64,000 nucleotides of DNA, taken from NCBI GenBank assembly GCA_023475345.1, contig JAMCWD010000041.1, forward strand, positions 1-64,000. Reading direction: 5' to 3'. Positions within the stretch are counted from its first letter, which is position 1. Each line of letters opens with the position of its first letter. Made by a program: the position numbers and the translations under genes. The notes beneath the pieces are model-generated. The model saw only the letters and a program-made list of their open reading frames with translations, was not told the origin of the DNA and did no database searches. This document shows positions 1 through 64,000 of this stretch, in pieces. The DNA comes from Chloroflexota bacterium (GTDB lineage Bacteria > Vulcanimicrobiota > JAMCWD01).

Positions 1-87
1 TTGTTGGTTTTTCCAGCAAAATCCCAACAAGTATTTTCGAGCCACCGACTCGTTACGAATCAAGTCCTCATAAGCTTCGATCTCCAT
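1..87 (-). CDS. Partial transposase N-terminus, probably IS1595 family
   Basis: An open frame starts at ATG 87 and runs off the left edge of the window, giving 29 codons. An AAGGTGG ribosome binding site lies five bases upstream of the ATG, which argues for a real start. The visible residues include YLLGFCWKNQQ, which I recognise from memory as typical of the beginning of IS1595-type transposases, just before their zinc-ribbon. The rest of the element lies outside the window, so DDE residues and the far inverted repeat cannot be checked. The gene is divergent from the fragment that follows, as expected if the element inserted into an older gene. Confidence 0.5.
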   Translation of the reverse strand, partial: MEIEAYEDLIRNESVARKYLLGFCWKNQQ

Positions 88-101
88 GACACCACCTTAT
101 C

Positions 102-536
102 ATGGGATCAAATTCTAGGCAATTACCTATTATTTATGATCGTTATCCATATTTCAAAAATGTATTTGCATCTAATTCCTCCATACTCAAGAGTGAAGAT
201 TCTGAAATATTTGAAGCCCTCCTTATGATTCATTCATTTCATGATCGTCTCCGCTTTTTTAAGGGAGGAATTCCATCATTATGTAAAGCATTCTTCGGCA
301 ACAATGATAAAGATAAAATAAGGAAAAGTTTGGCTTATTTAATATTTGATGATGAAAAAATAGTAAAAAGGATGGCTGATTTGATATTTTTACCGGAATA
401 TAAACTTAATGAATTCGGTAAAGCAAATGTTCAGGAACTATTAGGATTGTGTAACAATGAGGAATATCCTCCTATAAACGGACGCACCACCAAAATTTTA
501 AGGTTTTTTGGCTTTGATGTAAGGCAGTTATCATGA
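102..536 (+). CDS. Unrecognised protein, probably a C-terminal gene fragment
   Basis: This 144-codon frame has no visible ribosome binding site before ATG 102. An in-frame stop lies at 87-89, so it cannot extend upstream. The sequence reads like the C-terminal half of a larger soluble protein: charged helices, then a conserved-looking end with EFGKANVQELL and NGRTTKILRFFGFDVRQL. No signal peptide or membrane segment is seen. It abuts the start of a probable transposase gene on the other strand, so it may be the surviving 3' part of a gene cut by insertion. It could also be an intact small gene with a weak start. I do not recognise a family and assign no function. Confidence 0.45.
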   Translation: MGSNSRQLPIIYDRYPYFKNVFASNSSILKSEDSEIFEALLMIHSFHDRLRFFKGGIPSLCKAFFGNNDKDKIRKSLAYLIFDDEKIVKRMADLIFLPEYKLNEFGKANVQELLGLCNNEEYPPINGRTTKILRFFGFDVRQLS

Positions 537-701
537 GGTGTTAAGGTTCTTGGGGGTAAGTCAAGGTCTTTATTTTTGGAGGGGTCGTTTAATTAAGAAT
601 GAATTATATTATGATTGAAAAAGGGGGAGGGAGATTCAACCGGAAATATTTGATCCAATAAATAACCCCAATAATTTAAGAGGGAGAGGTTGAATTTGAC
701 A

Positions 702-1235
702 ATGAAAAAATTGGCTTCAGATGATGTAAAAAAAATGATTGATGAAAGTGAGAGGGCAGGCAATCATATAGATGACCGCTTAAAAAAAGCGGTTAAAGAA
801 ACATCAAATTCTTTTTTTCAATTCATAATAGAAGACAAAGAAAGTTTTTTATCTTTGATTTGGCAAGAAATTTCTGATACTAAATATCTTACCAAGGATA
901 AGCCACGAACTTTGAAGGATGTAGCCAATGGAATAATCGATAAGAAATTAACTTTTGAGAGATTGGCTTCAGAGCCAACATTAGGAGAAGGACACAAGCC
1001 AGAGTGGTTCGAAAGATGTCTTAAACTTAAAATAGATAGTGAATTTGATTTTAAAAAATTTGAATTTGTCACACTAGTTCCTGCAACCGATGATGAACGC
1101 AAACAATCACCTAGTGGTTCATTTAATATTTACGATGGTGCTCACAAGTCTCTTGTATTAAGTAAACTCATCATAGAGAACAAAATAGATTTTCAGCCCA
1201 TTAAAGCTCTTTTATTAATACCAAGACCAGCTTAA
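702..1235 (+). CDS. Unknown protein with a ParB-like DGxH element
   Basis: A 177-residue soluble, lysine-rich protein of unknown function. GGGAGAGG at 682-689 is the ribosome binding site. ATG 702 is used here, but TTG 696 lies at a better spacing and TTG 690 is also in frame. Near the C-terminus the protein reads YDGAHKSLVLSKLI, followed by QPIKALLLIPRP. This resembles the DG-x-HR element and following strand of ParB/Srx-fold nuclease-like proteins, with K in place of R. The similarity is short and I treat it as a hint only. The gene lies in an AT-rich stretch next to a probable insertion sequence, so it is likely accessory DNA. Confidence 0.55.
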   Translation: MKKLASDDVKKMIDESERAGNHIDDRLKKAVKETSNSFFQFIIEDKESFLSLIWQEISDTKYLTKDKPRTLKDVANGIIDKKLTFERLASEPTLGEGHKPEWFERCLKLKIDSEFDFKKFEFVTLVPATDDERKQSPSGSFNIYDGAHKSLVLSKLIIENKIDFQPIKALLLIPRPA

Positions 1236-1526
1236 TAAAAATAAATAAATCCATACCGCAAAACGGCTACGAATTATTTCTCCCGCATAGACGCAGTGCC
1301 GCAGAGGCTTGAAAGAAAAATATAAGGGTTTATAATTCGCCCTTCTTAACCCTTCTCTCTTCCCAATAGATTCACTTGACAGGCGGTCCGAGAACGGAGA
1401 AAAACACTCTCTGAAATTCACCGCCGGATTATGAAGAACCGACTCCTTCAATGAAAATAAAAATTATTGAGGAAATACTGTGGGGTTGGGGGCACAATTC
1501 TGGTATTACACCAGGCTCGGGGAGTT

Positions 1527-1628
1527 TTATTTAGCAGCTCTTTTCTCTTTTTTCTCAAGCCGTTTTTCTTTTAATGTTTTTACCGATTTCTTTTTTACAT
1601 CTTTTTTAGTATCCTGATTTTTACCCAT
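1527..1628 (-). CDS. Lysine-rich 33-residue micro-ORF
   Basis: A 33-residue frame starts at ATG 1628, with AAGGAGA six bases upstream, and ends with TAA at 1527. About half of its residues are lysine, arginine or glutamate. It begins MGKNQDTKKDVKKKS and ends LEKKEKRAAK, so it would be a very basic, probably helical or disordered peptide. Peptides of this kind can bind nucleic acid or ribosomes, but nothing in the sequence proves that here. The strong ribosome binding site is the main reason to call it. It stands alone in otherwise empty DNA. Confidence 0.5.
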   Translation of the reverse strand: MGKNQDTKKDVKKKSVKTLKEKRLEKKEKRAAK

Positions 1629-1954
1629 GAATTTTCTCCTTTTATTTTATTGTATATCCAAGGTCTGACGCCGGAATTCGTATAAACTCCTTTTATTTTA
1701 AATACAGATTTCATTCTTGTCAATGAGCACAGCCCCGGGGGTAGGTCTTCGATCTTGAACTTGTTTGATTCGTCAACTATATTGACTTCATGTCAACGTC
1801 TCTCTGATTGCTTTACTCTTTGGTATGTGAGATATTGCAAGGATCAATAAGAGAGAGAAATTCAAGAGGAAAGATATGACCCCAAATCTTATAATACCTT
1901 TTTCTTGATGATAGAACTCAATGTTGAATGGATAAAAACCGCTATTTACAATTG
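1629..1954. other. Intergenic stretch without recognised gene
   Basis: About 325 bases between the lysine-rich micro-ORF and the end of the GYF-like gene. It is AT-rich, and I see no tRNA, hairpin terminator or credible coding frame in it. Confidence 0.5.
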
Positions 1955-2677
1955 TTACTGGGGAAGGACGAGGCCCAGGATAACGAGTCCCCAGATAATG
2001 ATTCCCCATACCAGGCAGACAATATGACCGGCTGACCAGCCGTAATACGGCATACCGGGGATCCTTTTCTCGGTAATAGAATTGATATATTTCTGTACCG
2101 GCACGAGACAGAGGAATGAAGGAATGAACGGCCCAATGAGAAGTAATGCGCCCTCGGCAAATCGTACAAGGACATTGGACAGTATTACAAGAACCACCCA
2201 TCCGGTGGCAAGAGCGCCGGGGGAGAAGTCAGGCACCTGGATGGAATTCGCCTCTTTGTCATCGTGGATCCCGTGTAAAAGGCTGTGGCAGAAGAACACC
2301 CCGAACATCCCCCGCCAGAAGGGAGTGATTTTCAGCCCGTCTCTTTCCTTGATGTACCGCCAGTTTTTATAAATCCAGTACGCCTCATAAAGGCCGAAGG
2401 ATACAATTGATAAGATTATCAGCCTGCTTATCGGTATATACAGGAACAACGGGCTGGACTTTTCGGAAGCGAATTCCAGGGCGGTACCGGCCGGCGGCAA
2501 GGAAATTTTCGGTGGGGCTACATACAGGACTTCGCCAATGAGTTTCCAGTCCTCCATGCCTTCCTGCCAGCAAAGGTCATTCCGACCGAGTTCCCCTGTT
2601 TCAACCATGCGCAGGATCTTGGTTTCCTCGTATGGGCCTGCCTGCTTTCCGTCTTTTGCAATATAATAACTGCTCAT
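1955..2677 (-). CDS. GYF-2 (DUF4339) domain membrane protein
   Basis: A 240-residue protein with two parts. Residues 1-50 form a GYF_2/DUF4339-type module, seen as YYIAKDGKQAGPYEETKI followed by LCWQEGMEDWKLIGEV. Such modules probably bind proline-rich or protein partners. The remainder holds hydrophobic segments at about residues 78-105, 155-195 and 215-238, so the protein should be anchored in the cytoplasmic membrane with the GYF module in the cytoplasm. The pattern LYEAYWIYKNWRYIK after the first membrane segment is often seen in DUF4234-like membrane proteins. GGAAA before ATG 2677 is a fair ribosome binding site. No operon partner is close and the function is unknown. Confidence 0.75.
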   Translation of the reverse strand: MSSYYIAKDGKQAGPYEETKILRMVETGELGRNDLCWQEGMEDWKLIGEVLYVAPPKISLPPAGTALEFASEKSSPLFLYIPISRLIILSIVSFGLYEAYWIYKNWRYIKERDGLKITPFWRGMFGVFFCHSLLHGIHDDKEANSIQVPDFSPGALATGWVVLVILSNVLVRFAEGALLLIGPFIPSFLCLVPVQKYINSITEKRIPGMPYYGWSAGHIVCLVWGIIIWGLVILGLVLPQ

Positions 2678-2923
2678 CTATTTGGTTTCCTTTCGGGAAT
2701 TTGGTCTTTGATGATAAAACTTTTTGTTGGATAATTAAGATCCGCCATCCCTCTACGCCTGAACTAAATTCTCGAAATGCCCTGTGAATACCTCTGTTCT
2801 GCTCCTCAATTTATGAAATTTATCATCTTCGGCATCTTCTTCTTCTGTGTTTTAGTTTTGTGAATTTTATGCACAGGGATGCCGGGCATTTTCAGCGCCC
2901 GAAATTCGATATTACGCCGTTAT

Positions 2924-4090
2924 TTACAACAGCCTGTCCCGGCTGTCTCTTTCTTTTTTCGACCACGCCCTGTAATCGCAGAGCTTCCATGCGCCCGCCG
3001 TGGGAAGTTCCGCAATATTGCACACGGGCTTCCTGCACGTCAGGCAGTTGCCGATACAACCGGCCAGGGGGAAGAAGCCGTTTTTTCCTCTGAAATAAAG
3101 CGGGACTTCCTTGCCTTCGCATACCTTCGAAGTCATGTAATAACGGTTCAGCCCTTCCAGGACAGGCTTTTCCTTGAGGAATTTCCTGGAGTAGCCGAAT
3201 TCCATACAGAGCGCGTAAGTCAACTCCATCCTTTTCGCCAGCCAGCCGATAAGGGAAAATAATTTATACCTGTAATCTCTTCCGGCATGGAGGTACCCGC
3301 CGATATTCTCACTGTACAACTTTTTATATTCTTCTTTTACCGGGGGATAAATTTTCGAGAGAGATTTTACAATCGATTTTGAAAGCCTTCTCGGGATATC
3401 GAGACAGCTTACGATGATGTGTTCGGCGCCGGCTTTTTTAGCAGCTTCCATCAGGGCTTCTATTTCGGAGAGGTCGTCGGTAATGCCGGGGATTATGGGG
3501 TCTATGCGGCACACGGCATAAATGCCTGCTTCTTTCATCCTTTCGATGTTGTTCAGGAGAACTTTCGGCGGAGGTCCTCCGGGGACAAGCTGCTTATGGA
3601 GGTCTTCATTTAAAGTAACGATGGAGACCTGCCCGAAGCAGTGTTTCTGGTTTTTCATTATTTCGAGGGCTTCCTGCGGGACTTCTCCCTTTGTTATGAA
3701 TTCGATGGGGATGTTCCTGTCAACGAAAACTTTAATGATCTTTTCGGCCAGGTGATAAGTATTGTTGATCGGCTGGAAAGGGTCGGTAACCGGGGAAAGG
3801 TAGCCGCAGCTTGCCACATCTATGGAATCGAGCTGTTTTGCCACCTGCCTGTCGTAATCTTTACAGACGACTATGTGTTTTTGTTCCGGGAAATAAGCCC
3901 CGGCGTAACAGAAGACGCAGTCGTGAGAGCACCCGTTATAGGGGTTGACGAGCAGCCTTTCGCAGGTACAATCCCGCCTGCCGTAGGGGTCCCTGCCGTG
4001 CCACCACCCGTGGATCTGTTTTGAGGATTTCCTCAGGATGTGAGGAAACGGCTCCTTTATGAGCTTTTCGTTATTACCCTTTACGGGCAT
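2924..4090 (-). CDS. SPL-like radical SAM protein
   Basis: A 388-residue radical SAM protein of the spore-photoproduct-lyase-like/Rv2578c type. The cluster motif lies near residues 54-62 as CSHDCVFCY, a C-x3-C-x2-C arrangement that binds a 4Fe-4S cluster and SAM. The family context NPYNGC before it and the following SPVTDPFQPI segment are both present. A second cysteine group near residues 350-361 reads CIGNCLTCRKPVC and may hold another cluster or zinc. The substrate is not known; true spore photoproduct lyase repairs thymine dimers, but this branch is uncharacterised. The start codon overlaps the ribF stop by one base, so the two genes are translationally coupled. Confidence 0.85.
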   Translation of the reverse strand: MPVKGNNEKLIKEPFPHILRKSSKQIHGWWHGRDPYGRRDCTCERLLVNPYNGCSHDCVFCYAGAYFPEQKHIVVCKDYDRQVAKQLDSIDVASCGYLSPVTDPFQPINNTYHLAEKIIKVFVDRNIPIEFITKGEVPQEALEIMKNQKHCFGQVSIVTLNEDLHKQLVPGGPPPKVLLNNIERMKEAGIYAVCRIDPIIPGITDDLSEIEALMEAAKKAGAEHIIVSCLDIPRRLSKSIVKSLSKIYPPVKEEYKKLYSENIGGYLHAGRDYRYKLFSLIGWLAKRMELTYALCMEFGYSRKFLKEKPVLEGLNRYYMTSKVCEGKEVPLYFRGKNGFFPLAGCIGNCLTCRKPVCNIAELPTAGAWKLCDYRAWSKKERDSRDRLL

Positions 4091-5046
4091 TACGTGTAAA
4101 CCTCTGAAGGGTTGTTATTTTTAAGGATCGCGCGTGCGTTTTCGCAGTCTTTTTTTATCTGCTCCGACAGTTGTCCCGAGTCGTCGAATTTTACCGGTGG
4201 CCTCAGGAATTCTATGAAGGCCACTTCGATCTCTTTATTGTAGAGGTTCAGTGTCCTGTCGATGACATGGATTTCCAGGAGATTTTTTCTCATGTCATCG
4301 TTTTCAAAAGTAGGAGCGCCGCCGAAGTTTGCGACCGAATCGAGCCATTCGTCATCGATCCTTGCCCGTACTGCAAATACGCCGTGCGGCGGGCGTATGA
4401 TCCGTTCGGGGTAATCGATATTTGCTGTAGGGAAGCCGAGTTTTTCGCCCCTGCCGGTTCCGGGGATTACCGTGCCTTTCAGGATGAAAGGCCTTCCCAG
4501 CATGGCGGATGCCGTTTTAAGGTCGCCTTTGCTTATAAGGGATCTTATGGCGCTGCTGCTGATAACGATGCCCCCCTGGCGTACAGGCTCTTCCACGATG
4601 AGCTTGTATTCGCATAAATCCTGGAGTTTCCCCAGGAGCGCAGGCGTCCCCTTTGCCCTTCTCCCGAACGAGTAGTTCCTGCCGACTGTTATGAAATCGG
4701 CCCGGAGCTGTTCTTTAATAATATGATAGATGAAATCCCCTGGAGATATCGATGAAAATTCAATGTCGAATTTTCTCGCTACCAGGTATTCGATGCCTGT
4801 CCCCGATATAAGTTCCGCCCGCCGGGCATAGTCGGAGATCAGAAGAGGCGCGCGGCCCTGCCTTGTAATTTCAGCCGGGTGGTTTATGAAAGTAAAAACG
4901 ACCGGCGCAAGGCCGTTTTGCCGGGCAAGTTCAACCGCTCTTGCAAGAACTTTCTGGTGCCCCCTGTGGACGCCGTCGAAAAAGCCGAGCGCCAGGGCGC
5001 TTCTTTTCCCTGTGTCTCTGAATTCCTCAAGGGATAGAATTTTCAT
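4090..5046 (-). CDS. ribF: Bifunctional riboflavin kinase / FAD synthetase
   Basis: A 318-residue RibF, the usual length. It phosphorylates riboflavin to FMN and adenylates FMN to FAD in the cytoplasm. The N-terminal FAD synthetase half shows GFFDGVHRGHQ near residue 22, the nucleotidyltransferase signature. The C-terminal kinase half shows GRGEKLGFPTANID near residue 198, then PPHGVFAV and NFGGAPTF. AGGAGA lies five bases before ATG 5046. The next gene, an SPL-like radical SAM protein, overlaps the stop codon by one base. In many bacteria ribF follows truB and rbfA; that context is missing here. Confidence 0.95.
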   Translation of the reverse strand: MKILSLEEFRDTGKRSALALGFFDGVHRGHQKVLARAVELARQNGLAPVVFTFINHPAEITRQGRAPLLISDYARRAELISGTGIEYLVARKFDIEFSSISPGDFIYHIIKEQLRADFITVGRNYSFGRRAKGTPALLGKLQDLCEYKLIVEEPVRQGGIVISSSAIRSLISKGDLKTASAMLGRPFILKGTVIPGTGRGEKLGFPTANIDYPERIIRPPHGVFAVRARIDDEWLDSVANFGGAPTFENDDMRKNLLEIHVIDRTLNLYNKEIEVAFIEFLRPPVKFDDSGQLSEQIKKDCENARAILKNNNPSEVYT

Positions 5047-5120
5047 CCGGCTCTCCTTTTGCCCGTATAAAAAACAAGGAGGACAATAAGACCCCCTTTA
5101 ACAATCTTTAACCCCTGAAT

Positions 5121-5924
5121 TTATTTCCCGACTATTATGGAATCGAAACCCTGGCTTCTCAGCTTGCCCTGCTGGTCTTCGGCGGAAGTCCTGTCTTTGA
5201 AAGTGCCGACCTGTATCTTGAAAACATCCTTGTCTCCCTGTTTCACGCTGACCGTGTGAACGCTGTAGCCTTTACCTTTAAGCTGGCCTGCCAGCTCATC
5301 GGCGTTGCCCCTGTCGGTGAATGCGCCCATCTGGAGCGTGAAAAGGCTTTCCGGCCCGGTTTCGGCTTGCTGCGTTTCTACGGGTTTGGGCAACTGAGCC
5401 GGTTTTTCAGGCTCTTTTTTAACTCTCTCTTCTTTCGGGGGTGGCGGCGGAGGCGCTTCAGGAGTCTTCTGGACTGTATTTGTTACTTTCTCAGGCTCCG
5501 GCGCTTCGGAAGCTTTTTGAGTTTTGGAAACTGTTTCGGCAGGTTTTGGAGTTAAGGAAGGGGATGCCTCCGGTGATGGCGTAGTTTCTGCAGGTGTCGG
5601 AGTTTTTTCTTCCGACGGGGAGGCTTCGGAAGTAGGAGTCTCTTTTTTTATCGGGACAGTGCTTCCGAAGTTCCTGGGATTATATACCGGGGCGGCGCCT
5701 TCGGTGTTTCTCAACGGGATAGGCGAATAGCTGGGCCTGGATTCGGCCATTTTACCGTCGGACAGTTTGATGTTCTGTCCCAGGAAGCCTTTTTCCACGA
5801 GATAATGACCCAGCCAGTTGCCGACCACCAGCGACAGCCATAAGACTATGACGGTGGCGATTACCAGCTTGGCCCAGAAACCGTCTTTTGTTTTTCCTTC
5901 CGGGGAAATCCTGTGTTTACCCAT
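5121..5924 (-). CDS. SPOR-domain membrane protein
   Basis: A 267-residue bitopic membrane protein. One membrane helix lies at about residues 20-38 after a short basic cytoplasmic tail. A long low-complexity region rich in Pro, Glu, Thr and Ser fills residues 65-190, and a C-terminal SPOR domain spans about 193-267 (FTLQMGAFTDRGNADELAG and FKIQVGTFKDRTSAEDQQ). SPOR domains bind denuded peptidoglycan and direct proteins to division septa, so a role at the cell wall is likely. The start codon lies inside the end of galT (8-base overlap), so translation is coupled to galT although the products seem unrelated. Confidence 0.88.
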   Translation of the reverse strand: MGKHRISPEGKTKDGFWAKLVIATVIVLWLSLVVGNWLGHYLVEKGFLGQNIKLSDGKMAESRPSYSPIPLRNTEGAAPVYNPRNFGSTVPIKKETPTSEASPSEEKTPTPAETTPSPEASPSLTPKPAETVSKTQKASEAPEPEKVTNTVQKTPEAPPPPPPKEERVKKEPEKPAQLPKPVETQQAETGPESLFTLQMGAFTDRGNADELAGQLKGKGYSVHTVSVKQGDKDVFKIQVGTFKDRTSAEDQQGKLRSQGFDSIIVGK

Positions 5925-6933
5925 CTTCCACCACGGTATCTCTTAAACTTTCCGCAGCCTGTTCGGGGACGGTGGGGTTTATATACATCCCGGTCCCCCA
6001 CTCGAACCCTGCAACCTTTGTAAGGCGGGGCATGATCTCCATGTGCCAGTGATAAAAGCGCTTACACTCGTTGGTGATGGGCGCGGTATGGATGATGTAA
6101 TTGAACGGCGGGTCTCCGAGAGCATGGTAAATTTTGGAAACCGTGGTTCTCAGGATCCGGGCAAGATCCATTATTTCCTTGCGGTCTATCTCGCTGTAAG
6201 AGGACATGTGTTTCTTGGGAAGGATCCACGTTTCGAACGGGAAACGCGAAGCAAACGGTTGTATCGATATGAAGCTGTCGTTTTCCAGGATGATCCTATC
6301 GCGGGATGACAACTCCTGCCGGATGATGTCGCAGAAAACGCAGCGTTCGCGAAAGCGGTAATAAGTCTGTGCGCCTTCAAGCTCCTCCATGACTCGCTTG
6401 GGGATGACCGGCGTAGCAATCAACTGGGAATGCGGATGCTCCAGCGAAGCCCCGGCCGCACTGCCGTGATTCTTGAATATAAGGATGTATTTGATCCTGG
6501 AGTCAGTGGCATGGGCAAGGTAGCGGTCGCGGTACATCCACAACATCTCCTCGATTTCCTTGTCGGAAAGCCGGGGGATAATGCCGTCGTGCTTCGCGGT
6601 TTCGATTATGACTTCATGGATGCCGATCCCGTTCATCATGTCATAAACGCCAAGCCCGGTACGGTTCAAGTCGCCTTCTTCCTTGAGGGCCGGGAACTTG
6701 TTGGGAACCACCCTTGTCCACCAGCCGGGTGTGTCGGGTCCGGTGCCTGGCTCCCTGTATGCGGCCACTTCAGGCGGGGTCATGGATTCGTTTTCAGGAC
6801 ATAAGGCGCATATACCGGCCTTGATAGGCTCTTCCTCTAATTTACTTTTTTTAAAATCTACGGGTCTTCGTCCCCGCTCGGTGGCTATAATGACCCAGCG
6901 GCTTATGATCGGGTCTTTCCTTAACTCGGGCAT
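5917..6933 (-). CDS. galT: Galactose-1-phosphate uridylyltransferase
   Basis: A 338-residue class I GalT of the HIT superfamily. It exchanges UMP between UDP-glucose and galactose-1-phosphate in the Leloir pathway. The catalytic HPH triad is visible as LEHPHSQLIATP near residue 165, a second histidine motif as HWHMEIMPR near 298, and zinc-type cysteine pairs as CALC near 42 and CVFC near 198. GGAGG precedes ATG 6933 at a good distance. galK and galE are not adjacent, so in this organism the enzyme may serve nucleotide-sugar supply generally. The gene overlaps the downstream SPOR gene. Confidence 0.93.
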   Translation of the reverse strand: MPELRKDPIISRWVIIATERGRRPVDFKKSKLEEEPIKAGICALCPENESMTPPEVAAYREPGTGPDTPGWWTRVVPNKFPALKEEGDLNRTGLGVYDMMNGIGIHEVIIETAKHDGIIPRLSDKEIEEMLWMYRDRYLAHATDSRIKYILIFKNHGSAAGASLEHPHSQLIATPVIPKRVMEELEGAQTYYRFRERCVFCDIIRQELSSRDRIILENDSFISIQPFASRFPFETWILPKKHMSSYSEIDRKEIMDLARILRTTVSKIYHALGDPPFNYIIHTAPITNECKRFYHWHMEIMPRLTKVAGFEWGTGMYINPTVPEQAAESLRDTVVEDG

Positions 6934-7315
6934 CGGTTTCCTCCTGAGTTATATGCAAAGTAAAGCGAACCTCGTAAGGCCGCTGTTTTTGCCTGTAATT
7001 TTTCCCTTTGTTTCTCCAGAGTACGGGTTTCTCCTTCCATGATGAAAATTTTAAGCAGGATCATGCTCCGGGACTGTAAGCATGAGCCTGAATCCCTTGA
7101 AACCCTTATATTATAAGGAGTTGAGGGCACCGATTTCAAGTCCCCTGCAAAAAATGGCTCTTGAGGCTGGCTAAAAAGCCGAATTTTATTGTAGGGGTGA
7201 GGTTTTCTCGCCCGCGAAGTTGTACAAACTTTTTAAAGGGTCTGGGAGGCAGGAATCCAGAGGCTTTGTATCAGTGTATGCCATAGTAATATATTGCTAT
7301 TTGACCTCTATAAAT
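6934..7315. other. Intergenic stretch with one dispersed hairpin repeat
   Basis: About 380 bases between galT and the HEPN-like gene. The only structure I see is a GC-rich copy of a dispersed hairpin repeat around 7190-7222 (GTAGGGGTGAGGTTTTCTCG), related to those at 8341 and 43629. There is no RNA gene and no credible reading frame. Confidence 0.5.
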
Positions 7316-8152
7316 TCAGAATACCGTCTTAATGATTTTTGATACCCCTGTAATAAGATCATCAATTTCTTCCTTTTTAGGATCACGATCCTTGTTATGA
7401 TCACATAAGTTTCTTAAGTCACCAAGATGTTGAATAAATCTCCAAGTTGGGGTGTCTATGATCTCGTTATCTTTTAGCATTTGATTATAATCGTTTATCG
7501 TCGAGTGTTTTTTTCTGGTTTTCAACTCGTGTCTTGTGCATATATGGTCTAAATGCTTTTCTAAAACGACACCAGTAATTGCACCTGCCCCACGCACAAA
7601 GCCCTTTTTGTTCAATTCTCTTGCCGCATCAAGTTCATCGTCAAATAAATCAGCTCGTAGTATTTCAGTCATGTTATATAAGGAGCTTTTCATACTAGTT
7701 TCTGCAGATTTTAGAATATTAAGTTGCTGTTCAAATTTAGGAAAAGCCGCAGAACGGTTTACTATCACTCTGCCACCACGTGTTACTTGAATTCCAATCA
7801 TATAATCAGATACTCCATATGTTAGAGAATCGGTCTCCTTCCTTTTTTCATCTCTGTATTGTCTTTTAAAGTCTTCAAGACGATCCGGAATAACTTGTTT
7901 TATTATTTGCATCGACAACGAATACCACGGTTCATAATTCTTGCTAAAATATGGAGGTTTTAATTTTTTGAACCTATTTGCAAATTCTTCATCTAAACCT
8001 AACTTCTTTGCAGTTTCTTCATCTAAACCTAACTTCAAATTCAAATCTTCTTCATTGACACTTAAATCTACGGCCATACTAAGTCCTAGTAATTCACCTT
8101 GCGCTATAAGCCTTTTAAGTTCATCTTTAAACTTTTGTATATTAGTTCCCAT
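7316..8152 (-). CDS. HEPN-like accessory protein with LGLDEE repeat
   Basis: A 278-residue soluble protein in an AT-rich stretch unlike its neighbours. Residues about 40-58 hold a short duplication (KLGLDEETA, KLGLDEEFA), encoded by two near-identical DNA copies at about 7986-8035. The C-terminal third, from GAGAITGVVLEKHLDHICTR to the end, resembles HEPN or DUF4145-like helical domains. It contains RNLCDH, which fits the R-x4-6-H motif of HEPN ribonucleases. Such proteins often act in phage defence or toxin systems, but no partner antitoxin or nucleotidyltransferase gene is adjacent. AAGGA precedes ATG 8152. The family-level call is an inference. Confidence 0.6.
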   Translation of the reverse strand: MGTNIQKFKDELKRLIAQGELLGLSMAVDLSVNEEDLNLKLGLDEETAKKLGLDEEFANRFKKLKPPYFSKNYEPWYSLSMQIIKQVIPDRLEDFKRQYRDEKRKETDSLTYGVSDYMIGIQVTRGGRVIVNRSAAFPKFEQQLNILKSAETSMKSSLYNMTEILRADLFDDELDAARELNKKGFVRGAGAITGVVLEKHLDHICTRHELKTRKKHSTINDYNQMLKDNEIIDTPTWRFIQHLGDLRNLCDHNKDRDPKKEEIDDLITGVSKIIKTVF

Positions 8153-8340
8153 GTGATCCTTCTTTTCTTATAAAGCCTGAATTCAATTTGAAGTGCCTAA
8201 CATATCCTTTTATCTTTCTTCTACACTAGTCCTTATTTTATCAAATATAGCCTTGTTAGTCTATAAAACGAATTTCACCCCTATTTTTCTCCCGTGGTTC
8301 ATGCTTTATGAACGGGTTTCATATACACCCTGTACCTTGC

Positions 8341-8360
8341 GGGCGCGGAAACCGCGCCCC
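8341..8360. repeat. Dispersed hairpin repeat, copy 1
   Basis: GGGCGCGGAAACCGCGCCCC forms a near-perfect eight-base-pair hairpin. A close copy with the same flanking TACACCCT stands at 43629-43648, and a weaker relative in the opposite orientation at about 7190-7222. Confidence 0.7.
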
Positions 8361-8471
8361 AAATTTAAAATCTCTGCGATCTCTGTGGCAACCTCTGCGT
8401 CCTCTGCGGTTAAAAAATTGACGGAGAGAGTGATAACGCGACAACCCCCGTATTATAGAAAAAAGTAAATT

Positions 8472-8499
8472 CCGTCATACCTGCGAAGGCAGGTATCCA
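8472..8499. repeat. Palindromic intergenic repeat, left copy
   Basis: This 28-base element contains an inner palindrome (ACCTGCGAAGGCAGGT). It is repeated in inverted orientation at 8651-8678 with a few differences. Elements of this kind are widespread between genes in many bacteria and, when translated, give MPAFAGMT. Confidence 0.7.
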
Positions 8500-8650
8500 C
8501 TTTTAAGCAACATGTAAGAACCTGCAGAGCAGAGCAAATCAGGCGCCTGCCCGACATCCCCCGGCCCTGCGGGCCACCCCCTTCCAAGGGGGAATTGTTT
8601 TTGCTGTTTCAATTCGTTGCGCCTGAAGTTCAACGGCTTCATTTCTACAA

Positions 8651-8678
8651 TGGATGCCAGCCTTCGCTGGCATGACGG
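8651..8678. repeat. Palindromic intergenic repeat, right copy
   Basis: Inverted partner of the element at 8472-8499, with inner palindrome GCCAGCCTTCGCTGGC. The two copies enclose about 150 bases without a gene and could fold together in a transcript. Confidence 0.7.
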
Positions 8679-8853
8679 TTTTGCCGATTGTAAGTTTCGG
8701 GCGTGAAGTCCGCATTTCTGCAGAACCAAATTCCCCTCCGCCGGAGGGGTGCCCTGAGCGCAGTCGAAGGGCGGGGTGGGTCAAAAAGCACAAATGTAAT
8801 CTTAAGATGCACTCTTGCTACAAGGATCTGAATTTTTCGGAAAGCCCTTAAAT

Positions 8854-9675
8854 CTAATTTTCTGATGCCTTATCTTCGTCTGAGCCGGGGATATCCCGGC
8901 AGAGGGTAAGCGCACTGACCTGCCTTGCCCCGGCGTTTCTGAGCAGGCGGGCGCATTCGTTAAGGGTGGAGCCGGTCGTCATTATATCATCGACCAGCAG
9001 CACGCTTTTCCCCCGGAGCTTCCCGGCCCATAAAAGGCTGAACGCCCCGCGGACATTGTTGATCCTCTGTTCCTTGTTCAGCTTGCTCTGAAGGGCCGTT
9101 GCCCTCACTCTTTTCAGGTGATTCGTTTTTATCGGGATCTTGAATTCTTCCGACACGGCGGCGGCCAGCACTTCGGCCTGATTGAAGCCCCTTTCCTTAA
9201 CGCGTTTTTCATGGAGAGGCACGGGCAGTATTAGATCAATCCCTGCCAGAGAAATTTCATTCTTCTTTACCCCTTCTATCAGCAGGGCCGTCATAACCGG
9301 GCCGAGGCTTTCAACCGACCTGTATTTCCATGCCAGGAGGGCATTGCGGATAGCCCCGCAGTAAATGTAAACCGAATCGGCCCTGTGGAAAAACGGGGCC
9401 TGCCGCTTACAATCGTAGCAAATTCCCTCCGCCTGGGGCCTCCCGCAAATAATACAACCATGCCCCGGCACAGGCTCAAGCGAGTTTATACAATCATCAC
9501 AAAAAATTTCAGGCTTGAAATCCGAACAGCCCGCACAACGTGTAGGGAAGAGTATTTCGAGCAGGCCTTTCCCGATATCCTTAAACAGGGCCAGCCCCTG
9601 CCCGATAAATGAAAGGGGACGGCTTTCCTCTTCAGCCTTTACCTGTCCTGCGCCGGGTTGTTCGGGCGGGTTCAC
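8854..9675 (-). CDS. comF: ComF-family phosphoribosyltransferase-like protein
   Basis: A 273-residue ComF-family protein. The N-terminal half has a double zinc-finger pattern: CAGC near residue 47, CDDC near 59, CIIC near 74 and CYDC near 86. The C-terminal half is a PRTase fold with the PRPP-binding loop VLLVDDIMTTGSTL near residue 223. ComF proteins support natural DNA uptake in competent bacteria, and homologues are also found without proven competence. The T4P motors at 32-36 kb would fit a DNA-uptake machine, but no comEC lies in the window. GTG 9675 is chosen because GGGAG lies six bases upstream. It ends the minus-strand operon that begins with the uvrD-like helicase. Confidence 0.88.
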   Translation of the reverse strand: MNPPEQPGAGQVKAEEESRPLSFIGQGLALFKDIGKGLLEILFPTRCAGCSDFKPEIFCDDCINSLEPVPGHGCIICGRPQAEGICYDCKRQAPFFHRADSVYIYCGAIRNALLAWKYRSVESLGPVMTALLIEGVKKNEISLAGIDLILPVPLHEKRVKERGFNQAEVLAAAVSEEFKIPIKTNHLKRVRATALQSKLNKEQRINNVRGAFSLLWAGKLRGKSVLLVDDIMTTGSTLNECARLLRNAGARQVSALTLCRDIPGSDEDKASEN

Positions 9676-9678
9676 AAA

Positions 9679-10707
9679 TCACTCCCGGTGTAGCACTTCA
9701 CTGCAGTAACTGCCCCCCGGCTCCAGGCGGTATGAGGCTCCGACAACCGAATCGAGAAGGATGTTGTTTTCGCCGATTATGACATCGTTCCATACGAGGG
9801 TTTTCTTGATATTGGAGTTTTTCTTTATAATACAGTTATTTCCCAGGATCACGTTATGGCCTAATGAAACTCCCGGCTCTATAACACAGCCTGCCCCCAT
9901 AAGGACAGGCGGAATAACTACCGCATCGGGATGGATAAAGCAGTTTTCGCCGCCCCACACTTCGGGCATTATCTCTTTTCCGTGATGCACCAGATTTACC
10001 TTGCCTTCAATTGCGTCGAACTGTGAGACCCTGTAGTCTTCCAGGCTCCCTATATCGCGCCAGTAGCCTTCAACGCGGAACCCGTAAAAGGGGTACCCTT
10101 TTTCCTGCAGGTACGGGAAAAGCTGTTTTCCGAAATCGTAAAATTCCCCTTCGGGTATGAGGTCGAGGATCTCCGGCTCGAGTACATATATGCCCGTATT
10201 GACGAGGTTGCTTACGGCCTCCTCCGGCTTCGGTTTTTCCTGGAACCTGACAATGCGCCCGGTGTCATCGGTCTTTACGACTCCGAAAAGAGACGGGTTT
10301 TCAACAGGATATAATGCTATAGTTGCTATGGCGTTGTTTTTTTTATGGAAATCTATGACGGATTTTATATCGACGTCGGTGAGGTCGTCTCCGCCTATTA
10401 CCAGGAATGTGCCGTCTTTAAAGTGGTGCCCGATATTTTTAAGCCCGCCCGCGGTGCCCAGCGGCCTGTCTTCAAGGGAGTATGTGATCTTCGTATTCCA
10501 ACGGCTCCCGTTGCCGAAATATCCCGTTATGGATTCGGGCATATAATTGAGGTTGATGAAAAACTCGTCGAAATCATTTTTGATGAGATGCTCCAGTATA
10601 TGCTCCATTACAGGCCGGTTCATAATCGGGACGAGCGGCTTGGGGAGCGTAAAAGTCAACGGCTGGAGGCGTGTGCCGCCGCCTGCTGCCAGAATCATTG
10701 CTTTCAT
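9679..10707 (-). CDS. Sugar-1-phosphate nucleotidyltransferase with LbH tail
   Basis: A 342-residue nucleotidyltransferase. The N-terminal Rossmann-like domain carries ILAAGGGTRLQPLT and KPLVPIMNRPV, the NTP and Mg binding signatures of glucose- or mannose-1-phosphate nucleotidyltransferases. The C-terminal 100 residues form a left-handed beta-helix-like tail (GAGCVIEPGVSLG, GNNCIIKKNSNIK). It would make an NDP-sugar for surface glycans; the substrate cannot be fixed from sequence. ATG 10707 overlaps the stop of the upstream WecG/TagA gene as TGATG, so the two are coupled. An in-frame TTG at 10710 is less likely as a start. Confidence 0.88.
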   Translation of the reverse strand: MKAMILAAGGGTRLQPLTFTLPKPLVPIMNRPVMEHILEHLIKNDFDEFFINLNYMPESITGYFGNGSRWNTKITYSLEDRPLGTAGGLKNIGHHFKDGTFLVIGGDDLTDVDIKSVIDFHKKNNAIATIALYPVENPSLFGVVKTDDTGRIVRFQEKPKPEEAVSNLVNTGIYVLEPEILDLIPEGEFYDFGKQLFPYLQEKGYPFYGFRVEGYWRDIGSLEDYRVSQFDAIEGKVNLVHHGKEIMPEVWGGENCFIHPDAVVIPPVLMGAGCVIEPGVSLGHNVILGNNCIIKKNSNIKKTLVWNDVIIGENNILLDSVVGASYRLEPGGSYCSEVLHRE

Positions 10708-11477
10708 CAATCGTCGCTCCTGTCTTCACATTTTTTTAACGACCCGGGGGAAAGCATCACGCTGAGGCAGAATACCGGCAGTATAGTCATCCTCCCGATG
10801 CGGGCGGGCTGTTGTATCAGCCTGAACAGCCATTCCAGGTGAAGATCGATCATCCATTTCGGGGCTCTTTTCAATTCCCCGGCCATCACGTCGAGGCTTC
10901 CGCCGACCCCTATCCCGACTTTCGCGCCTGTTTTCGGGCCGTGCTTTTTAAGCCATATTTCCTGCCTGGGCGATCCCATCCCGCAAAGAATGATGTCGGT
11001 ATTCGCCCTTTTTATTTTATCAATTATCTCATCTTCCTCTTTCCCTTCGGAAAAGAAACCGTGTTGTATCCCGGAGATCTCAAGCCGGGGAAATCTTTTT
11101 TTCATGTTGTCGGCGGCTTTTTCGGCCACCCCGGGGGCGCTCCCGAGCAGGAACACTCTTTTCCTCTCGTCTCCGGCCCGCTCGAGCAGGTTATATGCAA
11201 GGTCGATGCCTGCAACTTTCTCTTTCAAATTCAGCCCCGCCCGCCTCCCGGCCCAGAATATGCCGGAGGTATCCGGCACTACAAGGGATGCTTCCTCCAG
11301 GAGTTTTTTGAAACCGGGATCGCTGCGGGAATTCATCACCATTTCGGTGCTTAATGTTACAACTAGGCTGAATCCGTCTCCCGACAGCATCTCGTTAATT
11401 GTAGCAAGCCCGGTGTCCATGTCCGTTTCGTGGAGAATACAACCCATTATATAAGCCCTGCGAAGGGGAGTTTTCAT
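10707..11477 (-). CDS. WecG/TagA/CpsF family glycosyltransferase
   Basis: A 256-residue member of glycosyltransferase family 26. These enzymes transfer an N-acetylmannosamine-type sugar to a lipid-linked acceptor at the cytoplasmic face of the membrane, in ECA, teichoic acid or capsule synthesis. Visible family marks are VVPDTSGIFWAGR, with the catalytic-type Asp, VFLLGSAPGVAEKAA, and CGMGSPRQEIWL. GGGAGG lies nine bases before ATG 11477. It sits between a DNA helicase gene and a sugar nucleotidyltransferase gene that probably supplies a donor. The final glycan is unknown. Confidence 0.9.
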   Translation of the reverse strand: MKTPLRRAYIMGCILHETDMDTGLATINEMLSGDGFSLVVTLSTEMVMNSRSDPGFKKLLEEASLVVPDTSGIFWAGRRAGLNLKEKVAGIDLAYNLLERAGDERKRVFLLGSAPGVAEKAADNMKKRFPRLEISGIQHGFFSEGKEEDEIIDKIKRANTDIILCGMGSPRQEIWLKKHGPKTGAKVGIGVGGSLDVMAGELKRAPKWMIDLHLEWLFRLIQQPARIGRMTILPVFCLSVMLSPGSLKKCEDRSDD

Positions 11478-11478
11478 A

Positions 11479-13473
11479 TCATGTAACCTCCCTTTTGAGC
11501 CGCCATAATTCGTACTTGTCTGACGGCAGTTCGCGGATGAACCTGGAGGGCTTGAGTATGACGCTGGTATTGCTTCTCACGGCTATTATGGGATGCAATA
11601 TATAAACCTGCTGCCTGGTCCTCGTCAGCGCGACGTAGAAAAGACGCCTTTCTTCTTCCTGCTCCTCGCCGGTTTTGACCGACGAGACCGGGAAATAATT
11701 CTCCGCCAGGTAAGGTATGAATACCACGTCCCACTCCAGTCCCTTGGCCCTGTGAATTGTGCTGAGGGTCAGGAGGTCTTTCTCTTCAGGCTCCGGGGTT
11801 ACCTGGATTTCTTCCCCCATCATGCTTTCCTGGAGAGCAAGCTCGCTTAAGAAATCTTCCAGGGATTTATAAGTTGAGGAAAGCTCCGCAAGCTGTTCTA
11901 TTTCTTTTTTCCGGTCGCCGTAATTTTCAAATCTTAATTTCATGTAATCGTCGTAATGTTTTTCAAGGAACAATCCCATTGCGAACCCAGGGTCGGGCGG
12001 CTTCTCATCTTTGACCAGTTCCTGGTAAAGCGAGGCGAACTCGGCCCATGCAGGCTTTATCCTTGAGCCAAGGTCTGCCGTGATGCCCGTCGAGATTATG
12101 GTTTCCCGTGGGTTTTTCGCCCGGAGGATCTCGTCTGTTATTCTTCTTGCCGTCTTCCTGCCTATACCCGGCAGCAGCCTGAGTATCCTCAGCCATGAAA
12201 GCTCGTCCCTGGGATTTTGAAGGATCTTCAGATACGCCAGTACGTCTTTTATATGTGCCTGCTCGAAAAATCTCAGGCCCGACCTGACGGCATACTTAAT
12301 CCCCCTCCGGTTAAGCTCCATCTGGATTTCAAGCGAATGATGATGCGCCCTGTATAATACCGCCATATTCGAATAAGGCATATCCAGATCTTCGTGGATA
12401 TCTTGCACCATCTGGGCTATGAATTCGGCCTGTTCTTTTGCGTCCCTTGCCTGGATAATAACCGGGTTTTCGCCCGGAGGCCGTGTCGGGAACAGAGCTT
12501 TATTATGCTGCCGCAGGTTTTTACCGATGGAGCAGCCGGCAAGAGTCAATATTTCAGGTGTTGACCTGTAATTCGTCTCCAGCTTGTAGATATTGGAGCC
12601 GTGCATCCGGACAGGGAATTCCAGGATGTTCCGGAATTCGGCCCCCCTGAAGGAGTATATGCTCTGGGCGTCGTCGCCCACCACCATCAGGTTACCGCCG
12701 GGGCCGCCCAATTCTTCCACGATGTAAGCCTGGAGCCTGTTGGTGTCCTGGAATTCATCCACCAGGATGTGGCGGAACATGGTCCTGAGTTCCGATTTGA
12801 TTTGAGGGTCGTCCAGGAAGAGCTTCCAGTATTCCAGGAGGTCGTCGAAATCGACACAGTTGGCGCTGCGTTTCTTTTCCAGGTAGATTTCGAAAAGCGA
12901 TTCCAGGCGATCTTTAAGGTCAAGGAGGTAAGGGAACCTTTCCTCCAGTATTTCGGCAACCGTTTTCATCGTCCCGGACGAGAGGCTTCGTATCTTTGAT
13001 AGGACGTTGCCCCTGGGAAAAGAGATCCCCTTGTTTTCCGAAGTTACCAGGTGGGCGCATTCTTCCAGGTATTGTTCGGCGTCTTCGGCGTCGAGTATGC
13101 TGAAATTGGAGTTAAGGCCTATTTTTTCGGCGTACATGCGGAGCAGCCGGTTGCCCACATGGTGGAATGTGCCGCCCCATACGTCTGCGGCGCTGTATTT
13201 CAGAAGGGCGTCAACCCGTGACATCATCTCTCTTGAGGCCCGGTTTGTGAAAGTAACCAGCATGATGCTCTGAGGCGGGACCCCCTGTTCTATGAGCCAT
13301 GCCACCCTGTAGATGAGGGTCCGCGTTTTCCCGCTCCCGGCTCCTGCAAGTACCAGCGTCGGGCCGCCCGGCGATGTAACGGCCTCGTATTGCTGCGGGT
13401 TAAGCTCGCCGCGGTAATCCACGCTGAAAGATGGCTTTGCATCAATCCTGCGAAGAATATACTCCTTTTCCAA
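11479..13473 (-). CDS. UvrD/PcrA/Rep-type SF1 DNA helicase
   Basis: A 664-residue superfamily 1A helicase that should unwind DNA 3' to 5' in repair or replication restart. Motifs in order are Q-motif LNPQQYEAV, Walker A AGAGSGKT near residue 42, VTFTNRAS, Walker B DEFQDTN near 241, QSIYSFRGAE, TNYRST, HRAKGLEWDVVF near 568, and YVALTRTRQQ. At 664 residues it is closest to Rep or PcrA in size. The start is TTG 13473, supported by GAGGAGG seven bases upstream. It leads a four-gene minus-strand operon and is divergent from the small gene at 13587. Confidence 0.93.
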   Translation of the reverse strand: MEKEYILRRIDAKPSFSVDYRGELNPQQYEAVTSPGGPTLVLAGAGSGKTRTLIYRVAWLIEQGVPPQSIMLVTFTNRASREMMSRVDALLKYSAADVWGGTFHHVGNRLLRMYAEKIGLNSNFSILDAEDAEQYLEECAHLVTSENKGISFPRGNVLSKIRSLSSGTMKTVAEILEERFPYLLDLKDRLESLFEIYLEKKRSANCVDFDDLLEYWKLFLDDPQIKSELRTMFRHILVDEFQDTNRLQAYIVEELGGPGGNLMVVGDDAQSIYSFRGAEFRNILEFPVRMHGSNIYKLETNYRSTPEILTLAGCSIGKNLRQHNKALFPTRPPGENPVIIQARDAKEQAEFIAQMVQDIHEDLDMPYSNMAVLYRAHHHSLEIQMELNRRGIKYAVRSGLRFFEQAHIKDVLAYLKILQNPRDELSWLRILRLLPGIGRKTARRITDEILRAKNPRETIISTGITADLGSRIKPAWAEFASLYQELVKDEKPPDPGFAMGLFLEKHYDDYMKLRFENYGDRKKEIEQLAELSSTYKSLEDFLSELALQESMMGEEIQVTPEPEEKDLLTLSTIHRAKGLEWDVVFIPYLAENYFPVSSVKTGEEQEEERRLFYVALTRTRQQVYILHPIIAVRSNTSVILKPSRFIRELPSDKYELWRLKREVT

Positions 13474-13586
13474 GATACAGCCTCCTCGAACACTCCATAT
13501 TCCACGAAACGATCTCCATCCCTTTAGAAAAGGATACTGCCTTCATCAGGCGAAAGAAAGCACAAACAATCTCAGGGAGGATAAGA

Positions 13587-13844
13587 GTGGTTAAGTTCAA
13601 GAAAAACGGCCTTTTAATTATAACCGATTCGAAAGGCAACTGTCATGTCATCGAGGGTACCAGGACGCTGCTTGAGGCCGCGAAGTATATCTGGCAGGAA
13701 GAATCTCTCGACGCTTACCGCATGGATGATAATGAACCGCTGCCCGAATGCGCTTCCATGCTCCTTGCCGAGCTGCCAAAGAATAAACACCAGAGATTGA
13801 GGGATCTCTCCGACCTCAAGGAGGATAAATATTTCCAGGAATGA
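13587..13844 (+). CDS. Unknown 85-residue protein
   Basis: An 85-residue protein I do not recognise. It begins at GTG 13587, because AGGGAGG sits seven to eight bases upstream; the longer open frame would run into the opposite-strand helicase start. It is soluble, with an N-terminal stretch of beta-type pattern (KFKKNGLLIITDSKGNCHVI) and charged helical remainder. Its stop overlaps the start of the methyltransferase gene as ATGA, so it is the first gene of a compact plus-strand operon with the methyltransferase, the FHIPEP-domain protein and rph. Confidence 0.7.
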   Translation: MVKFKKNGLLIITDSKGNCHVIEGTRTLLEAAKYIWQEESLDAYRMDDNEPLPECASMLLAELPKNKHQRLRDLSDLKEDKYFQE

Positions 13845-14617
13845 GCGGCAAAGAGTGGTTTCATAAATTTTTCGGCCCGGAATATTTAGCGATATACGGC
13901 TATCTTTTCGATGAAAAGAAGACCGCAAGACAGCTTGATGTTATACTGCCGATCCTCGATCTTAAAAAAAATTGCAGGATCCTCGATATGCCCTCCGGCT
14001 TCGGCAGGCACAGCCTGGAACTCAAGCGCCGGGGCTATGATGTTACGGGCGTCGATCTGAACGAAGCCCAGCTTGAAAAGGCAAAGGATCTGATGGAAGA
14101 AGCAGGCGTCGAATACCCGCTGATAAAAGGAGATATGAGGAAGATCAAATTCGCCGAAAAATTCGATGCTCTTCTAAACCTCTTTACAAGCTTCGGGTAT
14201 TTTTCCGATGAGGACAACGAAAAGACGGCCGCGAACTTTTATTCCGCACTCAAGCCCGGAGGGCGCATGGCGCTTGAGATAATGAACCGTGACTATATCA
14301 TCGCAAATTATCAGACCTCAGCCTGGCATTATGCGGGCGACAGGCTTTTTGCCCTTGAAGAAAGAAGTTACGACCCTGTTTCCGGCAGGATGAACAACAG
14401 GATGATCCTGGTCGGCCCGGGCACATATCACGAGCAGGAATTCAGCCTGAGGATATACACCCTGAACGAGCTTGTATCTCTTTTTGAAAAGGCTGGCTTC
14501 CGGTACGTCAGGGCTTACGACGGTATGACCGGGCAGGAATTCAGCATCAAATCCGCCCGGCTCCTCCTGGTTATGGAAAAGCCGGGGGTGCCCCGGCGCC
14601 GGAGCCGAAAAAATTAG
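13841..14617 (+). CDS. Class I SAM-dependent methyltransferase
   Basis: A 258-residue methyltransferase with a Rossmann fold. Motif I is ILDMPSGFGRHSLEL near residues 48-62, with acidic loop VTGVDLNEAQL and motif post-I KGDMRKIKF. The C-terminal part is typical of small-molecule or tRNA/protein methyltransferases of the type found next to unknown genes. The substrate cannot be read from the sequence. It overlaps the upstream 85-residue gene by four bases and is followed, 55 bases later, by the FHIPEP-domain gene. Confidence 0.85.
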   Translation: MSGKEWFHKFFGPEYLAIYGYLFDEKKTARQLDVILPILDLKKNCRILDMPSGFGRHSLELKRRGYDVTGVDLNEAQLEKAKDLMEEAGVEYPLIKGDMRKIKFAEKFDALLNLFTSFGYFSDEDNEKTAANFYSALKPGGRMALEIMNRDYIIANYQTSAWHYAGDRLFALEERSYDPVSGRMNNRMILVGPGTYHEQEFSLRIYTLNELVSLFEKAGFRYVRAYDGMTGQEFSIKSARLLLVMEKPGVPRRRSRKN

Positions 14618-14672
14618 ACGCCGTTTTCGCCGGGAAAGCGTCAGGAAAATCAATTTGACGGGAGATGAAAAA

Positions 14673-16004
14673 ATGAGCGACTTGAGAGAACAAAAATTGA
14701 AGATTACCGTACTCGGTTCCGAGAAAGAAGACCTTCTGGATTTCGAACCGTTCGACAACAGGGAGAAGCACACGGTCCTGATGGTCAAGAACGATGAGAC
14801 GGCTTTGCTGGATACGGGGTCTCCCCCCATGCTGGAGCCGGAGATACACAAGCATATCATGAAATTGAGAAACGAAGGATGGGAGATCCTCGGGGAGTTG
14901 AAGCTGGGTTTCCGCGGCAGAGATACCGGCCCCGGTGAGGAGGTGCTTTTCGCATCCGACCCGCTCACTCTCGAGCTTGGCGGTAAGCTACTCCCGCTCC
15001 TGGATCCCGACCAGGGGTCGCCGCTTCTTTCCCGCCTCTCCCTCATCAGGGAAGAGCTTGCAAGAGAGGCCGGGCTTATTATCCCGGGTGCCCGCCTTGC
15101 CGATAACATGAATATGGAAGAGAACCGTTACGTGCTTAAATACCGCGAGATGCCCCTTGCTTCAGGCGAGATTTTCCTCGGCATGCTCCTGGCGATGGGC
15201 GATACAGAACAGCTTGGAAAGCTGAAAGAGGGCTGGAGCACTATCGAACCTTCTTTCAGGATGCAGGCGAAGTGGATCGATGCAAAAGACGAAAAGAAAG
15301 CACAGGAAGCCGGTTGTATGGTTGTCGGGCCGTTGAACGTACTGCTGACGCATGTTAAGACGGCGCTGACGGCAAACGCGCCGGGTCTCCTCGGTCTTCA
15401 GGAGCTTGCGAATATACTCGAACGCCTCGGGGAGACGCATCCCGTAGTTGTCGAGGAGTTCTTCGAAGACAATAAGAAGCTGAGGGCATTGAGGCGGATC
15501 TTGAAAAACCTGCTGGCCGAGCAGGTGTCGATACGGGACATGATCACGATCCTCGAAACGGTCGGGGAACATCTGGATCAGATTGAAAACACTTCCCTTG
15601 TAACGGAGTTTGTACGCATGGCCCTGGGCAGGCAGATATGCCTCCAGTCGGTTGACGAGGAAGGCAGGATCAGGGCGCTTACGGTATCGCCGGAGCTTGA
15701 AAGATATTTGATGGAGTTGATGGAAGAAGGCCCCGGCGGCGTCCGGCTGGCCCTCGGCCCGGAAGATGCAGAGATATTGCTGAAAGCGTTTTCCGAAGCG
15801 TTCAAGGAGCACCAGCCGTGCTGGGCGCTGGTAACCGACCCGCCTACAAGGATTTACTGGAAGCGTCTCCTTGAAAGGGTGCTGCCCAGGATCAGGGTTA
15901 TCTCAACGATGGAGCTTTCGCCAGATGTAAAGATTGAGACCCCGGCGGCGGTTGGCCTGCCGAAGGATCTTAAATCCCAGAAAAGCAAGAAGAAGGACAA
16001 GTGA
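14673..16004 (+). CDS. Soluble FlhA-C (FHIPEP) protein lacking membrane domain
   Basis: A 443-residue protein whose residues about 95-430 match the cytoplasmic domain of FlhA/SctV, the export gate of flagellar and type III secretion systems. Visible family marks are SDPLTLELGGKLLPLLD, IREELAREAGLIIPGARL with DNMNM, IEPSFRMQAKWID, VVGPLNVLLTHV, LLAEQVSIRDMITILET, VTEFVRMALGRQI, and a final PRIRVISTMEL. The eight-helix membrane domain with the FHIPEP motif is absent. Instead an N-terminal 90-residue region of unknown fold precedes the match. No other flagellar or secretion gene is in the window. ATG 14673 follows CGGGAG at eight bases; TTG 14655 is less likely. The C-terminus is a lysine-rich tail. 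Confidence 0.85.
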   Translation: MSDLREQKLKITVLGSEKEDLLDFEPFDNREKHTVLMVKNDETALLDTGSPPMLEPEIHKHIMKLRNEGWEILGELKLGFRGRDTGPGEEVLFASDPLTLELGGKLLPLLDPDQGSPLLSRLSLIREELAREAGLIIPGARLADNMNMEENRYVLKYREMPLASGEIFLGMLLAMGDTEQLGKLKEGWSTIEPSFRMQAKWIDAKDEKKAQEAGCMVVGPLNVLLTHVKTALTANAPGLLGLQELANILERLGETHPVVVEEFFEDNKKLRALRRILKNLLAEQVSIRDMITILETVGEHLDQIENTSLVTEFVRMALGRQICLQSVDEEGRIRALTVSPELERYLMELMEEGPGGVRLALGPEDAEILLKAFSEAFKEHQPCWALVTDPPTRIYWKRLLERVLPRIRVISTMELSPDVKIETPAAVGLPKDLKSQKSKKKDK

Positions 16005-16735
16005 TGATCAGAACCGACGGAAGAAAAAACGACGAACTCCGCCCTTTGAAGATAGTGCGCAACTTTATTCCGAATGCGGAAGGGTCGGTGCTTGTCGAGA
16101 TGGATCTCACGAGGGTTATCTGCACTGCAAGCGTTGAAAGCCGGGTCCCGCCGTGGCTGAAGGATTCGGGTCACGGGTGGGTTACCGCGGAATACGGGAT
16201 GCTCCCGCGATCCACTCTGACAAGGACTCCAAGGGAAAGGTTGTCCCGTTCCGGCAGGACAAGCGAGATACAGAGGCTTATAGGCAGATCGCTTCGCGCG
16301 GTTACGGATCTTGCTAAAATAGGGGACAGGACGGTTACGCTGGATTGTGATGTGATACAGGCGGACGGGGGTACCCGCACGGCGTGCATAACGGGCGCCG
16401 CCATGGCCCTTGCGGACGCTTTTAATATAATGGTGGAGGACGGGGTACTGAAAGAGTTCCCCATGAAAGATCTCGTCGGGGCTGTCAGTGTTGGGATATT
16501 CGAAGACGAGATAATGCTGGACCTGACCTACGAGGAAGATTCCCAGGCCCAGGTGGATTTCAATGTTGTCATGACCGGAGGAGGCCGCCTGGTGGAAGTC
16601 CAGGGGACCTCGGAGAGAGGAACTTTCGGGAGAAGCGAATTGAATTCGATGCTTGATTTTGCGGAAGCCGGGATAAAGAAGCTGGTCTCTGCCCAGAAGG
16701 AAGTACTGGCGGATATCGCCGGCAAATGGTTTTGA
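16004..16735 (+). CDS. rph: Ribonuclease PH
   Basis: A 243-residue RNase PH, the usual length. It is a phosphorolytic 3'-5' exoribonuclease that trims tRNA 3' ends in the cytoplasm, working as a hexamer. The start RTDGRKNDELRP, the SVESRVPPWLKDSGHGW region, PRSTLTRTPRE and CDVIQADGGTRTACITGA are all family signatures. The gene begins at ATG 16004 in a TGATG overlap with the FHIPEP gene, so the two are coupled. A hairpin terminator follows at 16760. The usual partner rdgB is not next to it. Confidence 0.95.
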   Translation: MIRTDGRKNDELRPLKIVRNFIPNAEGSVLVEMDLTRVICTASVESRVPPWLKDSGHGWVTAEYGMLPRSTLTRTPRERLSRSGRTSEIQRLIGRSLRAVTDLAKIGDRTVTLDCDVIQADGGTRTACITGAAMALADAFNIMVEDGVLKEFPMKDLVGAVSVGIFEDEIMLDLTYEEDSQAQVDFNVVMTGGGRLVEVQGTSERGTFGRSELNSMLDFAEAGIKKLVSAQKEVLADIAGKWF

Positions 16736-16759
16736 ATTATTAATTGAGGCGTAATAAAT

Positions 16760-16785
16760 AAAGGCCCCCGTTTAAGGAGGCCTTT
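16760..16785. terminator. Bidirectional hairpin terminator after rph
   Basis: AAAGGCC and GGCCTTT arms enclose a twelve-base loop between convergent genes, followed by T-rich sequence on the plus strand and preceded by A-rich sequence. It can stop transcription from rph and from the response regulator gene. Confidence 0.8.
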
Positions 16786-16812
16786 AAGTTTATTTGAGAT
16801 CATGCCGTTGTA

Positions 16813-17241
16813 TTATTTTTCTTCTTCAAGCACCCAGTAAGGAGATTTCCTGGGTCCGGGCTCTTCATCGACTTTTTCTTTCAAGGCGTGTCTGACCATG
16901 CCCAGGAGTTCGTCTGCATCGAACGGCTTGGTGATAAAGCCTTCGGCACCGAGTTCGGTTACTTTATGCCGTATCTCCTCGTTTGCATAAGCAGTGATGA
17001 AGATGACGGGGATCAATGCCGTATTGCTGGACATTATAAGTTTTTCGTAAGTGCTTATCCCGGAACCGGCGGGCATCCTGATATCCAGTATGATCAGGTC
17101 GGGCTTTGCTTCGTGGGCCATTCTCAAAGTCTGGGCCCCGTCGAAAGCCGCGATTACATCGTAATTATTTGCTTTGAGCCTGGCTGCCAGAAGCTTGACG
17201 ATGTTGGTGTCGTCGTCGGCGATTAAGATTTTCTTGGGCAT
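16813..17241 (-). CDS. CheY-like response regulator
   Basis: A 142-residue single-domain receiver. The acidic pocket is DDD at residues 9-11, the phosphoacceptor is Asp53 in LIILDIRMP, the switch Thr lies in FITAYA, and the conserved Lys in ITKPFDADEL. There is no output domain; the short tail ends PYWVLEEEK. AAGGAG precedes ATG 17241. The gene lies 18 bases after the histidine kinase gene, so they form one two-component pair. Without a DNA-binding domain the signal is probably passed on by protein contact. Confidence 0.93.
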   Translation of the reverse strand: MPKKILIADDDTNIVKLLAARLKANNYDVIAAFDGAQTLRMAHEAKPDLIILDIRMPAGSGISTYEKLIMSSNTALIPVIFITAYANEEIRHKVTELGAEGFITKPFDADELLGMVRHALKEKVDEEPGPRKSPYWVLEEEK

Positions 17242-17259
17242 GATATTTTACTCCTTAAC

Positions 17260-18654
17260 TTAAGATTTGATATCCCCGGGCAGCGTGAAAGTAAAAGTCG
17301 TTCCAATATTTATTTTACTTTCCACCCATATTTCTCCTCCGTGAAGCCGGATTAAATCTTTCGTTATGACCAGACCCAGCCCAGATCCTTCCCTGATCCG
17401 CCCTTCGTAATCTTCGAACTGGTGGAATTTATCGAATATTTTCGGGAGCTCTTCTTCGGGGATGCCCGGCCCCGTATCGGTTATTATGAATTCGATGAGG
17501 CCGCTTTTTTCCCTGATGGAAATTTCGATGTAGCCTTTTTTTGTAAATTTAATTGCGTTGCCGACAAGGTTGATAATTATTTCCTTTATTTTATCTTTAT
17601 CTGCAAGCACCTCGAATTTGTCACTGTTAATATTCTCTCTCAACTCTATCCCGGTTTTGTCGGCCTGGGGTCTGAAAAAGATAATGATTTCCCTTGTAAC
17701 CTGGACCAGGTCGAAAACCTCTTTTTTCAGTATGATCATGTCCGCTTCGATTTTAGATACTTCAAGAAGGTTGTTAATCAGCCTTTTCATCCTGTCGATT
17801 TCCTGGAAGGGGATGTTAAGGAATTCTTTTTGCGCAGGCGTTATCTCTCCGTGGATGCCGTCCAGTACCTGTGATACCGCCTCCCTTATGGAGGTAAGCG
17901 GAGTCCTCAGTTCATGAGACACCTTGTTTATGAAATCTTCCTTGAGGCTCTCAAGTTGCCTCTGGGAAGTTATATCCCTGATGATTGAAGAAGACCCGAT
18001 TATATACCCGCTCTCATCCTTTATAGGTGAGACGGACATCGATACGTCGATCAGGGTTCCGTCTTTCCTGAACCGGACGGTATCCATTCTTTCAATATAT
18101 TCACCTTTATTGGCTTTTTCAAGGAACTGTTTTTCTTCATTATCCCTGTCGGGGGGGACCAGGAAGTTCGCGGACCTGCCCACGGCTTCAGATGAGGAAT
18201 ACCCGAAAACCTGTTCGGCTCCCTCGTTCCAACTGAAAATAATGCCCTCGCGTGATACGCCTATGATAGCGTCGCTGGAATATTCCACTATCGACGCAAG
18301 CAGGCTGTTTCTTGCGCCGGCCTTTTTAATCTCCGAGAATGCATAGGATATGATTATAAAAAAACCAAGTCTTATGGAAGCGTTCCAGAGCGGGACTATA
18401 CTGAACGTGTACTGGCCGGTCGATATCAGGTCTGCAGCCAGCCATGTTGCAGCGCTGACAATGGAGATTATAAAGCCGTACCGGCGCCCTATGAACCAGG
18501 TCGCAAACAGGATCGGGATCAGGTAAAATATGGAAAGCGAAAACTGGGGTCCCGTAACGGTATCGATTACGCCGAACAAAAATACCATAAGCAGGCTTAA
18601 TATAAAAAGCCCGACTCTGGACTGCCTGTATATGTATTCGGGAATTTTAGTCAT
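17260..18654 (-). CDS. PAS-domain membrane histidine kinase
   Basis: A 464-residue sensor kinase. The N-terminal 110 residues carry four hydrophobic membrane segments. A PAS domain follows at about residues 115-240 (SSDAIIGVSREGIIFSWNEG). HisKA has the phospho-His in SHELRTPLTSI near 250, and the HATPase has N box NLVGNAIKFT, G1 DTGPGIP and G2 GSGLGLVITKDL. It probably senses a membrane or small-molecule signal and phosphorylates the adjacent response regulator. ATG 18654 with GGGGG upstream is preferred; an in-frame GTG at 18663 is possible. Confidence 0.9.
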   Translation of the reverse strand: MTKIPEYIYRQSRVGLFILSLLMVFLFGVIDTVTGPQFSLSIFYLIPILFATWFIGRRYGFIISIVSAATWLAADLISTGQYTFSIVPLWNASIRLGFFIIISYAFSEIKKAGARNSLLASIVEYSSDAIIGVSREGIIFSWNEGAEQVFGYSSSEAVGRSANFLVPPDRDNEEKQFLEKANKGEYIERMDTVRFRKDGTLIDVSMSVSPIKDESGYIIGSSSIIRDITSQRQLESLKEDFINKVSHELRTPLTSIREAVSQVLDGIHGEITPAQKEFLNIPFQEIDRMKRLINNLLEVSKIEADMIILKKEVFDLVQVTREIIIFFRPQADKTGIELRENINSDKFEVLADKDKIKEIIINLVGNAIKFTKKGYIEISIREKSGLIEFIITDTGPGIPEEELPKIFDKFHQFEDYEGRIREGSGLGLVITKDLIRLHGGEIWVESKINIGTTFTFTLPGDIKS

Positions 18655-18742
18655 TGCCCCCACAACTTAATGTTTGATGTTTAAATAATAAAATAATTCG
18701 AAACAGTCCCGGATTATTCCTTTATAGAAGGTACAGCCTTTT

Positions 18743-20095
18743 TCAGCCTATAGCGGACGTAGGTCCCCTGCCGGCGATTTCCGCCCTTTTGGGGGCGGCC
18801 TCAAGGACTATGCGGATGAGGGATTCGGCCAGTTTCCCGGAGTCGTGCCTGACCAGCGACTCGTTCTCGGATATAAGCGGCGCTGTAACCGGGATGATAT
18901 CCATCTCCCTGATTTTTTCAAGGTCGGCGATAACAGGTTCTGCGCCTTCTTCCATGTATTTAGCAAACAGCTTTTCGGGCATTTTTTCGTTGACGATAAC
19001 AAAATCGAGCTTCGGGATTCCTGTTGCTTCAAGCAGTGTCCTGATATGGTCGGAAGCGGCGAAATGGTCTGTTTCGCCGGGCTGGGTCATGACGTTGCAT
19101 ACGTAAATTATTATGGCGTTGGACGATGCTATCGCATCGCGGACGCCTTTGACGATAAGCGTCGGTATGATGCTGGTATAAAGGCTGCCCGGCCCTAGTA
19201 TTATGGTATCGGCATCCTTGATGGATTGTATTACTTCGTCGGGCGGCTCGCACGTCGAAGGGTTGAAGAAAATCCGCTTGATTTTTTTCTTGTGTTTCGG
19301 GATCTCGGATTCGCCCTCGGCTATTGTCCCGTCTTCATATTCGGCACAGAGGACGGCGGGCTCAAGCGTTGCAGGGAGGACTCTCCCTCTTATCGCCAGG
19401 ATCTCGCTGGACAACCTGACCGCCTTCACGAAATCGCCCGCAATATTGTTGAGGGCCACCAGGAGGAGGTTCCCGAAGCTGTGTCCTTCCAGCCCCTCGC
19501 CGTCGGTGAAGCGGTACTGGAAAAGTGATGAAAGCTGGGATTCGTCATCTGCAAGCGCTACGAGACAACTCCTGATATCGCCGGGCGCGAGGACTCCCAT
19601 TTCCTTCCTTAGCCTGCCGGAAGATCCCCCGTCATCCGCCACCGTAACGACCGCGGTGATATTGCTCGTATGCTGCTTGATCCCGCGAAGAAGGCTCGAG
19701 AGACCTGTGCCGCCGCCCATCGCGACGAATTTCATCCCCTGGCCGAGATGGCGTTTTTCGTAAACTATGTCCACCAGCTTCCTGTCCTCGAACGGGGCGA
19801 CCACCCTGTAGATGGAAATGAACCATTGCCTTATTCCCATTATCATCAATACGAGGCCCAGCAAAATAAGAACGATGTCAACCATGCGTGAATCTATCTG
19901 CTTGCCGGACACCGCCTTTATCAGGTTCACGATTGAGCTTTCGATATTGACCGGGATCTGGATATTTATAATTAGGATGGCGCCGAGAACGAACATGATA
20001 AGCCCGATGGAGAAAAGGGAAAGCCATCGCTTGATGCGCATACCCGGGTAAAGCCACCTGACATTGCGGAGAAGCCGTTTCAAAATTTCACTCAC
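18743..20095 (-). CDS. yvcK: YvcK/CofD-like protein with membrane anchor
   Basis: A 450-residue YvcK (gluconeogenesis factor) homologue. The core begins near residue 120 with KFVAMGGGTGLSSLLRGIK, then VVTVADDGGSSGRLR and GDIRSCLVALAD, the phosphate- and nucleotide-binding loops of the CofD/YvcK fold. YvcK affects growth on gluconeogenic carbon and cell shape, and binds UDP-sugars in Bacillus. The first 110 residues add two membrane helices (about 24-45 and 68-92), absent in the Bacillus protein, so this one should sit at the membrane. GTG 20095 is used; TTG 20083 has a better-spaced AGGTG. The usual neighbour rapZ is not in the window. Confidence 0.88.
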   Translation of the reverse strand: MSEILKRLLRNVRWLYPGMRIKRWLSLFSIGLIMFVLGAILIINIQIPVNIESSIVNLIKAVSGKQIDSRMVDIVLILLGLVLMIMGIRQWFISIYRVVAPFEDRKLVDIVYEKRHLGQGMKFVAMGGGTGLSSLLRGIKQHTSNITAVVTVADDGGSSGRLRKEMGVLAPGDIRSCLVALADDESQLSSLFQYRFTDGEGLEGHSFGNLLLVALNNIAGDFVKAVRLSSEILAIRGRVLPATLEPAVLCAEYEDGTIAEGESEIPKHKKKIKRIFFNPSTCEPPDEVIQSIKDADTIILGPGSLYTSIIPTLIVKGVRDAIASSNAIIIYVCNVMTQPGETDHFAASDHIRTLLEATGIPKLDFVIVNEKMPEKLFAKYMEEGAEPVIADLEKIREMDIIPVTAPLISENESLVRHDSGKLAESLIRIVLEAAPKRAEIAGRGPTSAIG

Positions 20096-20110
20096 CTGTA
20101 ACGGAATAGA

Positions 20111-20305
20111 TTATTTCTTAAGATATATTTCGGCGAATTTGCGGTAGGAGCGGTCATAAGTTTTTTCTGCATCGGGCGGGAAAAAGCATCCCGGAAGCTG
20201 GTTCATGCGGCGGTGATACGTTACACATTCGCAGCATTTCCCCCTTTTGTCGCATGGATAAGTACAGGTACAACCAAGCTTGTTTTCTTCAATGTCGCAC
20301 TGCAT
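20111..20305 (-). CDS. DUF6485 cysteine-rich small protein
   Basis: A 64-residue cysteine-rich protein of the DUF6485 type. Cysteines stand at residues 3, 12, 14, 18, 24, 25, 27 and 40 (LGCTCTYPCDKRGKCCECV, then GCFFPPDAEKTYDRS). The spacing suggests a metal site, either zinc or iron-sulfur. The function is unknown. GAGGTG precedes ATG 20305. It lies between uvrC and yvcK on the same strand with short gaps, so it is probably co-transcribed with them. Confidence 0.8.
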   Translation of the reverse strand: MQCDIEENKLGCTCTYPCDKRGKCCECVTYHRRMNQLPGCFFPPDAEKTYDRSYRKFAEIYLKK

Positions 20306-20358
20306 ATCGATACACCTCTCAAAAGCCTTCGCCGGGATCGGGAAAATTTCCTCTTCTG

Positions 20359-22119
20359 CTATTGTAGCGCCCGGCTTATCTCTGATGCAAGTTCTTCGCC
20401 GAAGCCTCCGGCTGAGGCTATCTGTTCCACGGAAGCGTTTTTAATATTTTCAACAGAGCCGAATGCGGACAGGAGGCGGTTCGCCCTGGTACCGCCTATG
20501 CCGGGAATTTCCAGCAGAGAAGTCGTCAGCCTGGATTTTTTGCGGCGGTTCCTCTGTGTTTTTATTGCGAAGCGGTGGGCCTCATCCCTTATTCTCATGA
20601 GCAGTTGGAGGGCAGGGTTGTCATGGTCGAGCCGGTATGCGTTTCTCCTGCCGGGGGAGTAGATCAATTCGTGTTCTTTTGCAAGCGATACGATCGGGAT
20701 ATCGCTTTTCCCAAGCGCCCGGACAACGGCCGCGAGTTGAGTCTTGCCGCCGTCAAGCAGGATAAGGTCGGGCATTTCCCACTCTTTATGAGCCATCCTG
20801 CGGGAGACGGTCTCTCCCATCATGGCGGGGTCGTCGCGTGTCCCTTCCAGCCCCAGGTTGAAAACCCGGTATTGATCGTTTGCAGGTTTCCCGCCTGTGA
20901 AAACCACCATCGATCCTACCGGCTCGCCCCCTCCCAGGTGTGATATGTCATAGGCTTCTATGCGTCCCGGCGGCCCTGGCAGGTTCAGCACCTGGGCAAG
21001 CATCGAAAGCGCGGCCGCCGACCTGTCGGTTTTCCTCGAAGCCATGTGGCTGAGGGCGTTTTTCCTGGCAAGCTCTACAAGTTCCCTGTGTTTCCCGCGC
21101 CCCGGATGAATGAGCCGGACTTTTTTTCCGGCATACCGGGACAGCATATCCGATAAAAGCCCGGTTTCGGGGACGGGGAAAGGCAGGTATATCCTGCCCG
21201 GCGGGGAGATCCCCGGCTGGTAATAAAGCTTCAGGAAAGAAGAGAGCTTCTCTTCATGTGTTGTTTCCGGGGGGAATGTCAGCCGGAAGTGTGAATAACC
21301 GCTCAGCTTGCCTTCTCTAAGACGGAGCATCTCTACTACACTTTCGCCTTCGGGGTCTTCAACAAGGGCCAGGTAATCGGCATCGCCTCCTTCGCTGGAG
21401 AAGACTTTCTGGTCTTCATTCAATCGCGTCAGCGCATCGAGCTGTTTTTTTATCCTTGCACATTCTTCGAAATTAAGCGCCGCCGATTCGGTTTCAAGGC
21501 GTTTCCTGAGATCCCCGATAAGCTCGTTAAGGCGTCCTTCAAGCAGGCGGACGGCGCGGTTGATCCGCTCCCTGTATTCTTCTATGGATATTTCCCCGGT
21601 ACATGGGGCCGAACATTGTCCGAGTTGGTAATCCAGGCATGGCCGGGTGCGGTTGGATATTTTCCCCTTACAGGCGGCTATGCCGAAAGTTTTTCGCATA
21701 AGCTTCAGCGTGAGCCGCATTTTGCCGGCGTCGGGATAAGGGCCGAAATACCTGCTTTCGGGATTTACCGCCTTTCGGGCTGTCTTAACGCGGGGGATCA
21801 TTTCTCCCATTGTTATTTCCAGCAGGGGATAGCGCTTGTCGTCTTTAAGGCGGACATTGAACCTCGGCTTGTGCTTCTTGATGAGGTGGGTTTCAAGTAC
21901 CAGGGCTTCGACTTCATTATCGGTAATTATGTAGTCCACCCTGCCGATGCTTTTCAAGAGGCTCTCAAGGCGGGGATGGGGAGGGACGCCTTTCTGGAAG
22001 TAAAACGACAGCCTGTCTTTGAGGCTTGCGGCTTTCCCGACATATATCAGCGTCCCGCTCTCGTCGTAAAGCAGGTAAACCCCCGGTTCGGCGGGCAGGT
22101 TCGCCGGTTTTAACGCCAT
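20359..22119 (-). CDS. uvrC: UvrABC excinuclease subunit C
   Basis: A 586-residue UvrC, which makes the 3' and 5' incisions around DNA lesions bound by UvrAB. Domains in order are GIY-YIG nuclease (GVYLLYDESGTLIYVGKA), a cysteine-rich linker (CLDYQLGQCSAPC), the UVR motif (NFEECARIKKQLDAL), the RNase H-like endonuclease domain (IEAYDISHLGGGEPVGSM) and two helix-hairpin-helix motifs (IPGIGGTRANRLLS). ATG 22119 is chosen because GAGG lies eight bases upstream; TTG 22137 has no such site. The length is normal. Confidence 0.95.
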   Translation of the reverse strand: MALKPANLPAEPGVYLLYDESGTLIYVGKAASLKDRLSFYFQKGVPPHPRLESLLKSIGRVDYIITDNEVEALVLETHLIKKHKPRFNVRLKDDKRYPLLEITMGEMIPRVKTARKAVNPESRYFGPYPDAGKMRLTLKLMRKTFGIAACKGKISNRTRPCLDYQLGQCSAPCTGEISIEEYRERINRAVRLLEGRLNELIGDLRKRLETESAALNFEECARIKKQLDALTRLNEDQKVFSSEGGDADYLALVEDPEGESVVEMLRLREGKLSGYSHFRLTFPPETTHEEKLSSFLKLYYQPGISPPGRIYLPFPVPETGLLSDMLSRYAGKKVRLIHPGRGKHRELVELARKNALSHMASRKTDRSAAALSMLAQVLNLPGPPGRIEAYDISHLGGGEPVGSMVVFTGGKPANDQYRVFNLGLEGTRDDPAMMGETVSRRMAHKEWEMPDLILLDGGKTQLAAVVRALGKSDIPIVSLAKEHELIYSPGRRNAYRLDHDNPALQLLMRIRDEAHRFAIKTQRNRRKKSRLTTSLLEIPGIGGTRANRLLSAFGSVENIKNASVEQIASAGGFGEELASEISRALQ

Positions 22120-22165
22120 GTATATAACCTCGTGCAAATGCCGGAATTAGTACAACTCAATTCAT

Positions 22166-22193
22166 ATTATACTATAAAGAGAAAACCTGATAA
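22166..22193 (-). promoter_or_regulatory. Possible uvrC promoter
   Basis: On the minus strand TTATCA and TATAAT are 16 bases apart, about 45 bases before the uvrC start. The -35 box matches the consensus at only four of six bases. Confidence 0.35.
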
Positions 22194-22237
22194 CAGTTCA
22201 GGAGAAATAAATTTGCCGCCGTTATCGGTTTAACTAC

Positions 22238-22270
22238 AAAAGGGAAGAGTTTTCAGGCTCTTCCCTTTTT
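22238..22270 (-). terminator. Rho-independent terminator after the S41 protease pair
   Basis: The GGGAAGAG and CTCTTCCC arms form a perfect eight-base-pair hairpin with an eight-base loop. On the minus strand it is followed by TTTTGTAG. It lies 26 bases past the stop of the lipoprotein S41 gene. Confidence 0.85.
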
Positions 22271-22295
22271 AAATGACATACAGTTTGAATATCAG

Positions 22296-23699
22296 TTAAT
22301 TCGACGCCGATTGGCCCTGGAGCTGTTTCCTCAATAACCGTACGGCTTTAATGAGCTGGGTATCGTTCTTTGATCCTATTTCATTGGGGTCCATTGCGAT
22401 TTCCACGTCGGGGTCGATGCCGAGCTTGTTGATATCAGTCCCTTTCGGCGTCAGGTAATGGGCGATAGTGAATTTAAGAGCTCCCCCGTCTCTCAATTCT
22501 TCTATTGTCTGGACGGAGCCCTTGCCGAAGGATTTTTCCCCTACAAGGGTGGCTTTATCGGAATCTTTAAGCGCTCCGGCGGTAATTTCCGATGCCGACG
22601 CCGTATATTTGTTCATCAAAACGACCGTCGGCCATTCGATATTATCATTGTTATACGATCTGTGTGTTTCCAGTTCGTTTTTTCTGAAGTGCTTGACGGA
22701 AACTACCAGGTACCCCTTGGGAAGGAAGTGGCTGCACACATCGATTGCCGCCTTGATGTAGCCGCCCCCGTTATTGCGGAGGTCGATGACAAGGGCCTGT
22801 GCATTTGCACTCCTCAGCTTGTTCAGGCAGTCTTCGAATTCTTCCCTGGTTTTTTCACCGAAATAGCGGATCTTGATGTAACCTATATTGCCCTTGTAGA
22901 GCTTGGGAATAGCGCTTGAGACATGGATGAACCCGCGTCTTACGCGGTAATCGCGGGGGGGTGTGTTTCCCCGTTTGATCGTCAGGACGACTATGGAATC
23001 TCTGGCTCCCCTGATCTTTTGTGCAGCAACGTCGAGGGCCATTCCTTTAGTCGGCACGCCGTCGATTTTCAGGATCATATCCCCGGATTTCAGCCCGGCG
23101 GTGAAAGCAGGGGTTTCTTCGATGGGATCTGTTACCGTGAGGATATTGTCGTTTTTCTTGTCAAGCTCGATGAATATGCCCACGCCGTAGAAGTTGCCGC
23201 CGGTCATGCTTTCATTCATGACCTTGTATTCTTTCGGGTCCAGAGCTACGGAATAAGGGTCGCCCAGGCTGTTCATCAACCCGCGAAGTGCGGCGTAAAT
23301 CAACTCGGTTTTGTTTACTTCAGGATGTGCTCTGAGTTGCTCATCGTAAATATTCAGGAATTGCTTGTAATTCTGGGTATAAGTAGCGTCCTTGGGGAAA
23401 AGCGGAAGAGCTTGTTTGATCAGCTTTTTTCCCTTGAGATAAGCGCTCATGCCATTGAGCGCGCCGTCAAGCAGCTTGTTGGGGTTGATGTCGGAGATAT
23501 ATTCCCTGTTCAGAACCCTGACGGCTTCGTTTATGACAGAGATGGTAAGGTTGTTATTGAAACTGTCGAAATTGACGATTGTCTTGGAAATTTCCGCCTG
23601 GTACGAGTCATTTGCCGCGAGGGTATCCATCTGGCAGGATATGAGCGACAGGAAAATAAATAATATCAGCAGGGGGACGAGCAGCCGTTTTTTCTTCAA
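22296..23699 (-). CDS. S41 C-terminal processing protease, lipoprotein
   Basis: A 467-residue carboxy-terminal processing protease. The signal sequence ends in a lipobox, LISC at residues 18-21, so the protein should be a lipoprotein on the outer face of the cytoplasmic membrane or in the outer membrane. A PDZ domain lies at about 165-255 (VGIFIELDKKNDNILTV), and the S41 core carries LRNNGGGYIKAAIDV, SASEITAGAL with the nucleophile Ser, and GEKSFGKGSVQ with the catalytic Lys. The start is TTG 23699 with GAAGGTGA at seven bases. It follows a second S41 gene, whose stop codon lies in this ribosome binding site, so the pair is coupled. Confidence 0.93.
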   Translation of the reverse strand: MKKKRLLVPLLILFIFLSLISCQMDTLAANDSYQAEISKTIVNFDSFNNNLTISVINEAVRVLNREYISDINPNKLLDGALNGMSAYLKGKKLIKQALPLFPKDATYTQNYKQFLNIYDEQLRAHPEVNKTELIYAALRGLMNSLGDPYSVALDPKEYKVMNESMTGGNFYGVGIFIELDKKNDNILTVTDPIEETPAFTAGLKSGDMILKIDGVPTKGMALDVAAQKIRGARDSIVVLTIKRGNTPPRDYRVRRGFIHVSSAIPKLYKGNIGYIKIRYFGEKTREEFEDCLNKLRSANAQALVIDLRNNGGGYIKAAIDVCSHFLPKGYLVVSVKHFRKNELETHRSYNNDNIEWPTVVLMNKYTASASEITAGALKDSDKATLVGEKSFGKGSVQTIEELRDGGALKFTIAHYLTPKGTDINKLGIDPDVEIAMDPNEIGSKNDTQLIKAVRLLRKQLQGQSASN

Positions 23700-23706
23700 T
23701 GTAAAT

Positions 23707-25269
23707 TCACCTTCCTTGTCTGTTAACGCCTGTGCTTGATTTTATTTTATAATTTCCAGAGATTAATTCAAGTCTTTTTATGGTGATATGCTTGATGACG
23801 TTTTCTTTCGGGCAGCCATAAACGATATTTTCGTAAAATTCGCCGTTCTTTAACTCGAGCCTGTCTTCGAGAATCTGCATATTTTCACTGCATCCAGGAC
23901 ATTTCATATTTTCAATTTTATAAACAAGCTCGTTGAGGGTCTCCGTTTTTCCCCGTTCGCTGCGAATTTCCGTTTTTAATTCGTTTACTGCGGTTTCAAC
24001 CACCTTGTCCGACACGTAGCCGTAGGCATGGGAGTTATCGGGTATGGGTATGTCCGGGATAATCCCGCGATTATGGATGTAAGCGCCTGAAGGCGTCAGG
24101 TAACGGGCGATAGTGAGCTTAACCGCGGATTTATCAGCAAGCGGAAAAATCCGCTGGACGCTGGCTTTCCCGTAAGAACGCTCTCCTATGAGTTTCGATC
24201 TGCCGTATTCCTGAAGGGAAGCGGCGGTTATCTCGGATGCACTGGCGCTGTTCCGGTTCATGAGCACGACGAAAGGATACCGGTAATTGAGGTTGGGTTT
24301 CGATACAAATATCTCCACCGGCGCATTTCTCTCCTCGACGCTTACCACTTTACTTCCCGATGAGAGCAACTGGCTTGTAACTTCGATGGCGGAAGAGATA
24401 TACCCGCCCCCGTTATTGCGGAGGTCCAGGATGAAACCCTGTGCGCCCTGCTTTCTCAGACTTGCTATTGCCCCGGCAAGCTCGTCCCCTGTATTTTCGC
24501 CGAAAAATCTCAGCTTGATATACCCGATTACGCCGTAAATCATTTTAGAATAGACGGCCTTTGTAATGATGTCATCCCGCGTTATTGTAACGTTGAAAAT
24601 TATTCCCGCAGAGGGGCGCTTGATTTTGAATACTACTTTGCTGCCTTTTTCTCCCCGGATCAAAACCTGGGCTTTTTCCAGGGTTATGCCTTGAGTGCTT
24701 TTGCCGTCGATTTCAAGGATCATGTCATGGGCTTTCAGACCCGCCCTGTCGGCGGGAGACCCCTCGATTGGCTCGACTACGGTAAGCTGGTCATGCCTGT
24801 TCCTGTCGAGTTCTATGAGTATCCCGGCCCCTGCGAAGCTGGATGTCTGCATCTCTTCCATCAGATCCTTGTACTGCTCCGGAGTCATGTAGAAAGAATA
24901 AGGATCGGAAAGAACGGTCATCATACCCCTGATGCCGGCCCTGGATAATCCCTCTTCAGGGGTTGTCGGGTAATGCTTCAATACTTCGTTATAACTTTCA
25001 TCAAGTATTTGATCCGCATTATCATCGGTAAGCTTCAGTTTAGGTTCCTTGAGAAAGCCGTAATCTTCCCCTCTTAATTTAAGATATAGCTGCATGCCCG
25101 AGATGGCTCCGCCAGCAAGGGTGGCCCTGGGGATCTGGTGTACATATTCTTTCTGAACAATCGACATCAGGTTGGTAAGCGAAACAGGCTTTTCACCGGC
25201 CCATACAGGGGGTGAAAATAAAAATATTATAACCGCGACTACCAGTACCGTTCTTTTATATTTATGCAT
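23707..25269 (-). CDS. S41 C-terminal processing protease with CxxC tail
   Basis: A 520-residue S41 protease with a cleavable signal peptide ending at about residue 24 (SPPVWA before GEK), so it acts outside the cytoplasmic membrane. A PDZ domain lies at about 140-230. The core carries LRNNGGGYISSAIEV, SASEITAASLQEYG with the Ser nucleophile, and GERSYGKASVQ with the Lys. Compared with its downstream paralogue it has 60 more C-terminal residues with KCPGCSEN and VYGCPKE, perhaps a small metal or disulfide site. It is the first gene of the two-gene operon and has a good promoter at 25305-25334. Confidence 0.92.
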   Translation of the reverse strand: MHKYKRTVLVVAVIIFLFSPPVWAGEKPVSLTNLMSIVQKEYVHQIPRATLAGGAISGMQLYLKLRGEDYGFLKEPKLKLTDDNADQILDESYNEVLKHYPTTPEEGLSRAGIRGMMTVLSDPYSFYMTPEQYKDLMEEMQTSSFAGAGILIELDRNRHDQLTVVEPIEGSPADRAGLKAHDMILEIDGKSTQGITLEKAQVLIRGEKGSKVVFKIKRPSAGIIFNVTITRDDIITKAVYSKMIYGVIGYIKLRFFGENTGDELAGAIASLRKQGAQGFILDLRNNGGGYISSAIEVTSQLLSSGSKVVSVEERNAPVEIFVSKPNLNYRYPFVVLMNRNSASASEITAASLQEYGRSKLIGERSYGKASVQRIFPLADKSAVKLTIARYLTPSGAYIHNRGIIPDIPIPDNSHAYGYVSDKVVETAVNELKTEIRSERGKTETLNELVYKIENMKCPGCSENMQILEDRLELKNGEFYENIVYGCPKENVIKHITIKRLELISGNYKIKSSTGVNRQGR

Positions 25270-25714
25270 GATTACACCGTCTTAACTATTTATTAATCAA
25301 TTGTATTATAACAATGATTTGTTATTATTTGCAAATTTTTTACAACGGTTTTTTGTTCTCGAACCGTTCCTGAGGAAAATATCAGACTATAGTATGATAT
25401 CAATGCTGTCCGGTATAATATCGTTCAAAGGTATCGGGAACTTCTCCAGCTTCTCCATGCGCCGACGAAGGCAGCGAGGCCGAAGAGTAACCGGCAACAG
25501 GCCGGACAGGAGGCTTCGTTTCTTTGCAGATCTGACTCAATTCGCGATATTGAAAAGACTATCAGAGTTTACTAAAATGAAACTGGAAACGGGGTTCTGA
25601 TTTTTAGGTCAAAGCAAGAGAATTGCCATTAGCTTATATGATAAGCACATTGCGATTCAGCCTCTTTAATAATCGGTGGTTGACACCAATTTCCAAGTCC
25701 CAAATTTCCCGTCG
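25270..25714. other. Intergenic stretch between S41 operon and metal island
   Basis: About 445 bases. The left end holds the S41 operon promoter. I recognise no gene, RNA or strong hairpin in the rest. It marks the border to the AT-rich metal-resistance genes and may contain the junction of the acquired segment. Confidence 0.5.
25305..25334 (-). promoter_or_regulatory. Promoter of the S41 protease operon
   Basis: On the minus strand TTGCAA at 25334-25329 and TATAAT at 25310-25305 are 18 bases apart. The start codon of the first S41 gene follows 36 bases downstream. Confidence 0.6.
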
Positions 25715-26092
25715 TTATATTGAATTAATGACGTCATTCAATATATCTTCTACGTTTTTCGCTAAGGCATCAAGCTTTTGCTCACCTAAAAGCCCTATTG
25801 CTGCGGTTGGTTTCAGTAGAGATATCTTTGTAACTCCCTGTTCGGTATAAACAGAAATTTTACAGGGAAGAAGCACACCCACTTTAAGATTGGCATCCAG
25901 CGCATCTTTTGCAAACTTCGGATTACAGACCGAAAGAATCTGATATTCGCCAAATTCTATGCCCTTTGATTTAAATATCTCTTTAAGATTATAGATATGA
26001 AGCACCCCAAAACTATTTTCCTTCAATTTAGCCCGCAACCTATCTACTATCTCCTGGACATCGCCTTTTGTTTCAACAGTATAATTAAACAT
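25715..26092 (-). CDS. DUF302 protein
   Basis: A 125-residue DUF302-family protein. Family marks are the N-terminal YTVETKGDVQEIVDRLRAKL, the middle ILSVCNPKFAKDALDANLKV and LLPCKISVYTEQG near residue 75. DUF302 proteins are small dimers of unknown activity, often encoded beside redox, sulfur or metal genes. AGGAGGG precedes ATG 26092. It is the last gene of the ArsR-regulated metal operon, 16 bases after the P1B ATPase, so it may take part in metal handling. Confidence 0.88.
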   Translation of the reverse strand: MFNYTVETKGDVQEIVDRLRAKLKENSFGVLHIYNLKEIFKSKGIEFGEYQILSVCNPKFAKDALDANLKVGVLLPCKISVYTEQGVTKISLLKPTAAIGLLGEQKLDALAKNVEDILNDVINSI

Positions 26093-26108
26093 TTGTACTC
26101 CCTCCTTT

Positions 26109-28448
26109 TTATTTCAGTAAACGCAACCCGTTCAGAATAACAATAAGTCCACTCCCCTCGTTAAGAAGAAGACCTGGTACAAGGCCGATTTTCCCTGATA
26201 AAGCAGTGGGAACTAAAAAGATTATAATAAAAAGCGCGGCAAAAATATTCTGCTTAATATTACTGACAGACCTTTTGCTCAAAGAAAATGCATAGGGAAT
26301 CTTCAAGAGGTCATCAGACATAAGGGCGATATCCCCTGTTTCGATTGCTACATCAGTACCACAGGCACCCATGGCAATACCCACATTCGCTTCGGCCATT
26401 GCCGGAGCATCATTTACGCCATCGCCAACCATAGCAATCATTTTATATTTTGCCTTAAGTTCTCTTACTATCTTCACCTTATCTTCCGGCAAGAGATTAG
26501 CCCTGAATTCATCTATGTCCAATTCTTTGGTGATCGCCATTGCCGTCCCTTCGTTATCTCCTGTAAGCATGATTATCTTCTCGAACCCTTTTTCCTTCAG
26601 TTTCTGTATTGCCTCTTTCGCTTCCGGTCTTATCTGATCGGCAATAGCAACTAAACCGAGAATTTCTTCCCCCGTGCCTAATAGCACGGTTGTCTTTCCT
26701 TCATCCTGCAGCCGCCTTATTTCTTCTTTAGCAATGGTTAATCCGCTTACCTTCTCTTTAAACAGAGCTATTGAACCGATATAATAAGTTTGGTCGTTGA
26801 TTTTGGCCTTCGCGCCTCGCCCCGGTATTGCCTCAAAATCACTAATCGATGAGAAAGTAACATCTTTTTCTTTTGCATATTGGACAATGGCATCTCCTAA
26901 AGGATGTTCGGAGCGTGCTTCTATAGAGCCTGCCAATTCCAAGATTTGTTTTTCAGACGCATTATTAATTTTTACTATCTCACAGACTTTTGGCTTTCCG
27001 ATAGTCAAGGTGCCTGTCTTATCAAAAGCTATTGCTTTAAGATTACTTGCCGCCTCTAAATAAGCGCCTCCTTTTATTAAAACGCCGTGTCTGGCTGCGT
27101 TACTGATTGCAGCCACCACTGCCACAGGCACCGATAAAGCCAAACCGCAAGAACAGGAAACTACCAACAGCACAAGCCCGCGATAAAACCAGGAAGAAAA
27201 ATCCTGTTTAAAGAAAAACGGCGCTATAAAAGCAACCAGAAACGCCAGTATAAACATTGCCGGGGTATAATACTTGCCGAATTTTTCTCCGAATCTCTGA
27301 TATGTTGATTTCCTTGCCTGGGTTTCCTCAACAGAATGTATGATCTTAGCCAGTGTTGTGTCCTTGGAGAGCTTGGTTACCTCTACCTCAATTGAACCTC
27401 GCTGATTTATTGAACCGGCATAGACAACGTCTCCTTGTTTTATGTCTTTTGGAATAGATTCTCCGGTAATTGGTGACTCATCGATACTGGTGTCGCCAAA
27501 AATAACCTTTCCATCCAAAGGCACTTTTTCACCCGGCCTGATAATAATTACATCGCCAATAATTATTTCTTCTACAGGGAGAGTCGATTCAGCGCCGTTC
27601 CTTTTTACCAAAGCTTCTCTGGGTGCTAATTCCATTAATGCCCTGATTGAGCCTCTTGCTCTATCCGTAGCATATATTTCCAATACGTCTCCCAGCGAAT
27701 AAATTAAGACAAGCATAGCAGCCTCATTCCAGAATCCAAGAGAGATAGCTCCTGCTGCTCCGCAGACCATAAGAAGGCGTATATTTAAGGTAAACGTCTT
27801 AAGCGCCAAAATTCCCATTCTGGCAGGATAATATCCGCCGATAAGAATAGCTAAAGCATAGACGTATTTTGTGTATTCATGTGGTATACCGAGACGCTCT
27901 AACAGAAAAGCGAGCAGCGTAAATACGCCGCATATCGAAAGGAGCACAAACTGAGTATTCTTCCACAAGACCGCGCCCTTAGCTCTTCCTTTTTGCACCC
28001 TGGATGCCTTCATGCCTGTTTCTGCGATTGCCTTAATTATATCGGTGCCGGAAATCAATGCAGGGTCATACTGGATTTTTACTTCCTGTGATACAAGAAA
28101 AATATTAAAATCTCCAATTCCTTTTAAAACTTTAAGTTTCTTTTCGATGATTTCAGATTCATCGCTACAGTCCATACCTCCTATATGAAGAGTCAAAGTA
28201 TCTCCGGAGACTATCTCTTCTACTCTGTATCCTAATCCGTTAATAGCCTTGATTATCTTTTGAGTATCAAGGCTTCCCTCGATTTCAACCGATAACTTGG
28301 CAGCCTCAAAATTCAGTTTAACTGACTTTACGCCTTTAATCTTTATAACTGCTTTCTCAATACTGGAAGCGCAGTCAAGACAATCCATGCCTTGAATTTC
28401 AAATTCATGAGCTTTGTATTCTTTTATACGCTTAGTATTATTAATCAT
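26109..28448 (-). CDS. P1B-type heavy-metal efflux ATPase, CSC variant
   Basis: A 779-residue heavy-metal ATPase that should pump a soft or transition metal out across the cytoplasmic membrane. The N-terminus has two HMA domains: the first keeps GMDCLDC, while the second reads GMDCSDE and has lost the second Cys. The phosphorylation site is AFDKTGTLTIG, the HP motif SEHPLGDAI, and the ATP hinge MVGDGVNDAPAMAEANVG. The membrane metal site near residue 430 reads SCSCGLALSVP, where most relatives have CPC. The C-terminus NEGSGLIVILNGLRLL is typical of ZntA/CadA pumps. An operator lies just upstream, and the ArsR-type gene precedes it in the operon. Cd, Zn or Pb are plausible substrates. Confidence 0.92.
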   Translation of the reverse strand: MINNTKRIKEYKAHEFEIQGMDCLDCASSIEKAVIKIKGVKSVKLNFEAAKLSVEIEGSLDTQKIIKAINGLGYRVEEIVSGDTLTLHIGGMDCSDESEIIEKKLKVLKGIGDFNIFLVSQEVKIQYDPALISGTDIIKAIAETGMKASRVQKGRAKGAVLWKNTQFVLLSICGVFTLLAFLLERLGIPHEYTKYVYALAILIGGYYPARMGILALKTFTLNIRLLMVCGAAGAISLGFWNEAAMLVLIYSLGDVLEIYATDRARGSIRALMELAPREALVKRNGAESTLPVEEIIIGDVIIIRPGEKVPLDGKVIFGDTSIDESPITGESIPKDIKQGDVVYAGSINQRGSIEVEVTKLSKDTTLAKIIHSVEETQARKSTYQRFGEKFGKYYTPAMFILAFLVAFIAPFFFKQDFSSWFYRGLVLLVVSCSCGLALSVPVAVVAAISNAARHGVLIKGGAYLEAASNLKAIAFDKTGTLTIGKPKVCEIVKINNASEKQILELAGSIEARSEHPLGDAIVQYAKEKDVTFSSISDFEAIPGRGAKAKINDQTYYIGSIALFKEKVSGLTIAKEEIRRLQDEGKTTVLLGTGEEILGLVAIADQIRPEAKEAIQKLKEKGFEKIIMLTGDNEGTAMAITKELDIDEFRANLLPEDKVKIVRELKAKYKMIAMVGDGVNDAPAMAEANVGIAMGACGTDVAIETGDIALMSDDLLKIPYAFSLSKRSVSNIKQNIFAALFIIIFLVPTALSGKIGLVPGLLLNEGSGLIVILNGLRLLK

Positions 28449-28474
28449 ATCAATTATTGTTATACCTTCCTTTC

Positions 28475-28498
28475 TATATATGAGTATATATTCATATA
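28475..28498 (-). promoter_or_regulatory. ArsR/SmtB-type operator before the metal ATPase
   Basis: An imperfect inverted repeat (TATATGAG, six-base centre, TTCATATA) lies between the arsR stop and the ATPase start. It matches the classic SmtB/CzrA-type operator pattern TGAA-N6-TTCA at all but one base and resembles the second site at 28896-28920. Confidence 0.75.
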
Positions 28499-28513
28499 TT
28501 TGGCTAAAAAAAA

Positions 28514-28882
28514 TTATTCTTCTACATGCCGCAGACCCTCATCAAATAAATTTCTAATATGATTATCATCCAAAGAATAATAGGCAATCTTGCCTTCCTT
28601 ACGATATTTTACAAGCTTCATGTTTCTAAGCACTCTTAACTGGTGAGAGGTAGCTGACTGACTGATTCCTATAAGCGCAGCGATATCACATACGCACAAC
28701 TCTTCTTTTGAAAGGGCAAAAATAATCTTTGTCCTTGTCGGATCGCCTAAAACCTTAAACGTCTGGGCAAGACTTATAATAGTTTCATTGGGCTTCATGA
28801 CTTTTTTTACAGCGTTTATTTTTTCTTTATTCACATAAAAAACTTCGCAGATAGAGATTTTATCCTTCAATTTTCGTTTCAT
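28514..28882 (-). CDS. ArsR/SmtB-family metal-sensing repressor
   Basis: A 122-residue winged-helix repressor. The recognition helix lies near IGISQSATSHQLRVLRN. Two metal sites can be read: an alpha3N-type site with Cys12 and ELCVCD (Cys63, Cys65), as in CadC, and an alpha5-type site with Asp106, His108, His119 and Glu122, the exact D-x-H-x10-H-x2-E spacing of SmtB. CadC itself has two N-terminal cysteines, here only one. It should repress its own operon until Cd, Pb or Zn binds. AAGGA precedes ATG 28882. A consensus promoter and an operator stand directly upstream. Confidence 0.92.
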   Translation of the reverse strand: MKRKLKDKISICEVFYVNKEKINAVKKVMKPNETIISLAQTFKVLGDPTRTKIIFALSKEELCVCDIAALIGISQSATSHQLRVLRNMKLVKYRKEGKIAYYSLDDNHIRNLFDEGLRHVEE

Positions 28883-28895
28883 TTATAATTCCTTA

Positions 28896-28920
28896 TTATA
28901 TGAATATATGTTCAAATATG
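28896..28920 (-). promoter_or_regulatory. ArsR/SmtB-type operator of the metal operon
   Basis: The inverted repeat ATATGAA, TATATG centre, TTCAAAT matches the 12-2-12-like SmtB/CadC operators. It lies directly downstream of the -10 box, over the likely transcription start, so a bound repressor would block initiation. Confidence 0.8.
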
Positions 28921-28949
28921 ATTATATAAAGAAAAAAAACGTTTGTCAA
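28921..28949 (-). promoter_or_regulatory. Consensus sigma-70 promoter of the metal operon
   Basis: On the minus strand a perfect TTGACA (28949-28944) and a perfect TATAAT (28926-28921) are 17 bases apart. This is the strongest promoter match in the window and fits an operon kept off by its repressor. Confidence 0.85.
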
Positions 28950-29038
28950 GGATCTGTGTGAACGTTTCTTTTGCAGGGCAATTCAAGTTGTTGAAATAAT
29001 AAATTTATATGTGATATAATTATTACCAAGAATCGGGG

Positions 29039-29696
29039 ATGGAGTCCCCCCTCATAATTGCCAGGGCCAGGCTGATGACTCCTGCAGCAACGGCTCAATT
29101 ACGGAAGATATTTCGACTTAATTATGTTTCTTCCGCAGGCAATTTTTTTATTGGTCGTTGCCAATCACTTACAAGACAGTCGTTTTTATCGCAGTGCCCC
29201 TTTGTACCGGCGGTACTTCCCGCCTATATAGTGGGGATAGTATTATCTGAATTCTCGAACGGCGATGCCTTCTGGATTCGACGACTTCGCACATTGACAG
29301 TCAGTTTTCTTACCCATTTTTACTTCATTCGCGCGGGAACGTTCGTTTCTCTGGCATCTCTTGTTGCCGCTCCTGCCGTTTTTTTGCTGCTGCTCGGGGA
29401 AAAGTTATGTTTAAGATTTTGGGTTATATCCCGTTATTGGGATGTTTTGCCGCAGGTATGACGAGAGATGGTACTATACACTGATGATGTCCACCGGGTT
29501 GACTTTTGGAACGATATCTGCCCTGTATGGATTCTCCCATAGTATCGTGACACAGGAGCAGTATTCGTTTCTGGTCGCCGTGGTCCTAGCGAGCGCCGTC
29601 ATTCTGACGCTGATCGCAGGGATCGCTTTTTTACCACGCCATCTGTTGCCCGAGCCGGAGATGGCGATTACGACAGCGTCTCAAGAAAACGGTTAG
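29039..29696 (+). pseudogene. Frameshifted CPA2-type cation/proton antiporter remnant
   Basis: The stretch encodes pieces of the C-terminal half of a Kef-type sodium/hydrogen antiporter in three successive frames. They are AYIVGIVLSEF with FWIRRLRTLTVSFLTHFYF and SLASLVAAPAVFLLLLGEK in one frame, KILGYIPLLG in the next around 29400-29440, and DERWYYTLMMSTGLTFGT to the end in the third. At least two frameshifts and the loss of the N-terminal half make it non-functional. It lies next to the acquired metal operon, divergent from it, and may have come with the same segment. Confidence 0.75.
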
Positions 29697-29844
29697 AGCG
29701 ATGAGGGATAACGCCGTGTATAAAAATTCAGGAAAACACATATAAATGGGCTGTTATAAAAGGCGTCCGTTTCCCTGCAGATCTTTACTTGCCGCGATTA
29801 TTACCTTATAATTATTTTTTACTTATTTTTACGAAAGGTGTGCC

Positions 29845-30267
29845 ATGTCCGGATATTTTATCGGCCTGGACCTGGGCAGAGCGCGCGTGGGGATTTCAAT
29901 TTCCGATCCCACGTGTTTAATAGCACAGCCATACAAGGTAATAAAAAACAAAGCCGGCGACATGTTGGCCGGGGAGATTTCGGCTCTTCTGGAAGGCAGG
30001 GAATTGAGAGGGCTGGTAGCCGGTCTTCCTTTGAACGCCGACGGCAGCGCCGGGAAGGCGGCCATTGAAGCCGAGAAGAAAGCCGGCGAGATAGCCTCTG
30101 CCCTCGGTGTCCCGCTTTACATGGAAGATGAAAGATATACCACCCTGGAGGCGGAAGAGATACTTCAGGAAGGCGGCCTCAACTGGAAAAGAAGGAAAGG
30201 AAAAAAAGACAAGGTGGCGGCGGCCCTCATACTTCAGAGTTTTCTCGACCGGAAAGGGTGGCTCTGA
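29845..30267 (+). CDS. ruvX: RuvX/YqgF pre-16S rRNA nuclease
   Basis: A 140-residue YqgF/RuvX protein with an RNase H-like fold. It is linked to 5'-end maturation of 16S rRNA and was once proposed to resolve Holliday junctions. Family marks are FIGLDLGRARVGISISD at the start, GLVAGLPLNADGS in the middle, and MEDERYTTLEAEEIL with KDKVAAALILQSFL at the end. AAAGGTG precedes ATG 29845. The mltG gene starts directly at its stop codon; yqgF-mltG pairs are common in bacteria. A more divergent relative stands at 49100-49534. Confidence 0.93.
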   Translation: MSGYFIGLDLGRARVGISISDPTCLIAQPYKVIKNKAGDMLAGEISALLEGRELRGLVAGLPLNADGSAGKAAIEAEKKAGEIASALGVPLYMEDERYTTLEAEEILQEGGLNWKRRKGKKDKVAAALILQSFLDRKGWL

Positions 30268-31266
30268 GTGGGGAGAGGATGCAGGTTACTGTTGTGGGTT
30301 TCCCTTGTTCTGCTCGTCATGACGGTCTTCGTTTTATTATTTGCGCGCCGGGCATTAACGCCCTTGAATACCGGTAAAAAAATCGATTTCGAGGTCAGGA
30401 AGGGAGAAACTTTCAGTGAAGCAGGGAACAGGCTGCAGAAGGAAGGGATAATTCGTTCCGCCCTCGGGCTGAAAATCCTTATAAAAACAGCAGGCAGGGA
30501 CAGGGATTTGAAGCAGGGGATCTATGAAGTTTCTTCGAACATGCGGCCTGCCGAAATCATAAAAATGCTGATTAACGGGGAGGTTAAATCCGTCTGGGTA
30601 ACTTTCCCCGAAGGGATAACCGCTGAGGAGATGGGCGGGATCCTTGAGAAGAAGAAGATTATAAGTCAAAAGGATTTCGTTTTTGAAGCGAAGAATTATG
30701 AAACTGTCATTGAGGGGGAACATTTTAAAGGACTGGAGGGCTTACTTTACCCTGATACATATAATGTCGCAACCAACATCACTCCTTCGGAGATGGCGGA
30801 ACTGATGCTGGAGCAGTTTAAGTCTAAAGCAGTTCCGCTTTACCGCGTAAGAAAACAGCGTTATAAATTGAGCCTCCGTGATTCGGTTACTCTGGCGTCG
30901 CTGATCGAGCGTGAAGCCAGCCAGCCCGGGGAACTTCCCGTGATGGCAGGGGTTTATATGAACCGGCTCAAGACCAGGATGCTACTCAATTGTGATGCGA
31001 CTATTCAGTATGCCCTCGGCGGCCGGAAAACCGAATTGACTTATAAAGATCTTGAGATAGATTCGCCATATAATACGTACAAGCATCCCGGGCTGCCCCC
31101 GGGGCCTATCGGGAATCCCGGCCTCGAAGCTTTGAAGGCGGCGTTCAGGCCCGCCGGCGTCCCTTATTATTATTATGTTTTAAACTGGAAAGCAAATGAT
31201 GGGAGCCATATTTTTACTACAACTTACCAGGAGCACCTTAAAGCGATAAGGGAAGCCGATCAATAA
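30268..31266 (+). CDS. mltG: Endolytic murein transglycosylase
   Basis: A 332-residue MltG (YceG-like) protein. One membrane helix lies at about residues 7-28 (WVSLVLLVMTVFVLLFARR), then a LysM-like domain (FEVRKGETFSEAGNRL), then the catalytic domain with Glu in ASLIEREAS and the NRLKTRML, LPPGPIGNPGL region. MltG cuts nascent glycan strands and sets their length at the outer face of the membrane. The usual QSDPT element reads NCDAT here. GTG 30268 follows the ruvX stop without a gap, so translation is coupled. Confidence 0.92.
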   Translation: MGRGCRLLLWVSLVLLVMTVFVLLFARRALTPLNTGKKIDFEVRKGETFSEAGNRLQKEGIIRSALGLKILIKTAGRDRDLKQGIYEVSSNMRPAEIIKMLINGEVKSVWVTFPEGITAEEMGGILEKKKIISQKDFVFEAKNYETVIEGEHFKGLEGLLYPDTYNVATNITPSEMAELMLEQFKSKAVPLYRVRKQRYKLSLRDSVTLASLIEREASQPGELPVMAGVYMNRLKTRMLLNCDATIQYALGGRKTELTYKDLEIDSPYNTYKHPGLPPGPIGNPGLEALKAAFRPAGVPYYYYVLNWKANDGSHIFTTTYQEHLKAIREADQ

Positions 31267-31277
31267 GGAGGGAAGAT

Positions 31278-31841
31278 TTGAACTTTAAGAAGCTTTGTCC
31301 CCGTATGGTAGTGGAGAAAGTTCAGGATATAGATCTTCAGGAACTGAAGGATATGGGGTTCCGTTACCTGTTGCTGGACCTTGACAATACGCTTTTATCA
31401 TGGTGGTCGGGCAAATTTCCTCCGATGGTTAAGGACTGGATTGAAGAGGCGAGGGGGAGTGGGTTCGAGTTGTGTATCGTTTCCAACTCGCTCATGAAGT
31501 GGAAAGTAAAGAGGCTTGGCCGGGAGCTTGAAGTCCCCGCCATAAACCGGGCTTCCAAGCCCAGGAAAGGCGGGCTTCTGAAAGCCATGGACATACTGGG
31601 GGCGAAAACGGAGGAAACGGTGGTTATAGGGGACCAGATTTTTACCGATATACTGGGTGGTAACCGCCTCGGCATGTACACTATTCTTGTCAGACCCGTG
31701 AGCAGGCATGAATTTTTCGCGACGGTATTACAGAGAGCCGCCGAGAAGCTCCTTATTTTCAGGTGGAAGAAGAAGGGAGTCCTCAAGGAAGTAGAAGGAA
31801 AAAAAGGGATCAAATATATCTCTTCCTGGGAAGGAAAATAA
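31278..31841 (+). CDS. YqeG-family HAD phosphatase
   Basis: A 187-residue HAD superfamily IIIA phosphatase of the YqeG type. Motif I is LLLDLDNTLL near residues 35-44, motif II CIVSNSL, motif III K in RASKPRKGG, and motif IV VVIGDQIFTDILG. Related proteins dephosphorylate phosphatidylglycerophosphate (Gep4/PTPMT-like), but the substrate of bacterial YqeG is not settled. The start is TTG 31278 with GGAGGG eight bases upstream. It is the third gene of the ruvX-mltG run, 11 bases after mltG. Confidence 0.9.
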   Translation: MNFKKLCPRMVVEKVQDIDLQELKDMGFRYLLLDLDNTLLSWWSGKFPPMVKDWIEEARGSGFELCIVSNSLMKWKVKRLGRELEVPAINRASKPRKGGLLKAMDILGAKTEETVVIGDQIFTDILGGNRLGMYTILVRPVSRHEFFATVLQRAAEKLLIFRWKKKGVLKEVEGKKGIKYISSWEGK

Positions 31842-31865
31842 ATATTTCTTGAAGAATTATAATGC

Positions 31866-31894
31866 TTGCGGCCATAGTATTACTATGATATAAT
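31866..31894 (+). promoter_or_regulatory. Promoter of the pilB-pilT-pilC operon
   Basis: TTGCGG and a perfect TATAAT are 17 bases apart, 43 bases before the pilB start codon. No other gene lies between. Confidence 0.6.
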
Positions 31895-31936
31895 TTTATA
31901 GTTATAAAATAAGGGCGCAGTTGAGGTGGTTAGGCG

Positions 31937-33670
31937 ATGATATCAAAGTCTTTGAAAAAAGATCTTGGGGAACTCCTTGTAGAGGAGCAGTTTATTACCG
32001 AGAAACAGCTCCAGAAATCGCTCGAGCAGTCGAAGAAAACGGGCGAATCTCTCCCGCGTGTCCTTGTCAACCTGGGTTTTGTTACCGACAAGGATATTAC
32101 CGAGGTCATCGGTAAACAGATGGGGGTTGAATTCATAGATCTCGAGGAATACGAGATCGATCCGGAGCTTGCCCGTTCAATCCCGGAGCATCTCGCGCAG
32201 AGGTACAAGGTAATACCGGTGGCCCAGAAAGAAAATACTCTGACTTTGGCCATGGTAGATCCACTGAACGTCATAGCAATTGACGATATCCGTCTGATCA
32301 CCGGGTTTGAAATCCAGCCCGTCATTGCGACCGAGGAGGCCATTACCGGCGCAATCAACCGCCAGTACGGCGTGACGGAGCTTGCGGAAGTCCAGGATAC
32401 CGTTAAAGACATCAGCGCCGCAGATTACGGGACGCTGGACATAGAAGAAGCGCAGGAAGAGGAGATTTCGCTTGACAAGCTGAGGGAGCTTGTTGACGAG
32501 GCTCCTATCGTCAGGGTCGTAAACATGATTATCTCACAGGCCATCAATGACAAGGCATCCGATATCCATATAGAGCCTGAAGTAAAAAGCGTTCGCGTAC
32601 GGTACAGGATCGACGGCGTTCTCCATGACGTTATGAGCCCGCCGAAACATATTCAAGCCCCGATGGTATCCCGTGTAAAGATTATGGCGAACATGGACAT
32701 TGCGGAGCGCCGCGTCCCGCAGGATGGCAAGATCCACCTCCGCCACGACAACCGCGAATTCGATCTCCGCGTAAGCACCATCCCCACAATTCACGGGGAA
32801 AAAGTCGTTATGCGTATCCTTGATAAAAGCTCGGTTCTCCTGGGTCTCAACAAGCTGGGCTTTTATCCCGAAACGCAGGGCATCTTCGAGTCCGTAGTGG
32901 AAAAGCCGTACGGCATGATCCTGGTTACAGGTCCTACCGGCTCGGGGAAATCGACCACCCTTTATGCGTGCCTTAACAAGCTGAATACGGGAAACGAAAA
33001 TATAATCACAGTCGAAGACCCGGTGGAGTACCAACTTGCCGGCATAAACCAGGTACAGGTAAACGAGAAAGCCGGCCTTACGTTTGCAAACAGCCTCCGT
33101 TCATTCCTTCGTCAGGATCCTGACAAGATCATGGTCGGTGAGATTCGAGATTTTGAAACTGCCCAGATCGCCGTAGAAGCGGCCCTGACAGGCCACCTTG
33201 TCATGTCCACTCTTCATACGAACGACGCCGCCGGCGCCGTTTCCAGGCTTATTGAAATGGGCATCGAGCCGTTCCTTGTCGCGTCTTCGGTGATCGGCGT
33301 TCTTGCCCAGCGTCTTGTGCGTAATATATGCCCGAACTGTAAAGAGCAATATACGCCCCCGCAGGAAGCAGTAAAGCAGTTCGGTTTCCTCAGCATGGCT
33401 GATACCGAAGTTGTATTTTATCGCGGCCGCGGCTGCGACCACTGCAAGATGACAGGATACCGCGGAAGAACGGGAGTATTCGAACTCCTTGAAATTACCG
33501 ACCGTATCCGCAGCCTTACACTACAACGGTCATCGAGTTCTGAAGTCAGGCAGGCGGCCATTGAAGAAGGCATGAAGACCATGCAGGATGACGGCTTGAG
33601 GAAAGTCGTGGATGGGATAACAACTATTGAAGAATGTCTGCGCGTCATATACGTAGAAGGGGAAATCTAG
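31937..33670 (+). CDS. pilB: Type IV pilus assembly ATPase
   Basis: A 577-residue PilB/GspE ATPase that drives pilus extension. An MshEN N-terminal domain (ELLVEEQFITEKQLQKSLEQ and a second copy) occurs near residues 8-150; such domains often bind c-di-GMP. The ATPase core has Walker A GPTGSGKSTTLY, Asp box EDPVEYQL, Walker B GEIRDFETAQIA and His box STLHTNDAAG. A zinc tetracysteine follows: CPNC near 473 and CDHC near 499. It forms a cytoplasmic hexamer. Next come pilT, a micropeptide frame and pilC in the same operon; no pilin or PilQ gene is present here. Confidence 0.96.
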   Translation: MISKSLKKDLGELLVEEQFITEKQLQKSLEQSKKTGESLPRVLVNLGFVTDKDITEVIGKQMGVEFIDLEEYEIDPELARSIPEHLAQRYKVIPVAQKENTLTLAMVDPLNVIAIDDIRLITGFEIQPVIATEEAITGAINRQYGVTELAEVQDTVKDISAADYGTLDIEEAQEEEISLDKLRELVDEAPIVRVVNMIISQAINDKASDIHIEPEVKSVRVRYRIDGVLHDVMSPPKHIQAPMVSRVKIMANMDIAERRVPQDGKIHLRHDNREFDLRVSTIPTIHGEKVVMRILDKSSVLLGLNKLGFYPETQGIFESVVEKPYGMILVTGPTGSGKSTTLYACLNKLNTGNENIITVEDPVEYQLAGINQVQVNEKAGLTFANSLRSFLRQDPDKIMVGEIRDFETAQIAVEAALTGHLVMSTLHTNDAAGAVSRLIEMGIEPFLVASSVIGVLAQRLVRNICPNCKEQYTPPQEAVKQFGFLSMADTEVVFYRGRGCDHCKMTGYRGRTGVFELLEITDRIRSLTLQRSSSSEVRQAAIEEGMKTMQDDGLRKVVDGITTIEECLRVIYVEGEI

Positions 33671-33691
33671 TAAGGTACAGAGGAGAACAAC

Positions 33692-34789
33692 ATGGCAGTA
33701 GCCGCCTCAGAATCCCTCCGGTTTACAATGGACGAGCTCCTGAAGCTCACGGTTGAGCGGGGTGCTTCCGATCTCCACCTGACGGTGGGATTGCCGCCCA
33801 TGCTCCGCATCAGCGGGAAACTTATTCCCACCGAGTATCGCAGGCTGATGCCCGATGATACAAAGCGGCTCGTTTACAGCATTTTGAACGACAAGCAAAA
33901 AGAGCGTTTTGAAAAGACGTGGGAGTTGGATTGTTCTCACGGGGTCCGCGGGTTCGGCAGGTTCAGGGTAAACGTTTTCCGCCAGCGCGGGGTGGTGGGC
34001 GCGGCTCTCAGGGCGATATCCAGCAGCATACCCACGCGTGAAGAGCTCAACCTTCCCATTGTGCTTGAAGAAATCGTCAAAAGGCCTCACGGCCTGGTGC
34101 TGGTTACAGGTGCAACCGGCATGGGGAAATCTACGACGCTTGCCTGCATGCTTGACCTTATAAACAGCGTCCGCATGTGTCATATCCTGACGATTGAGGA
34201 CCCTATCGAGTACGTACACCCGCATAAGAAGAGCATGGTCAACCAGCGCGAGTTGGGGCAGGATACTCAAACCTGGCACAACTCTCTCAGGGCGGTGCTG
34301 CGAGAGGATCCCGACGTTATCCTGGTAGGCGAGATGAGGGACCTTGAAACCATAGCAGGGACGCTGACCGCCGCCGAAACCGGCCACCTGGTATTTTCAA
34401 CTCTTCATACTTCCGATGCGTGCCAGACCGTTGACCGGATAATAGATGTCTTTCCTCCCCACCAGCAGCAGCAGATCAGGATCCAGCTTTCAAGCGTGCT
34501 GGAGGGAGTATTTTCGCAGCAGTTGATATCTCATGCCAGCGGCGTAGGGCGGGTACCTGCAGTCGAGGTCATGATAACGACCCCCGGAATAAGAAATCTG
34601 ATCAGAGAAGGAAAAACTCATCAAATATATAATGCTTTACAGACGGGTTCCAAATATAAAATGCAGACAATGGAGCAATCGTTATTCGATCTGTATGTTA
34701 ACAAGCAGATAACCTATGAGGATGCGATGGACAGGACGATGCATCCCGAGGAATTGAAAAAAATGATAGACAACGTGGAAAGCGAATAG
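33692..34789 (+). CDS. pilT: Type IV pilus retraction ATPase
   Basis: A 365-residue PilT, the motor that pulls pili back and powers twitching motility. Marks are Walker A GATGMGKSTT, Asp box EDPIEYVHPHKKS, Walker B GEMRDLETIAGTL, His box STLHTSDACQTVDRI and the retraction motif GIRNLIREGK, where most PilT read AIRNLIRE. GAGGAG precedes ATG 33692. The gene lies 21 bases after pilB and 26 bases before a micropeptide frame. The order pilB-pilT-pilC is common. Confidence 0.96.
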   Translation: MAVAASESLRFTMDELLKLTVERGASDLHLTVGLPPMLRISGKLIPTEYRRLMPDDTKRLVYSILNDKQKERFEKTWELDCSHGVRGFGRFRVNVFRQRGVVGAALRAISSSIPTREELNLPIVLEEIVKRPHGLVLVTGATGMGKSTTLACMLDLINSVRMCHILTIEDPIEYVHPHKKSMVNQRELGQDTQTWHNSLRAVLREDPDVILVGEMRDLETIAGTLTAAETGHLVFSTLHTSDACQTVDRIIDVFPPHQQQQIRIQLSSVLEGVFSQQLISHASGVGRVPAVEVMITTPGIRNLIREGKTHQIYNALQTGSKYKMQTMEQSLFDLYVNKQITYEDAMDRTMHPEELKKMIDNVESE

Positions 34790-34815
34790 GCTAAATTGAC
34801 AGGAGGTGAAAAATT

Positions 34816-34875
34816 ATGTGGTGGTGGTTAGTTCCTCTGGCAATTCTTCTGGTCGGTGAGTTGTCAAAGATATAA
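34816..34875 (+). CDS. 19-residue hydrophobic micropeptide between pilT and pilC
   Basis: A short frame ATG-TAA coding for MWWWLVPLAILLVGELSKI. It has a full AGGAGGT ribosome binding site eight bases before the ATG and ends 15 bases before pilC. The peptide is one hydrophobic helix with three N-terminal tryptophans, long enough to lie in or across the cytoplasmic membrane. PilC is a polytopic membrane protein that docks the PilB and PilT motors, so a small membrane partner or translational leader for pilC is plausible. No such peptide is known to me in this operon. The short frame could be chance, but the ribosome binding site is far stronger than chance would suggest. Confidence 0.55.
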   Translation: MWWWLVPLAILLVGELSKI

Positions 34876-34890
34876 GGGGGAGAAGGCAAA

Positions 34891-36117
34891 ATGGCTGTCT
34901 TTGTTTATGAAGCACGAGATGCTTCGGGTCAATTAAGGCGCGATGTTATTGAAGCGCAAAATGTGCGGGCTGCAACACAGAAGCTGCAGGAGCAGAAATA
35001 CACGGTAATAACCATTAAAGAGCGTTCCTCGACGGTGGCAGGCACGGACATACTTGCATTTCTTAACAAGTATCGCCGTGTGAACGATCAGGCGCTGACG
35101 GTATTCAGCCGCCAGTTCGCAACGATGATCAATGCCGGTCTTGCCATGGTCCGGTGCCTGGATATCCTGGCGGAGCAGACCGAGGACAAGAAGCTCCAGC
35201 AGACGCTTGTCCAGGTGCGGCGTGATGTTGAAGGGGGCTCGACCCTTTCCAACGCGCTGGGCAAACATCCCACCGTGTTCAGCACCCTGTATATCAGCAT
35301 GGTAAGGGCCGGGGAATTGGGCGGCGTGCTTGACGAGGTGCTGGACCGCCTTGCGAACTTCATGGAAAAAGATTTCGGCCTCAAGAAGAGGGTGAAGTCG
35401 GCGCTTACTTATCCTGTAGTCATCCTTGTCATGGCAATCGTTATCGTATTTTTCCTGGTTACATATATCCTGCCTACTTTTGTTTCGTTGTTCGAAGGAA
35501 TGAATATGGCGCTGCCTTTGCCTACCAAGATACTTATGGCCGTTACCAAAGGCGTCAGGAAACCGCTGGTGATTATACCTTCGCTGGCCATAATCATTAT
35601 TCTTTTCTTCGGTTTCAACAGGTACGTTCAGACGCCGGTAGGAAGGAAACAGTATGACAGGCTTAAGTTGAGCATCCCCGTCTTCGGCCTGCTGAACAAA
35701 AAGGTGGCCATTTCGCGTTTCTGCCGCACACTGGGCACGCTTCTGTCTTCAGGCGTTCCCATCATGCAGGCGCTGGAAATAGTCGGCAAGGCCTCGGGCA
35801 ATGAAGTTATAGCCGAGACCGTTACCAAGGTGCGCGAGAGCATCCGCGAAGGCGAAAGCATCGCATCTCCTCTCGGCGCAAGCGGTATGTTCCCGCCGAT
35901 GGTTACGCAGATGGTGGCGGTAGGCGAAGAAACAGGTAACCTGGACGCCATGCTTGCAAAAATTTCCGACTTCTATGATACCGAAGTGGAATACATGCTG
36001 GCATCGCTTACGTCCATGCTTGAGCCTATCATGATCGTAGGAATGGGCGCAGTCGTAGGGTTTATCGTTATCGCCGTATTCCTTCCGTTGTACCAGCTTA
36101 TCGGCAGCCTCCATTAA
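34891..36117 (+). CDS. pilC: Type IV pilus inner-membrane platform protein
   Basis: A 408-residue PilC/GspF protein with two T2SSF domains. Each half has the family pattern, e.g. FSRQFATMINAGLAMVRCL near residue 70 and FCRTLGTLLSSGVPIMQAL near 275. Hydrophobic segments lie at about 173-200, 222-245 and 375-400. It couples the motor ATPases to pilin assembly. GGGGGAG and GAAGG before ATG 34891 give a strong ribosome binding site. A hairpin terminator follows at 36152, so it closes the pil operon. Confidence 0.95.
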   Translation: MAVFVYEARDASGQLRRDVIEAQNVRAATQKLQEQKYTVITIKERSSTVAGTDILAFLNKYRRVNDQALTVFSRQFATMINAGLAMVRCLDILAEQTEDKKLQQTLVQVRRDVEGGSTLSNALGKHPTVFSTLYISMVRAGELGGVLDEVLDRLANFMEKDFGLKKRVKSALTYPVVILVMAIVIVFFLVTYILPTFVSLFEGMNMALPLPTKILMAVTKGVRKPLVIIPSLAIIIILFFGFNRYVQTPVGRKQYDRLKLSIPVFGLLNKKVAISRFCRTLGTLLSSGVPIMQALEIVGKASGNEVIAETVTKVRESIREGESIASPLGASGMFPPMVTQMVAVGEETGNLDAMLAKISDFYDTEVEYMLASLTSMLEPIMIVGMGAVVGFIVIAVFLPLYQLIGSLH

Positions 36118-36151
36118 AAGGAACCGATAAATAATTTTGAAAGAGTAATAG

Positions 36152-36186
36152 GGGCAGAGGTTAGTGATAACCTTTGCCCTTTTTTG
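36152..36186 (+). terminator. Rho-independent terminator after pilC
   Basis: A GGGCAGAGGTTA arm and TAACCTTTGCCC arm form a twelve-base hairpin with one mismatch and a four-base loop, followed by seven T. It ends the pil operon and shows that the sigma factor frame should start downstream, not at an ATG inside this hairpin. Confidence 0.9.
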
Positions 36187-36202
36187 TTGTTGTGAGGATC
36201 GG

Positions 36203-36952
36203 ATGAACGATAAGTCCCTGGGATCCGAACCCGAGGAAGAAATATTTGAAACCTATTCGCGGACGAAAGATCCCGAACTGAAGGACAGGATTATAAAAAG
36301 ATATATGCCGCTTGTCGGGCCGGTGGTCCGCAAGTTTCTTTTCATGGGCGAGTCCGGCGAGGACCTGGCCCAGGTGGGCTATGTCGGCCTTCTGAAGGCC
36401 CTCGAATCATTCGACCCTTATAGAAATGTAAAATTCTCCACTTATGCCACTCACTGTATTTCAGGCGAAGTCCGTCATTACCTGAGGGATAAAGCCGATT
36501 CGATTAAAAAACCCAGGTGGGTAAGAGATCTTTCATATCAAGCATCCGGCTTCATCGACCGCACGCTCCAGGAAAAAAACCGCCTCCCGACCGCCAGGGA
36601 AATCTCGGAAGAGCTCGATATAAGCGAGGAAGAAGCGCTCGAAATTTTGAAAGTTAGAAGCCTCGTTTCCCTCGATGAGGGAATAGTAACGCGGAAAGGC
36701 GATACCGTCGAAAGATCCGATACTGTAAAATCCGATGCGCAGAGACCCGGAGTCGAAGAGAGAATAGTCCTGGAACAGGCTATGGATGAACTGAAAGCTA
36801 AAGAGAAATCAATCGTATATTATTTCTTTTACATGGACCTGACACAGACCCAGATAGCCGAGAAAATCGGCATGTCTCAAAAAAAAGTCTCACGCATGCT
36901 GAAAAAAGCTTTGAAAAAGATGAAAGACATCCTGACAAAGGAAGTCTGGTAA
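36203..36952 (+). CDS. Sigma-70 family factor, SigB/SigF/WhiG-like
   Basis: A 249-residue sigma factor with regions 2, 3 and 4 and no region 1. Region 2 reads EDLAQVGYVGLLKALESF and VKFSTYATHCISGEVRHYL, the form found in group 3 factors such as SigB, SigF and WhiG. Region 3 reads LPTAREISEELDISEEEAL and region 4 ends in the helix-turn-helix QTQIAEKIGMSQKKVSRML. It should steer RNA polymerase to a special set of promoters (stress, development or motility). ATG 36203 with GAGGA is preferred, because a longer frame from 36164 would begin inside the pilC terminator. No anti-sigma gene is adjacent. Confidence 0.9.
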   Translation: MNDKSLGSEPEEEIFETYSRTKDPELKDRIIKRYMPLVGPVVRKFLFMGESGEDLAQVGYVGLLKALESFDPYRNVKFSTYATHCISGEVRHYLRDKADSIKKPRWVRDLSYQASGFIDRTLQEKNRLPTAREISEELDISEEEALEILKVRSLVSLDEGIVTRKGDTVERSDTVKSDAQRPGVEERIVLEQAMDELKAKEKSIVYYFFYMDLTQTQIAEKIGMSQKKVSRMLKKALKKMKDILTKEVW

Positions 36953-37022
36953 TGGCTGGAAGCTCTAGTATCCAGACGACATCCTTTGCGATGCGGTTGA
37001 TCGTTTGCCTGTTCCGGGCTTG

Positions 37023-38726
37023 CTATTTCTTGCAGGCGGCTTTCTGGATCCTGGCCCACGTATCGCGAAGCGTTACCGTCCGGTTGAATACAAGCTTCTC
37101 ATCCGACGAATCCTTATCGACGCAGAAGTAGCCCAGCCTTTCGAACTGGAAGCGGTCTCCGGGCTTTGCCCCGGCAAGGCTCGGCTCAAGCCTTGCAGAT
37201 GACAGCACTTCAAGCGAACCGGGATTCAAATTCGATTTCCAGTCCCCGCCTTCCACGACGTCATCGGGATTTTCTTTCGTAAACAGGTAATCGTACAACC
37301 GCACTTCTCCCTCGATAGCATGAGCGGCTGAGAGCCAGTGTATTGTTGCTTTGACCTTCCGGCCGTCAGGCGCTTTCCCGCCCAGCGTCTCCGGGTCGTA
37401 GGTACAACGAAGCTCAATCACATTGCCGTTGTCGTCTTTTATCACATCGTTGCATTTGATGAAATAGGCGTAACGGAGCCGTACTTCGCGGCCGGGGGCA
37501 AGGCGGAAAAAATCTTTCGGCGGGTTCTCTATGAAATCTTCCTGCTCTATGTACAACACCTTTGAGAACGGCACTTTCCTTGTTCCGGCGCCGGGGTCTT
37601 CGGGGTTATTCACCGCTTCGAGCTCTTCGGTCTTATCTTCGGGATAATTCTCGATAACCACGCGGATGGGACGCAGTACGGCCATAACGCGCCGGGCGAT
37701 CTTATTCAAATCTTCACGCACGCTGTGCTCCAGCATGGAGACATCGACGGTGCTGTCGGCTTTCGCGACGCCGATAGCGGCGCAGAAATTACGGATCGAT
37801 TCCGGCGTATAGCCCCGCCTCCGGAGTCCCGAAACGGTCGGCATCCGGGGGTCGTCCCATCCCCTCACAAGCTTTTCCCGCACAAGCTCCAGCAGCCTCC
37901 GCTTGCTCATTACGGTGTATGTGAGGTTGAGCCTGGCGAATTCGATCTGCTGTGGATGATAGACGCCGAGCGCATCGAGGAACCAGTCGTATAAAGGGCG
38001 GTGGTCTTCGAATTCTAGAGTGCAGATGGAGTGTGTGATTTTTTCGATGGAATCTTCCAGGCCGTGAGCCCAGTCGTACATCGGGTAAATACACCACATG
38101 TCTCCGGTGTGAGGATGTGCGGCGTGGAGGATGCGGTACATTATCGGGTCGCGCATATTCAGGTTGGGGGAGGTCATGTCGATTTTGGCCCTTAGAGTGC
38201 GGGAGCCGTCCGGGAATTCGCCTGCTCTCATGCGCGTGAACAGGTCGAGGTTTTCTTCGATGGAGCGGTTCCGGTAAGGGCTTTCTTTGCCCGGCTCGGT
38301 CAGTGTTCCCCTGTATTCCCTTATCTCGTCAGGCGTCAGGTCGCAGACATAAGCCTTCCCGTCTTTGACAAGCTGGACCGCCCATTCGTACATCTGCCCG
38401 AAATAATCGGAGGCGAAATAAAGATGCCGGCCCCAATCGAACCCGAGCCACCTGACGTCTTCCTCGATGGATTCGATGTATTCGGTTTCTTCCTTGACCG
38501 GGTTGGTATCGTCGAAGCGGAGATGGCAGACGCCGTTGAATTCGGCGGCGACGCCGAAATTCAGGCAGATGGATTTTGCGTGCCCGATGTGAAGGTAACC
38601 GTTGGGTTCGGGCGGAAACCGGGTCGCCACCCGCCCTCCCCATTTGTCAGTTTTCAGGTCTTTTGTAATTATGTCGCGGATGAAGTCTGAAGAAGTTCTT
38701 GAATTTGCTGCCGAAATATTTTCCAT
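37023..38726 (-). CDS. glnS: Glutaminyl-tRNA synthetase
   Basis: A 567-residue class I synthetase that charges tRNA-Gln directly. The HIGH-type motif is [15 protein letters not shown] near residue 41 and the KMSKS-type motif is [11 protein letters not shown] near 271, followed by the GlnRS anticodon-binding beta-barrels. Length and the [12 protein letters not shown] start are typical of GlnRS rather than GluRS. AAGGTG precedes ATG 38726 at six bases; an in-frame GTG at 38735 falls in that site and is rejected. Bacterial GlnRS was acquired from eukaryotes and is patchy among phyla; many candidate phyla use GatCAB instead. Confidence 0.96.
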
Positions 38727-38907
38727 TTTTAACACCTTTTCTTTCCCGGGCCAGCCGGGTGATTTATATTTTTTTTGAGATCTTTCTGTTCTTCGCGGTT
38801 GATGTTTTACCTGCCATGCGTTTATGCGGTCATTTATTTCAAGATAGTATCTACAATAAAATCCGACTTTTCAGACAGTCTCCAAATAGTCGTCAAACGG
38901 CTTAAAA

Positions 38908-38936
38908 TGGACAGGCAAAGTGCTTTATGCTATAAT
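38908..38936 (+). promoter_or_regulatory. Promoter of ftsH
   Basis: TGGACA and a perfect TATAAT are 17 bases apart, about 60 bases before the ftsH start and divergent from glnS. Confidence 0.6.
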
Positions 38937-38996
38937 CAGGTTTGATTTCAAGCCTGAAATTATTAAATTTCTTTGTTAGGAAGCGGAAAAAGAGCA

Positions 38997-40844
38997 ATGC
39001 AACCTGAACCGACACAAAAAAATAATATTTTTCGCACGCTGATAGTTATAACGGTGCTTCTTGCGGTATTTTACTTTTTATATCAGTACGCAGGCAAGAT
39101 GAATGTCGAAAAAATAAACTATACGAAATTCAGGGAAAAAGTCGATAGCGGCGAGGTAAAAAGCGTAACTTTCAACGGGAGGGAAATATCGGGAGAGTAT
39201 GCCAAGCCCAAAGTCGGCAAGTTCAAAACGGTGATGCCGTTTGAAGACAAGGATCTGCCCGAATATCTTGCCGGTCACAATGTGGATATAACCAGCGAAC
39301 CGCCCGCCGACAGTTCCGTATTGTTCATATTGATGAACGTTGTTCCTTATGCCATCCTGTTCATTTTTATAATCTGGATGATGCGCCAGGCGGCTTCCAG
39401 CGGCGGTCAGGCATTTTCGTTCGGCAGGAGCAAGGCGAAACAGGTTTCCGGGGAGCAATCCAAAAAAACTTTCGAAGATGTCGCGGGGGTCAACGAGGCC
39501 GTAACAGAGCTTGCCGAAGTCGTGGATTATCTGAAAAATCCCGGCAAGTACGAGAGCCTCGGCGCCCGCATTCCCAAGGGAGTTCTTCTCCTGGGCGCCC
39601 CCGGCACTGGCAAGACTTTGCTGGGAAGGGCCGTTGCAGGTGAGGCGGGCGTGCCTTTTTATCATATCAGCGGGTCGGATTTTGTCGAAATGTTCGTGGG
39701 AGTCGGCGCGTCCCGCGTCCGGGATCTTTTCGAACAGGCGAAGAAAACTTCTCCCTGCATAGTTTTTGTAGATGAGATAGACGCCGTGGGCAGGCAGAGA
39801 GGGGCGGGCCTGGGCGGCGGACACGACGAGAGGGAGCAGACTCTTAACCAGCTCCTTGTAGAGATGGACGGCTTCGAGCCGAACGAGGAAGTTATAGTTC
39901 TTGCCGCGACCAACCGGCCTGATGTTTTAGATCCTGCTCTTTTGCGCCCCGGCAGGTTCGACCGGCAGGTCGTCGTCGATAAGCCCGATATGCAGGGGCG
40001 TAATGCCATACTTGTAGTCCACAGCAAGGGGAAGCCGCTCGGAGACGATATCGACCTCGATGTGCTTGCAAGGCGGACCCCCGGCTTCACCGGCGCAGAC
40101 CTGGAGAATTTATTGAACGAGGCCGCGCTGCTTGCCGCCCGCGAAGGCATGGACCACATTGAAATGAAACATTGTGAGGAAGCCATCGACCGTGTATTGA
40201 TCGGGCCGGAACGCAAGAGCCGCATCATCCGCGAGCAGGAGAAAGATATAATAGCATATCACGAGGCAGGACACGCGCTTGTCGCAAAATCCATACCGGA
40301 AGCCGATCCCGTCAGGAAAGTCACCATACTTCCCCGCGGGATGGCCCTCGGAGTTACATGGCACCTGCCGCTGGAAGATAAATTCCTGAAATCCAGGAAG
40401 GAGCTCCTTGCAGAAATTACAAGCCTTATGGGTGGAAGGGTAGCCGAAGAAGTCCAGTTCCAGGAAATAACCACAGGCGCCTCCAACGATATAGAAGTCG
40501 CCACCAAAATAGCCCGTGATATGGTAACAAAGTACGGCATGAGCGAAAAGATGGGGCCCCTGACTTTCGGAAAACAGCACGGGCCCGTATTCCTGGGAAG
40601 AGACATGATGGAAGACCGCAACTACAGCGACGACATCGCGGGCAAGATAGACCAGGAAATAAGAAACCTCGTCGATAGCTGCTACGAAAGGGCCAGGAGG
40701 ATTCTCCTCGAGAAAAAAGTCCTCCTTTCGAAAGTCGTCGAAGTCCTCAGGGAAAAAGAAGTCCTCGAGGGTGATGAGCTGGACAGGATCTGCAAAGAGT
40801 GGGAGACCGGCAATACACCGATGATAGATCCCGGAGCCGCCTGA
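38997..40844 (+). CDS. ftsH: ATP-dependent zinc metalloprotease FtsH
   Basis: A 615-residue FtsH, a membrane-bound AAA+ protease that removes faulty membrane proteins and short-lived regulators. Two membrane helices lie at about residues 12-32 and 107-127. Then come the AAA domain with Walker A GAPGTGKT, Walker [12 protein letters not shown] and the second region of homology, and the protease domain with the zinc motif HEAGH. Both candidate starts (ATG 38997 and TTG 38973) have poor ribosome binding sites. The stop overlaps the start of a small membrane protein gene. The usual neighbours tilS, hpt and folP are missing here. Confidence 0.96.
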
Positions 40845-41116
40845 TGAAACCGGCCGCATTGCTGCGAATTTTTTTCGTTCTCGGGCTGCTTTTGCTCTGT
40901 GTCGTCCTGTTTATGCTTTATGCTATGCCCGCATTGTCGCTGCCGGTATCGGCATCACAGAAGTCCCTCAGGGTCATTGCGCTGAATATAATATCGGGGC
41001 TTTTTCTTATAGCTTTCCTTGAAAAACAGCCGAACAACATATTGCGCGTCATTTTTATTTCCTTCTCTTTCGTCGTTTTAATAGAATCGATACTGCTGCT
41101 ACAATTCCCCGACTGA
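40844..41116 (+). CDS. Small membrane protein coupled to ftsH
   Basis: A 90-residue protein with three predicted membrane helices (about residues 6-30, 39-57 and 64-86) and short loops. It starts at ATG 40844 in a TGATG overlap with the ftsH stop, so its synthesis is tied to FtsH. I do not recognise a family. Its position suggests a link with FtsH, such as a subunit or modulator; HflK and HflC in other bacteria are different proteins. The link is an inference from gene order only. Confidence 0.7.
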   Translation: MKPAALLRIFFVLGLLLLCVVLFMLYAMPALSLPVSASQKSLRVIALNIISGLFLIAFLEKQPNNILRVIFISFSFVVLIESILLLQFPD

Positions 41117-41262
41117 AATATCGTTATGAATAGCGGTATGTAAACTCTTTTCTTCATCTTCAGACAATTAACAAAAATTTAACAAATCAGGCGCTTTTTG
41201 TATCTACTAATTATGTTAAAATCAACATGGATGACCTCAATTTATCGAGGAGGAATATTGTT

Positions 41263-42531
41263 ATGGATTCACGGCCTGTTGACGGCGCGAAAAGCGACTA
41301 CAGCTATTCCCTGGGCAAGGTTACCAGGCGGATTGCCGAAGACCGCGTAGAAATAGCCAAGAAAATCGACTTGAACCAGGATAAATATATCAGCGACAAA
41401 GAGTTGAAACATTATCTGCAAAAGCCTGAAGTTGACGTATTGCGCGACCCCGATAAAGTTTCCGTTGATGAAGAAAAAGTAGTAAAGGAATATAAAACTT
41501 TTCTCTCGGGCAAAGAGCCTGCGGAGATCAAAAATTATCACTCATACGAGCAGATAGCCGGCGAGCTTAAGGCGCTTGAAACGAAGTATCCCGATCTGTG
41601 CAAGAGAGTATCCCTGGGCAAGACATTCGAAGGCCGTGATATCTGGGCGCTGAAGGTGAGCAAGGGCGCACAGGGCGACACATCGAACAAGACAGGCGTA
41701 GTTATCACCGGGGCGACCCATGCCCGCGAATGGCCGACCGCCGAGATCCCCTTGAAAACCGCACAGGAGCTTGTTACGGGCTACGACAAAGACCCTGCGA
41801 TGAAAGCGCGTCTCGACAATGCCGAGGTATGGTTCGTGCCGGTAATCAATCCCGACGGCTTCACGTACAGCAAGACGGAATCCAGCTTCTGGCGGAAGAA
41901 CCGCCGCCCGATTGAAAAAACCGCCTGCGACATAGCCAATGAAGGCAACATCGCATGCCAGGCCGTTCAGGAAGACAAGATAAAAGGGACCGGCGTCGAT
42001 CTCAACAGGAATTACTGGGACGGCAACAAGGAGCATTACTACCTGTACCGCCCGCCCGGAGACACCCCGTGCAGCACGTGGGATGATTTTTCGGCAACTT
42101 CGGATTCCCCGAGTTCCGATACGTACCGCGGGCCGGAAGGCGCATCGGAATCGGAAATCCAGTCTATACGGAACCTGGAATTGGATCATAAAAATATCAA
42201 GGGCGTTATCGATTATCATTCCTACGGCAGGACGATAATGTACCCCTGGGGGCACAGCTACGAGAACGCCCCGAACAAAAAGTTTTATGTCGAACTCGGC
42301 AACAAGTTAAAAAATGTCATGAAAGATAATTACGACGTCATGCAGTCGGCGGATTTTTACCCGGCATCGGGCAGTTCGGAAGATTTCCACCAGATCAATA
42401 ACAGGATCTCGTACACCATAGAAGTGGGCCGTAGCTTCATGCCCGGCGAATCCGACCTCGGCCGGATCGTCGAAGACGGGTATAACGCCAGCCTCGTATT
42501 CATCGACGCCATGATCGAAAACAAGGTTTAG
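41263..42531 (+). CDS. M14 zinc carboxypeptidase with EF-hand
   Basis: A 422-residue M14 metallocarboxypeptidase. Zinc ligands are His and Glu in THAREWPTAE and a later His in DYHSYG; the catalytic Glu is in YTIEVGRSF, and the substrate Arg/Asn pair in DLNRNYW. The N-terminal 95 residues are extra and hold a canonical 12-residue EF-hand loop at Asp36-Asn38-Asp40-Tyr42-Ser44-Glu47. ATG 41263 is chosen because GAGGAGGA lies eight bases upstream. No signal peptide is visible in the chosen protein or in a version from ATG 41227, so the export route or a cytoplasmic role is unclear. Confidence 0.9.
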   Translation: MDSRPVDGAKSDYSYSLGKVTRRIAEDRVEIAKKIDLNQDKYISDKELKHYLQKPEVDVLRDPDKVSVDEEKVVKEYKTFLSGKEPAEIKNYHSYEQIAGELKALETKYPDLCKRVSLGKTFEGRDIWALKVSKGAQGDTSNKTGVVITGATHAREWPTAEIPLKTAQELVTGYDKDPAMKARLDNAEVWFVPVINPDGFTYSKTESSFWRKNRRPIEKTACDIANEGNIACQAVQEDKIKGTGVDLNRNYWDGNKEHYYLYRPPGDTPCSTWDDFSATSDSPSSDTYRGPEGASESEIQSIRNLELDHKNIKGVIDYHSYGRTIMYPWGHSYENAPNKKFYVELGNKLKNVMKDNYDVMQSADFYPASGSSEDFHQINNRISYTIEVGRSFMPGESDLGRIVEDGYNASLVFIDAMIENKV

Positions 42532-42702
42532 CTTTCATAGCGGGAATGGCGGGAGTTACTCTTCTACCCTGTTATTCTCCGTGCACTCTGCGGTTAAAAC
42601 CTGTAAATAAATGACAACGTTTTTCTCAGTAACGGGAGTTCCCGAGCGTTTTCTTTATTTGTTATTCTATCGTAAAAGCCCCCGGTAAAAATTACCTGTC
42701 GC

Positions 42703-42745
42703 CTGCAAACGCCAGGACGCCCAGCGCAATAAGGTTTATTACAGG
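42703..42745 (-). repeat. Duplicated 3' end of the DUF5684 gene
   Basis: This segment is nearly identical to 42979-43022, the C-terminal coding end of the neighbouring DUF5684 gene, and would encode the same IALGVLAFAG tail. It is probably what is left of a tandem gene copy or of recombination between copies. Confidence 0.75.
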
Positions 42746-42772
42746 CAGGTCATTAGTACTCTTATTACAAGA

Positions 42773-42900
42773 GGTTACAACAAATATCTCCTTATTATCA
42801 AAAAGCACCTTAAAGTTATAACAAGGACTTTCTTATTACAACGTATTACAACAAGGATTTCCTTATTGCTAAAAAGTGCCTTAAAGTTGCAACAAGGCCT
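42773..42900. repeat. Two imperfect direct repeats
   Basis: Two copies of a unit with the landmarks TTACAACAA, TTCCTTATT or TCTCCTTATT, AAAAAG, CCTTAAAGTT and AACAAGG stand one after the other. The unit is longer and less regular than a CRISPR repeat, and only two copies are present. Confidence 0.65.
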
Positions 42901-42967
42901 GCTTTGTAAAATATTAGATAGTTGAAAGCGCCGCCCTTCCCTTTAAAAATTTACAAGCCCCCAAAAA

Positions 42968-43405
42968 TCAATCCCGCCCTGCGAACGCCAGGACGCCCAG
43001 CGCAATAAGGTTTATTACAGGTATGAACAAAAGTATCACCCACCACCATTCCCTGTTGAGCATCTTCAATATCTTCAGCCATACAATTATCGCGACTATG
43101 GTCTGGACGAGCGAAATTAGCATCAGGAAAAAATACCATCCCGGGTACCTGCCCGCCTTAACGAAATAATAAAGGTTCAAGATGGGCACCCATGCCATCC
43201 ATCCCGGCTCTGAACAACCCACTTTTTTCCCGATAAGCATAAGCACGGCGCAAAGATATAAATACAACGCCAGCGCTGTAACAACAAGGATGACCGGCGT
43301 TAAAGTTCCCTGGAAAGCCGTTTTCCCCATCTCCCTAAAAACATCGCCGGTTATGAACGACATCCCGAAAGGAACATCCTGTGCGGTTGTGAGAAACGAA
43401 AACAT
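42968..43405 (-). CDS. DUF5684 membrane protein
   Basis: A 145-residue membrane protein of the DUF5684 family. Four hydrophobic segments lie at about residues 36-58, 70-85, 88-112 and 117-138. The family mark GWMAWVPILNLYYFVKAG stands in the middle. The function is unknown. The stop region is duplicated 230 bases downstream, suggesting a lost tandem copy. ATG 43405 follows a GAGG-type site (CAGAAGGGAGG upstream). No neighbour is close enough for an operon. Confidence 0.8.
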   Translation of the reverse strand: MFSFLTTAQDVPFGMSFITGDVFREMGKTAFQGTLTPVILVVTALALYLYLCAVLMLIGKKVGCSEPGWMAWVPILNLYYFVKAGRYPGWYFFLMLISLVQTIVAIIVWLKILKMLNREWWWVILLFIPVINLIALGVLAFAGRD

Positions 43406-43753
43406 CGGCGTACCTCCCTTCTGGCAATGAAAAATCCGGTGAAAATACTATTCCCCTCCCCTGGAGAACAGACTTTGAAGTCTAAGGGGTGCCACAGCGT
43501 CACCTTCTCCGAACCCTGCCGTCCAATTTGTTATTTTACACAAAGTAAAATAACATCTCCATCATACAAGGGGTGCCGCAGGCGGGGTGGGTTAAAGATG
43601 CAAAATTTGTGTTTGCGTACACCCTTGTGGGCGCGAAAACCGCGCCCCTACCCCTGAATCTGACTTTTTAGACAACCTCTACGGCGGGATTCCATACAAA
43701 AGCAGTGATATTTTGGGGGACTTTTCAGGCATCCTCCTTATCCCGGCCTGAGC
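43406..43753. other. Repeat-rich spacer between DUF5684 gene and prfB
   Basis: About 350 bases with no credible gene. It holds GC-rich palindromic pieces (AAGGGGTGCC, GCGGGGTGGGTT) also found around 8740-8790, and the second copy of the dispersed hairpin at 43629. Confidence 0.6.
43629..43648. repeat. Dispersed hairpin repeat, copy 2
   Basis: GGGCGCGAAAACCGCGCCCC pairs with itself and matches the copy at 8341-8360 at 19 of 20 bases. The flanks TACACCCT are shared too. Confidence 0.7.
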
Positions 43754-44846
43754 TTATTTTATGATTTCCTCCAGGTATGCCTTGATAAAACCGTCAATGT
43801 CGCCGTCGAGGACTCTCTGGACATCTCCTTTTTCAAAACCTGTCCTGTGATCTTTGACCATGCTGTACGGGTGGAGGACATAAGACCTGATCTGGCTTCC
43901 CCATGCTATTTCCTTATGGGCACCGCGCAGTTCCTCGACTTTTTTCCTGTTTTCTTCCTGCTGCAATTCGAAAAGCTTGGCCTTCAAAATCCTCATGGCG
44001 GTAAGGCGGTTGCTGTGCTGTGACCTTTCGTTCTGGCATGTAACGACTATGCCGGTCGGTACATGAGTTATCCTGACCGCCGAATCGGTCTTATTGACGT
44101 GCTGGCCGCCGGCCCCGCTGCTGCGGTAAGTGTCGATCCTCAAGTCTTCGGGATTTATCTTGATCTCGGCCGCTTCCTCTATTTCGGGCATGACATCGAC
44201 CTGGGCAAACGAAGTGTGCCGCCTGTGTGCGGAATCGAAAGGAGACAGCCTCACCAGGCGGTGGACCCCTTTTTCGGCTTTGATCATACCGAAGGCGTTT
44301 TTCCCCCCGACAAAAAGAGTGGCCGATTTCAACCCGGCTTCTTCCCCCGGTGAATGGTCGGCTACCTCCAGGCTGAAGCCATGTTTCTCTATCCACCTGG
44401 TGTACATGCGGAGAAGCATCTCGGCCCAGTCCTGGGCATCCGTGCCGCCCGCCCCGGAATGAATAGAAAGTATGGCGTCACAATGGTCGAACTCGCCGGA
44501 AAGGAGCGTTTCCACTTCCATCCTGTCGGCATCGGCATCCAGCCCGTCGAGGCTGGATTCAAGATCCCCCATTACAGATTCGTCTTCTCCGGCAAGATCG
44601 AGATAAACTTCTGCGTCTTCAAGCTTCGAATACAACGCGTTATAATTTTTTATTGCGGTTTTGAGCCCTTCCAGTTCCTGCATCACGCTCCGGCTCAATT
44701 CCTGGTTGTCCCATATATTTTCGCGGGAGATAAGCTCTTCAAGCTCATTTACACGGTTCTGTTTGCCCGGCAGGTCAAAGATACTCCTTCAGGCGGAGAA
44801 TTTTTTCCCTCAATTCCTGTAGCCGGACGCCGTATTCAACCAGCAT
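43754..44846 (-). CDS. prfB: Peptide chain release factor 2, programmed +1 frameshift
   Basis: RF2 ends translation at UGA and UAA codons. It is read from two frames. Frame 0 starts at ATG 44846 (GGGAGGAA upstream) and runs 23 codons to an in-frame TGA at 44777-44775. The site reads AGGAG, TAT, CTT TGA C, the classic RF2 frameshift signal with an internal Shine-Dalgarno-like AGGAG. After slipping +1 the frame continues through GAC to the stop at 43754, giving 363 residues in all. The RF2-specific SPF tripeptide (RLSPFDSAHR) and the catalytic GGQ (GAGGQHVNK) are present. RF2 thus regulates its own synthesis. It follows secA, as in Bacillus. Confidence 0.95.
44771..44788 (-). promoter_or_regulatory. 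Programmed ribosomal frameshift site of prfB
   Basis: On the minus strand AGGAGTATCTTTGACC contains the Shine-Dalgarno-like AGGAG three bases before CTT, then the slow UGA stop followed by C. All elements of the conserved RF2 autoregulatory signal are present. Confidence 0.93.
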
Positions 44847-44899
44847 GTTCGTTCCTCCCGTAAGAGTTTTTATACCGATGCCGCTCTATGTTTCTTCCG

Positions 44900-47497
44900 T
44901 TATTTATTCCCGCAGCATTTCTTGAATTTTTTGCCGCTCCCGCACGGGCACGGGTCGTTCCTGCCCACTTTCTTATCCCTGCGGTACGGGGTTCTACCTC
45001 CCGCTACGCCCTCGCCGTGACCTGCGTGCGTTACCTTGTACTTGCTCTTTTCTTCAAATTTGGGAGTCTTGACCTGGACCTTGTAAAGGTACTTTATCGT
45101 TTCTTCCTTTATCCTGGATTTCAGATCGTTGAACATTAGGAAACCTTCGTTGATATATTCGATCCGGGGGTCTTTCTGGCCGAAAGCCCTCAGACCTATG
45201 CCTTCCCTTAAAATGTCCATCGAATAAAGATGGTCCATCCACTTTTCGTCAAGCGTCCTTAAAAGCGCGAACCTTTCAAGCTGGCGCATAAGCTCGGGGG
45301 TGAGCCGCTCTTCTTTTTCTTCATAAGCCTCGATTGCCCACGACATTACTTTTTCACTTACCCGCTCCCTCGTAGGCTCGGCATCAAGTTCCGAAACGGT
45401 GGCGTCGAACGGGAGCGGAAAGGTTTCCTTCAAAGCCCGGTACAGGCCGTCCAGGTCCCACTCCTCGCGTGAAAGTTCGGTGGGTATGTAAACTGAAACA
45501 AGCTCTTCAACAAGCTCTTCCCGCATGCCTTCGATCTGGGGCGTCAGGTCTTCGCCTTCGAGTATCCGCCTTCTCTCGCCGTATATGACTTCCCTCTGCT
45601 TGTTCATCACATCGTCATATTCCAGCACCTGTTTGCGGATGTCGTAGTGATGGCCTTCCACTTTTTTCTGGGCGTTTTCGATGGCCTTGGTGATCCAGGG
45701 ATGCTCGATAGGGATGTCCTCTTCCACGCCCAGCCTGTCCATCCAGCCGCTTATCTTGTCGGAGCCGAAGAGCCGCATGATCTCGTCTTCAAGCGCAACG
45801 TAGAACCTTGACGAACCTTTGTCTCCCTGGCGGCCTGCGCGGCCCCTGAGCTGGTTATCGATCCTGCGGGATTCATGGCGCTCCGTGCCGATTATGTGGA
45901 GCCCGCCTTTTTCTTTTATGCTTTTGGCAAGCTCCGGGTCGGGCGGGTTGCCGCCCAGTATGATGTCAACTCCGCGGCCCGCCATGTTGGTGGCTATCGT
46001 AACCGCGCCTTCCCTGCCCGCCTGGGCTATTATGATGCCTTCTTTTTCATGATACTTGGCGTTGAGGATCTGGTGGGGGATGCCTTTACGCTTCAGCAGT
46101 TTCCCCAGGTATTCGGAACGCTCGATGCTGCGGGTGCCGACAAGGACAGGTCTTCCCTCATGATGGAGTTCGGTGATCTCTTCAACAACCGCGTTAAACT
46201 TGGCATTCTCGGTCTTATAGACGACATCCGAATTGTCGGACCTTATCATCGGCATGTTCGTGGGGATGACAACCACGTCAAGGTTATATATATCCCTGAA
46301 TTCCCGCTCTTCGGTGGCTGCAGTGCCGGTCATGCCCCCAAGCTTGCGGTACATGCGGAAATAATTCTGGAATGTGATGGTGGCAAGCGTCTGGTCTTCC
46401 TGGCGGACTTTTACATGTTCCTTGGCTTCTATGGCCTGGTGGAGGCCGTCGGAATAGCGGCGCCCGAACATCAGCCTGCCGGTAAACTCGTCAACTATGA
46501 TTATCTCCCCGTCCTTTATCACGTAATCCACATCGCGCTTGAAAAGCTCTTTCGCGCGAAGGGCCTGGTTTATATGATGGGCAAGCTCCATGTTCTCGTT
46601 GTCATAAAGGTTCTCCAGACCCAGTTCGTCCTGGACTTTTTCAACGCCTTCCTCCGTCAATGGCGCCGAATGGGCTTTTTCATCAACTGTATAATCGCGC
46701 TCTTTCTTCAGGCGTTCGGCTATCCGCGAGAAGCGGTTATAAAGGTCCGTTGTGCCTTCGGCCCTCCCGGAAATGATAAGCGGGGTCCTGGCCTCGTCTA
46801 TCAGGATGGAATCAACCTCGTCAACTATGGCGTAGAAAAGATCTCTCTGGACACACTGGTTTATGTCGAGCACCATATTGTCGCGGAGATAGTCGAACCC
46901 GAATTCGTTGTTGGTCCCGTAAGTAATATCGGCATGGTAAGCTTCGTGCCTGTAAACGGGCCGGAGGTGGTTCAAAAGGTCGTCTTCGATCTCGTATTCA
47001 GGGTCATACAAGAACGCCGACTCGTGCTGGATGATGCCGACGGAAAGTCCCATCGCCCTGTAGATGGGGGCCATCCACTTGGCGTCGCGCTTTGCAAGGT
47101 AATCGTTGACGGTAACCACGTGCACTCCCCGGCCGAGCATGGCGTTCAGGACGACCGGCAGGGTCGCCACGAGGGTTTTTCCTTCGCCTGTCCGCATCTC
47201 GGCTATCCTGCCCTGGTGCAGTACAATGCCCCCGATCATCTGTACGTCGAAGTGTCTCATGCCGAGCGTCCGCTTGGATACCTCGCGCACCATCGCAAAT
47301 ACCTCAGGCAGGATCTCTTCAAGCAGTTCCTCGGTTTCAACCGACTTGTAAAGTTCCCGCGAGCGGGCCATGATCTCCTCGTCGCTCATCGCGGAAACCT
47401 TTTCTTCCAGCGCGTTTATCTTCTCAACTTCCCGGGAAAGCTTCTTGACCTCCCGGGCGTTCCCGTCAATTATCCTTTTGATTGTCTCTAAAAACAT
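44900..47497 (-). CDS. secA: Preprotein translocase ATPase SecA
   Basis: An 865-residue SecA, the motor that pushes preproteins through SecYEG. Marks are [14 protein letters not shown] (Walker A), [16 protein letters not shown] (Walker B), [14 protein letters not shown] and [11 protein letters not shown]. The C-terminal zinc site [13 protein letters not shown] binds SecB or ribosomes. ATG 47497 is chosen, since SecA proteins begin at this point (MFLETIKRI); an in-frame TTG at 47527 would add ten residues. The ribosome binding site is weak (GGGAATGG). prfB follows after 53 bases. Confidence 0.97.
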
Positions 47498-47584
47498 ATT
47501 ACCATTCCCATTCTTCAGGTATTTCAATTCATGAAAAGCATAGCATCAAATGCTCTCAGGCTCAAGCTTCAGGCATTGAATAAT

Positions 47585-49096
47585 TCAGGGCTTAACGACT
47601 ACCCCGAACGGGACGCTGTTCGGCAGAGGTCTGGTCGTATATCTGACGATAAAACGTTCTCCGTCGATAACCGAAACTGTCCCTTCCCCGTTATTGGTAA
47701 CGAATACAGAACGGCCGTCGGGGGTCATCGCTATCCCCAGCGGTGAACGGCCTACCGGCACCGTACCCGACACTTCCATCCTATCCGAATCGATGACTGA
47801 AACATTGTTCGAGCCGTTATTCGTTACGAATATCTTCTTATCATCGGGCCGTATAACCACCCTTGCGGGCTGGATCCCGACCCTGATGCGCTTCAGCACT
47901 TTCAGGCCGTACCCGTCAACGACCGCAACATCGCCGCTGTTATAATCGGCTACATAGGCCCTGGAACCGTCGTTGGAGAGAGCTATCCCGGTAGGTCTCA
48001 TCCCCACCTGGACGACGCCCCACAACCGCTGGTTCGGCACGTCGATAACGGCCACCTCGCCGGAATTGGCCGCCGCCAGTGTAACATAAAGCCTGTTGCC
48101 GCCTTTTGAAAGAGCTATCGAGGTCGGATAGCCCGCTTCCCCCGTAGAAAGCGTCGGCGTGGGGATCATCTGTTCCATGGAGTTGTTCGTGGTGTTTACT
48201 ATCATGATGCCCGGCTGTCCCGACTGGAGCGCGATGAAAATCCTCTGGCCGTCGGGAGAAAGCTTCATATCTGTAACCACGCCGTTGGCCGGGATCACGC
48301 CGACAAGGATGTTGTTGTGCAGGATATCATAAACCTCTATCCGTCCCTGGTCGGTGGAAACATATAATTTCGTCCCGCTGAGGTTAAAAGTAAGCCAGTA
48401 AGGCTTTTGCTGGAGCGTTATATAATTTGTGCTCCCCGGCTCATACGGGTTGAGCATCATTACATTGTTGGGGTTTGCGGTAATTGTATTCTGCTGAGTC
48501 CCGTAAGGGTTGGAGGCATCCGGCATCCCCCCCGGCATTCCCGGCATGTTGGCGTTGTAGCCTGTTGAGAAAGGGTCTGCGCCTGCTCCTACCGCCTGGA
48601 GGAACCCCATTTTTGTCATTTCCTGCCCTATCTGGGGAGCTGCGCCGCCTCCCATGCCGCTCATAGAAGGCGGCGTCGGGGCCGTAGACCCGAAAGCTAT
48701 AAAACCTGTGCCTGACGGTATCGGCCCTGTATCCTGCATCAGCGACGACCCGGGCACTATAGTCAATGTTATCCTCTGGGTAACCCCAGGCTCGATCGAT
48801 ATGGCTTTCTGGGCCGGGCCATAGCCTACTTTTTGAATTATTATGTTATAACTGCCGGGCTTTATATTTGCAAAAGTAAATACCCCGTTGACATCGGTAA
48901 CCTGCCTTTCCCCCGTTTCGACAAGTATGACCGTGGCGTTATCCACGGGGGTAGCCCCGGCAAAAGCCGCGTTCGGATTGCCTGAAGTTATGACATTGCC
49001 TATTATTATACCGGGTTGTTTGGCGGCGGCCTGTCCCGGGCATAGCGAGAAGGCCAGGATAACCAGCATAAATATGATCAATCTTTTATTCATCAT
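47585..49096 (-). CDS. Secreted YVTN beta-propeller protein with CarboxypepD-like domain
   Basis: A 503-residue secreted protein. A signal peptide ends near residue 25 (CPGQAAA before KQP). Residues about 30-115 form a carboxypeptidase regulatory-like beta-sandwich (TDVNGVFTFANIKPGSYNI). A Gly/Met/Pro-rich low-complexity linker covers 125-215. The rest is a YVTN/NHL-type propeller with repeats such as GSNNVSVIDSDRMEV and SRAYVADYNSGDVAVVDG. Such proteins are often cell-surface or periplasmic binding proteins; the ligand is unknown. GAGGTG precedes ATG 49096 and overlaps the stop of the upstream yqgF-like gene. Confidence 0.88.
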   Translation of the reverse strand: MMNKRLIIFMLVILAFSLCPGQAAAKQPGIIIGNVITSGNPNAAFAGATPVDNATVILVETGERQVTDVNGVFTFANIKPGSYNIIIQKVGYGPAQKAISIEPGVTQRITLTIVPGSSLMQDTGPIPSGTGFIAFGSTAPTPPSMSGMGGGAAPQIGQEMTKMGFLQAVGAGADPFSTGYNANMPGMPGGMPDASNPYGTQQNTITANPNNVMMLNPYEPGSTNYITLQQKPYWLTFNLSGTKLYVSTDQGRIEVYDILHNNILVGVIPANGVVTDMKLSPDGQRIFIALQSGQPGIMIVNTTNNSMEQMIPTPTLSTGEAGYPTSIALSKGGNRLYVTLAAANSGEVAVIDVPNQRLWGVVQVGMRPTGIALSNDGSRAYVADYNSGDVAVVDGYGLKVLKRIRVGIQPARVVIRPDDKKIFVTNNGSNNVSVIDSDRMEVSGTVPVGRSPLGIAMTPDGRSVFVTNNGEGTVSVIDGERFIVRYTTRPLPNSVPFGVVVKP

Positions 49097-49099
49097 AAA

Positions 49100-49534
49100 T
49101 CACCTCTTCTGGGCCTCGGTCTGATTTTCGGCCAGGTATTGTTCGACCAGCACCAGGGCTGCGTAATCATCATAAGGTTCGGGCGGAAGCCTCATACCCC
49201 TGGGCACGAGCTTCAGCAAGCCCTTCGCAGGGTGATCCGCAAGGTACTTTTCCTTCCCCTTTTCGGTGGAATTACGCTCGTCAACAAGCGTTACGGGGAT
49301 CTTCCCCGTAACCCCCTTCACCTCTTTTACCAGCTTGCGGGCATGGGTGCCCGATCCCATTAAAACCCTGTCAGGCCTGTATTTTTCAATATATTCGCAG
49401 AGGACAGGGCAGAGTTCGGCGGTAGTTACGACTTTTTTTTCAAGAATTTCAAGATCCCTCCCAATCACCACCAGGCCGCATTTTCTGCGCCCCGGATCGA
49501 TCGATATTATCATTTCAGGATTTTCGTTGATCAT
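49100..49534 (-). CDS. YqgF/RuvC-like RNase H-fold protein, divergent
   Basis: A 144-residue protein with an RNase H-like fold. The N-terminal strand-loop IISIDPGRRKCGLVVIG resembles the catalytic Asp region of YqgF and RuvC, and VDERNST and DDYAALVLVEQYL match the later acidic positions. It is more distant from RuvX than the copy at 29845. It follows the DUF3084 gene by four bases, a pairing I recall from cyanobacterial genomes. ATG 49534 is used; ATG 49513 is also possible and neither has a clear ribosome binding site. Confidence 0.8.
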   Translation of the reverse strand: MINENPEMIISIDPGRRKCGLVVIGRDLEILEKKVVTTAELCPVLCEYIEKYRPDRVLMGSGTHARKLVKEVKGVTGKIPVTLVDERNSTEKGKEKYLADHPAKGLLKLVPRGMRLPPEPYDDYAALVLVEQYLAENQTEAQKR

Positions 49535-49538
49535 TTTT

Positions 49539-50519
49539 CTAATATTCCGGCTCTATATCGAATTTTATATCGAGAGGCCCAACCGTATAAATGTCATTTT
49601 TCGCAAGCACCTTTACCGTGACGGGACCCCCGATATAGCCGATTTCCCTGGCTTTCTCCTGTATTGCCGCCACCTTCTTCTGGAGTGAAGACAACGGTTC
49701 GTCTCCCACCTGCTCCCCCTTTGCCGGGTTTGCCAGAACGCCTTTCCTCAAACCTTCTTTCTTTACAAGCTGGAGCGAATCCAGAAGCTGGGATTCCACC
49801 ATCTCCGATGGGGCCGAACCGTCGATTTTAAAACTCGTTATCAACTCGCCTTCCTTGAATACCAGCTTGTTGGGACGGTAATTGAACCTTACCGGAACGG
49901 CATCCTTGAGGTACGCATTCCCGGGAGAATATACCTGGATGGCATAATTGCCTTTCATCCCGGATAGTCGCGAAATCAGCGACTCGTATTCCTCCGGGAA
50001 ATATCCGACTACAGTGCTGCTGTTGGGAATTAAATTTTCATTCAATACCCACAGCTTGTCATTATTTCGTTGTATTGCTATTTCGTTCGCGTAATTGAGG
50101 ATCAAATCGAGTTGTTGCTTGGTTTTTTCGGTGCCGAGATTCCCCTTGACCTCCCCGATACAGATGCCTTCGTTCACCTGGAATATTATCTTGCCTTTCT
50201 TGACTATATCAGCCAGGCGGGCCGCTTCCTTTTGCAGTTCGGCATTTTTCTTTTCAAGCTCCTGGTAATTTTTCTGCAGAATATCGAATTTTGTAAGGAA
50301 GATCTTGACATTTTCATTGACCATGGCAAATACAACGACCGTGAGGATTGCAATAAGCATCCCTGTAAATACGGTAAAAACTATCGATGTGTGCCTGGGA
50401 CGGAGATTTAAAAACGACATCTTCTTCTTGCCGATGTACCGGCCGAGCTGGTTCCCCAGATAGGCAATCAAGCCGGATACCGCGGCTATTACGAAAAATA
50501 TCCCGATGGTTCTGAGCAT
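49539..50519 (-). CDS. DUF3084 membrane-anchored coiled-coil protein
   Basis: A 326-residue DUF3084 protein. Two membrane helices lie at about residues 5-22 and 45-68, then a coiled coil at about 78-112 (QKNYQELEKKNAELQKEAA), then a soluble domain of mixed strands. The topology puts both ends in the cytoplasm or both outside. The function is unknown. GGCGGGAG precedes ATG 50519. The nuclease-like gene downstream is four bases away, so both are translated together. Confidence 0.85.
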   Translation of the reverse strand: MLRTIGIFFVIAAVSGLIAYLGNQLGRYIGKKKMSFLNLRPRHTSIVFTVFTGMLIAILTVVVFAMVNENVKIFLTKFDILQKNYQELEKKNAELQKEAARLADIVKKGKIIFQVNEGICIGEVKGNLGTEKTKQQLDLILNYANEIAIQRNNDKLWVLNENLIPNSSTVVGYFPEEYESLISRLSGMKGNYAIQVYSPGNAYLKDAVPVRFNYRPNKLVFKEGELITSFKIDGSAPSEMVESQLLDSLQLVKKEGLRKGVLANPAKGEQVGDEPLSSLQKKVAAIQEKAREIGYIGGPVTVKVLAKNDIYTVGPLDIKFDIEPEY

Positions 50520-50739
50520 TATCTCCCGCCTTTTACACTATAACTCAACTTATTATTTTATCATATATTTTAGCGGCGCGAAAGGGGAATATGCGATATT
50601 TTGTCATCGGACAGGAAAAATGTCACCCCTGTGAGGAGAGACATCAGACGGTATGCCCATCTTTCCCCGGATCATAGCAGGCTTGCCGTTGAGAATCTTG
50701 GAAACAAAATAGACACTTGTTGTACGCCGGGAAATAAAA

Positions 50740-50765
50740 GCGGCCCCGGTCGAAACCAAGGCCGC
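50740..50765 (-). terminator. Terminator after tRNA-Pro
   Basis: On the minus strand a GCGGCC/GGCCGC hairpin with a 14-base loop is followed by TTTTATTT, eight bases past the tRNA CCA end. Confidence 0.75.
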
Positions 50766-50773
50766 GTGATTGC

Positions 50774-50851
50774 TGGTCGGAGCGGGCGGACTTGAACCGC
50801 CGACCCCTAGCCCCCCATGCTAGTGCTCTATCCAAACTGAGCTACGCCCCG
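50774..50851 (-). tRNA. tRNA-Pro (anticodon GGG)
   Basis: A full cloverleaf on the minus strand. The acceptor stem is CGGGGCG paired with CGCTCCG, the D arm has GTAGCTCAG, the anticodon stem CTAGC/GCTAG encloses loop ATGGGGG with anticodon GGG, and the T arm has GGCGGTTCAAGTCCGCC. The CCA end is encoded. It reads proline codons CCC and CCU. A good promoter lies directly upstream and a terminator downstream. Confidence 0.95.
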
Positions 50852-50860
50852 ACACGCAGT

Positions 50861-50889
50861 ATTATATCAGAAGCCCCCATTCGAAGCAA
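50861..50889 (-). promoter_or_regulatory. Promoter of tRNA-Pro
   Basis: On the minus strand TTGCTT and a perfect TATAAT are 17 bases apart. The tRNA 5' end begins ten bases after the -10 box. Confidence 0.7.
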
Positions 50890-50937
50890 GTCATTTTACA
50901 AATCCATACCCCGCTTCTACATCCGGCCTTATCGCCG

Positions 50938-51570
50938 TTAAACATCGGCGGTGCCGGGCTCCATGCCCTCCAGGTGGGAAGTGCCGTTCAAAAGCGACAG
51001 TATGAAATTTTCTCCGTCGTGTTCAAGGAGAGATATCGACCCGCAATCCATCCTGATTTTCCAGAAGCCCGGCCCGTCAAGGCCGAGAGCAAAACAGACG
51101 AGCAGCTTCAGCACGAGGCGGTGGGTAACGATGATTACCTCCCGGTCTTTATGCCTTTCAATAATTTCACAGAGAGCGTCCGAGGCGTTTTTTGCAAGTT
51201 CCTTCAGGTTTCCGCCGCCGGATATTACGGCATTGAAAGGGTTCTTTGTCCATTGTTCAAATTCACAGGGAAACTCTTCTTTTACCCCGCCGACAGTCTT
51301 CCCCTGCCACTTTCCGAAATCGAGATCCATAAAGCGGGACTCTTTCAATACCGGCAGGATATGCGGCTCTGCAATTGCATCGGCGGTATCCTCTGCCCTT
51401 CGCAAAGGACTTGAATAAACCGCATCGGGGTTATGCTTCGTGAAAATGACCGCGGCGCGGAACGCCTGTTCCTTCCCTTTCTGAGTGAGCGGCAGATCGA
51501 GAGTCCCCCTGAAAGTTTCCATTTTATTGCCGCCGGTTTCCCCGTGCCGGACAAGATAAACCCGGGTCAT
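50938..51570 (-). CDS. Histidine phosphatase (phosphoglycerate mutase-like)
   Basis: A 210-residue histidine phosphatase superfamily member. The phospho-His motif is VRHGETGGN near residue 8, the second basic motif SSPLRRAEDTA near 54, the acid residue lies in FMDLDFGKWQG, and the second His in VTHRLV near 149. Substrates in this family range from phosphoglycerate to alpha-ribazole phosphate and proteins. ATG 51570 with GAAGGTG is the start and overlaps the holA stop as ATGA. No cobalamin genes are near, so CobC is not favoured. Confidence 0.88.
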   Translation of the reverse strand: MTRVYLVRHGETGGNKMETFRGTLDLPLTQKGKEQAFRAAVIFTKHNPDAVYSSPLRRAEDTADAIAEPHILPVLKESRFMDLDFGKWQGKTVGGVKEEFPCEFEQWTKNPFNAVISGGGNLKELAKNASDALCEIIERHKDREVIIVTHRLVLKLLVCFALGLDGPGFWKIRMDCGSISLLEHDGENFILSLLNGTSHLEGMEPGTADV

Positions 51571-52658
51571 TGCTTCACCTTCTTTCGAATATCCTTCCGC
51601 CTGCACAACCGGAGCAGCAGGGAATCCAGCACGAGCCTCATGTCCTTGCTTCTTTTCAAAGCCCTGTCGGCCCTGTATAAAAGCTCCACGAACTGCCTCA
51701 AATCGTCCGGGGTAAACCTGGAAGCGGATCTGAGCGAGTTTTTGACCCGGAAAGGAGAATCTCCCGTGGCGGCGATTATCTCATTCGTGTTCATGCCGCT
51801 TTCCGCCATGCTCTTCAGCCTCATCATGCGCCTGACGAATTCGAAAAGGTAACCGATGACAAGCAATGCTTCATCGGGCTTCTGAACAATCTCCGTCATG
51901 ATGTTCATCGCCCTGTTGAAATCGCATTCGGTTATAGCGTCTGTAAGCATGTAAATCTGGGCCGCGGGATAAGCCGAGACAACCTTTTCAACCATTTCCG
52001 TCGTAACGCTTTCCTCGCCGTAAGCAAAAAGCTCGAGCTTTGAAATCTCATTTTCCAGCGCCACCATATCGGTCCCGACTCTTAAAAAAAGAGCATCGTT
52101 TGCTTTTTTCGAAATCTTCAGGCCGCTTCGGGCAAACCTTTCGTCTATCCATCCGGGCACCCGGCCGGGGCTGATGCTGCAATTAATCGTAAGGCCGCCT
52201 ATCCCCTCGATGTATTTGTCCCAGCTTGTTTTTATATCGACGGACGGTTTCTTTTTCGTTTTCGAGGTTTTCCCGGCATCGGGTTTTTTCTTCTTTTTAT
52301 TTCTCGAAGTTTCCTTATGAGAAAGAATGAGTATTGTATATTCGGGCATGCCCGGCAGGTATTCTCTCAAAATTCTTACTTCGTCGGCGCTCAAATTATT
52401 TATATCGCGCAGGTGTATTGTTCTGGATTCGCCGAAGAAGGGGATCTCCTCGGAGATTTCTATGATATCGGCTGCCTTTGTCGATTTGTTTACGGCGATT
52501 TCCTTGAACCTCAGTCCTTTCATGTCCGAACGAATGCCGAAATAATCGAGGATTTCGTCCAGGGCGTTCCTGAGCAGTAGCTCGTCAGACCAGACGAGCA
52601 AAAACAGGTTATGCCCGCTCAAAGACTTTTTATTGACAGACGAAAAGGCGGCGGTCAT
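51567..52658 (-). CDS. holA: DNA polymerase III delta subunit
   Basis: A 363-residue HolA, the clamp-loader wrench subunit. The N-terminal domain starts FLLVWSDELLLRNALDEI, followed by LSADEVRILREYLPGM, and the C-terminal collar domain has DAITECDFNRAMNIMTEIV and ALLVIGYLFEFVRRMMRL. A lysine-rich insertion of about 20 residues near 120 (NKKKKKPDAGKTSKTKKKP) is unusual. It overlaps mtnA upstream and the histidine phosphatase downstream, forming a compact operon of unrelated functions. Confidence 0.9.
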   Translation of the reverse strand: MTAAFSSVNKKSLSGHNLFLLVWSDELLLRNALDEILDYFGIRSDMKGLRFKEIAVNKSTKAADIIEISEEIPFFGESRTIHLRDINNLSADEVRILREYLPGMPEYTILILSHKETSRNKKKKKPDAGKTSKTKKKPSVDIKTSWDKYIEGIGGLTINCSISPGRVPGWIDERFARSGLKISKKANDALFLRVGTDMVALENEISKLELFAYGEESVTTEMVEKVVSAYPAAQIYMLTDAITECDFNRAMNIMTEIVQKPDEALLVIGYLFEFVRRMMRLKSMAESGMNTNEIIAATGDSPFRVKNSLRSASRFTPDDLRQFVELLYRADRALKRSKDMRLVLDSLLLRLCRRKDIRKKVKQ

Positions 52659-53698
52659 TTTACCTTCGCCTCCTGTGAATAAAGCCTGGAAAGATTTTCT
52701 TTAAAAGGCGGGGTAACCACGCCTTTCTCGGTTATGATGGCGGTAATAAGCCCATGCGGGGTAACGTCGAATGCCGGGTTGGCGGCATCACAACCCTGGG
52801 GCGCAGTCCTCTCAGTCCTGAAGCTGCATACTTCTTCTTTCGCCCTTTCTTCGATGGGGATCTTCATGCCGTCATCCAGGGAAAAATCTATGGTGCTGAA
52901 AGGGGCCGCGATATAAAAAGGGATCCTGTGATAATTTGCAAGGACAGCAAGCCCGTACGTGCCGATCTTATTTGCGGCGTCCCCCGATGAAGTAATCCTG
53001 TCCGCGCCGGTAACGACAATGTCCACCATCCCCCTCTGCATGAAATGGGCGGCCATGTTGTCCGTAATAAGCTTGAACGGGATGCCGGCTTCCTTCAGCT
53101 CCCATGCGGTAAGCCTAGCGCCCTGGAGGAGCGGCCTTGTCTCATCCACCCATACCCGGATGTTTTTGCCCTGTTCGTATGCCGCTCTTATAACTCCGAC
53201 GGCCGTCCCGTAGCCGCCGGTGGCAAGCCCCCCGGCGTTACAATGTGTAAGTATTTTTGCGTCCTGCGGGACAAGCGATGCGCCGTGTCCTCCTATCGCC
53301 CGGCACATCTTTTCGTCTTCCTCGGCTATTTCAAGGGCGGTTTGAAGAACGGCTTTTTTCATCTCCCCGGCATCGCCCGCCCTTTCCGCGGCATCGAGCG
53401 CTTCCTTTACCCCCCAGGAAAGGTTGATGGCGGTGGGTCTGGTGCCGCTGATCTTTTCAGCGGCTTTTTTTAATTCCGATAATAATTGTTCCGAAGTTGC
53501 CGCAGAGCTTTTTTGTGCGGCTAAAGCGATGCCCATAGCACCGGCTATGCCGAGTGCAGGGGCGCCTCTTACCGCAAGGGTTTCAATGGCCTCGCAAAGA
53601 TCGGCCAGGCCGTCTATTTCAAGGAAAACCTCCTCCCGCGGGAGCTTCCTCTGATCGATTATAATTATCCTGCCGTTTTTCCATTCGATGCTTTTCAT
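52655..53698 (-). CDS. mtnA: S-methyl-5-thioribose-1-phosphate isomerase
   Basis: A 347-residue MtnA of the eIF2B-like fold. It converts methylthioribose-1-phosphate to methylthioribulose-1-phosphate in methionine salvage. Marks are VRGAPALGIAGAMG near residue 43, THCNAGGLATGGYGT with the catalytic-type Cys near 152, VDETRPLLQGARLTAWEL and VTGADRITSSGDAANKIGTY with the catalytic Asp. Other methionine salvage genes are not in the window; in many bacteria MtnA also isomerises 5-deoxyribose-1-phosphate. It overlaps holA by four bases. Confidence 0.94.
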   Translation of the reverse strand: MKSIEWKNGRIIIIDQRKLPREEVFLEIDGLADLCEAIETLAVRGAPALGIAGAMGIALAAQKSSAATSEQLLSELKKAAEKISGTRPTAINLSWGVKEALDAAERAGDAGEMKKAVLQTALEIAEEDEKMCRAIGGHGASLVPQDAKILTHCNAGGLATGGYGTAVGVIRAAYEQGKNIRVWVDETRPLLQGARLTAWELKEAGIPFKLITDNMAAHFMQRGMVDIVVTGADRITSSGDAANKIGTYGLAVLANYHRIPFYIAAPFSTIDFSLDDGMKIPIEERAKEEVCSFRTERTAPQGCDAANPAFDVTPHGLITAIITEKGVVTPPFKENLSRLYSQEAKVK

Positions 53699-53725
53699 TT
53701 TTCAACTACTTCCTTCGGAGGTTCT

Positions 53726-54250
53726 TTAGCCGGGGAACTCGTTTTCAATGATCCCGAATATGATTACATCATTATAGACGCCGCCGGAAAAAAACGCCTG
53801 TCTTTCTCTGCCCTCTTCCCTGAACCCGCATGATTTGAAACATTTGACCGCAGCTTCGTTAAATTCCAGTACCCTTGCAAATACGCGGTGGAGCCTCATC
53901 TCGTCAAAGGCGAATTTTACGATTGTCAATATTGCGTCCCTGCCGTATCCTTTGCATCTTTCTCCTTTTTCCCCGATAACCAGCCCGACTTCCGCACCGC
54001 CACAACGGGCATCTATGTTACTCAATTCTATATTGCCGATGTAACGGCCGTCGCCTGTCCTTATTGCAAAAAGCCTGGAAGTGGGATTTGTATTCATTGT
54101 CTGGAACCATTTTTCAATTTCCCAGCCGGAACGGGGATACGGGTGCATACCGGACAGCCTGATAAGCTCCCTGTCGTTTCCCCACCTGTAATTCGCGGTC
54201 AAATCGGCCCGCTCAACGGTATTCAATATAACCTTTGCGCCTGTAAGCAC
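53726..54250 (-). CDS. GNAT N-acetyltransferase, RimJ/RimL-like
   Basis: A 174-residue GNAT protein. The acetyl-CoA binding region is AEVGLVIGEKGERCKGYGRDA, and the C-terminal half carries RVLEFNEAAVKCFKSCGF, typical of the RimJ/RimL and SpeG branch. The substrate may be a ribosomal protein N-terminus, a polyamine or an antibiotic. GTG 54250 is chosen because GGAGG lies seven bases upstream; a longer frame from ATG 54268 would place that site inside the gene. It heads the mtnA-holA operon, 27 bases before mtnA. Confidence 0.85.
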   Translation of the reverse strand: MLTGAKVILNTVERADLTANYRWGNDRELIRLSGMHPYPRSGWEIEKWFQTMNTNPTSRLFAIRTGDGRYIGNIELSNIDARCGGAEVGLVIGEKGERCKGYGRDAILTIVKFAFDEMRLHRVFARVLEFNEAAVKCFKSCGFREEGRERQAFFSGGVYNDVIIFGIIENEFPG

Positions 54251-54415
54251 GTACACTCCTCCAATCATAAAAACGATAAATAAAGATTCTCCGCCTTCTT
54301 TAAGGAAGCCTTCCCCTCCCTATGAAATTTTATATAAAAGAAGGAAATTCGACATGCAAAGAGGAATGCTCTTCAGGGGCCATAGCCTACTATAATATAT
54401 TGGTGGGAGAGTAAA

Positions 54416-57400
54416 ATGCCTGAAATTACATCTGCATCACTTCAAAAGTTCAGCACCCTGGTAAAACTGAACCCGGAGGACCCGGAAGCACATTTTGGGC
54501 TCGGGCTTGCTTATGAGGAGTCCGAAAATATGATCGAGGCGTTCAAGGAGTTCGAGCAGGCCGCAAAGCTCAACCCTCGTCATGCGCGGGCATACCTCCA
54601 CATGGGGTTCCAGTTCGCCAGGTCGAATGAGCTGGTAAGGGCCATCCAGTCCTGGAGGAGGGCATGGGAGATAGATCCGGATATTTATGAAACCGTGATA
54701 ATGGACCCGTCCCATGCGGCATACTACAGGAAAAGGATCGAACAGGCCGTCGCCCGGTTCGAAAAACCGATATCCATTAACGCGGAAGATTCGTTCGCGC
54801 ACTTCCAGCTTGCAATGGCATACAAGTTTTTCAACAAGCTGGAAATTGCGTTACAGGGTTTCCAGCGGTCGATAGAGATTAACCCGAAGTTATGGGAAGC
54901 TTATGATAACGCAGGCCAGATCCTGCTCAAGCTGGGACAGAGCAACCTTGCGACCAGGTACTTCCAGAAAGCGGTCGCCGAAAACGACAAGTATCCCGAG
55001 GGCTATTACAACCTCGGCTATGCTTACGAGCTTGAAAACATGCTGGCCCTGGCTCTCAAAAATTACGAAAAGGCCATCGAGCTCGACAAAGACGAGGCCC
55101 GTTACCATCATGCGATGGGGAGGATCTACTCCCTCCAGGGCAGGCACAACTTCGCAATGAAGTGTTTCCAGAAAGCGATAGACCTCGACCCCGACAACCC
55201 GGTTTATCATTATGATCTCGCCCAGGCATGCCTGAACATGTACCAGCCCAAGTTTGCAGTCGTAGAATTTGAAAAGGCGATAAAACTCGACCCCAAATAT
55301 ACAGAGGCTTATTACCAGCTCGGCATCACTTATCTCCAACTTGGAGACGTCCAGCAGGCAATAAAACACCTCGAAGAATCTATTAAAAATAATGCCGCCG
55401 ATCCTTACGCCCATTATAACCTTGCCACCGCGTACATGAGGACCGGGAAAATAGAAAAAGCCATAAATCATTTCTATACTTCGATTTCGCTGAACCCGAA
55501 AGACGCTTATGCTCATTACAACCTTGCGGGATTATATGCCAGGAGCGGAATGCTGGAAGAGGCTATCGGAGAATACAGGGCGGCTTTGAAGCTGAATCCG
55601 AATGATGCAAGCGCCCACTTCGACCTTGCAAAAACATACCTTTCGAAGGGCAATCTCGACGGCGCGCTGGAAGAGCTTGAGGCGACGTTATCCCTGAACC
55701 CGAACGACATCGACGGCAGGATGGAAATATCCAGGGTGCTGATGAAGAAAGGCGAAATATCCCGCGCCATAGAAAGCCTTCGCAAAGCCGTTGAAATCGA
55801 GCCGGACAATCCCGACGCCCACTACGAGCTGGGCAAAGCCTTCCTCCAACTGGAAGAAGCCGATTATGCGCTCGAATCTCTCCGGAAAGCCATCGTACTG
55901 GATCCCAAGCACGGCGGGGCATTGCATACCATGGGCCTCGTTTACAGGGAACTGTTGAAGAAGTCCGACCAGGCCATGGATTATTTCAAGCAGGCGCTTG
56001 CGGTTAACTCCGGCTACGTGCCAGCAATGATAGACCTGGGCGTTATTTATCGCGATACAGGCGATGTCCCGAGGAGCAAGGAAATTATCGAGTCTGCCCT
56101 CGAGCTTGAGCCGGACAACTCCGATGCCATATCCCAGTATGCCTTCACCCTGCTCGCCGAAGGCGACAGCGAAGGGGCGATAGACCGCCTCCTCAAGGCC
56201 GTCGCTCTCAAGCCCAACGACGCCATGATGAGGATCAAGCTCGGCAGGTTGTACAAGGAACTGGAAAAATACGAATCGGCCCTTACCCAGTACGAAAAGG
56301 CCGTCGGCTTCATACCGAACAACATCGATTTCCGTCTCGAACTTGCGGATATCTATAACAGGGTCGGGCGCAAGGATCAGGCGATAACCCAGCTTAATAA
56401 GATCCTTGAGATAGAGCCGGAACACCAGGAAGCGTTCAGGATCCTGGAAGAGATTTACGAAGAAACCGAGGGCAAAGCGCCTAAGGCGAAAGAAGAAGTT
56501 ATCCCGCTTGCCGAACCTAAGGCCGGGGAAAAAGCCGCCAGGGCCGAAGCACCTGCCGAAAAGAAGAAAGAGGAAGAGAAGCCCATCGATCCCGAGTTCC
56601 AGGAAGGCATGATGCTTTTCGGCACCGGCAAGACCTCGCGGGCCAGGGAATTTTTCAACCGCGTCATCAGGAAAGACAGTTCTTTTTATCCTGCATACTT
56701 CTATCTCGGGTTCCTTGCGCGAAGCGACGAGAGGCTTGACCAGGCCGCCGATTATTATAAGCACGGCTTGTCTCTTGCCGAAAGGGTCGAGGACAGGGAT
56801 TTCTCCCGCCTCTTCAATACGGAGCTTGACACGCTGCGGGCCCAGTCCGACAGTATCCGCCTCGATACCGAAACGGTCGATACCGCCGAAGCTTATTTCC
56901 GCGAAGCGCTGACCGCCCTTTCAGGCGGTAAAATCCAGAAGTCTAAAGAATTTCTCAAGAAAGCGCTCGAGAAAAAAGGCGGGCATTATCCTTCGCTTTA
57001 CACTCTAGGGCTTCTGGCCCGCTCCGAAAGAGACATGGATGCCGCCAGGAAATATTTCCAGCAGGCCCATGTATATGCCGAAGCGGCCAGGGATACCGAG
57101 TTCCTTGTTCTTCTCTCAAATGAACTGGAAGCTCCGGCGCCTGCCGTAGCCGGGGGAGAGGCCGCCGCCGGATCGCCGAAAGAAGAAAAGGCGGTGGAGA
57201 TAACCCCCCAGTTTCTTTTCCGCGAAGCGCTCGATGTTTTCGGGAAAGGCGAACTCGATACGGCCCGGAACATGTTTAATAAGGTAATGGAAAAAGGTGG
57301 CCCGGTTTCTTCTTCGACCTATTACCTGGGCGTCATTTCAAGGCTCGAGAGAAACGAAGAGGAAGCCCTGAATTATTTCAACAGGGGTCTGAAAGCCGCA

Positions 57401-59152
57401 GAAGAAACAGGCGACGTAGAATTCCAGCTTCTTTTATCCGATGAGATAAAATCTTTCGACTCGGTCAAAGAGCTTGTCAAAGTAAAACAGGAAGCCGGCG
57501 AAATAAGGGACAAGCTGGAAAGCCGTTTAAAATCGCTGGAAGCCGAAAAAGACGAGCTTGAATCGGATCTTGAAAAATCACAGAAACAAGAATCCGAATT
57601 CAAGGAAAAAATATCGAAGCTTCAGGCCCAGCTTGACAGGGAAGCCACAAGTGTTGACAACCTGGTGAAACAGGCGCGGGCCGAGGCCGAAGACGCAAAG
57701 GGAAAAACCTCGGAGCTTGAAGACAAGATCCTTAAACTCTCCGAGCAGATGAAAAAAGAGAGGGAAGAGATGGAAGCCAAGGTCGCCGGGGCCGGGACAG
57801 TCGAAGTTCCGGTATCGCTCGAAGACCTGCCGAAATACGAATCACTCTTCCGCGAAGGGGTTGCGTTATACAGTGCAGGCAAGCTGCGTAACGCGGCCGG
57901 GAGGTTCGAAGAATCGCTGAAGGAAAATTCCGGATACTATCCCGCCCATTACTTCATGGGCCTTATATCGAAAGCGTCCCGGAAAAACGATGAGGCCCTG
58001 GGTCACTTCAAATCAGGCCTTGCAGGGGCAGAAAAGAAGAGCGACAGGGATCTCCAACTCCTGTTCAATTCCGAGATCGACGGGCTGGAAGGCGGAAAAT
58101 CGCTGACGGAAAAAGAAGAGAAACTTGTAAAAGAGATCCAGTCCCTCCGGAAAGATATCGATGCGGCAAAAGCCGCGGCCGATAAAGCTCATGCCGAAGC
58201 GGAAGCTGCAAAAGCCAGGGCGGCTGAAGCCCCGGTACGCGCTGAAGCCGTAAAGCCTGTTTCGGCCAAAGTCGAAGACGACGTCAAAGACAACCTGACT
58301 CTTGCGAAGGAATTCATCGAGATAGGGAAGCTCGACCGCGCAAGGTTCCGCCTCGAAAGGGTGCTGACGCTGGATCCCAATAACCTCGATGCCAACAGGA
58401 TCCTGGGCGACTTCTACTTCCAGGAAGGCGAGCTTGAAAAAGCCGCTAAATGCTGGAAGCGGACCCTCCAGATGGATCCTTCAGCCATAGAGCTTTACCT
58501 GAAACTGGGCGATGTCATGGAGCGCCTGGGCCGTTATCCCGAAGCCATCGAGAACCTGCTCGAATACAGGATGAACGTCCCCGACAGCCTGGATGTCCAG
58601 GTACGTCTCGCAGATCTGTATGTCCTGGACAAGCGTTACCGCGATGCTATACTCGCTTACCAGGATCTTCTGAAAACGGAAGCGGAAGCCCACGACATAA
58701 TTTGTAAGCTGGCCCGCACTTATAACCTTGCGGAAAAATACGCGCTTGCCGCAATGCAGGCACAGAAGGCGCTGCGCAAAAAAGAAGATACCCCGGCCCT
58801 CATAGAGCTTGCCGTCGCATACTATAACATGGACAAAAACGACGAGGCCCTGAAGGCCGCTCAGAAAGCCATGGAAAAATTGCCCGGCAACGCCGACGCG
58901 AAAAAGATCTACGATAAGATCACCGGCCCTAAAGCAGGTAAAAAAGAAGAGAAAAAAGCCGAGAAGACCGAAAAGGAAAAACCGGCGGAAAAAATCCTGG
59001 AATCGATTGAAGAGGCGGTTGAAGAAGTCCTTGATGAAGCCGAGGAATTCCTGGAAGAAGTCGAGGAAGAATTAAAAGATAAAGGGACCGCCGTATCTGA
59101 AAAATCCGAGGAATCAAAGGCTCAGAAAAAAAAGAAAAAGAGAAGGAGATAA
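54416..59152 (+). CDS. Giant TPR protein with four repeated modules
   Basis: A 1578-residue protein made mainly of tetratricopeptide repeats. About 18 TPRs fill residues 10-690 (e.g. DPYAHYNLATAYMRTGKIEK). Three copies of a special module of about 85 residues follow at about 722-810, 821-905 and 931-1015. A coiled coil spans about 1015-1130, a fourth module 1140-1225, a short Ala-rich coiled coil 1228-1275, and a second TPR block 1290-1500. An acidic then lysine-rich tail closes the protein. No signal peptide or membrane helix is visible. It is probably a cytoplasmic scaffold; its partners are unknown. GTGGGAGAG precedes ATG 54416. A terminator-like hairpin follows. Confidence 0.88.
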   Translation: MPEITSASLQKFSTLVKLNPEDPEAHFGLGLAYEESENMIEAFKEFEQAAKLNPRHARAYLHMGFQFARSNELVRAIQSWRRAWEIDPDIYETVIMDPSHAAYYRKRIEQAVARFEKPISINAEDSFAHFQLAMAYKFFNKLEIALQGFQRSIEINPKLWEAYDNAGQILLKLGQSNLATRYFQKAVAENDKYPEGYYNLGYAYELENMLALALKNYEKAIELDKDEARYHHAMGRIYSLQGRHNFAMKCFQKAIDLDPDNPVYHYDLAQACLNMYQPKFAVVEFEKAIKLDPKYTEAYYQLGITYLQLGDVQQAIKHLEESIKNNAADPYAHYNLATAYMRTGKIEKAINHFYTSISLNPKDAYAHYNLAGLYARSGMLEEAIGEYRAALKLNPNDASAHFDLAKTYLSKGNLDGALEELEATLSLNPNDIDGRMEISRVLMKKGEISRAIESLRKAVEIEPDNPDAHYELGKAFLQLEEADYALESLRKAIVLDPKHGGALHTMGLVYRELLKKSDQAMDYFKQALAVNSGYVPAMIDLGVIYRDTGDVPRSKEIIESALELEPDNSDAISQYAFTLLAEGDSEGAIDRLLKAVALKPNDAMMRIKLGRLYKELEKYESALTQYEKAVGFIPNNIDFRLELADIYNRVGRKDQAITQLNKILEIEPEHQEAFRILEEIYEETEGKAPKAKEEVIPLAEPKAGEKAARAEAPAEKKKEEEKPIDPEFQEGMMLFGTGKTSRAREFFNRVIRKDSSFYPAYFYLGFLARSDERLDQAADYYKHGLSLAERVEDRDFSRLFNTELDTLRAQSDSIRLDTETVDTAEAYFREALTALSGGKIQKSKEFLKKALEKKGGHYPSLYTLGLLARSERDMDAARKYFQQAHVYAEAARDTEFLVLLSNELEAPAPAVAGGEAAAGSPKEEKAVEITPQFLFREALDVFGKGELDTARNMFNKVMEKGGPVSSSTYYLGVISRLERNEEEALNYFNRGLKAAEETGDVEFQLLLSDEIKSFDSVKELVKVKQEAGEIRDKLESRLKSLEAEKDELESDLEKSQKQESEFKEKISKLQAQLDREATSVDNLVKQARAEAEDAKGKTSELEDKILKLSEQMKKEREEMEAKVAGAGTVEVPVSLEDLPKYESLFREGVALYSAGKLRNAAGRFEESLKENSGYYPAHYFMGLISKASRKNDEALGHFKSGLAGAEKKSDRDLQLLFNSEIDGLEGGKSLTEKEEKLVKEIQSLRKDIDAAKAAADKAHAEAEAAKARAAEAPVRAEAVKPVSAKVEDDVKDNLTLAKEFIEIGKLDRARFRLERVLTLDPNNLDANRILGDFYFQEGELEKAAKCWKRTLQMDPSAIELYLKLGDVMERLGRYPEAIENLLEYRMNVPDSLDVQVRLADLYVLDKRYRDAILAYQDLLKTEAEAHDIICKLARTYNLAEKYALAAMQAQKALRKKEDTPALIELAVAYYNMDKNDEALKAAQKAMEKLPGNADAKKIYDKITGPKAGKKEEKKAEKTEKEKPAEKILESIEEAVEEVLDEAEEFLEEVEEELKDKGTAVSEKSEESKAQKKKKKRRR

Positions 59153-59154
59153 CG

Positions 59155-59229
59155 CAGCCTTCGCCCTGAAACCTGATAACGTCAGGGATCAGGGATACAG
59201 ACGGCCGTGGGGCTGAAGGCGTTTTAAAA
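59155..59229 (+). terminator. Terminator-like hairpin after the TPR gene
   Basis: Arms CGC-CCTTC-CCC (59155 onward) and GGGG-GAAGG-CG (up to 59221) pair with small internal mismatches across a large loop, then GTTTTAAA follows. It would separate the TPR gene from the sdh operon. Confidence 0.5.
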
Positions 59230-59325
59230 AGAGCCTCCGAGGCATGTTTCCCGAAGATTCGGGATATATGCGCCGGGGGTTTCTGTTCGTAAAAATACAA
59301 GAGGTCGATTGACCCGGAGGTAAAC

Positions 59326-59697
59326 ATGTTCGATTATCTCAGGTATAAATGGCGGCTGGGGATGCTGGCCCACATCCTTCACAGGCTGTCGGGCATTGTC
59401 CTGATGATGTACCTTGTTGTCCATTTGTGGGTAACGCATTATCTAAGCACAGGCGAAGCAAACGGCGAAACATTCGAATACCTGATGAAGTTCTTTTCAA
59501 TCCCCCTCTTCAGGCTCGCCGAAGTCGGCCTGCTGGGCGTCGTGTTGTATCACGCGCTTAACGGCTTGAGGATAATCCTTATAGATACGGGCTGGGGGGT
59601 TAAATATCAAAAAACAATTTTCTGGACACTCTGCGCAATCGGCGGACTCGCATTCCTTTATGGCGCATATAGATTTCTTTTCCCACTTTTAGGCTGA
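59326..59697 (+). CDS. sdhC: Succinate dehydrogenase cytochrome b subunit
   Basis: A 123-residue membrane subunit with three helices (about residues 14-34, 58-85 and 96-118). LHRLSGIVLMMYLVVHLW and VLYHALNGLRIILIDTG are SdhC marks; the histidines in HRLSG, VVHLW and YHALNG are candidate haem or quinone ligands. With SdhD it anchors the SdhAB catalytic part to the cytoplasmic membrane. GGAGG precedes ATG 59326. It starts the sdhCDAB operon. Confidence 0.9.
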   Translation: MFDYLRYKWRLGMLAHILHRLSGIVLMMYLVVHLWVTHYLSTGEANGETFEYLMKFFSIPLFRLAEVGLLGVVLYHALNGLRIILIDTGWGVKYQKTIFWTLCAIGGLAFLYGAYRFLFPLLG

Positions 59698-59710
59698 GGA
59701 GGTTAAAACC

Positions 59711-60073
59711 GTGCTGCAAGCAAAAGGCGCCCCGTCAGGAGGAAAATTTTTCTGGCTGTTCCAGAGACTGTCAGGCTTCGTCCTGCTGTTCATACTGCTC
59801 CTACACTTCTTTCTCATCCATTTCACGGGCCAGAGCGACCATGTAACTTTCGAATCGGTCAAAGAACGGCTCGTAAGCCCTTACTGGAAAACTCTCGATA
59901 TCTCGTTCCTTTTCCTCGCAATGTCCCACGGGTTGTACGGGTTCTGGATGATCAGCGACGATTATTTCCGCCGCCCGTGGATGCGGACGGCTATTTTCGG
60001 TCTCCTCTGTATCGCAGGACTTTTCCTCGTGATATTCGGGAGCATCACTATAATCAGTTTCCGGGTCAGCTAA
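59711..60073 (+). CDS. sdhD: Succinate dehydrogenase membrane anchor subunit
   Basis: A 120-residue membrane protein with three helices (about residues 17-38, 56-78 and 92-116). FQRLSGFVLLFILLLHFFLI and AMSHGLYGFWMISDDY resemble SdhD-type anchors, with histidines in LLHFF and MSHGL as possible haem b ligands. The start is GTG 59711 with AGGAGG upstream. It lies 13 bases after sdhC. Similarity to SdhC itself is visible (RLSG and H-x-L-x-G), as both come from one fold. Confidence 0.88.
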   Translation: MLQAKGAPSGGKFFWLFQRLSGFVLLFILLLHFFLIHFTGQSDHVTFESVKERLVSPYWKTLDISFLFLAMSHGLYGFWMISDDYFRRPWMRTAIFGLLCIAGLFLVIFGSITIISFRVS

Positions 60074-60093
60074 GTTAAGGAAGGTATGTAGAT

Positions 60094-61812
60094 ATGCAAC
60101 AAACTTACGAACAGCATTTTTACGATGTGGTGATAGTAGGTTCGGGCCTCGCGGGCCAGAGGGCGGCCCTGGAAGTCGCCCCTTTCGCCCGGACAGCCGT
60201 TATCTCCAAGGTTTATCCCACCCGCTCCCACAGCGGCGCGGCACAGGGCGGCATTGCGGCGGCTCTCGGCAACGTTGACGAAGATACATGGCAGCAGCAT
60301 CACTTCGATACCGTCAAGGGCAGCGACTACCTCGCCGACCAGGACGCAGCCGAAATCATGGTACGCGACGCCGCGCAGGTCGTCATAGAGCTTGAACACA
60401 TGGGCACACCGTTTTCCCGTCTCCCCGACGGAAGGATAGCACAACGCAACTTCGGCGGGCATAAATATAAAAGGGCATGTTACTCCGCAGACCTTACGGG
60501 ACATGTCATGCTCCACACCCTTTACGAGCAGTGCCTTAAATACGGGACGAAGTTTTACAACGAATTTTTCGTTACCCGCCTCTTCATGAAAGAAGGCCGT
60601 TGTATCGGGCTTTCGGCGGTGAACCTTGCCGACGGCAAACTACACTCCTTCTTTGCAAAAGCCGTCCTTATCGCCACCGGCGGCGGCGGGAGGGCTTTCA
60701 GCATCACGGCTACGGCGCATGCCACCACGGGCGACGGCTTCGCACTTGCATACAGGGCCGGGATTCCGCTTGAGGACATGGAATTCATGCAGTTCCATCC
60801 CACGGGCCTTTACAAGCTGGGGATCCTCGTAACCGAAGGGGCGCGCGGAGAAGGCGGCTACCTCATCAACGGCAAGGGTGAACGCTTCATGGAAAAATAC
60901 GCTCCCGGCATGATGGAGCTTGCCCCGCGTGATATAACCTCAAGGTCCGAACAAACCGAGATAAACGAAGGACGGGGCATAGACGGCAAAGATTACATCT
61001 ACCTCGACCTCAGGCACCTGGGTAAGGAAAAAATCCTGGAACGCCTCCCTCAGATCCACGACCTCGTATTCAAATCCCTGGGCGTCGATTGTATCAAAGA
61101 ACCGATACCCATCCAGCCCACCGCCCACTACACCATGGGCGGCATCCCGGCAAACCTCGACGGGCAGGTTACGATAGACTCCGAAAATACCATAGTCCCC
61201 GGGCTGTTCTCCGCGGGCGAGACATCCTGCATCTCGGTACACGGGGCCAACCGCCTCGGCTGTAACTCGCTTCTGGATGCGGTCTGCTTCGGGCGCCGGG
61301 CCGGGAAAGCAATGGCGAAATACATCACCGGGGCATCGATGCCCGATATCGACGAGGAACAGATAAAGGTCTCCGTAAAAGAACTTGACGAATTCAAATC
61401 CAGGAAAGGCGAAGAAAAGGTTGCCAGTCTCCGGGAACAGCTTCAGAAGGGCATGATGGTGCGCTGCGGGATCTTCCGCGATTCTGAAAAGCTTTCGGCC
61501 CAACTTGCCGATATCCGTAAGCTGCGCGGCAGGTTCCAGAACATCGGCCTGGAAGATTCGACGTCCAATTATAACTTCGAATTGATGGAGGCGCTGGAAT
61601 GCTCATGGCTCTTCGACTTCTCGGAAGCGATGGTGCTGGGCGCGCTGAAGCGGGAAGAGAGCCGGGGCGCTCATTCCAGGACGGACTTCCCGAAACGGGA
61701 CGATGAAAAATTCCTGAAACATACCCTTATCTATAAAACCGACGGAGAGCCGCGCGTTGAATACAAGCCGGTCGTCATAACGGCGTTCCAGCCCCAGGAG
61801 AGAAAATACTGA
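60094..61812 (+). CDS. sdhA: Succinate dehydrogenase flavoprotein subunit
   Basis: A 572-residue SdhA that oxidises succinate to fumarate. The dinucleotide-binding loop is [16 protein letters not shown] near residue 11, the covalent FAD-His lies in [17 protein letters not shown] near 49, the active-site region is [11 protein letters not shown], and [14 protein letters not shown] is near 383. The C-terminal domain with catalytic Arg follows. A fumarate reductase role cannot be excluded, but the four-gene SdhCDAB order and two anchors favour succinate oxidation in aerobic respiration. Confidence 0.95.
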
Positions 61813-61847
61813 CGGGCGTCCCCGCCGGTTGAAAATACGGAGGAATC

Positions 61848-62552
61848 ATGGCTGAAAGGACTTTCAAGATTCACAGGTTCAATCCCGAAAAAGACGAGAA
61901 GCCGTATTTCCAGGAATACAGGTTCGAAGTCGAGTCCGGCTGGTCGATACTGGATTCCCTGAATCACATCAAGTGGAATATCGACAGTTCTCTTAATTTC
62001 CGCCGGAGCTGCAGGAGCGGGATCTGCGGGAGCTGCGCCATGCGGGTTAACGGTGAGAACGCCCTTGCATGCGAGACACAGGTCAAAAACGTCAAAGGAT
62101 CAAAAATAAAAATCGAGCCGCTCCCCGGCCTTGCGGTCATGCGCGACCTGGTGGTTGACATGGAGCCGTTTTTCGAAGGTCTGAAAAAGGTCATGCCTTA
62201 TTTCGTTACGAAGGATTCCCCGCCGGATAAGGAATGGCTCCAGTCCCCCGAAGACCGCAAAAAACTTGACGAGCCGATTAAGTGTATTCTCTGCGCCTGT
62301 TGTACCGCCAGTTGCCCGAGCTTCTGGTTCGACGATAAGTACGTCGGGCCGGCGGCACTGGTCAAGTCGTACCGCTTCGTGTTCGATTCGCGTGACCAGG
62401 CCAGGGAAGAAAGGCTGGACATTGTAAACGACAGGGAAGGCCTGTGGCGCTGCCATACGATATTCAATTGCGTGGAAGCGTGCCCTAAGGATATTAATTG
62501 TACTCAGGCGATAGCCGAGCTAAAGAAGGCGACGGTCTTTTCGACGGTTTAG
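61848..62552 (+). CDS. sdhB: Succinate dehydrogenase iron-sulfur subunit
   Basis: A 234-residue SdhB. The 2Fe-2S ligands are CRSGICGSC near residue 54 with a later Cys in NALAC; the 4Fe-4S ligands are CILCACC with TASCP near 145-156; the 3Fe-4S ligands lie in CHTIFNCVEACPKDINC near 202-218. It passes electrons from FAD to quinone. GGAGG precedes ATG 61848. It is the last sdh gene. Confidence 0.95.
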   Translation: MAERTFKIHRFNPEKDEKPYFQEYRFEVESGWSILDSLNHIKWNIDSSLNFRRSCRSGICGSCAMRVNGENALACETQVKNVKGSKIKIEPLPGLAVMRDLVVDMEPFFEGLKKVMPYFVTKDSPPDKEWLQSPEDRKKLDEPIKCILCACCTASCPSFWFDDKYVGPAALVKSYRFVFDSRDQAREERLDIVNDREGLWRCHTIFNCVEACPKDINCTQAIAELKKATVFSTV

Positions 62553-62603
62553 CATTGCTTCCGACTGTAAGGCTGCTACGTCATAATAAAAGGAGGGATT
62601 GAA

Positions 62604-63107
62604 TTGGATAAACTGGACAATGAGATGGTGGTTATCGAAACGAACAGGGGGAAGATAGCGCTGGGACTTTTTCCGGCCGCCGCTCCCAAACATGTGGCCC
62701 AGTTCAAAGAGCTTATAAAGAACGGGTTTTACGACGGGATCCGCTTCCACAGGATAATTTCGGGCTTCATGATACAGGCGGGAGACCCCCTGACGAAGGA
62801 TGCCTCCAAAAAAGGTTACTGGGGGACCGGCGGTTATGAAAAGACAATCCCGGGCGAGTTCAACAAGCTGCCGTTCAAAAAGGGCCGGGTGGGAGCCGCC
62901 CGCACCAATGATCCGGACAGTGCATCCAGCCAGTTTTTTATCTGTGTCGATAATGCGAATTTCCTGGACGGCAAATACACCGTGTTCGGCGAAGTGGTCG
63001 AGGGCCAGAAAATCGCAGACGAGATATCGAAGCTCCTCAGGAACGACCGGGACGTCCCGGACAGCGATGTTATAATAGAGAAAATGTACCTTGCTCCTAA
63101 GTCATAG
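62604..63107 (+). CDS. Cyclophilin-type peptidyl-prolyl isomerase
   Basis: A 167-residue cyclophilin. The catalytic core reads FYDGIRFHRIISGFMIQAGD, with the active Arg and Phe, then DSASSQFFICVDNANFLDG. There is no signal peptide, so it acts in the cytoplasm in protein folding. The start is TTG 62604 with AGGAGGG six bases upstream. It follows sdhB by 51 bases and may be co-transcribed with it. A terminator stands at 63146. Confidence 0.93.
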   Translation: MDKLDNEMVVIETNRGKIALGLFPAAAPKHVAQFKELIKNGFYDGIRFHRIISGFMIQAGDPLTKDASKKGYWGTGGYEKTIPGEFNKLPFKKGRVGAARTNDPDSASSQFFICVDNANFLDGKYTVFGEVVEGQKIADEISKLLRNDRDVPDSDVIIEKMYLAPKS

Positions 63108-63145
63108 ATGGGTATAACGGCTTAAAGCATTCGAGCATTTTTATG

Positions 63146-63173
63146 TCCCCGCTCAATTGAGCGGGGATTTTTT
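63146..63173 (+). terminator. Rho-independent terminator after the cyclophilin gene
   Basis: A perfect inverted repeat TCCCCGCTCAA/TTGAGCGGGGA is followed by TTTTTTG. It ends the sdh-cyclophilin transcript. Confidence 0.92.
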
Positions 63174-63313
63174 GTTTTATTACTAATAGTTATAAATATC
63201 CAGGCTGTAAAAATTAAAATATTTTATTAAAACAGGAGAAAATATAATATTTCCAATATTTATACAACCCATGTAAATTTTTTCAACCCTATTTGAAAAA
63301 TACTATCCAAAAG

Positions 63314-63343
63314 TTGTATAAGGCTAAAAATTTATGCTATAAT
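63314..63343 (+). promoter_or_regulatory. Promoter of the sigma region-4-like gene
   Basis: TTGTAT and a perfect TATAAT are 18 bases apart, 53 bases before the start codon, in an AT-rich leader. Confidence 0.6.
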
Positions 63344-63396
63344 GTTTCTCAATAGTTATAAAAATACAACTGTGAGTATATGAAGGGGGGATGTTT

Positions 63397-63822
63397 GTGA
63401 ACGACGGATACGATTATGAATTCATCAAGGCCACCGTGAAGAACCTGCCCGAGTTGATGAGCAGCATCCTGTCGCCGGGGCGCTGGGACTGTGATGAAAG
63501 GTTCAGGCTCAGAGAAGATAAAAGCGGCAGGAAAGCCCGCCGGACGAAGCCCGTCAGGAAATATTATCATCCTTCGGAGGTGCCGGAAATCATCGGGGAT
63601 ATATTCCGGGCCTGGAGAGTGCTCAAGCCCAGGCAAAAAAAGGTTCTGGAGTTGTGGGCGCTGGAGGGCATGAAGGAAGAAGAAGTAGGTGGCGAGATGG
63701 GCGTCAGTCAGCCAATGGTCCATTATATGATACGCTCGTCCATAAAGAGGATCCACAGGTTTCTGGAGCCTGACGATATTTCCCGCGGGCGGGAAGCCGG
63801 CCTGACGGGGGCTGCCCGGTGA
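63397..63822 (+). CDS. Sigma-70 region-4-like HTH protein
   Basis: A 141-residue protein. The N-terminal 65 residues are charged and not recognised. Residues about 70-125 form a region-4-like helix-turn-helix: VLKPRQKKVLELWALEGMK, then EVGGEMGVSQPMVHYMI and a basic helix. Region 2 is missing, so it cannot be a complete sigma factor; it may be a DNA-binding regulator or an anti-sigma-like decoy. GTG 63397 is chosen because GAAGGGGGG lies six bases upstream; ATG 63391 touches that site. It is monocistronic with its own promoter. Confidence 0.75.
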   Translation: MNDGYDYEFIKATVKNLPELMSSILSPGRWDCDERFRLREDKSGRKARRTKPVRKYYHPSEVPEIIGDIFRAWRVLKPRQKKVLELWALEGMKEEEVGGEMGVSQPMVHYMIRSSIKRIHRFLEPDDISRGREAGLTGAAR

Positions 63823-63837
63823 ATGGCGGTGAATCGA

Positions 63838-63930
63838 AGGGGGTCAGGGCTTGAATCTTGTACCTTGAATATGCTCTTACCTTATAGACACCAAGGTTTC
63901 CGGCAAGCTTGAGATTCAAGACCTGACCCC
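63838..63930. repeat. Palindromic element with 21-base inverted ends
   Basis: The left end GGGGTCAGGGCTTGAATCTT and the right end (reverse complement GGGGTCAGGTCTTGAATCTC) differ at two positions and enclose about 50 bases. I have seen GGGGTCAGGTCTTG-type ends around genes for REP-associated Y1 transposases. No transposase lies here, so it would be a non-autonomous copy. Confidence 0.65.
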
Positions 63931-63972
63931 TCAGAATCGAATCTTATCATAAATATAAATAAGGAGGCGTCC

Positions 63973-64000
63973 ATGCAGTCAAAACAATTCAATTCTTTGT
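63973..64000 (+). CDS. Partial gene start at the window edge
   Basis: ATG 63973 is preceded by AAGGAGG at a good distance. Only nine codons (MQSKQFNSL) lie inside the window, so the product cannot be named. Confidence 0.6.

Follow-up and report, generated by a model that had tools for sequence, protein, structure and literature searches.

The gene at 14673..16004 (plus strand) of the stretch of DNA analysed here, which is 64,000 nucleotides long and is called the window, encodes a soluble FlhA-C family protein of 443 aa; among the 149 genomes of the phylum that were searched, 26 carry an orthologue. FlhA-C is the cytoplasmic half of a membrane-bound ring. The window protein is the complete docking domain of FlhA, cut off from the membrane part and preceded by a conserved N-terminal domain. 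Judging from sequence, we see not quite an even chance that it is a cytosolic adaptor feeding chaperoned cargo to the cell's flagellar-type secretion machine, alongside which no flagellin gene was detected. FlhA-C is here a separate, clade-wide protein under selection, and within one phylum the domain has also made its way into numerous fusion proteins. It offers a natural experiment on how a docking platform works once it is cut from the membrane, and suggests a filament-less secretion machine of the flagellar type.

The reading frame was correctly predicted; it begins at 14673 with an ATG that is closely preceded by GGGAGAT, and ends with the stop codon at 16002-16004. A TTG at 14655 is an alternative start. 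Most orthologues are nameless in the public records, and those that are named are called FHIPEP family type III secretion protein or FlhA. The FlhA cytoplasmic domain (D1-D4) comprises residues 93-419 (14949..15929, plus strand). The FHIPEP profile (PF00771) matches the protein with 254.6 bits (cut-off 29.1) over profile positions 328-656 of 657. The protein thus has an entire cytoplasmic domain and no membrane part, as the original prediction had it. No 19-residue span of the protein reaches a Kyte-Doolittle value of 1.6, and the full-length FlhA of the same genome has eight segments that do; the membrane domain typical of FlhA, with about eight helices and the FHIPEP loop, is thus lacking. 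With the NCBIfam FlhA equivalog model the protein scores 262.9 bits, which is below the cut-off of 772.1 bits and above the 135.5 bits obtained with the SctV model. The predicted structure, modelled as a monomer, has the FlhA-C cytoplasmic fold with all four domains and is similar to solved FlhA-C structures (e.g., 6ch1, 3a5i, and 3mix); the cytoplasmic domain of SctV (CdsV, YscV, MxiA) shares this fold, but the higher score with the FlhA model sets the window protein apart from SctV. The protein may accordingly act like FlhA-C but is not FlhA, lacking the membrane domain and falling below the equivalog cut-off. A PHROGs search returned one family of unknown function, matching the FlhA-C part, while a single-protein scan of the genome contigs gave 33 stretches, none of which was confirmed.

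Residues 1-92 (14673..14948, plus strand) form, according to the alignment, a conserved N-terminal domain that replaces the membrane domain. It is predicted to consist of strands, a helix and a strand, in a model of low confidence (pLDDT 63.8), and a search of the PDB folds with this model gave no match at E<=0.001 (best E 0.23), in line with the earlier description of about 90 residues without a recognisable fold. Ten columns are invariant in 16 rows, including F24, P26, G49, G69, W70, G74, F80, and G82. The first 104 residues alone have no match in Pfam, and the domain none among the PDB sequences, both at E<=10. DUF4177 (PF13783) matches one of the 16 members of the N-domain family weakly (E 0.0033), the window protein not at all, and is found in one of 28 genomes; a link to this family is a weak lead. 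When 38 genomes were searched with an N-domain profile, each of the 19 genomes with an orthologue had one strong match, always the soluble gene itself, and the only others were two weak matches in one genome (G003; E 0.01 and 0.06). The N-terminal 100 codons have a lower dN/dS than the rest in every pair compared, so this domain is more than a remnant.

A profile of 24 orthologues searched against the 149 genomes gave full-model matches of 450-700 bits in 26 of them, one per genome. These are all 26 genomes of nine families (f1, f2, f7, f9-f13, and f15), and none of the 123 genomes of f3-f6, f8, f14, and f16 has a match. The orthologues share 33-45% identity with the window protein, with one exception at 73%. 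Named relatives include UBP9 UBA6111 and UBA1432, CPR1, several Candidatus Eremiobacterota MAGs, and rumen MAGs, while a few records are labelled otherwise, for example as Bacillota. From these names the group is placed in Candidatus Eremiobacterota, presumably on the Xenobia side. Comparison of close orthologues shows the family to be under purifying selection, with dN/dS of 0.02-0.08 in all seven pairs, the values being rough for the three pairs in which dS exceeds 1.

The genome of the window is 86% complete (3.25 Mb in 71 contigs). The soluble gene is found on contig C36 and the export genes on C70 and C31, so that it lies outside any secretion locus, as predicted. A whole-genome search with seven flagellar and type III families gave the soluble gene as the sole match in the 64-kb window. 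For these seven families, the earlier claim that secretion genes are absent holds for the window apart from this gene, but it is wrong for the genome, which encodes a flagellar-type type III secretion system. The cluster at the left end of C70 (L108:1-9803) encodes FliK, two FlgE/F/G-like proteins (one of them over its cut-off), FliM, FliN, FliO, FliP, FliQ, FliR (named from its place alone), FlhB, and an intact full-length FlhA (852 bits). Neither condition named in the original prediction as refuting it thus occurred, the FHIPEP profile match being strong and the full-length flhA intact. The cluster at the left end of C31 (L157:1-7859) encodes a rod protein, FliF, FliG, FliH, FliI, FliJ, and a lytic transglycosylase. 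Both clusters run to the contig end and may therefore be parts of one operon. The genome thus holds most genes of the basal body and export apparatus (FliF, FliG, FliM/N, FliHIJ, FliPQR, FlhB, FlhA, and rod proteins), while flagellin, FliS, FlgN, FliD, and MotB_plug gave no match in it. FlgN was searched for in this genome only. Among the 19 orthologue-bearing genomes of the 38 searched, 15, this one included, show no flagellin, FliS or FliD, and G006, G010, G016, and G017, all 97-98% complete, are among these. MotB_plug is over its cut-off, with low scores, in three of the 15 (G010, G014, and G034). The name type A is used for the gate of this genome together with the 12 gates akin to it in the tree; the full clusters were annotated in this genome, and in G030 and G016 the order of the frames is like that of its machine clusters.

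As a cytosolic adaptor, the soluble protein would bind chaperone-cargo complexes through the dimple of FlhA-C and bring or pass the cargo to the full-length FlhA ring of the flagellar-type machine. The N-terminal domain would take the place of the membrane anchor as a partner-binding or recruiting module, or as a module for self-assembly. The dimple would still bind helical chaperones, other than FliS or FlgN. This binding, the role of the N-terminal domain and the handover of cargo to the FlhA ring are the parts that we infer.

In Salmonella FlhA, chaperones bind the cleft between D1 and D2, and L438, I440, P442, D456, F459, L461, V482, V487, and T490 are the residues given for it (PMC5932034, PMC10965912). 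Eight of these nine positions are kept in 19-24 of the 24 orthologues, so most of the chaperone-docking residues are retained, as the predicted preservation of the docking domain had implied. Positions 438 and 440 are hydrophobic, 456 acidic, and 487 V or I in all 24; 459 is aromatic in 21, 461 is kept in 20 and 482 in 19, and 490 is T in 21. The acidic residue at 456 and the aromatic one at 459 are also found in 21 and 19, respectively, of 22 other FlhA-C rows of the phylum. Several observations nevertheless speak against an adaptor. The proline at 442 remains in only two orthologues, the other 22 having lost it. Conservation of the nine dimple columns does not significantly exceed that of random columns (P 0.09), which is also the case in 12 full-length FlhA (P 0.07). 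No cognate chaperone is known in the genome, where FliS and FlgN were not found. With regard to ring formation, a tryptophan like W354 is absent from the 22 residues preceding the FlhA-C domain in all 23 readable rows of the 24 orthologues. The gene lies outside secretion loci and recurrently beside that for RNase PH, which might point to an RNA-linked role. Flagellin, FliS, and FliD are all present in four of the 19 genomes with an orthologue (G008, G012, G026, and G032). The soluble gene and the type A machine go together along the lines of the genomes' phylogeny, and their association is for that reason not independent evidence.

The phylogeny bears on the adaptor as well. From 107 domain hits, 11 of fewer than 230 residues were dropped, and then 15 more before the first tree (81 rows): the near-copy orthologues L044, L116, and L117, the type A gates L018 and L021, four short or partial fusions, and six outgroup rows. 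In this tree, which includes long-branched fusions, the 23 orthologues present out of 26 form one clade (SH-aLRT 100) placed closer to the conventional FlhA proteins than to the gates of type A, which counts against the adaptor. The second tree (57 rows) leaves out the fusions, being also without five SctV-like full-length proteins, 18 other FlhA-C rows, and one outgroup row. Here a branch with SH-aLRT 96.7 separates the 23 soluble rows and the 13 rows of the type A gate from ten conventional FlhA of the phylum and 11 FlhA from other phyla. The second tree, which joins the soluble clade to the type A gate, is preferred, though the origin is not settled. The two proteins evolve at very different rates. 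In 45 pairs from ten genomes the FlhA-C part of the gate is on average 84.8% identical (79.5-95.7), compared to 42.9% (32.8-67.5) for the soluble copy. Such rapid divergence of the soluble copy, next to a gate that changes very slowly, would be consistent with an adaptor keeping pace with its cargo as this changes.

The soluble copy might instead regulate the gate, joining or capping the FlhA ring or competing for chaperones and so tuning export rather than feeding it. We regard this as unlikely, if still to be weighed. The copy shares the fold of the gate and groups with it in one of the two trees, and FlhA-C and SctV-C subunits are known as nonameric rings from solved structures (PMC8213127). 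The gate and the soluble copy of one genome are, however, only 31-40% identical (ten genomes), and the missing linker tryptophan weighs against this role too.

The neighbouring genes suggest a job apart from secretion, in which the FlhA-C fold would serve a cytosolic role tied to RNase PH, for example as a scaffold for RNA processing. The gene for RNase PH (rph; 16001..16735, plus strand; TIGR01966, 342.8 bits) starts with a GTG at 16001 or an ATG at 16004, overlapping the stop codon of the soluble gene, and in 16 of the 26 orthologue genomes, from seven of the nine families, rph lies downstream at a distance of at most 0.4 kb and on the same strand. In G034 a CutA gene lies between the two. 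On the other hand, rph is on another contig in seven of the ten unlinked genomes, and the soluble gene is kept in G019, G022, and G024 (86-90% complete), where no RNase PH is over the family cut-off. The protein thus seems not to need RNase PH, and we consider such a role improbable. The coupling to a methyltransferase suggested in the original prediction is not supported. The SAM methyltransferase gene upstream (13841..14617, plus strand; PF13649) has no tblastn match near the 25 other orthologues in the flanks available, some of which are short, and blastp of this protein and of a 137-aa ORF against the frames of the loci up to L112 returned nothing but the sequence of the window itself. Pairing of the soluble gene with either was rejected, and the methyltransferase is, from these comparisons, a local neighbour outside the conserved unit.

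That the protein is an accessory of a conventional flagellum, a chaperone buffer for flagellin export, is very improbable. The largely retained dimple and the four orthologue genomes with flagellin, FliS, and FliD would agree with it, but the 15 of 19 showing none of the three largely refute it, and in f8, f14, and f16 none of the five genomes with flagellin over the cut-off, among 13 sampled, has a soluble FlhA-C. A relic or assembly artefact of a broken full-length flhA, to which the match of the FHIPEP profile in the C-terminal half only and an in-frame stop in one orthologue (G020, 69% complete) could point, is refuted by the intact flhA elsewhere in the genome, the architecture shared by 26 genomes, and the low dN/dS (0.02-0.08).

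FlhA-C without the membrane part is not restricted to this family. Counted by eye, at least one such protein is found in 23 of 25 sampled genomes of the 13 families outside f8, f14, and f16, the exceptions being G013 (67% complete) and G004 (fragments only). The three families f8, f14, and f16 have none in the 13 genomes sampled. The genome of the window encodes a second one of 428 aa on C59 (C59:3537-4823, L053:3537-4823, minus strand). It combines a stretch similar to the FlhB C-terminus (FlhB_C, E 2.3e-10) with an FlhA-C that is missing most of D2, and the missing part bears much of the dimple. Several relatives have two-part FlhA-C matches of the same kind. When 19 long or unusual FlhA-C proteins were scanned, FliG_N was over the cut-off in seven, TPRs were strong in four, ankyrin was found in one, and FlhB_C in one, the C59 protein. 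FlhA-C is fused to FliG_N, TPR or ankyrin in L050, L054, L056, L057, L061, L063, L064, L065, and L068-L071, and L064 encodes a protein of 1941 aa in which FlhA-C stretches occur three times. It is conceivable, although we hold it to be on balance doubtful, that this phylum has a type III machine of a third kind: a filament-less flagellar-type basal body whose cargo would be sorted by soluble gate copies with interchangeable heads (N-domain, TPR, ankyrin, FliG_N, FlhB_C), each serving its particular cargo as a docking port that can detach, with the window gene as the clade-wide core member.

Compared to the FlhA-C of FlhA (6ch1, 3a5i, 3mix), the window protein has the whole four-domain fold and largely keeps the dimple residues, but it is without the membrane domain, has its own N-terminal domain, is not encoded in a flagellar operon, and has no linker tryptophan. 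The standalone FlhB C-terminal proteins (NCBIfam TIGR00789), also named FlhX, are likewise the cytoplasmic domain of an export-gate protein apart from its membrane part. The domain concerned is here that of FlhA and not of FlhB, although the C59 protein joins an FlhB_C-like stretch to a partial FlhA-C. The non-flagellar type III systems of Myxococcales also derive from the flagellum without its motility parts and are reported to lack FlgBCDEK, FliEG, FlgH, and MotAB (Abby and Rocha, 2012, PMC3459982). The type A machine, known here from its genes, differs in that FliG and a rod protein are kept in this genome. In the literature searched, by title and start of abstract and with most subscription journals outside it, no account of standalone FlhA-C proteins or of a type III system of this clade was recognised. 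Two papers contain both the name Eremiobacterota and the term type III secretion.

The window has some further features. Type IV pilus-type genes at 31937-36117 encode two T2SSE ATPases (PilB- and PilT-like) and a T2SSF protein, and are followed by a sigma-70 family factor (36164-36952). A fluoride riboswitch aptamer (Rfam RF01734, 44.7 bits) is found at 29026-29091, and a heavy-metal P-type ATPase with an HMA domain is encoded on the minus strand at 26109-28448. The region 54416-59152 encodes a TPR protein of 1578 aa.
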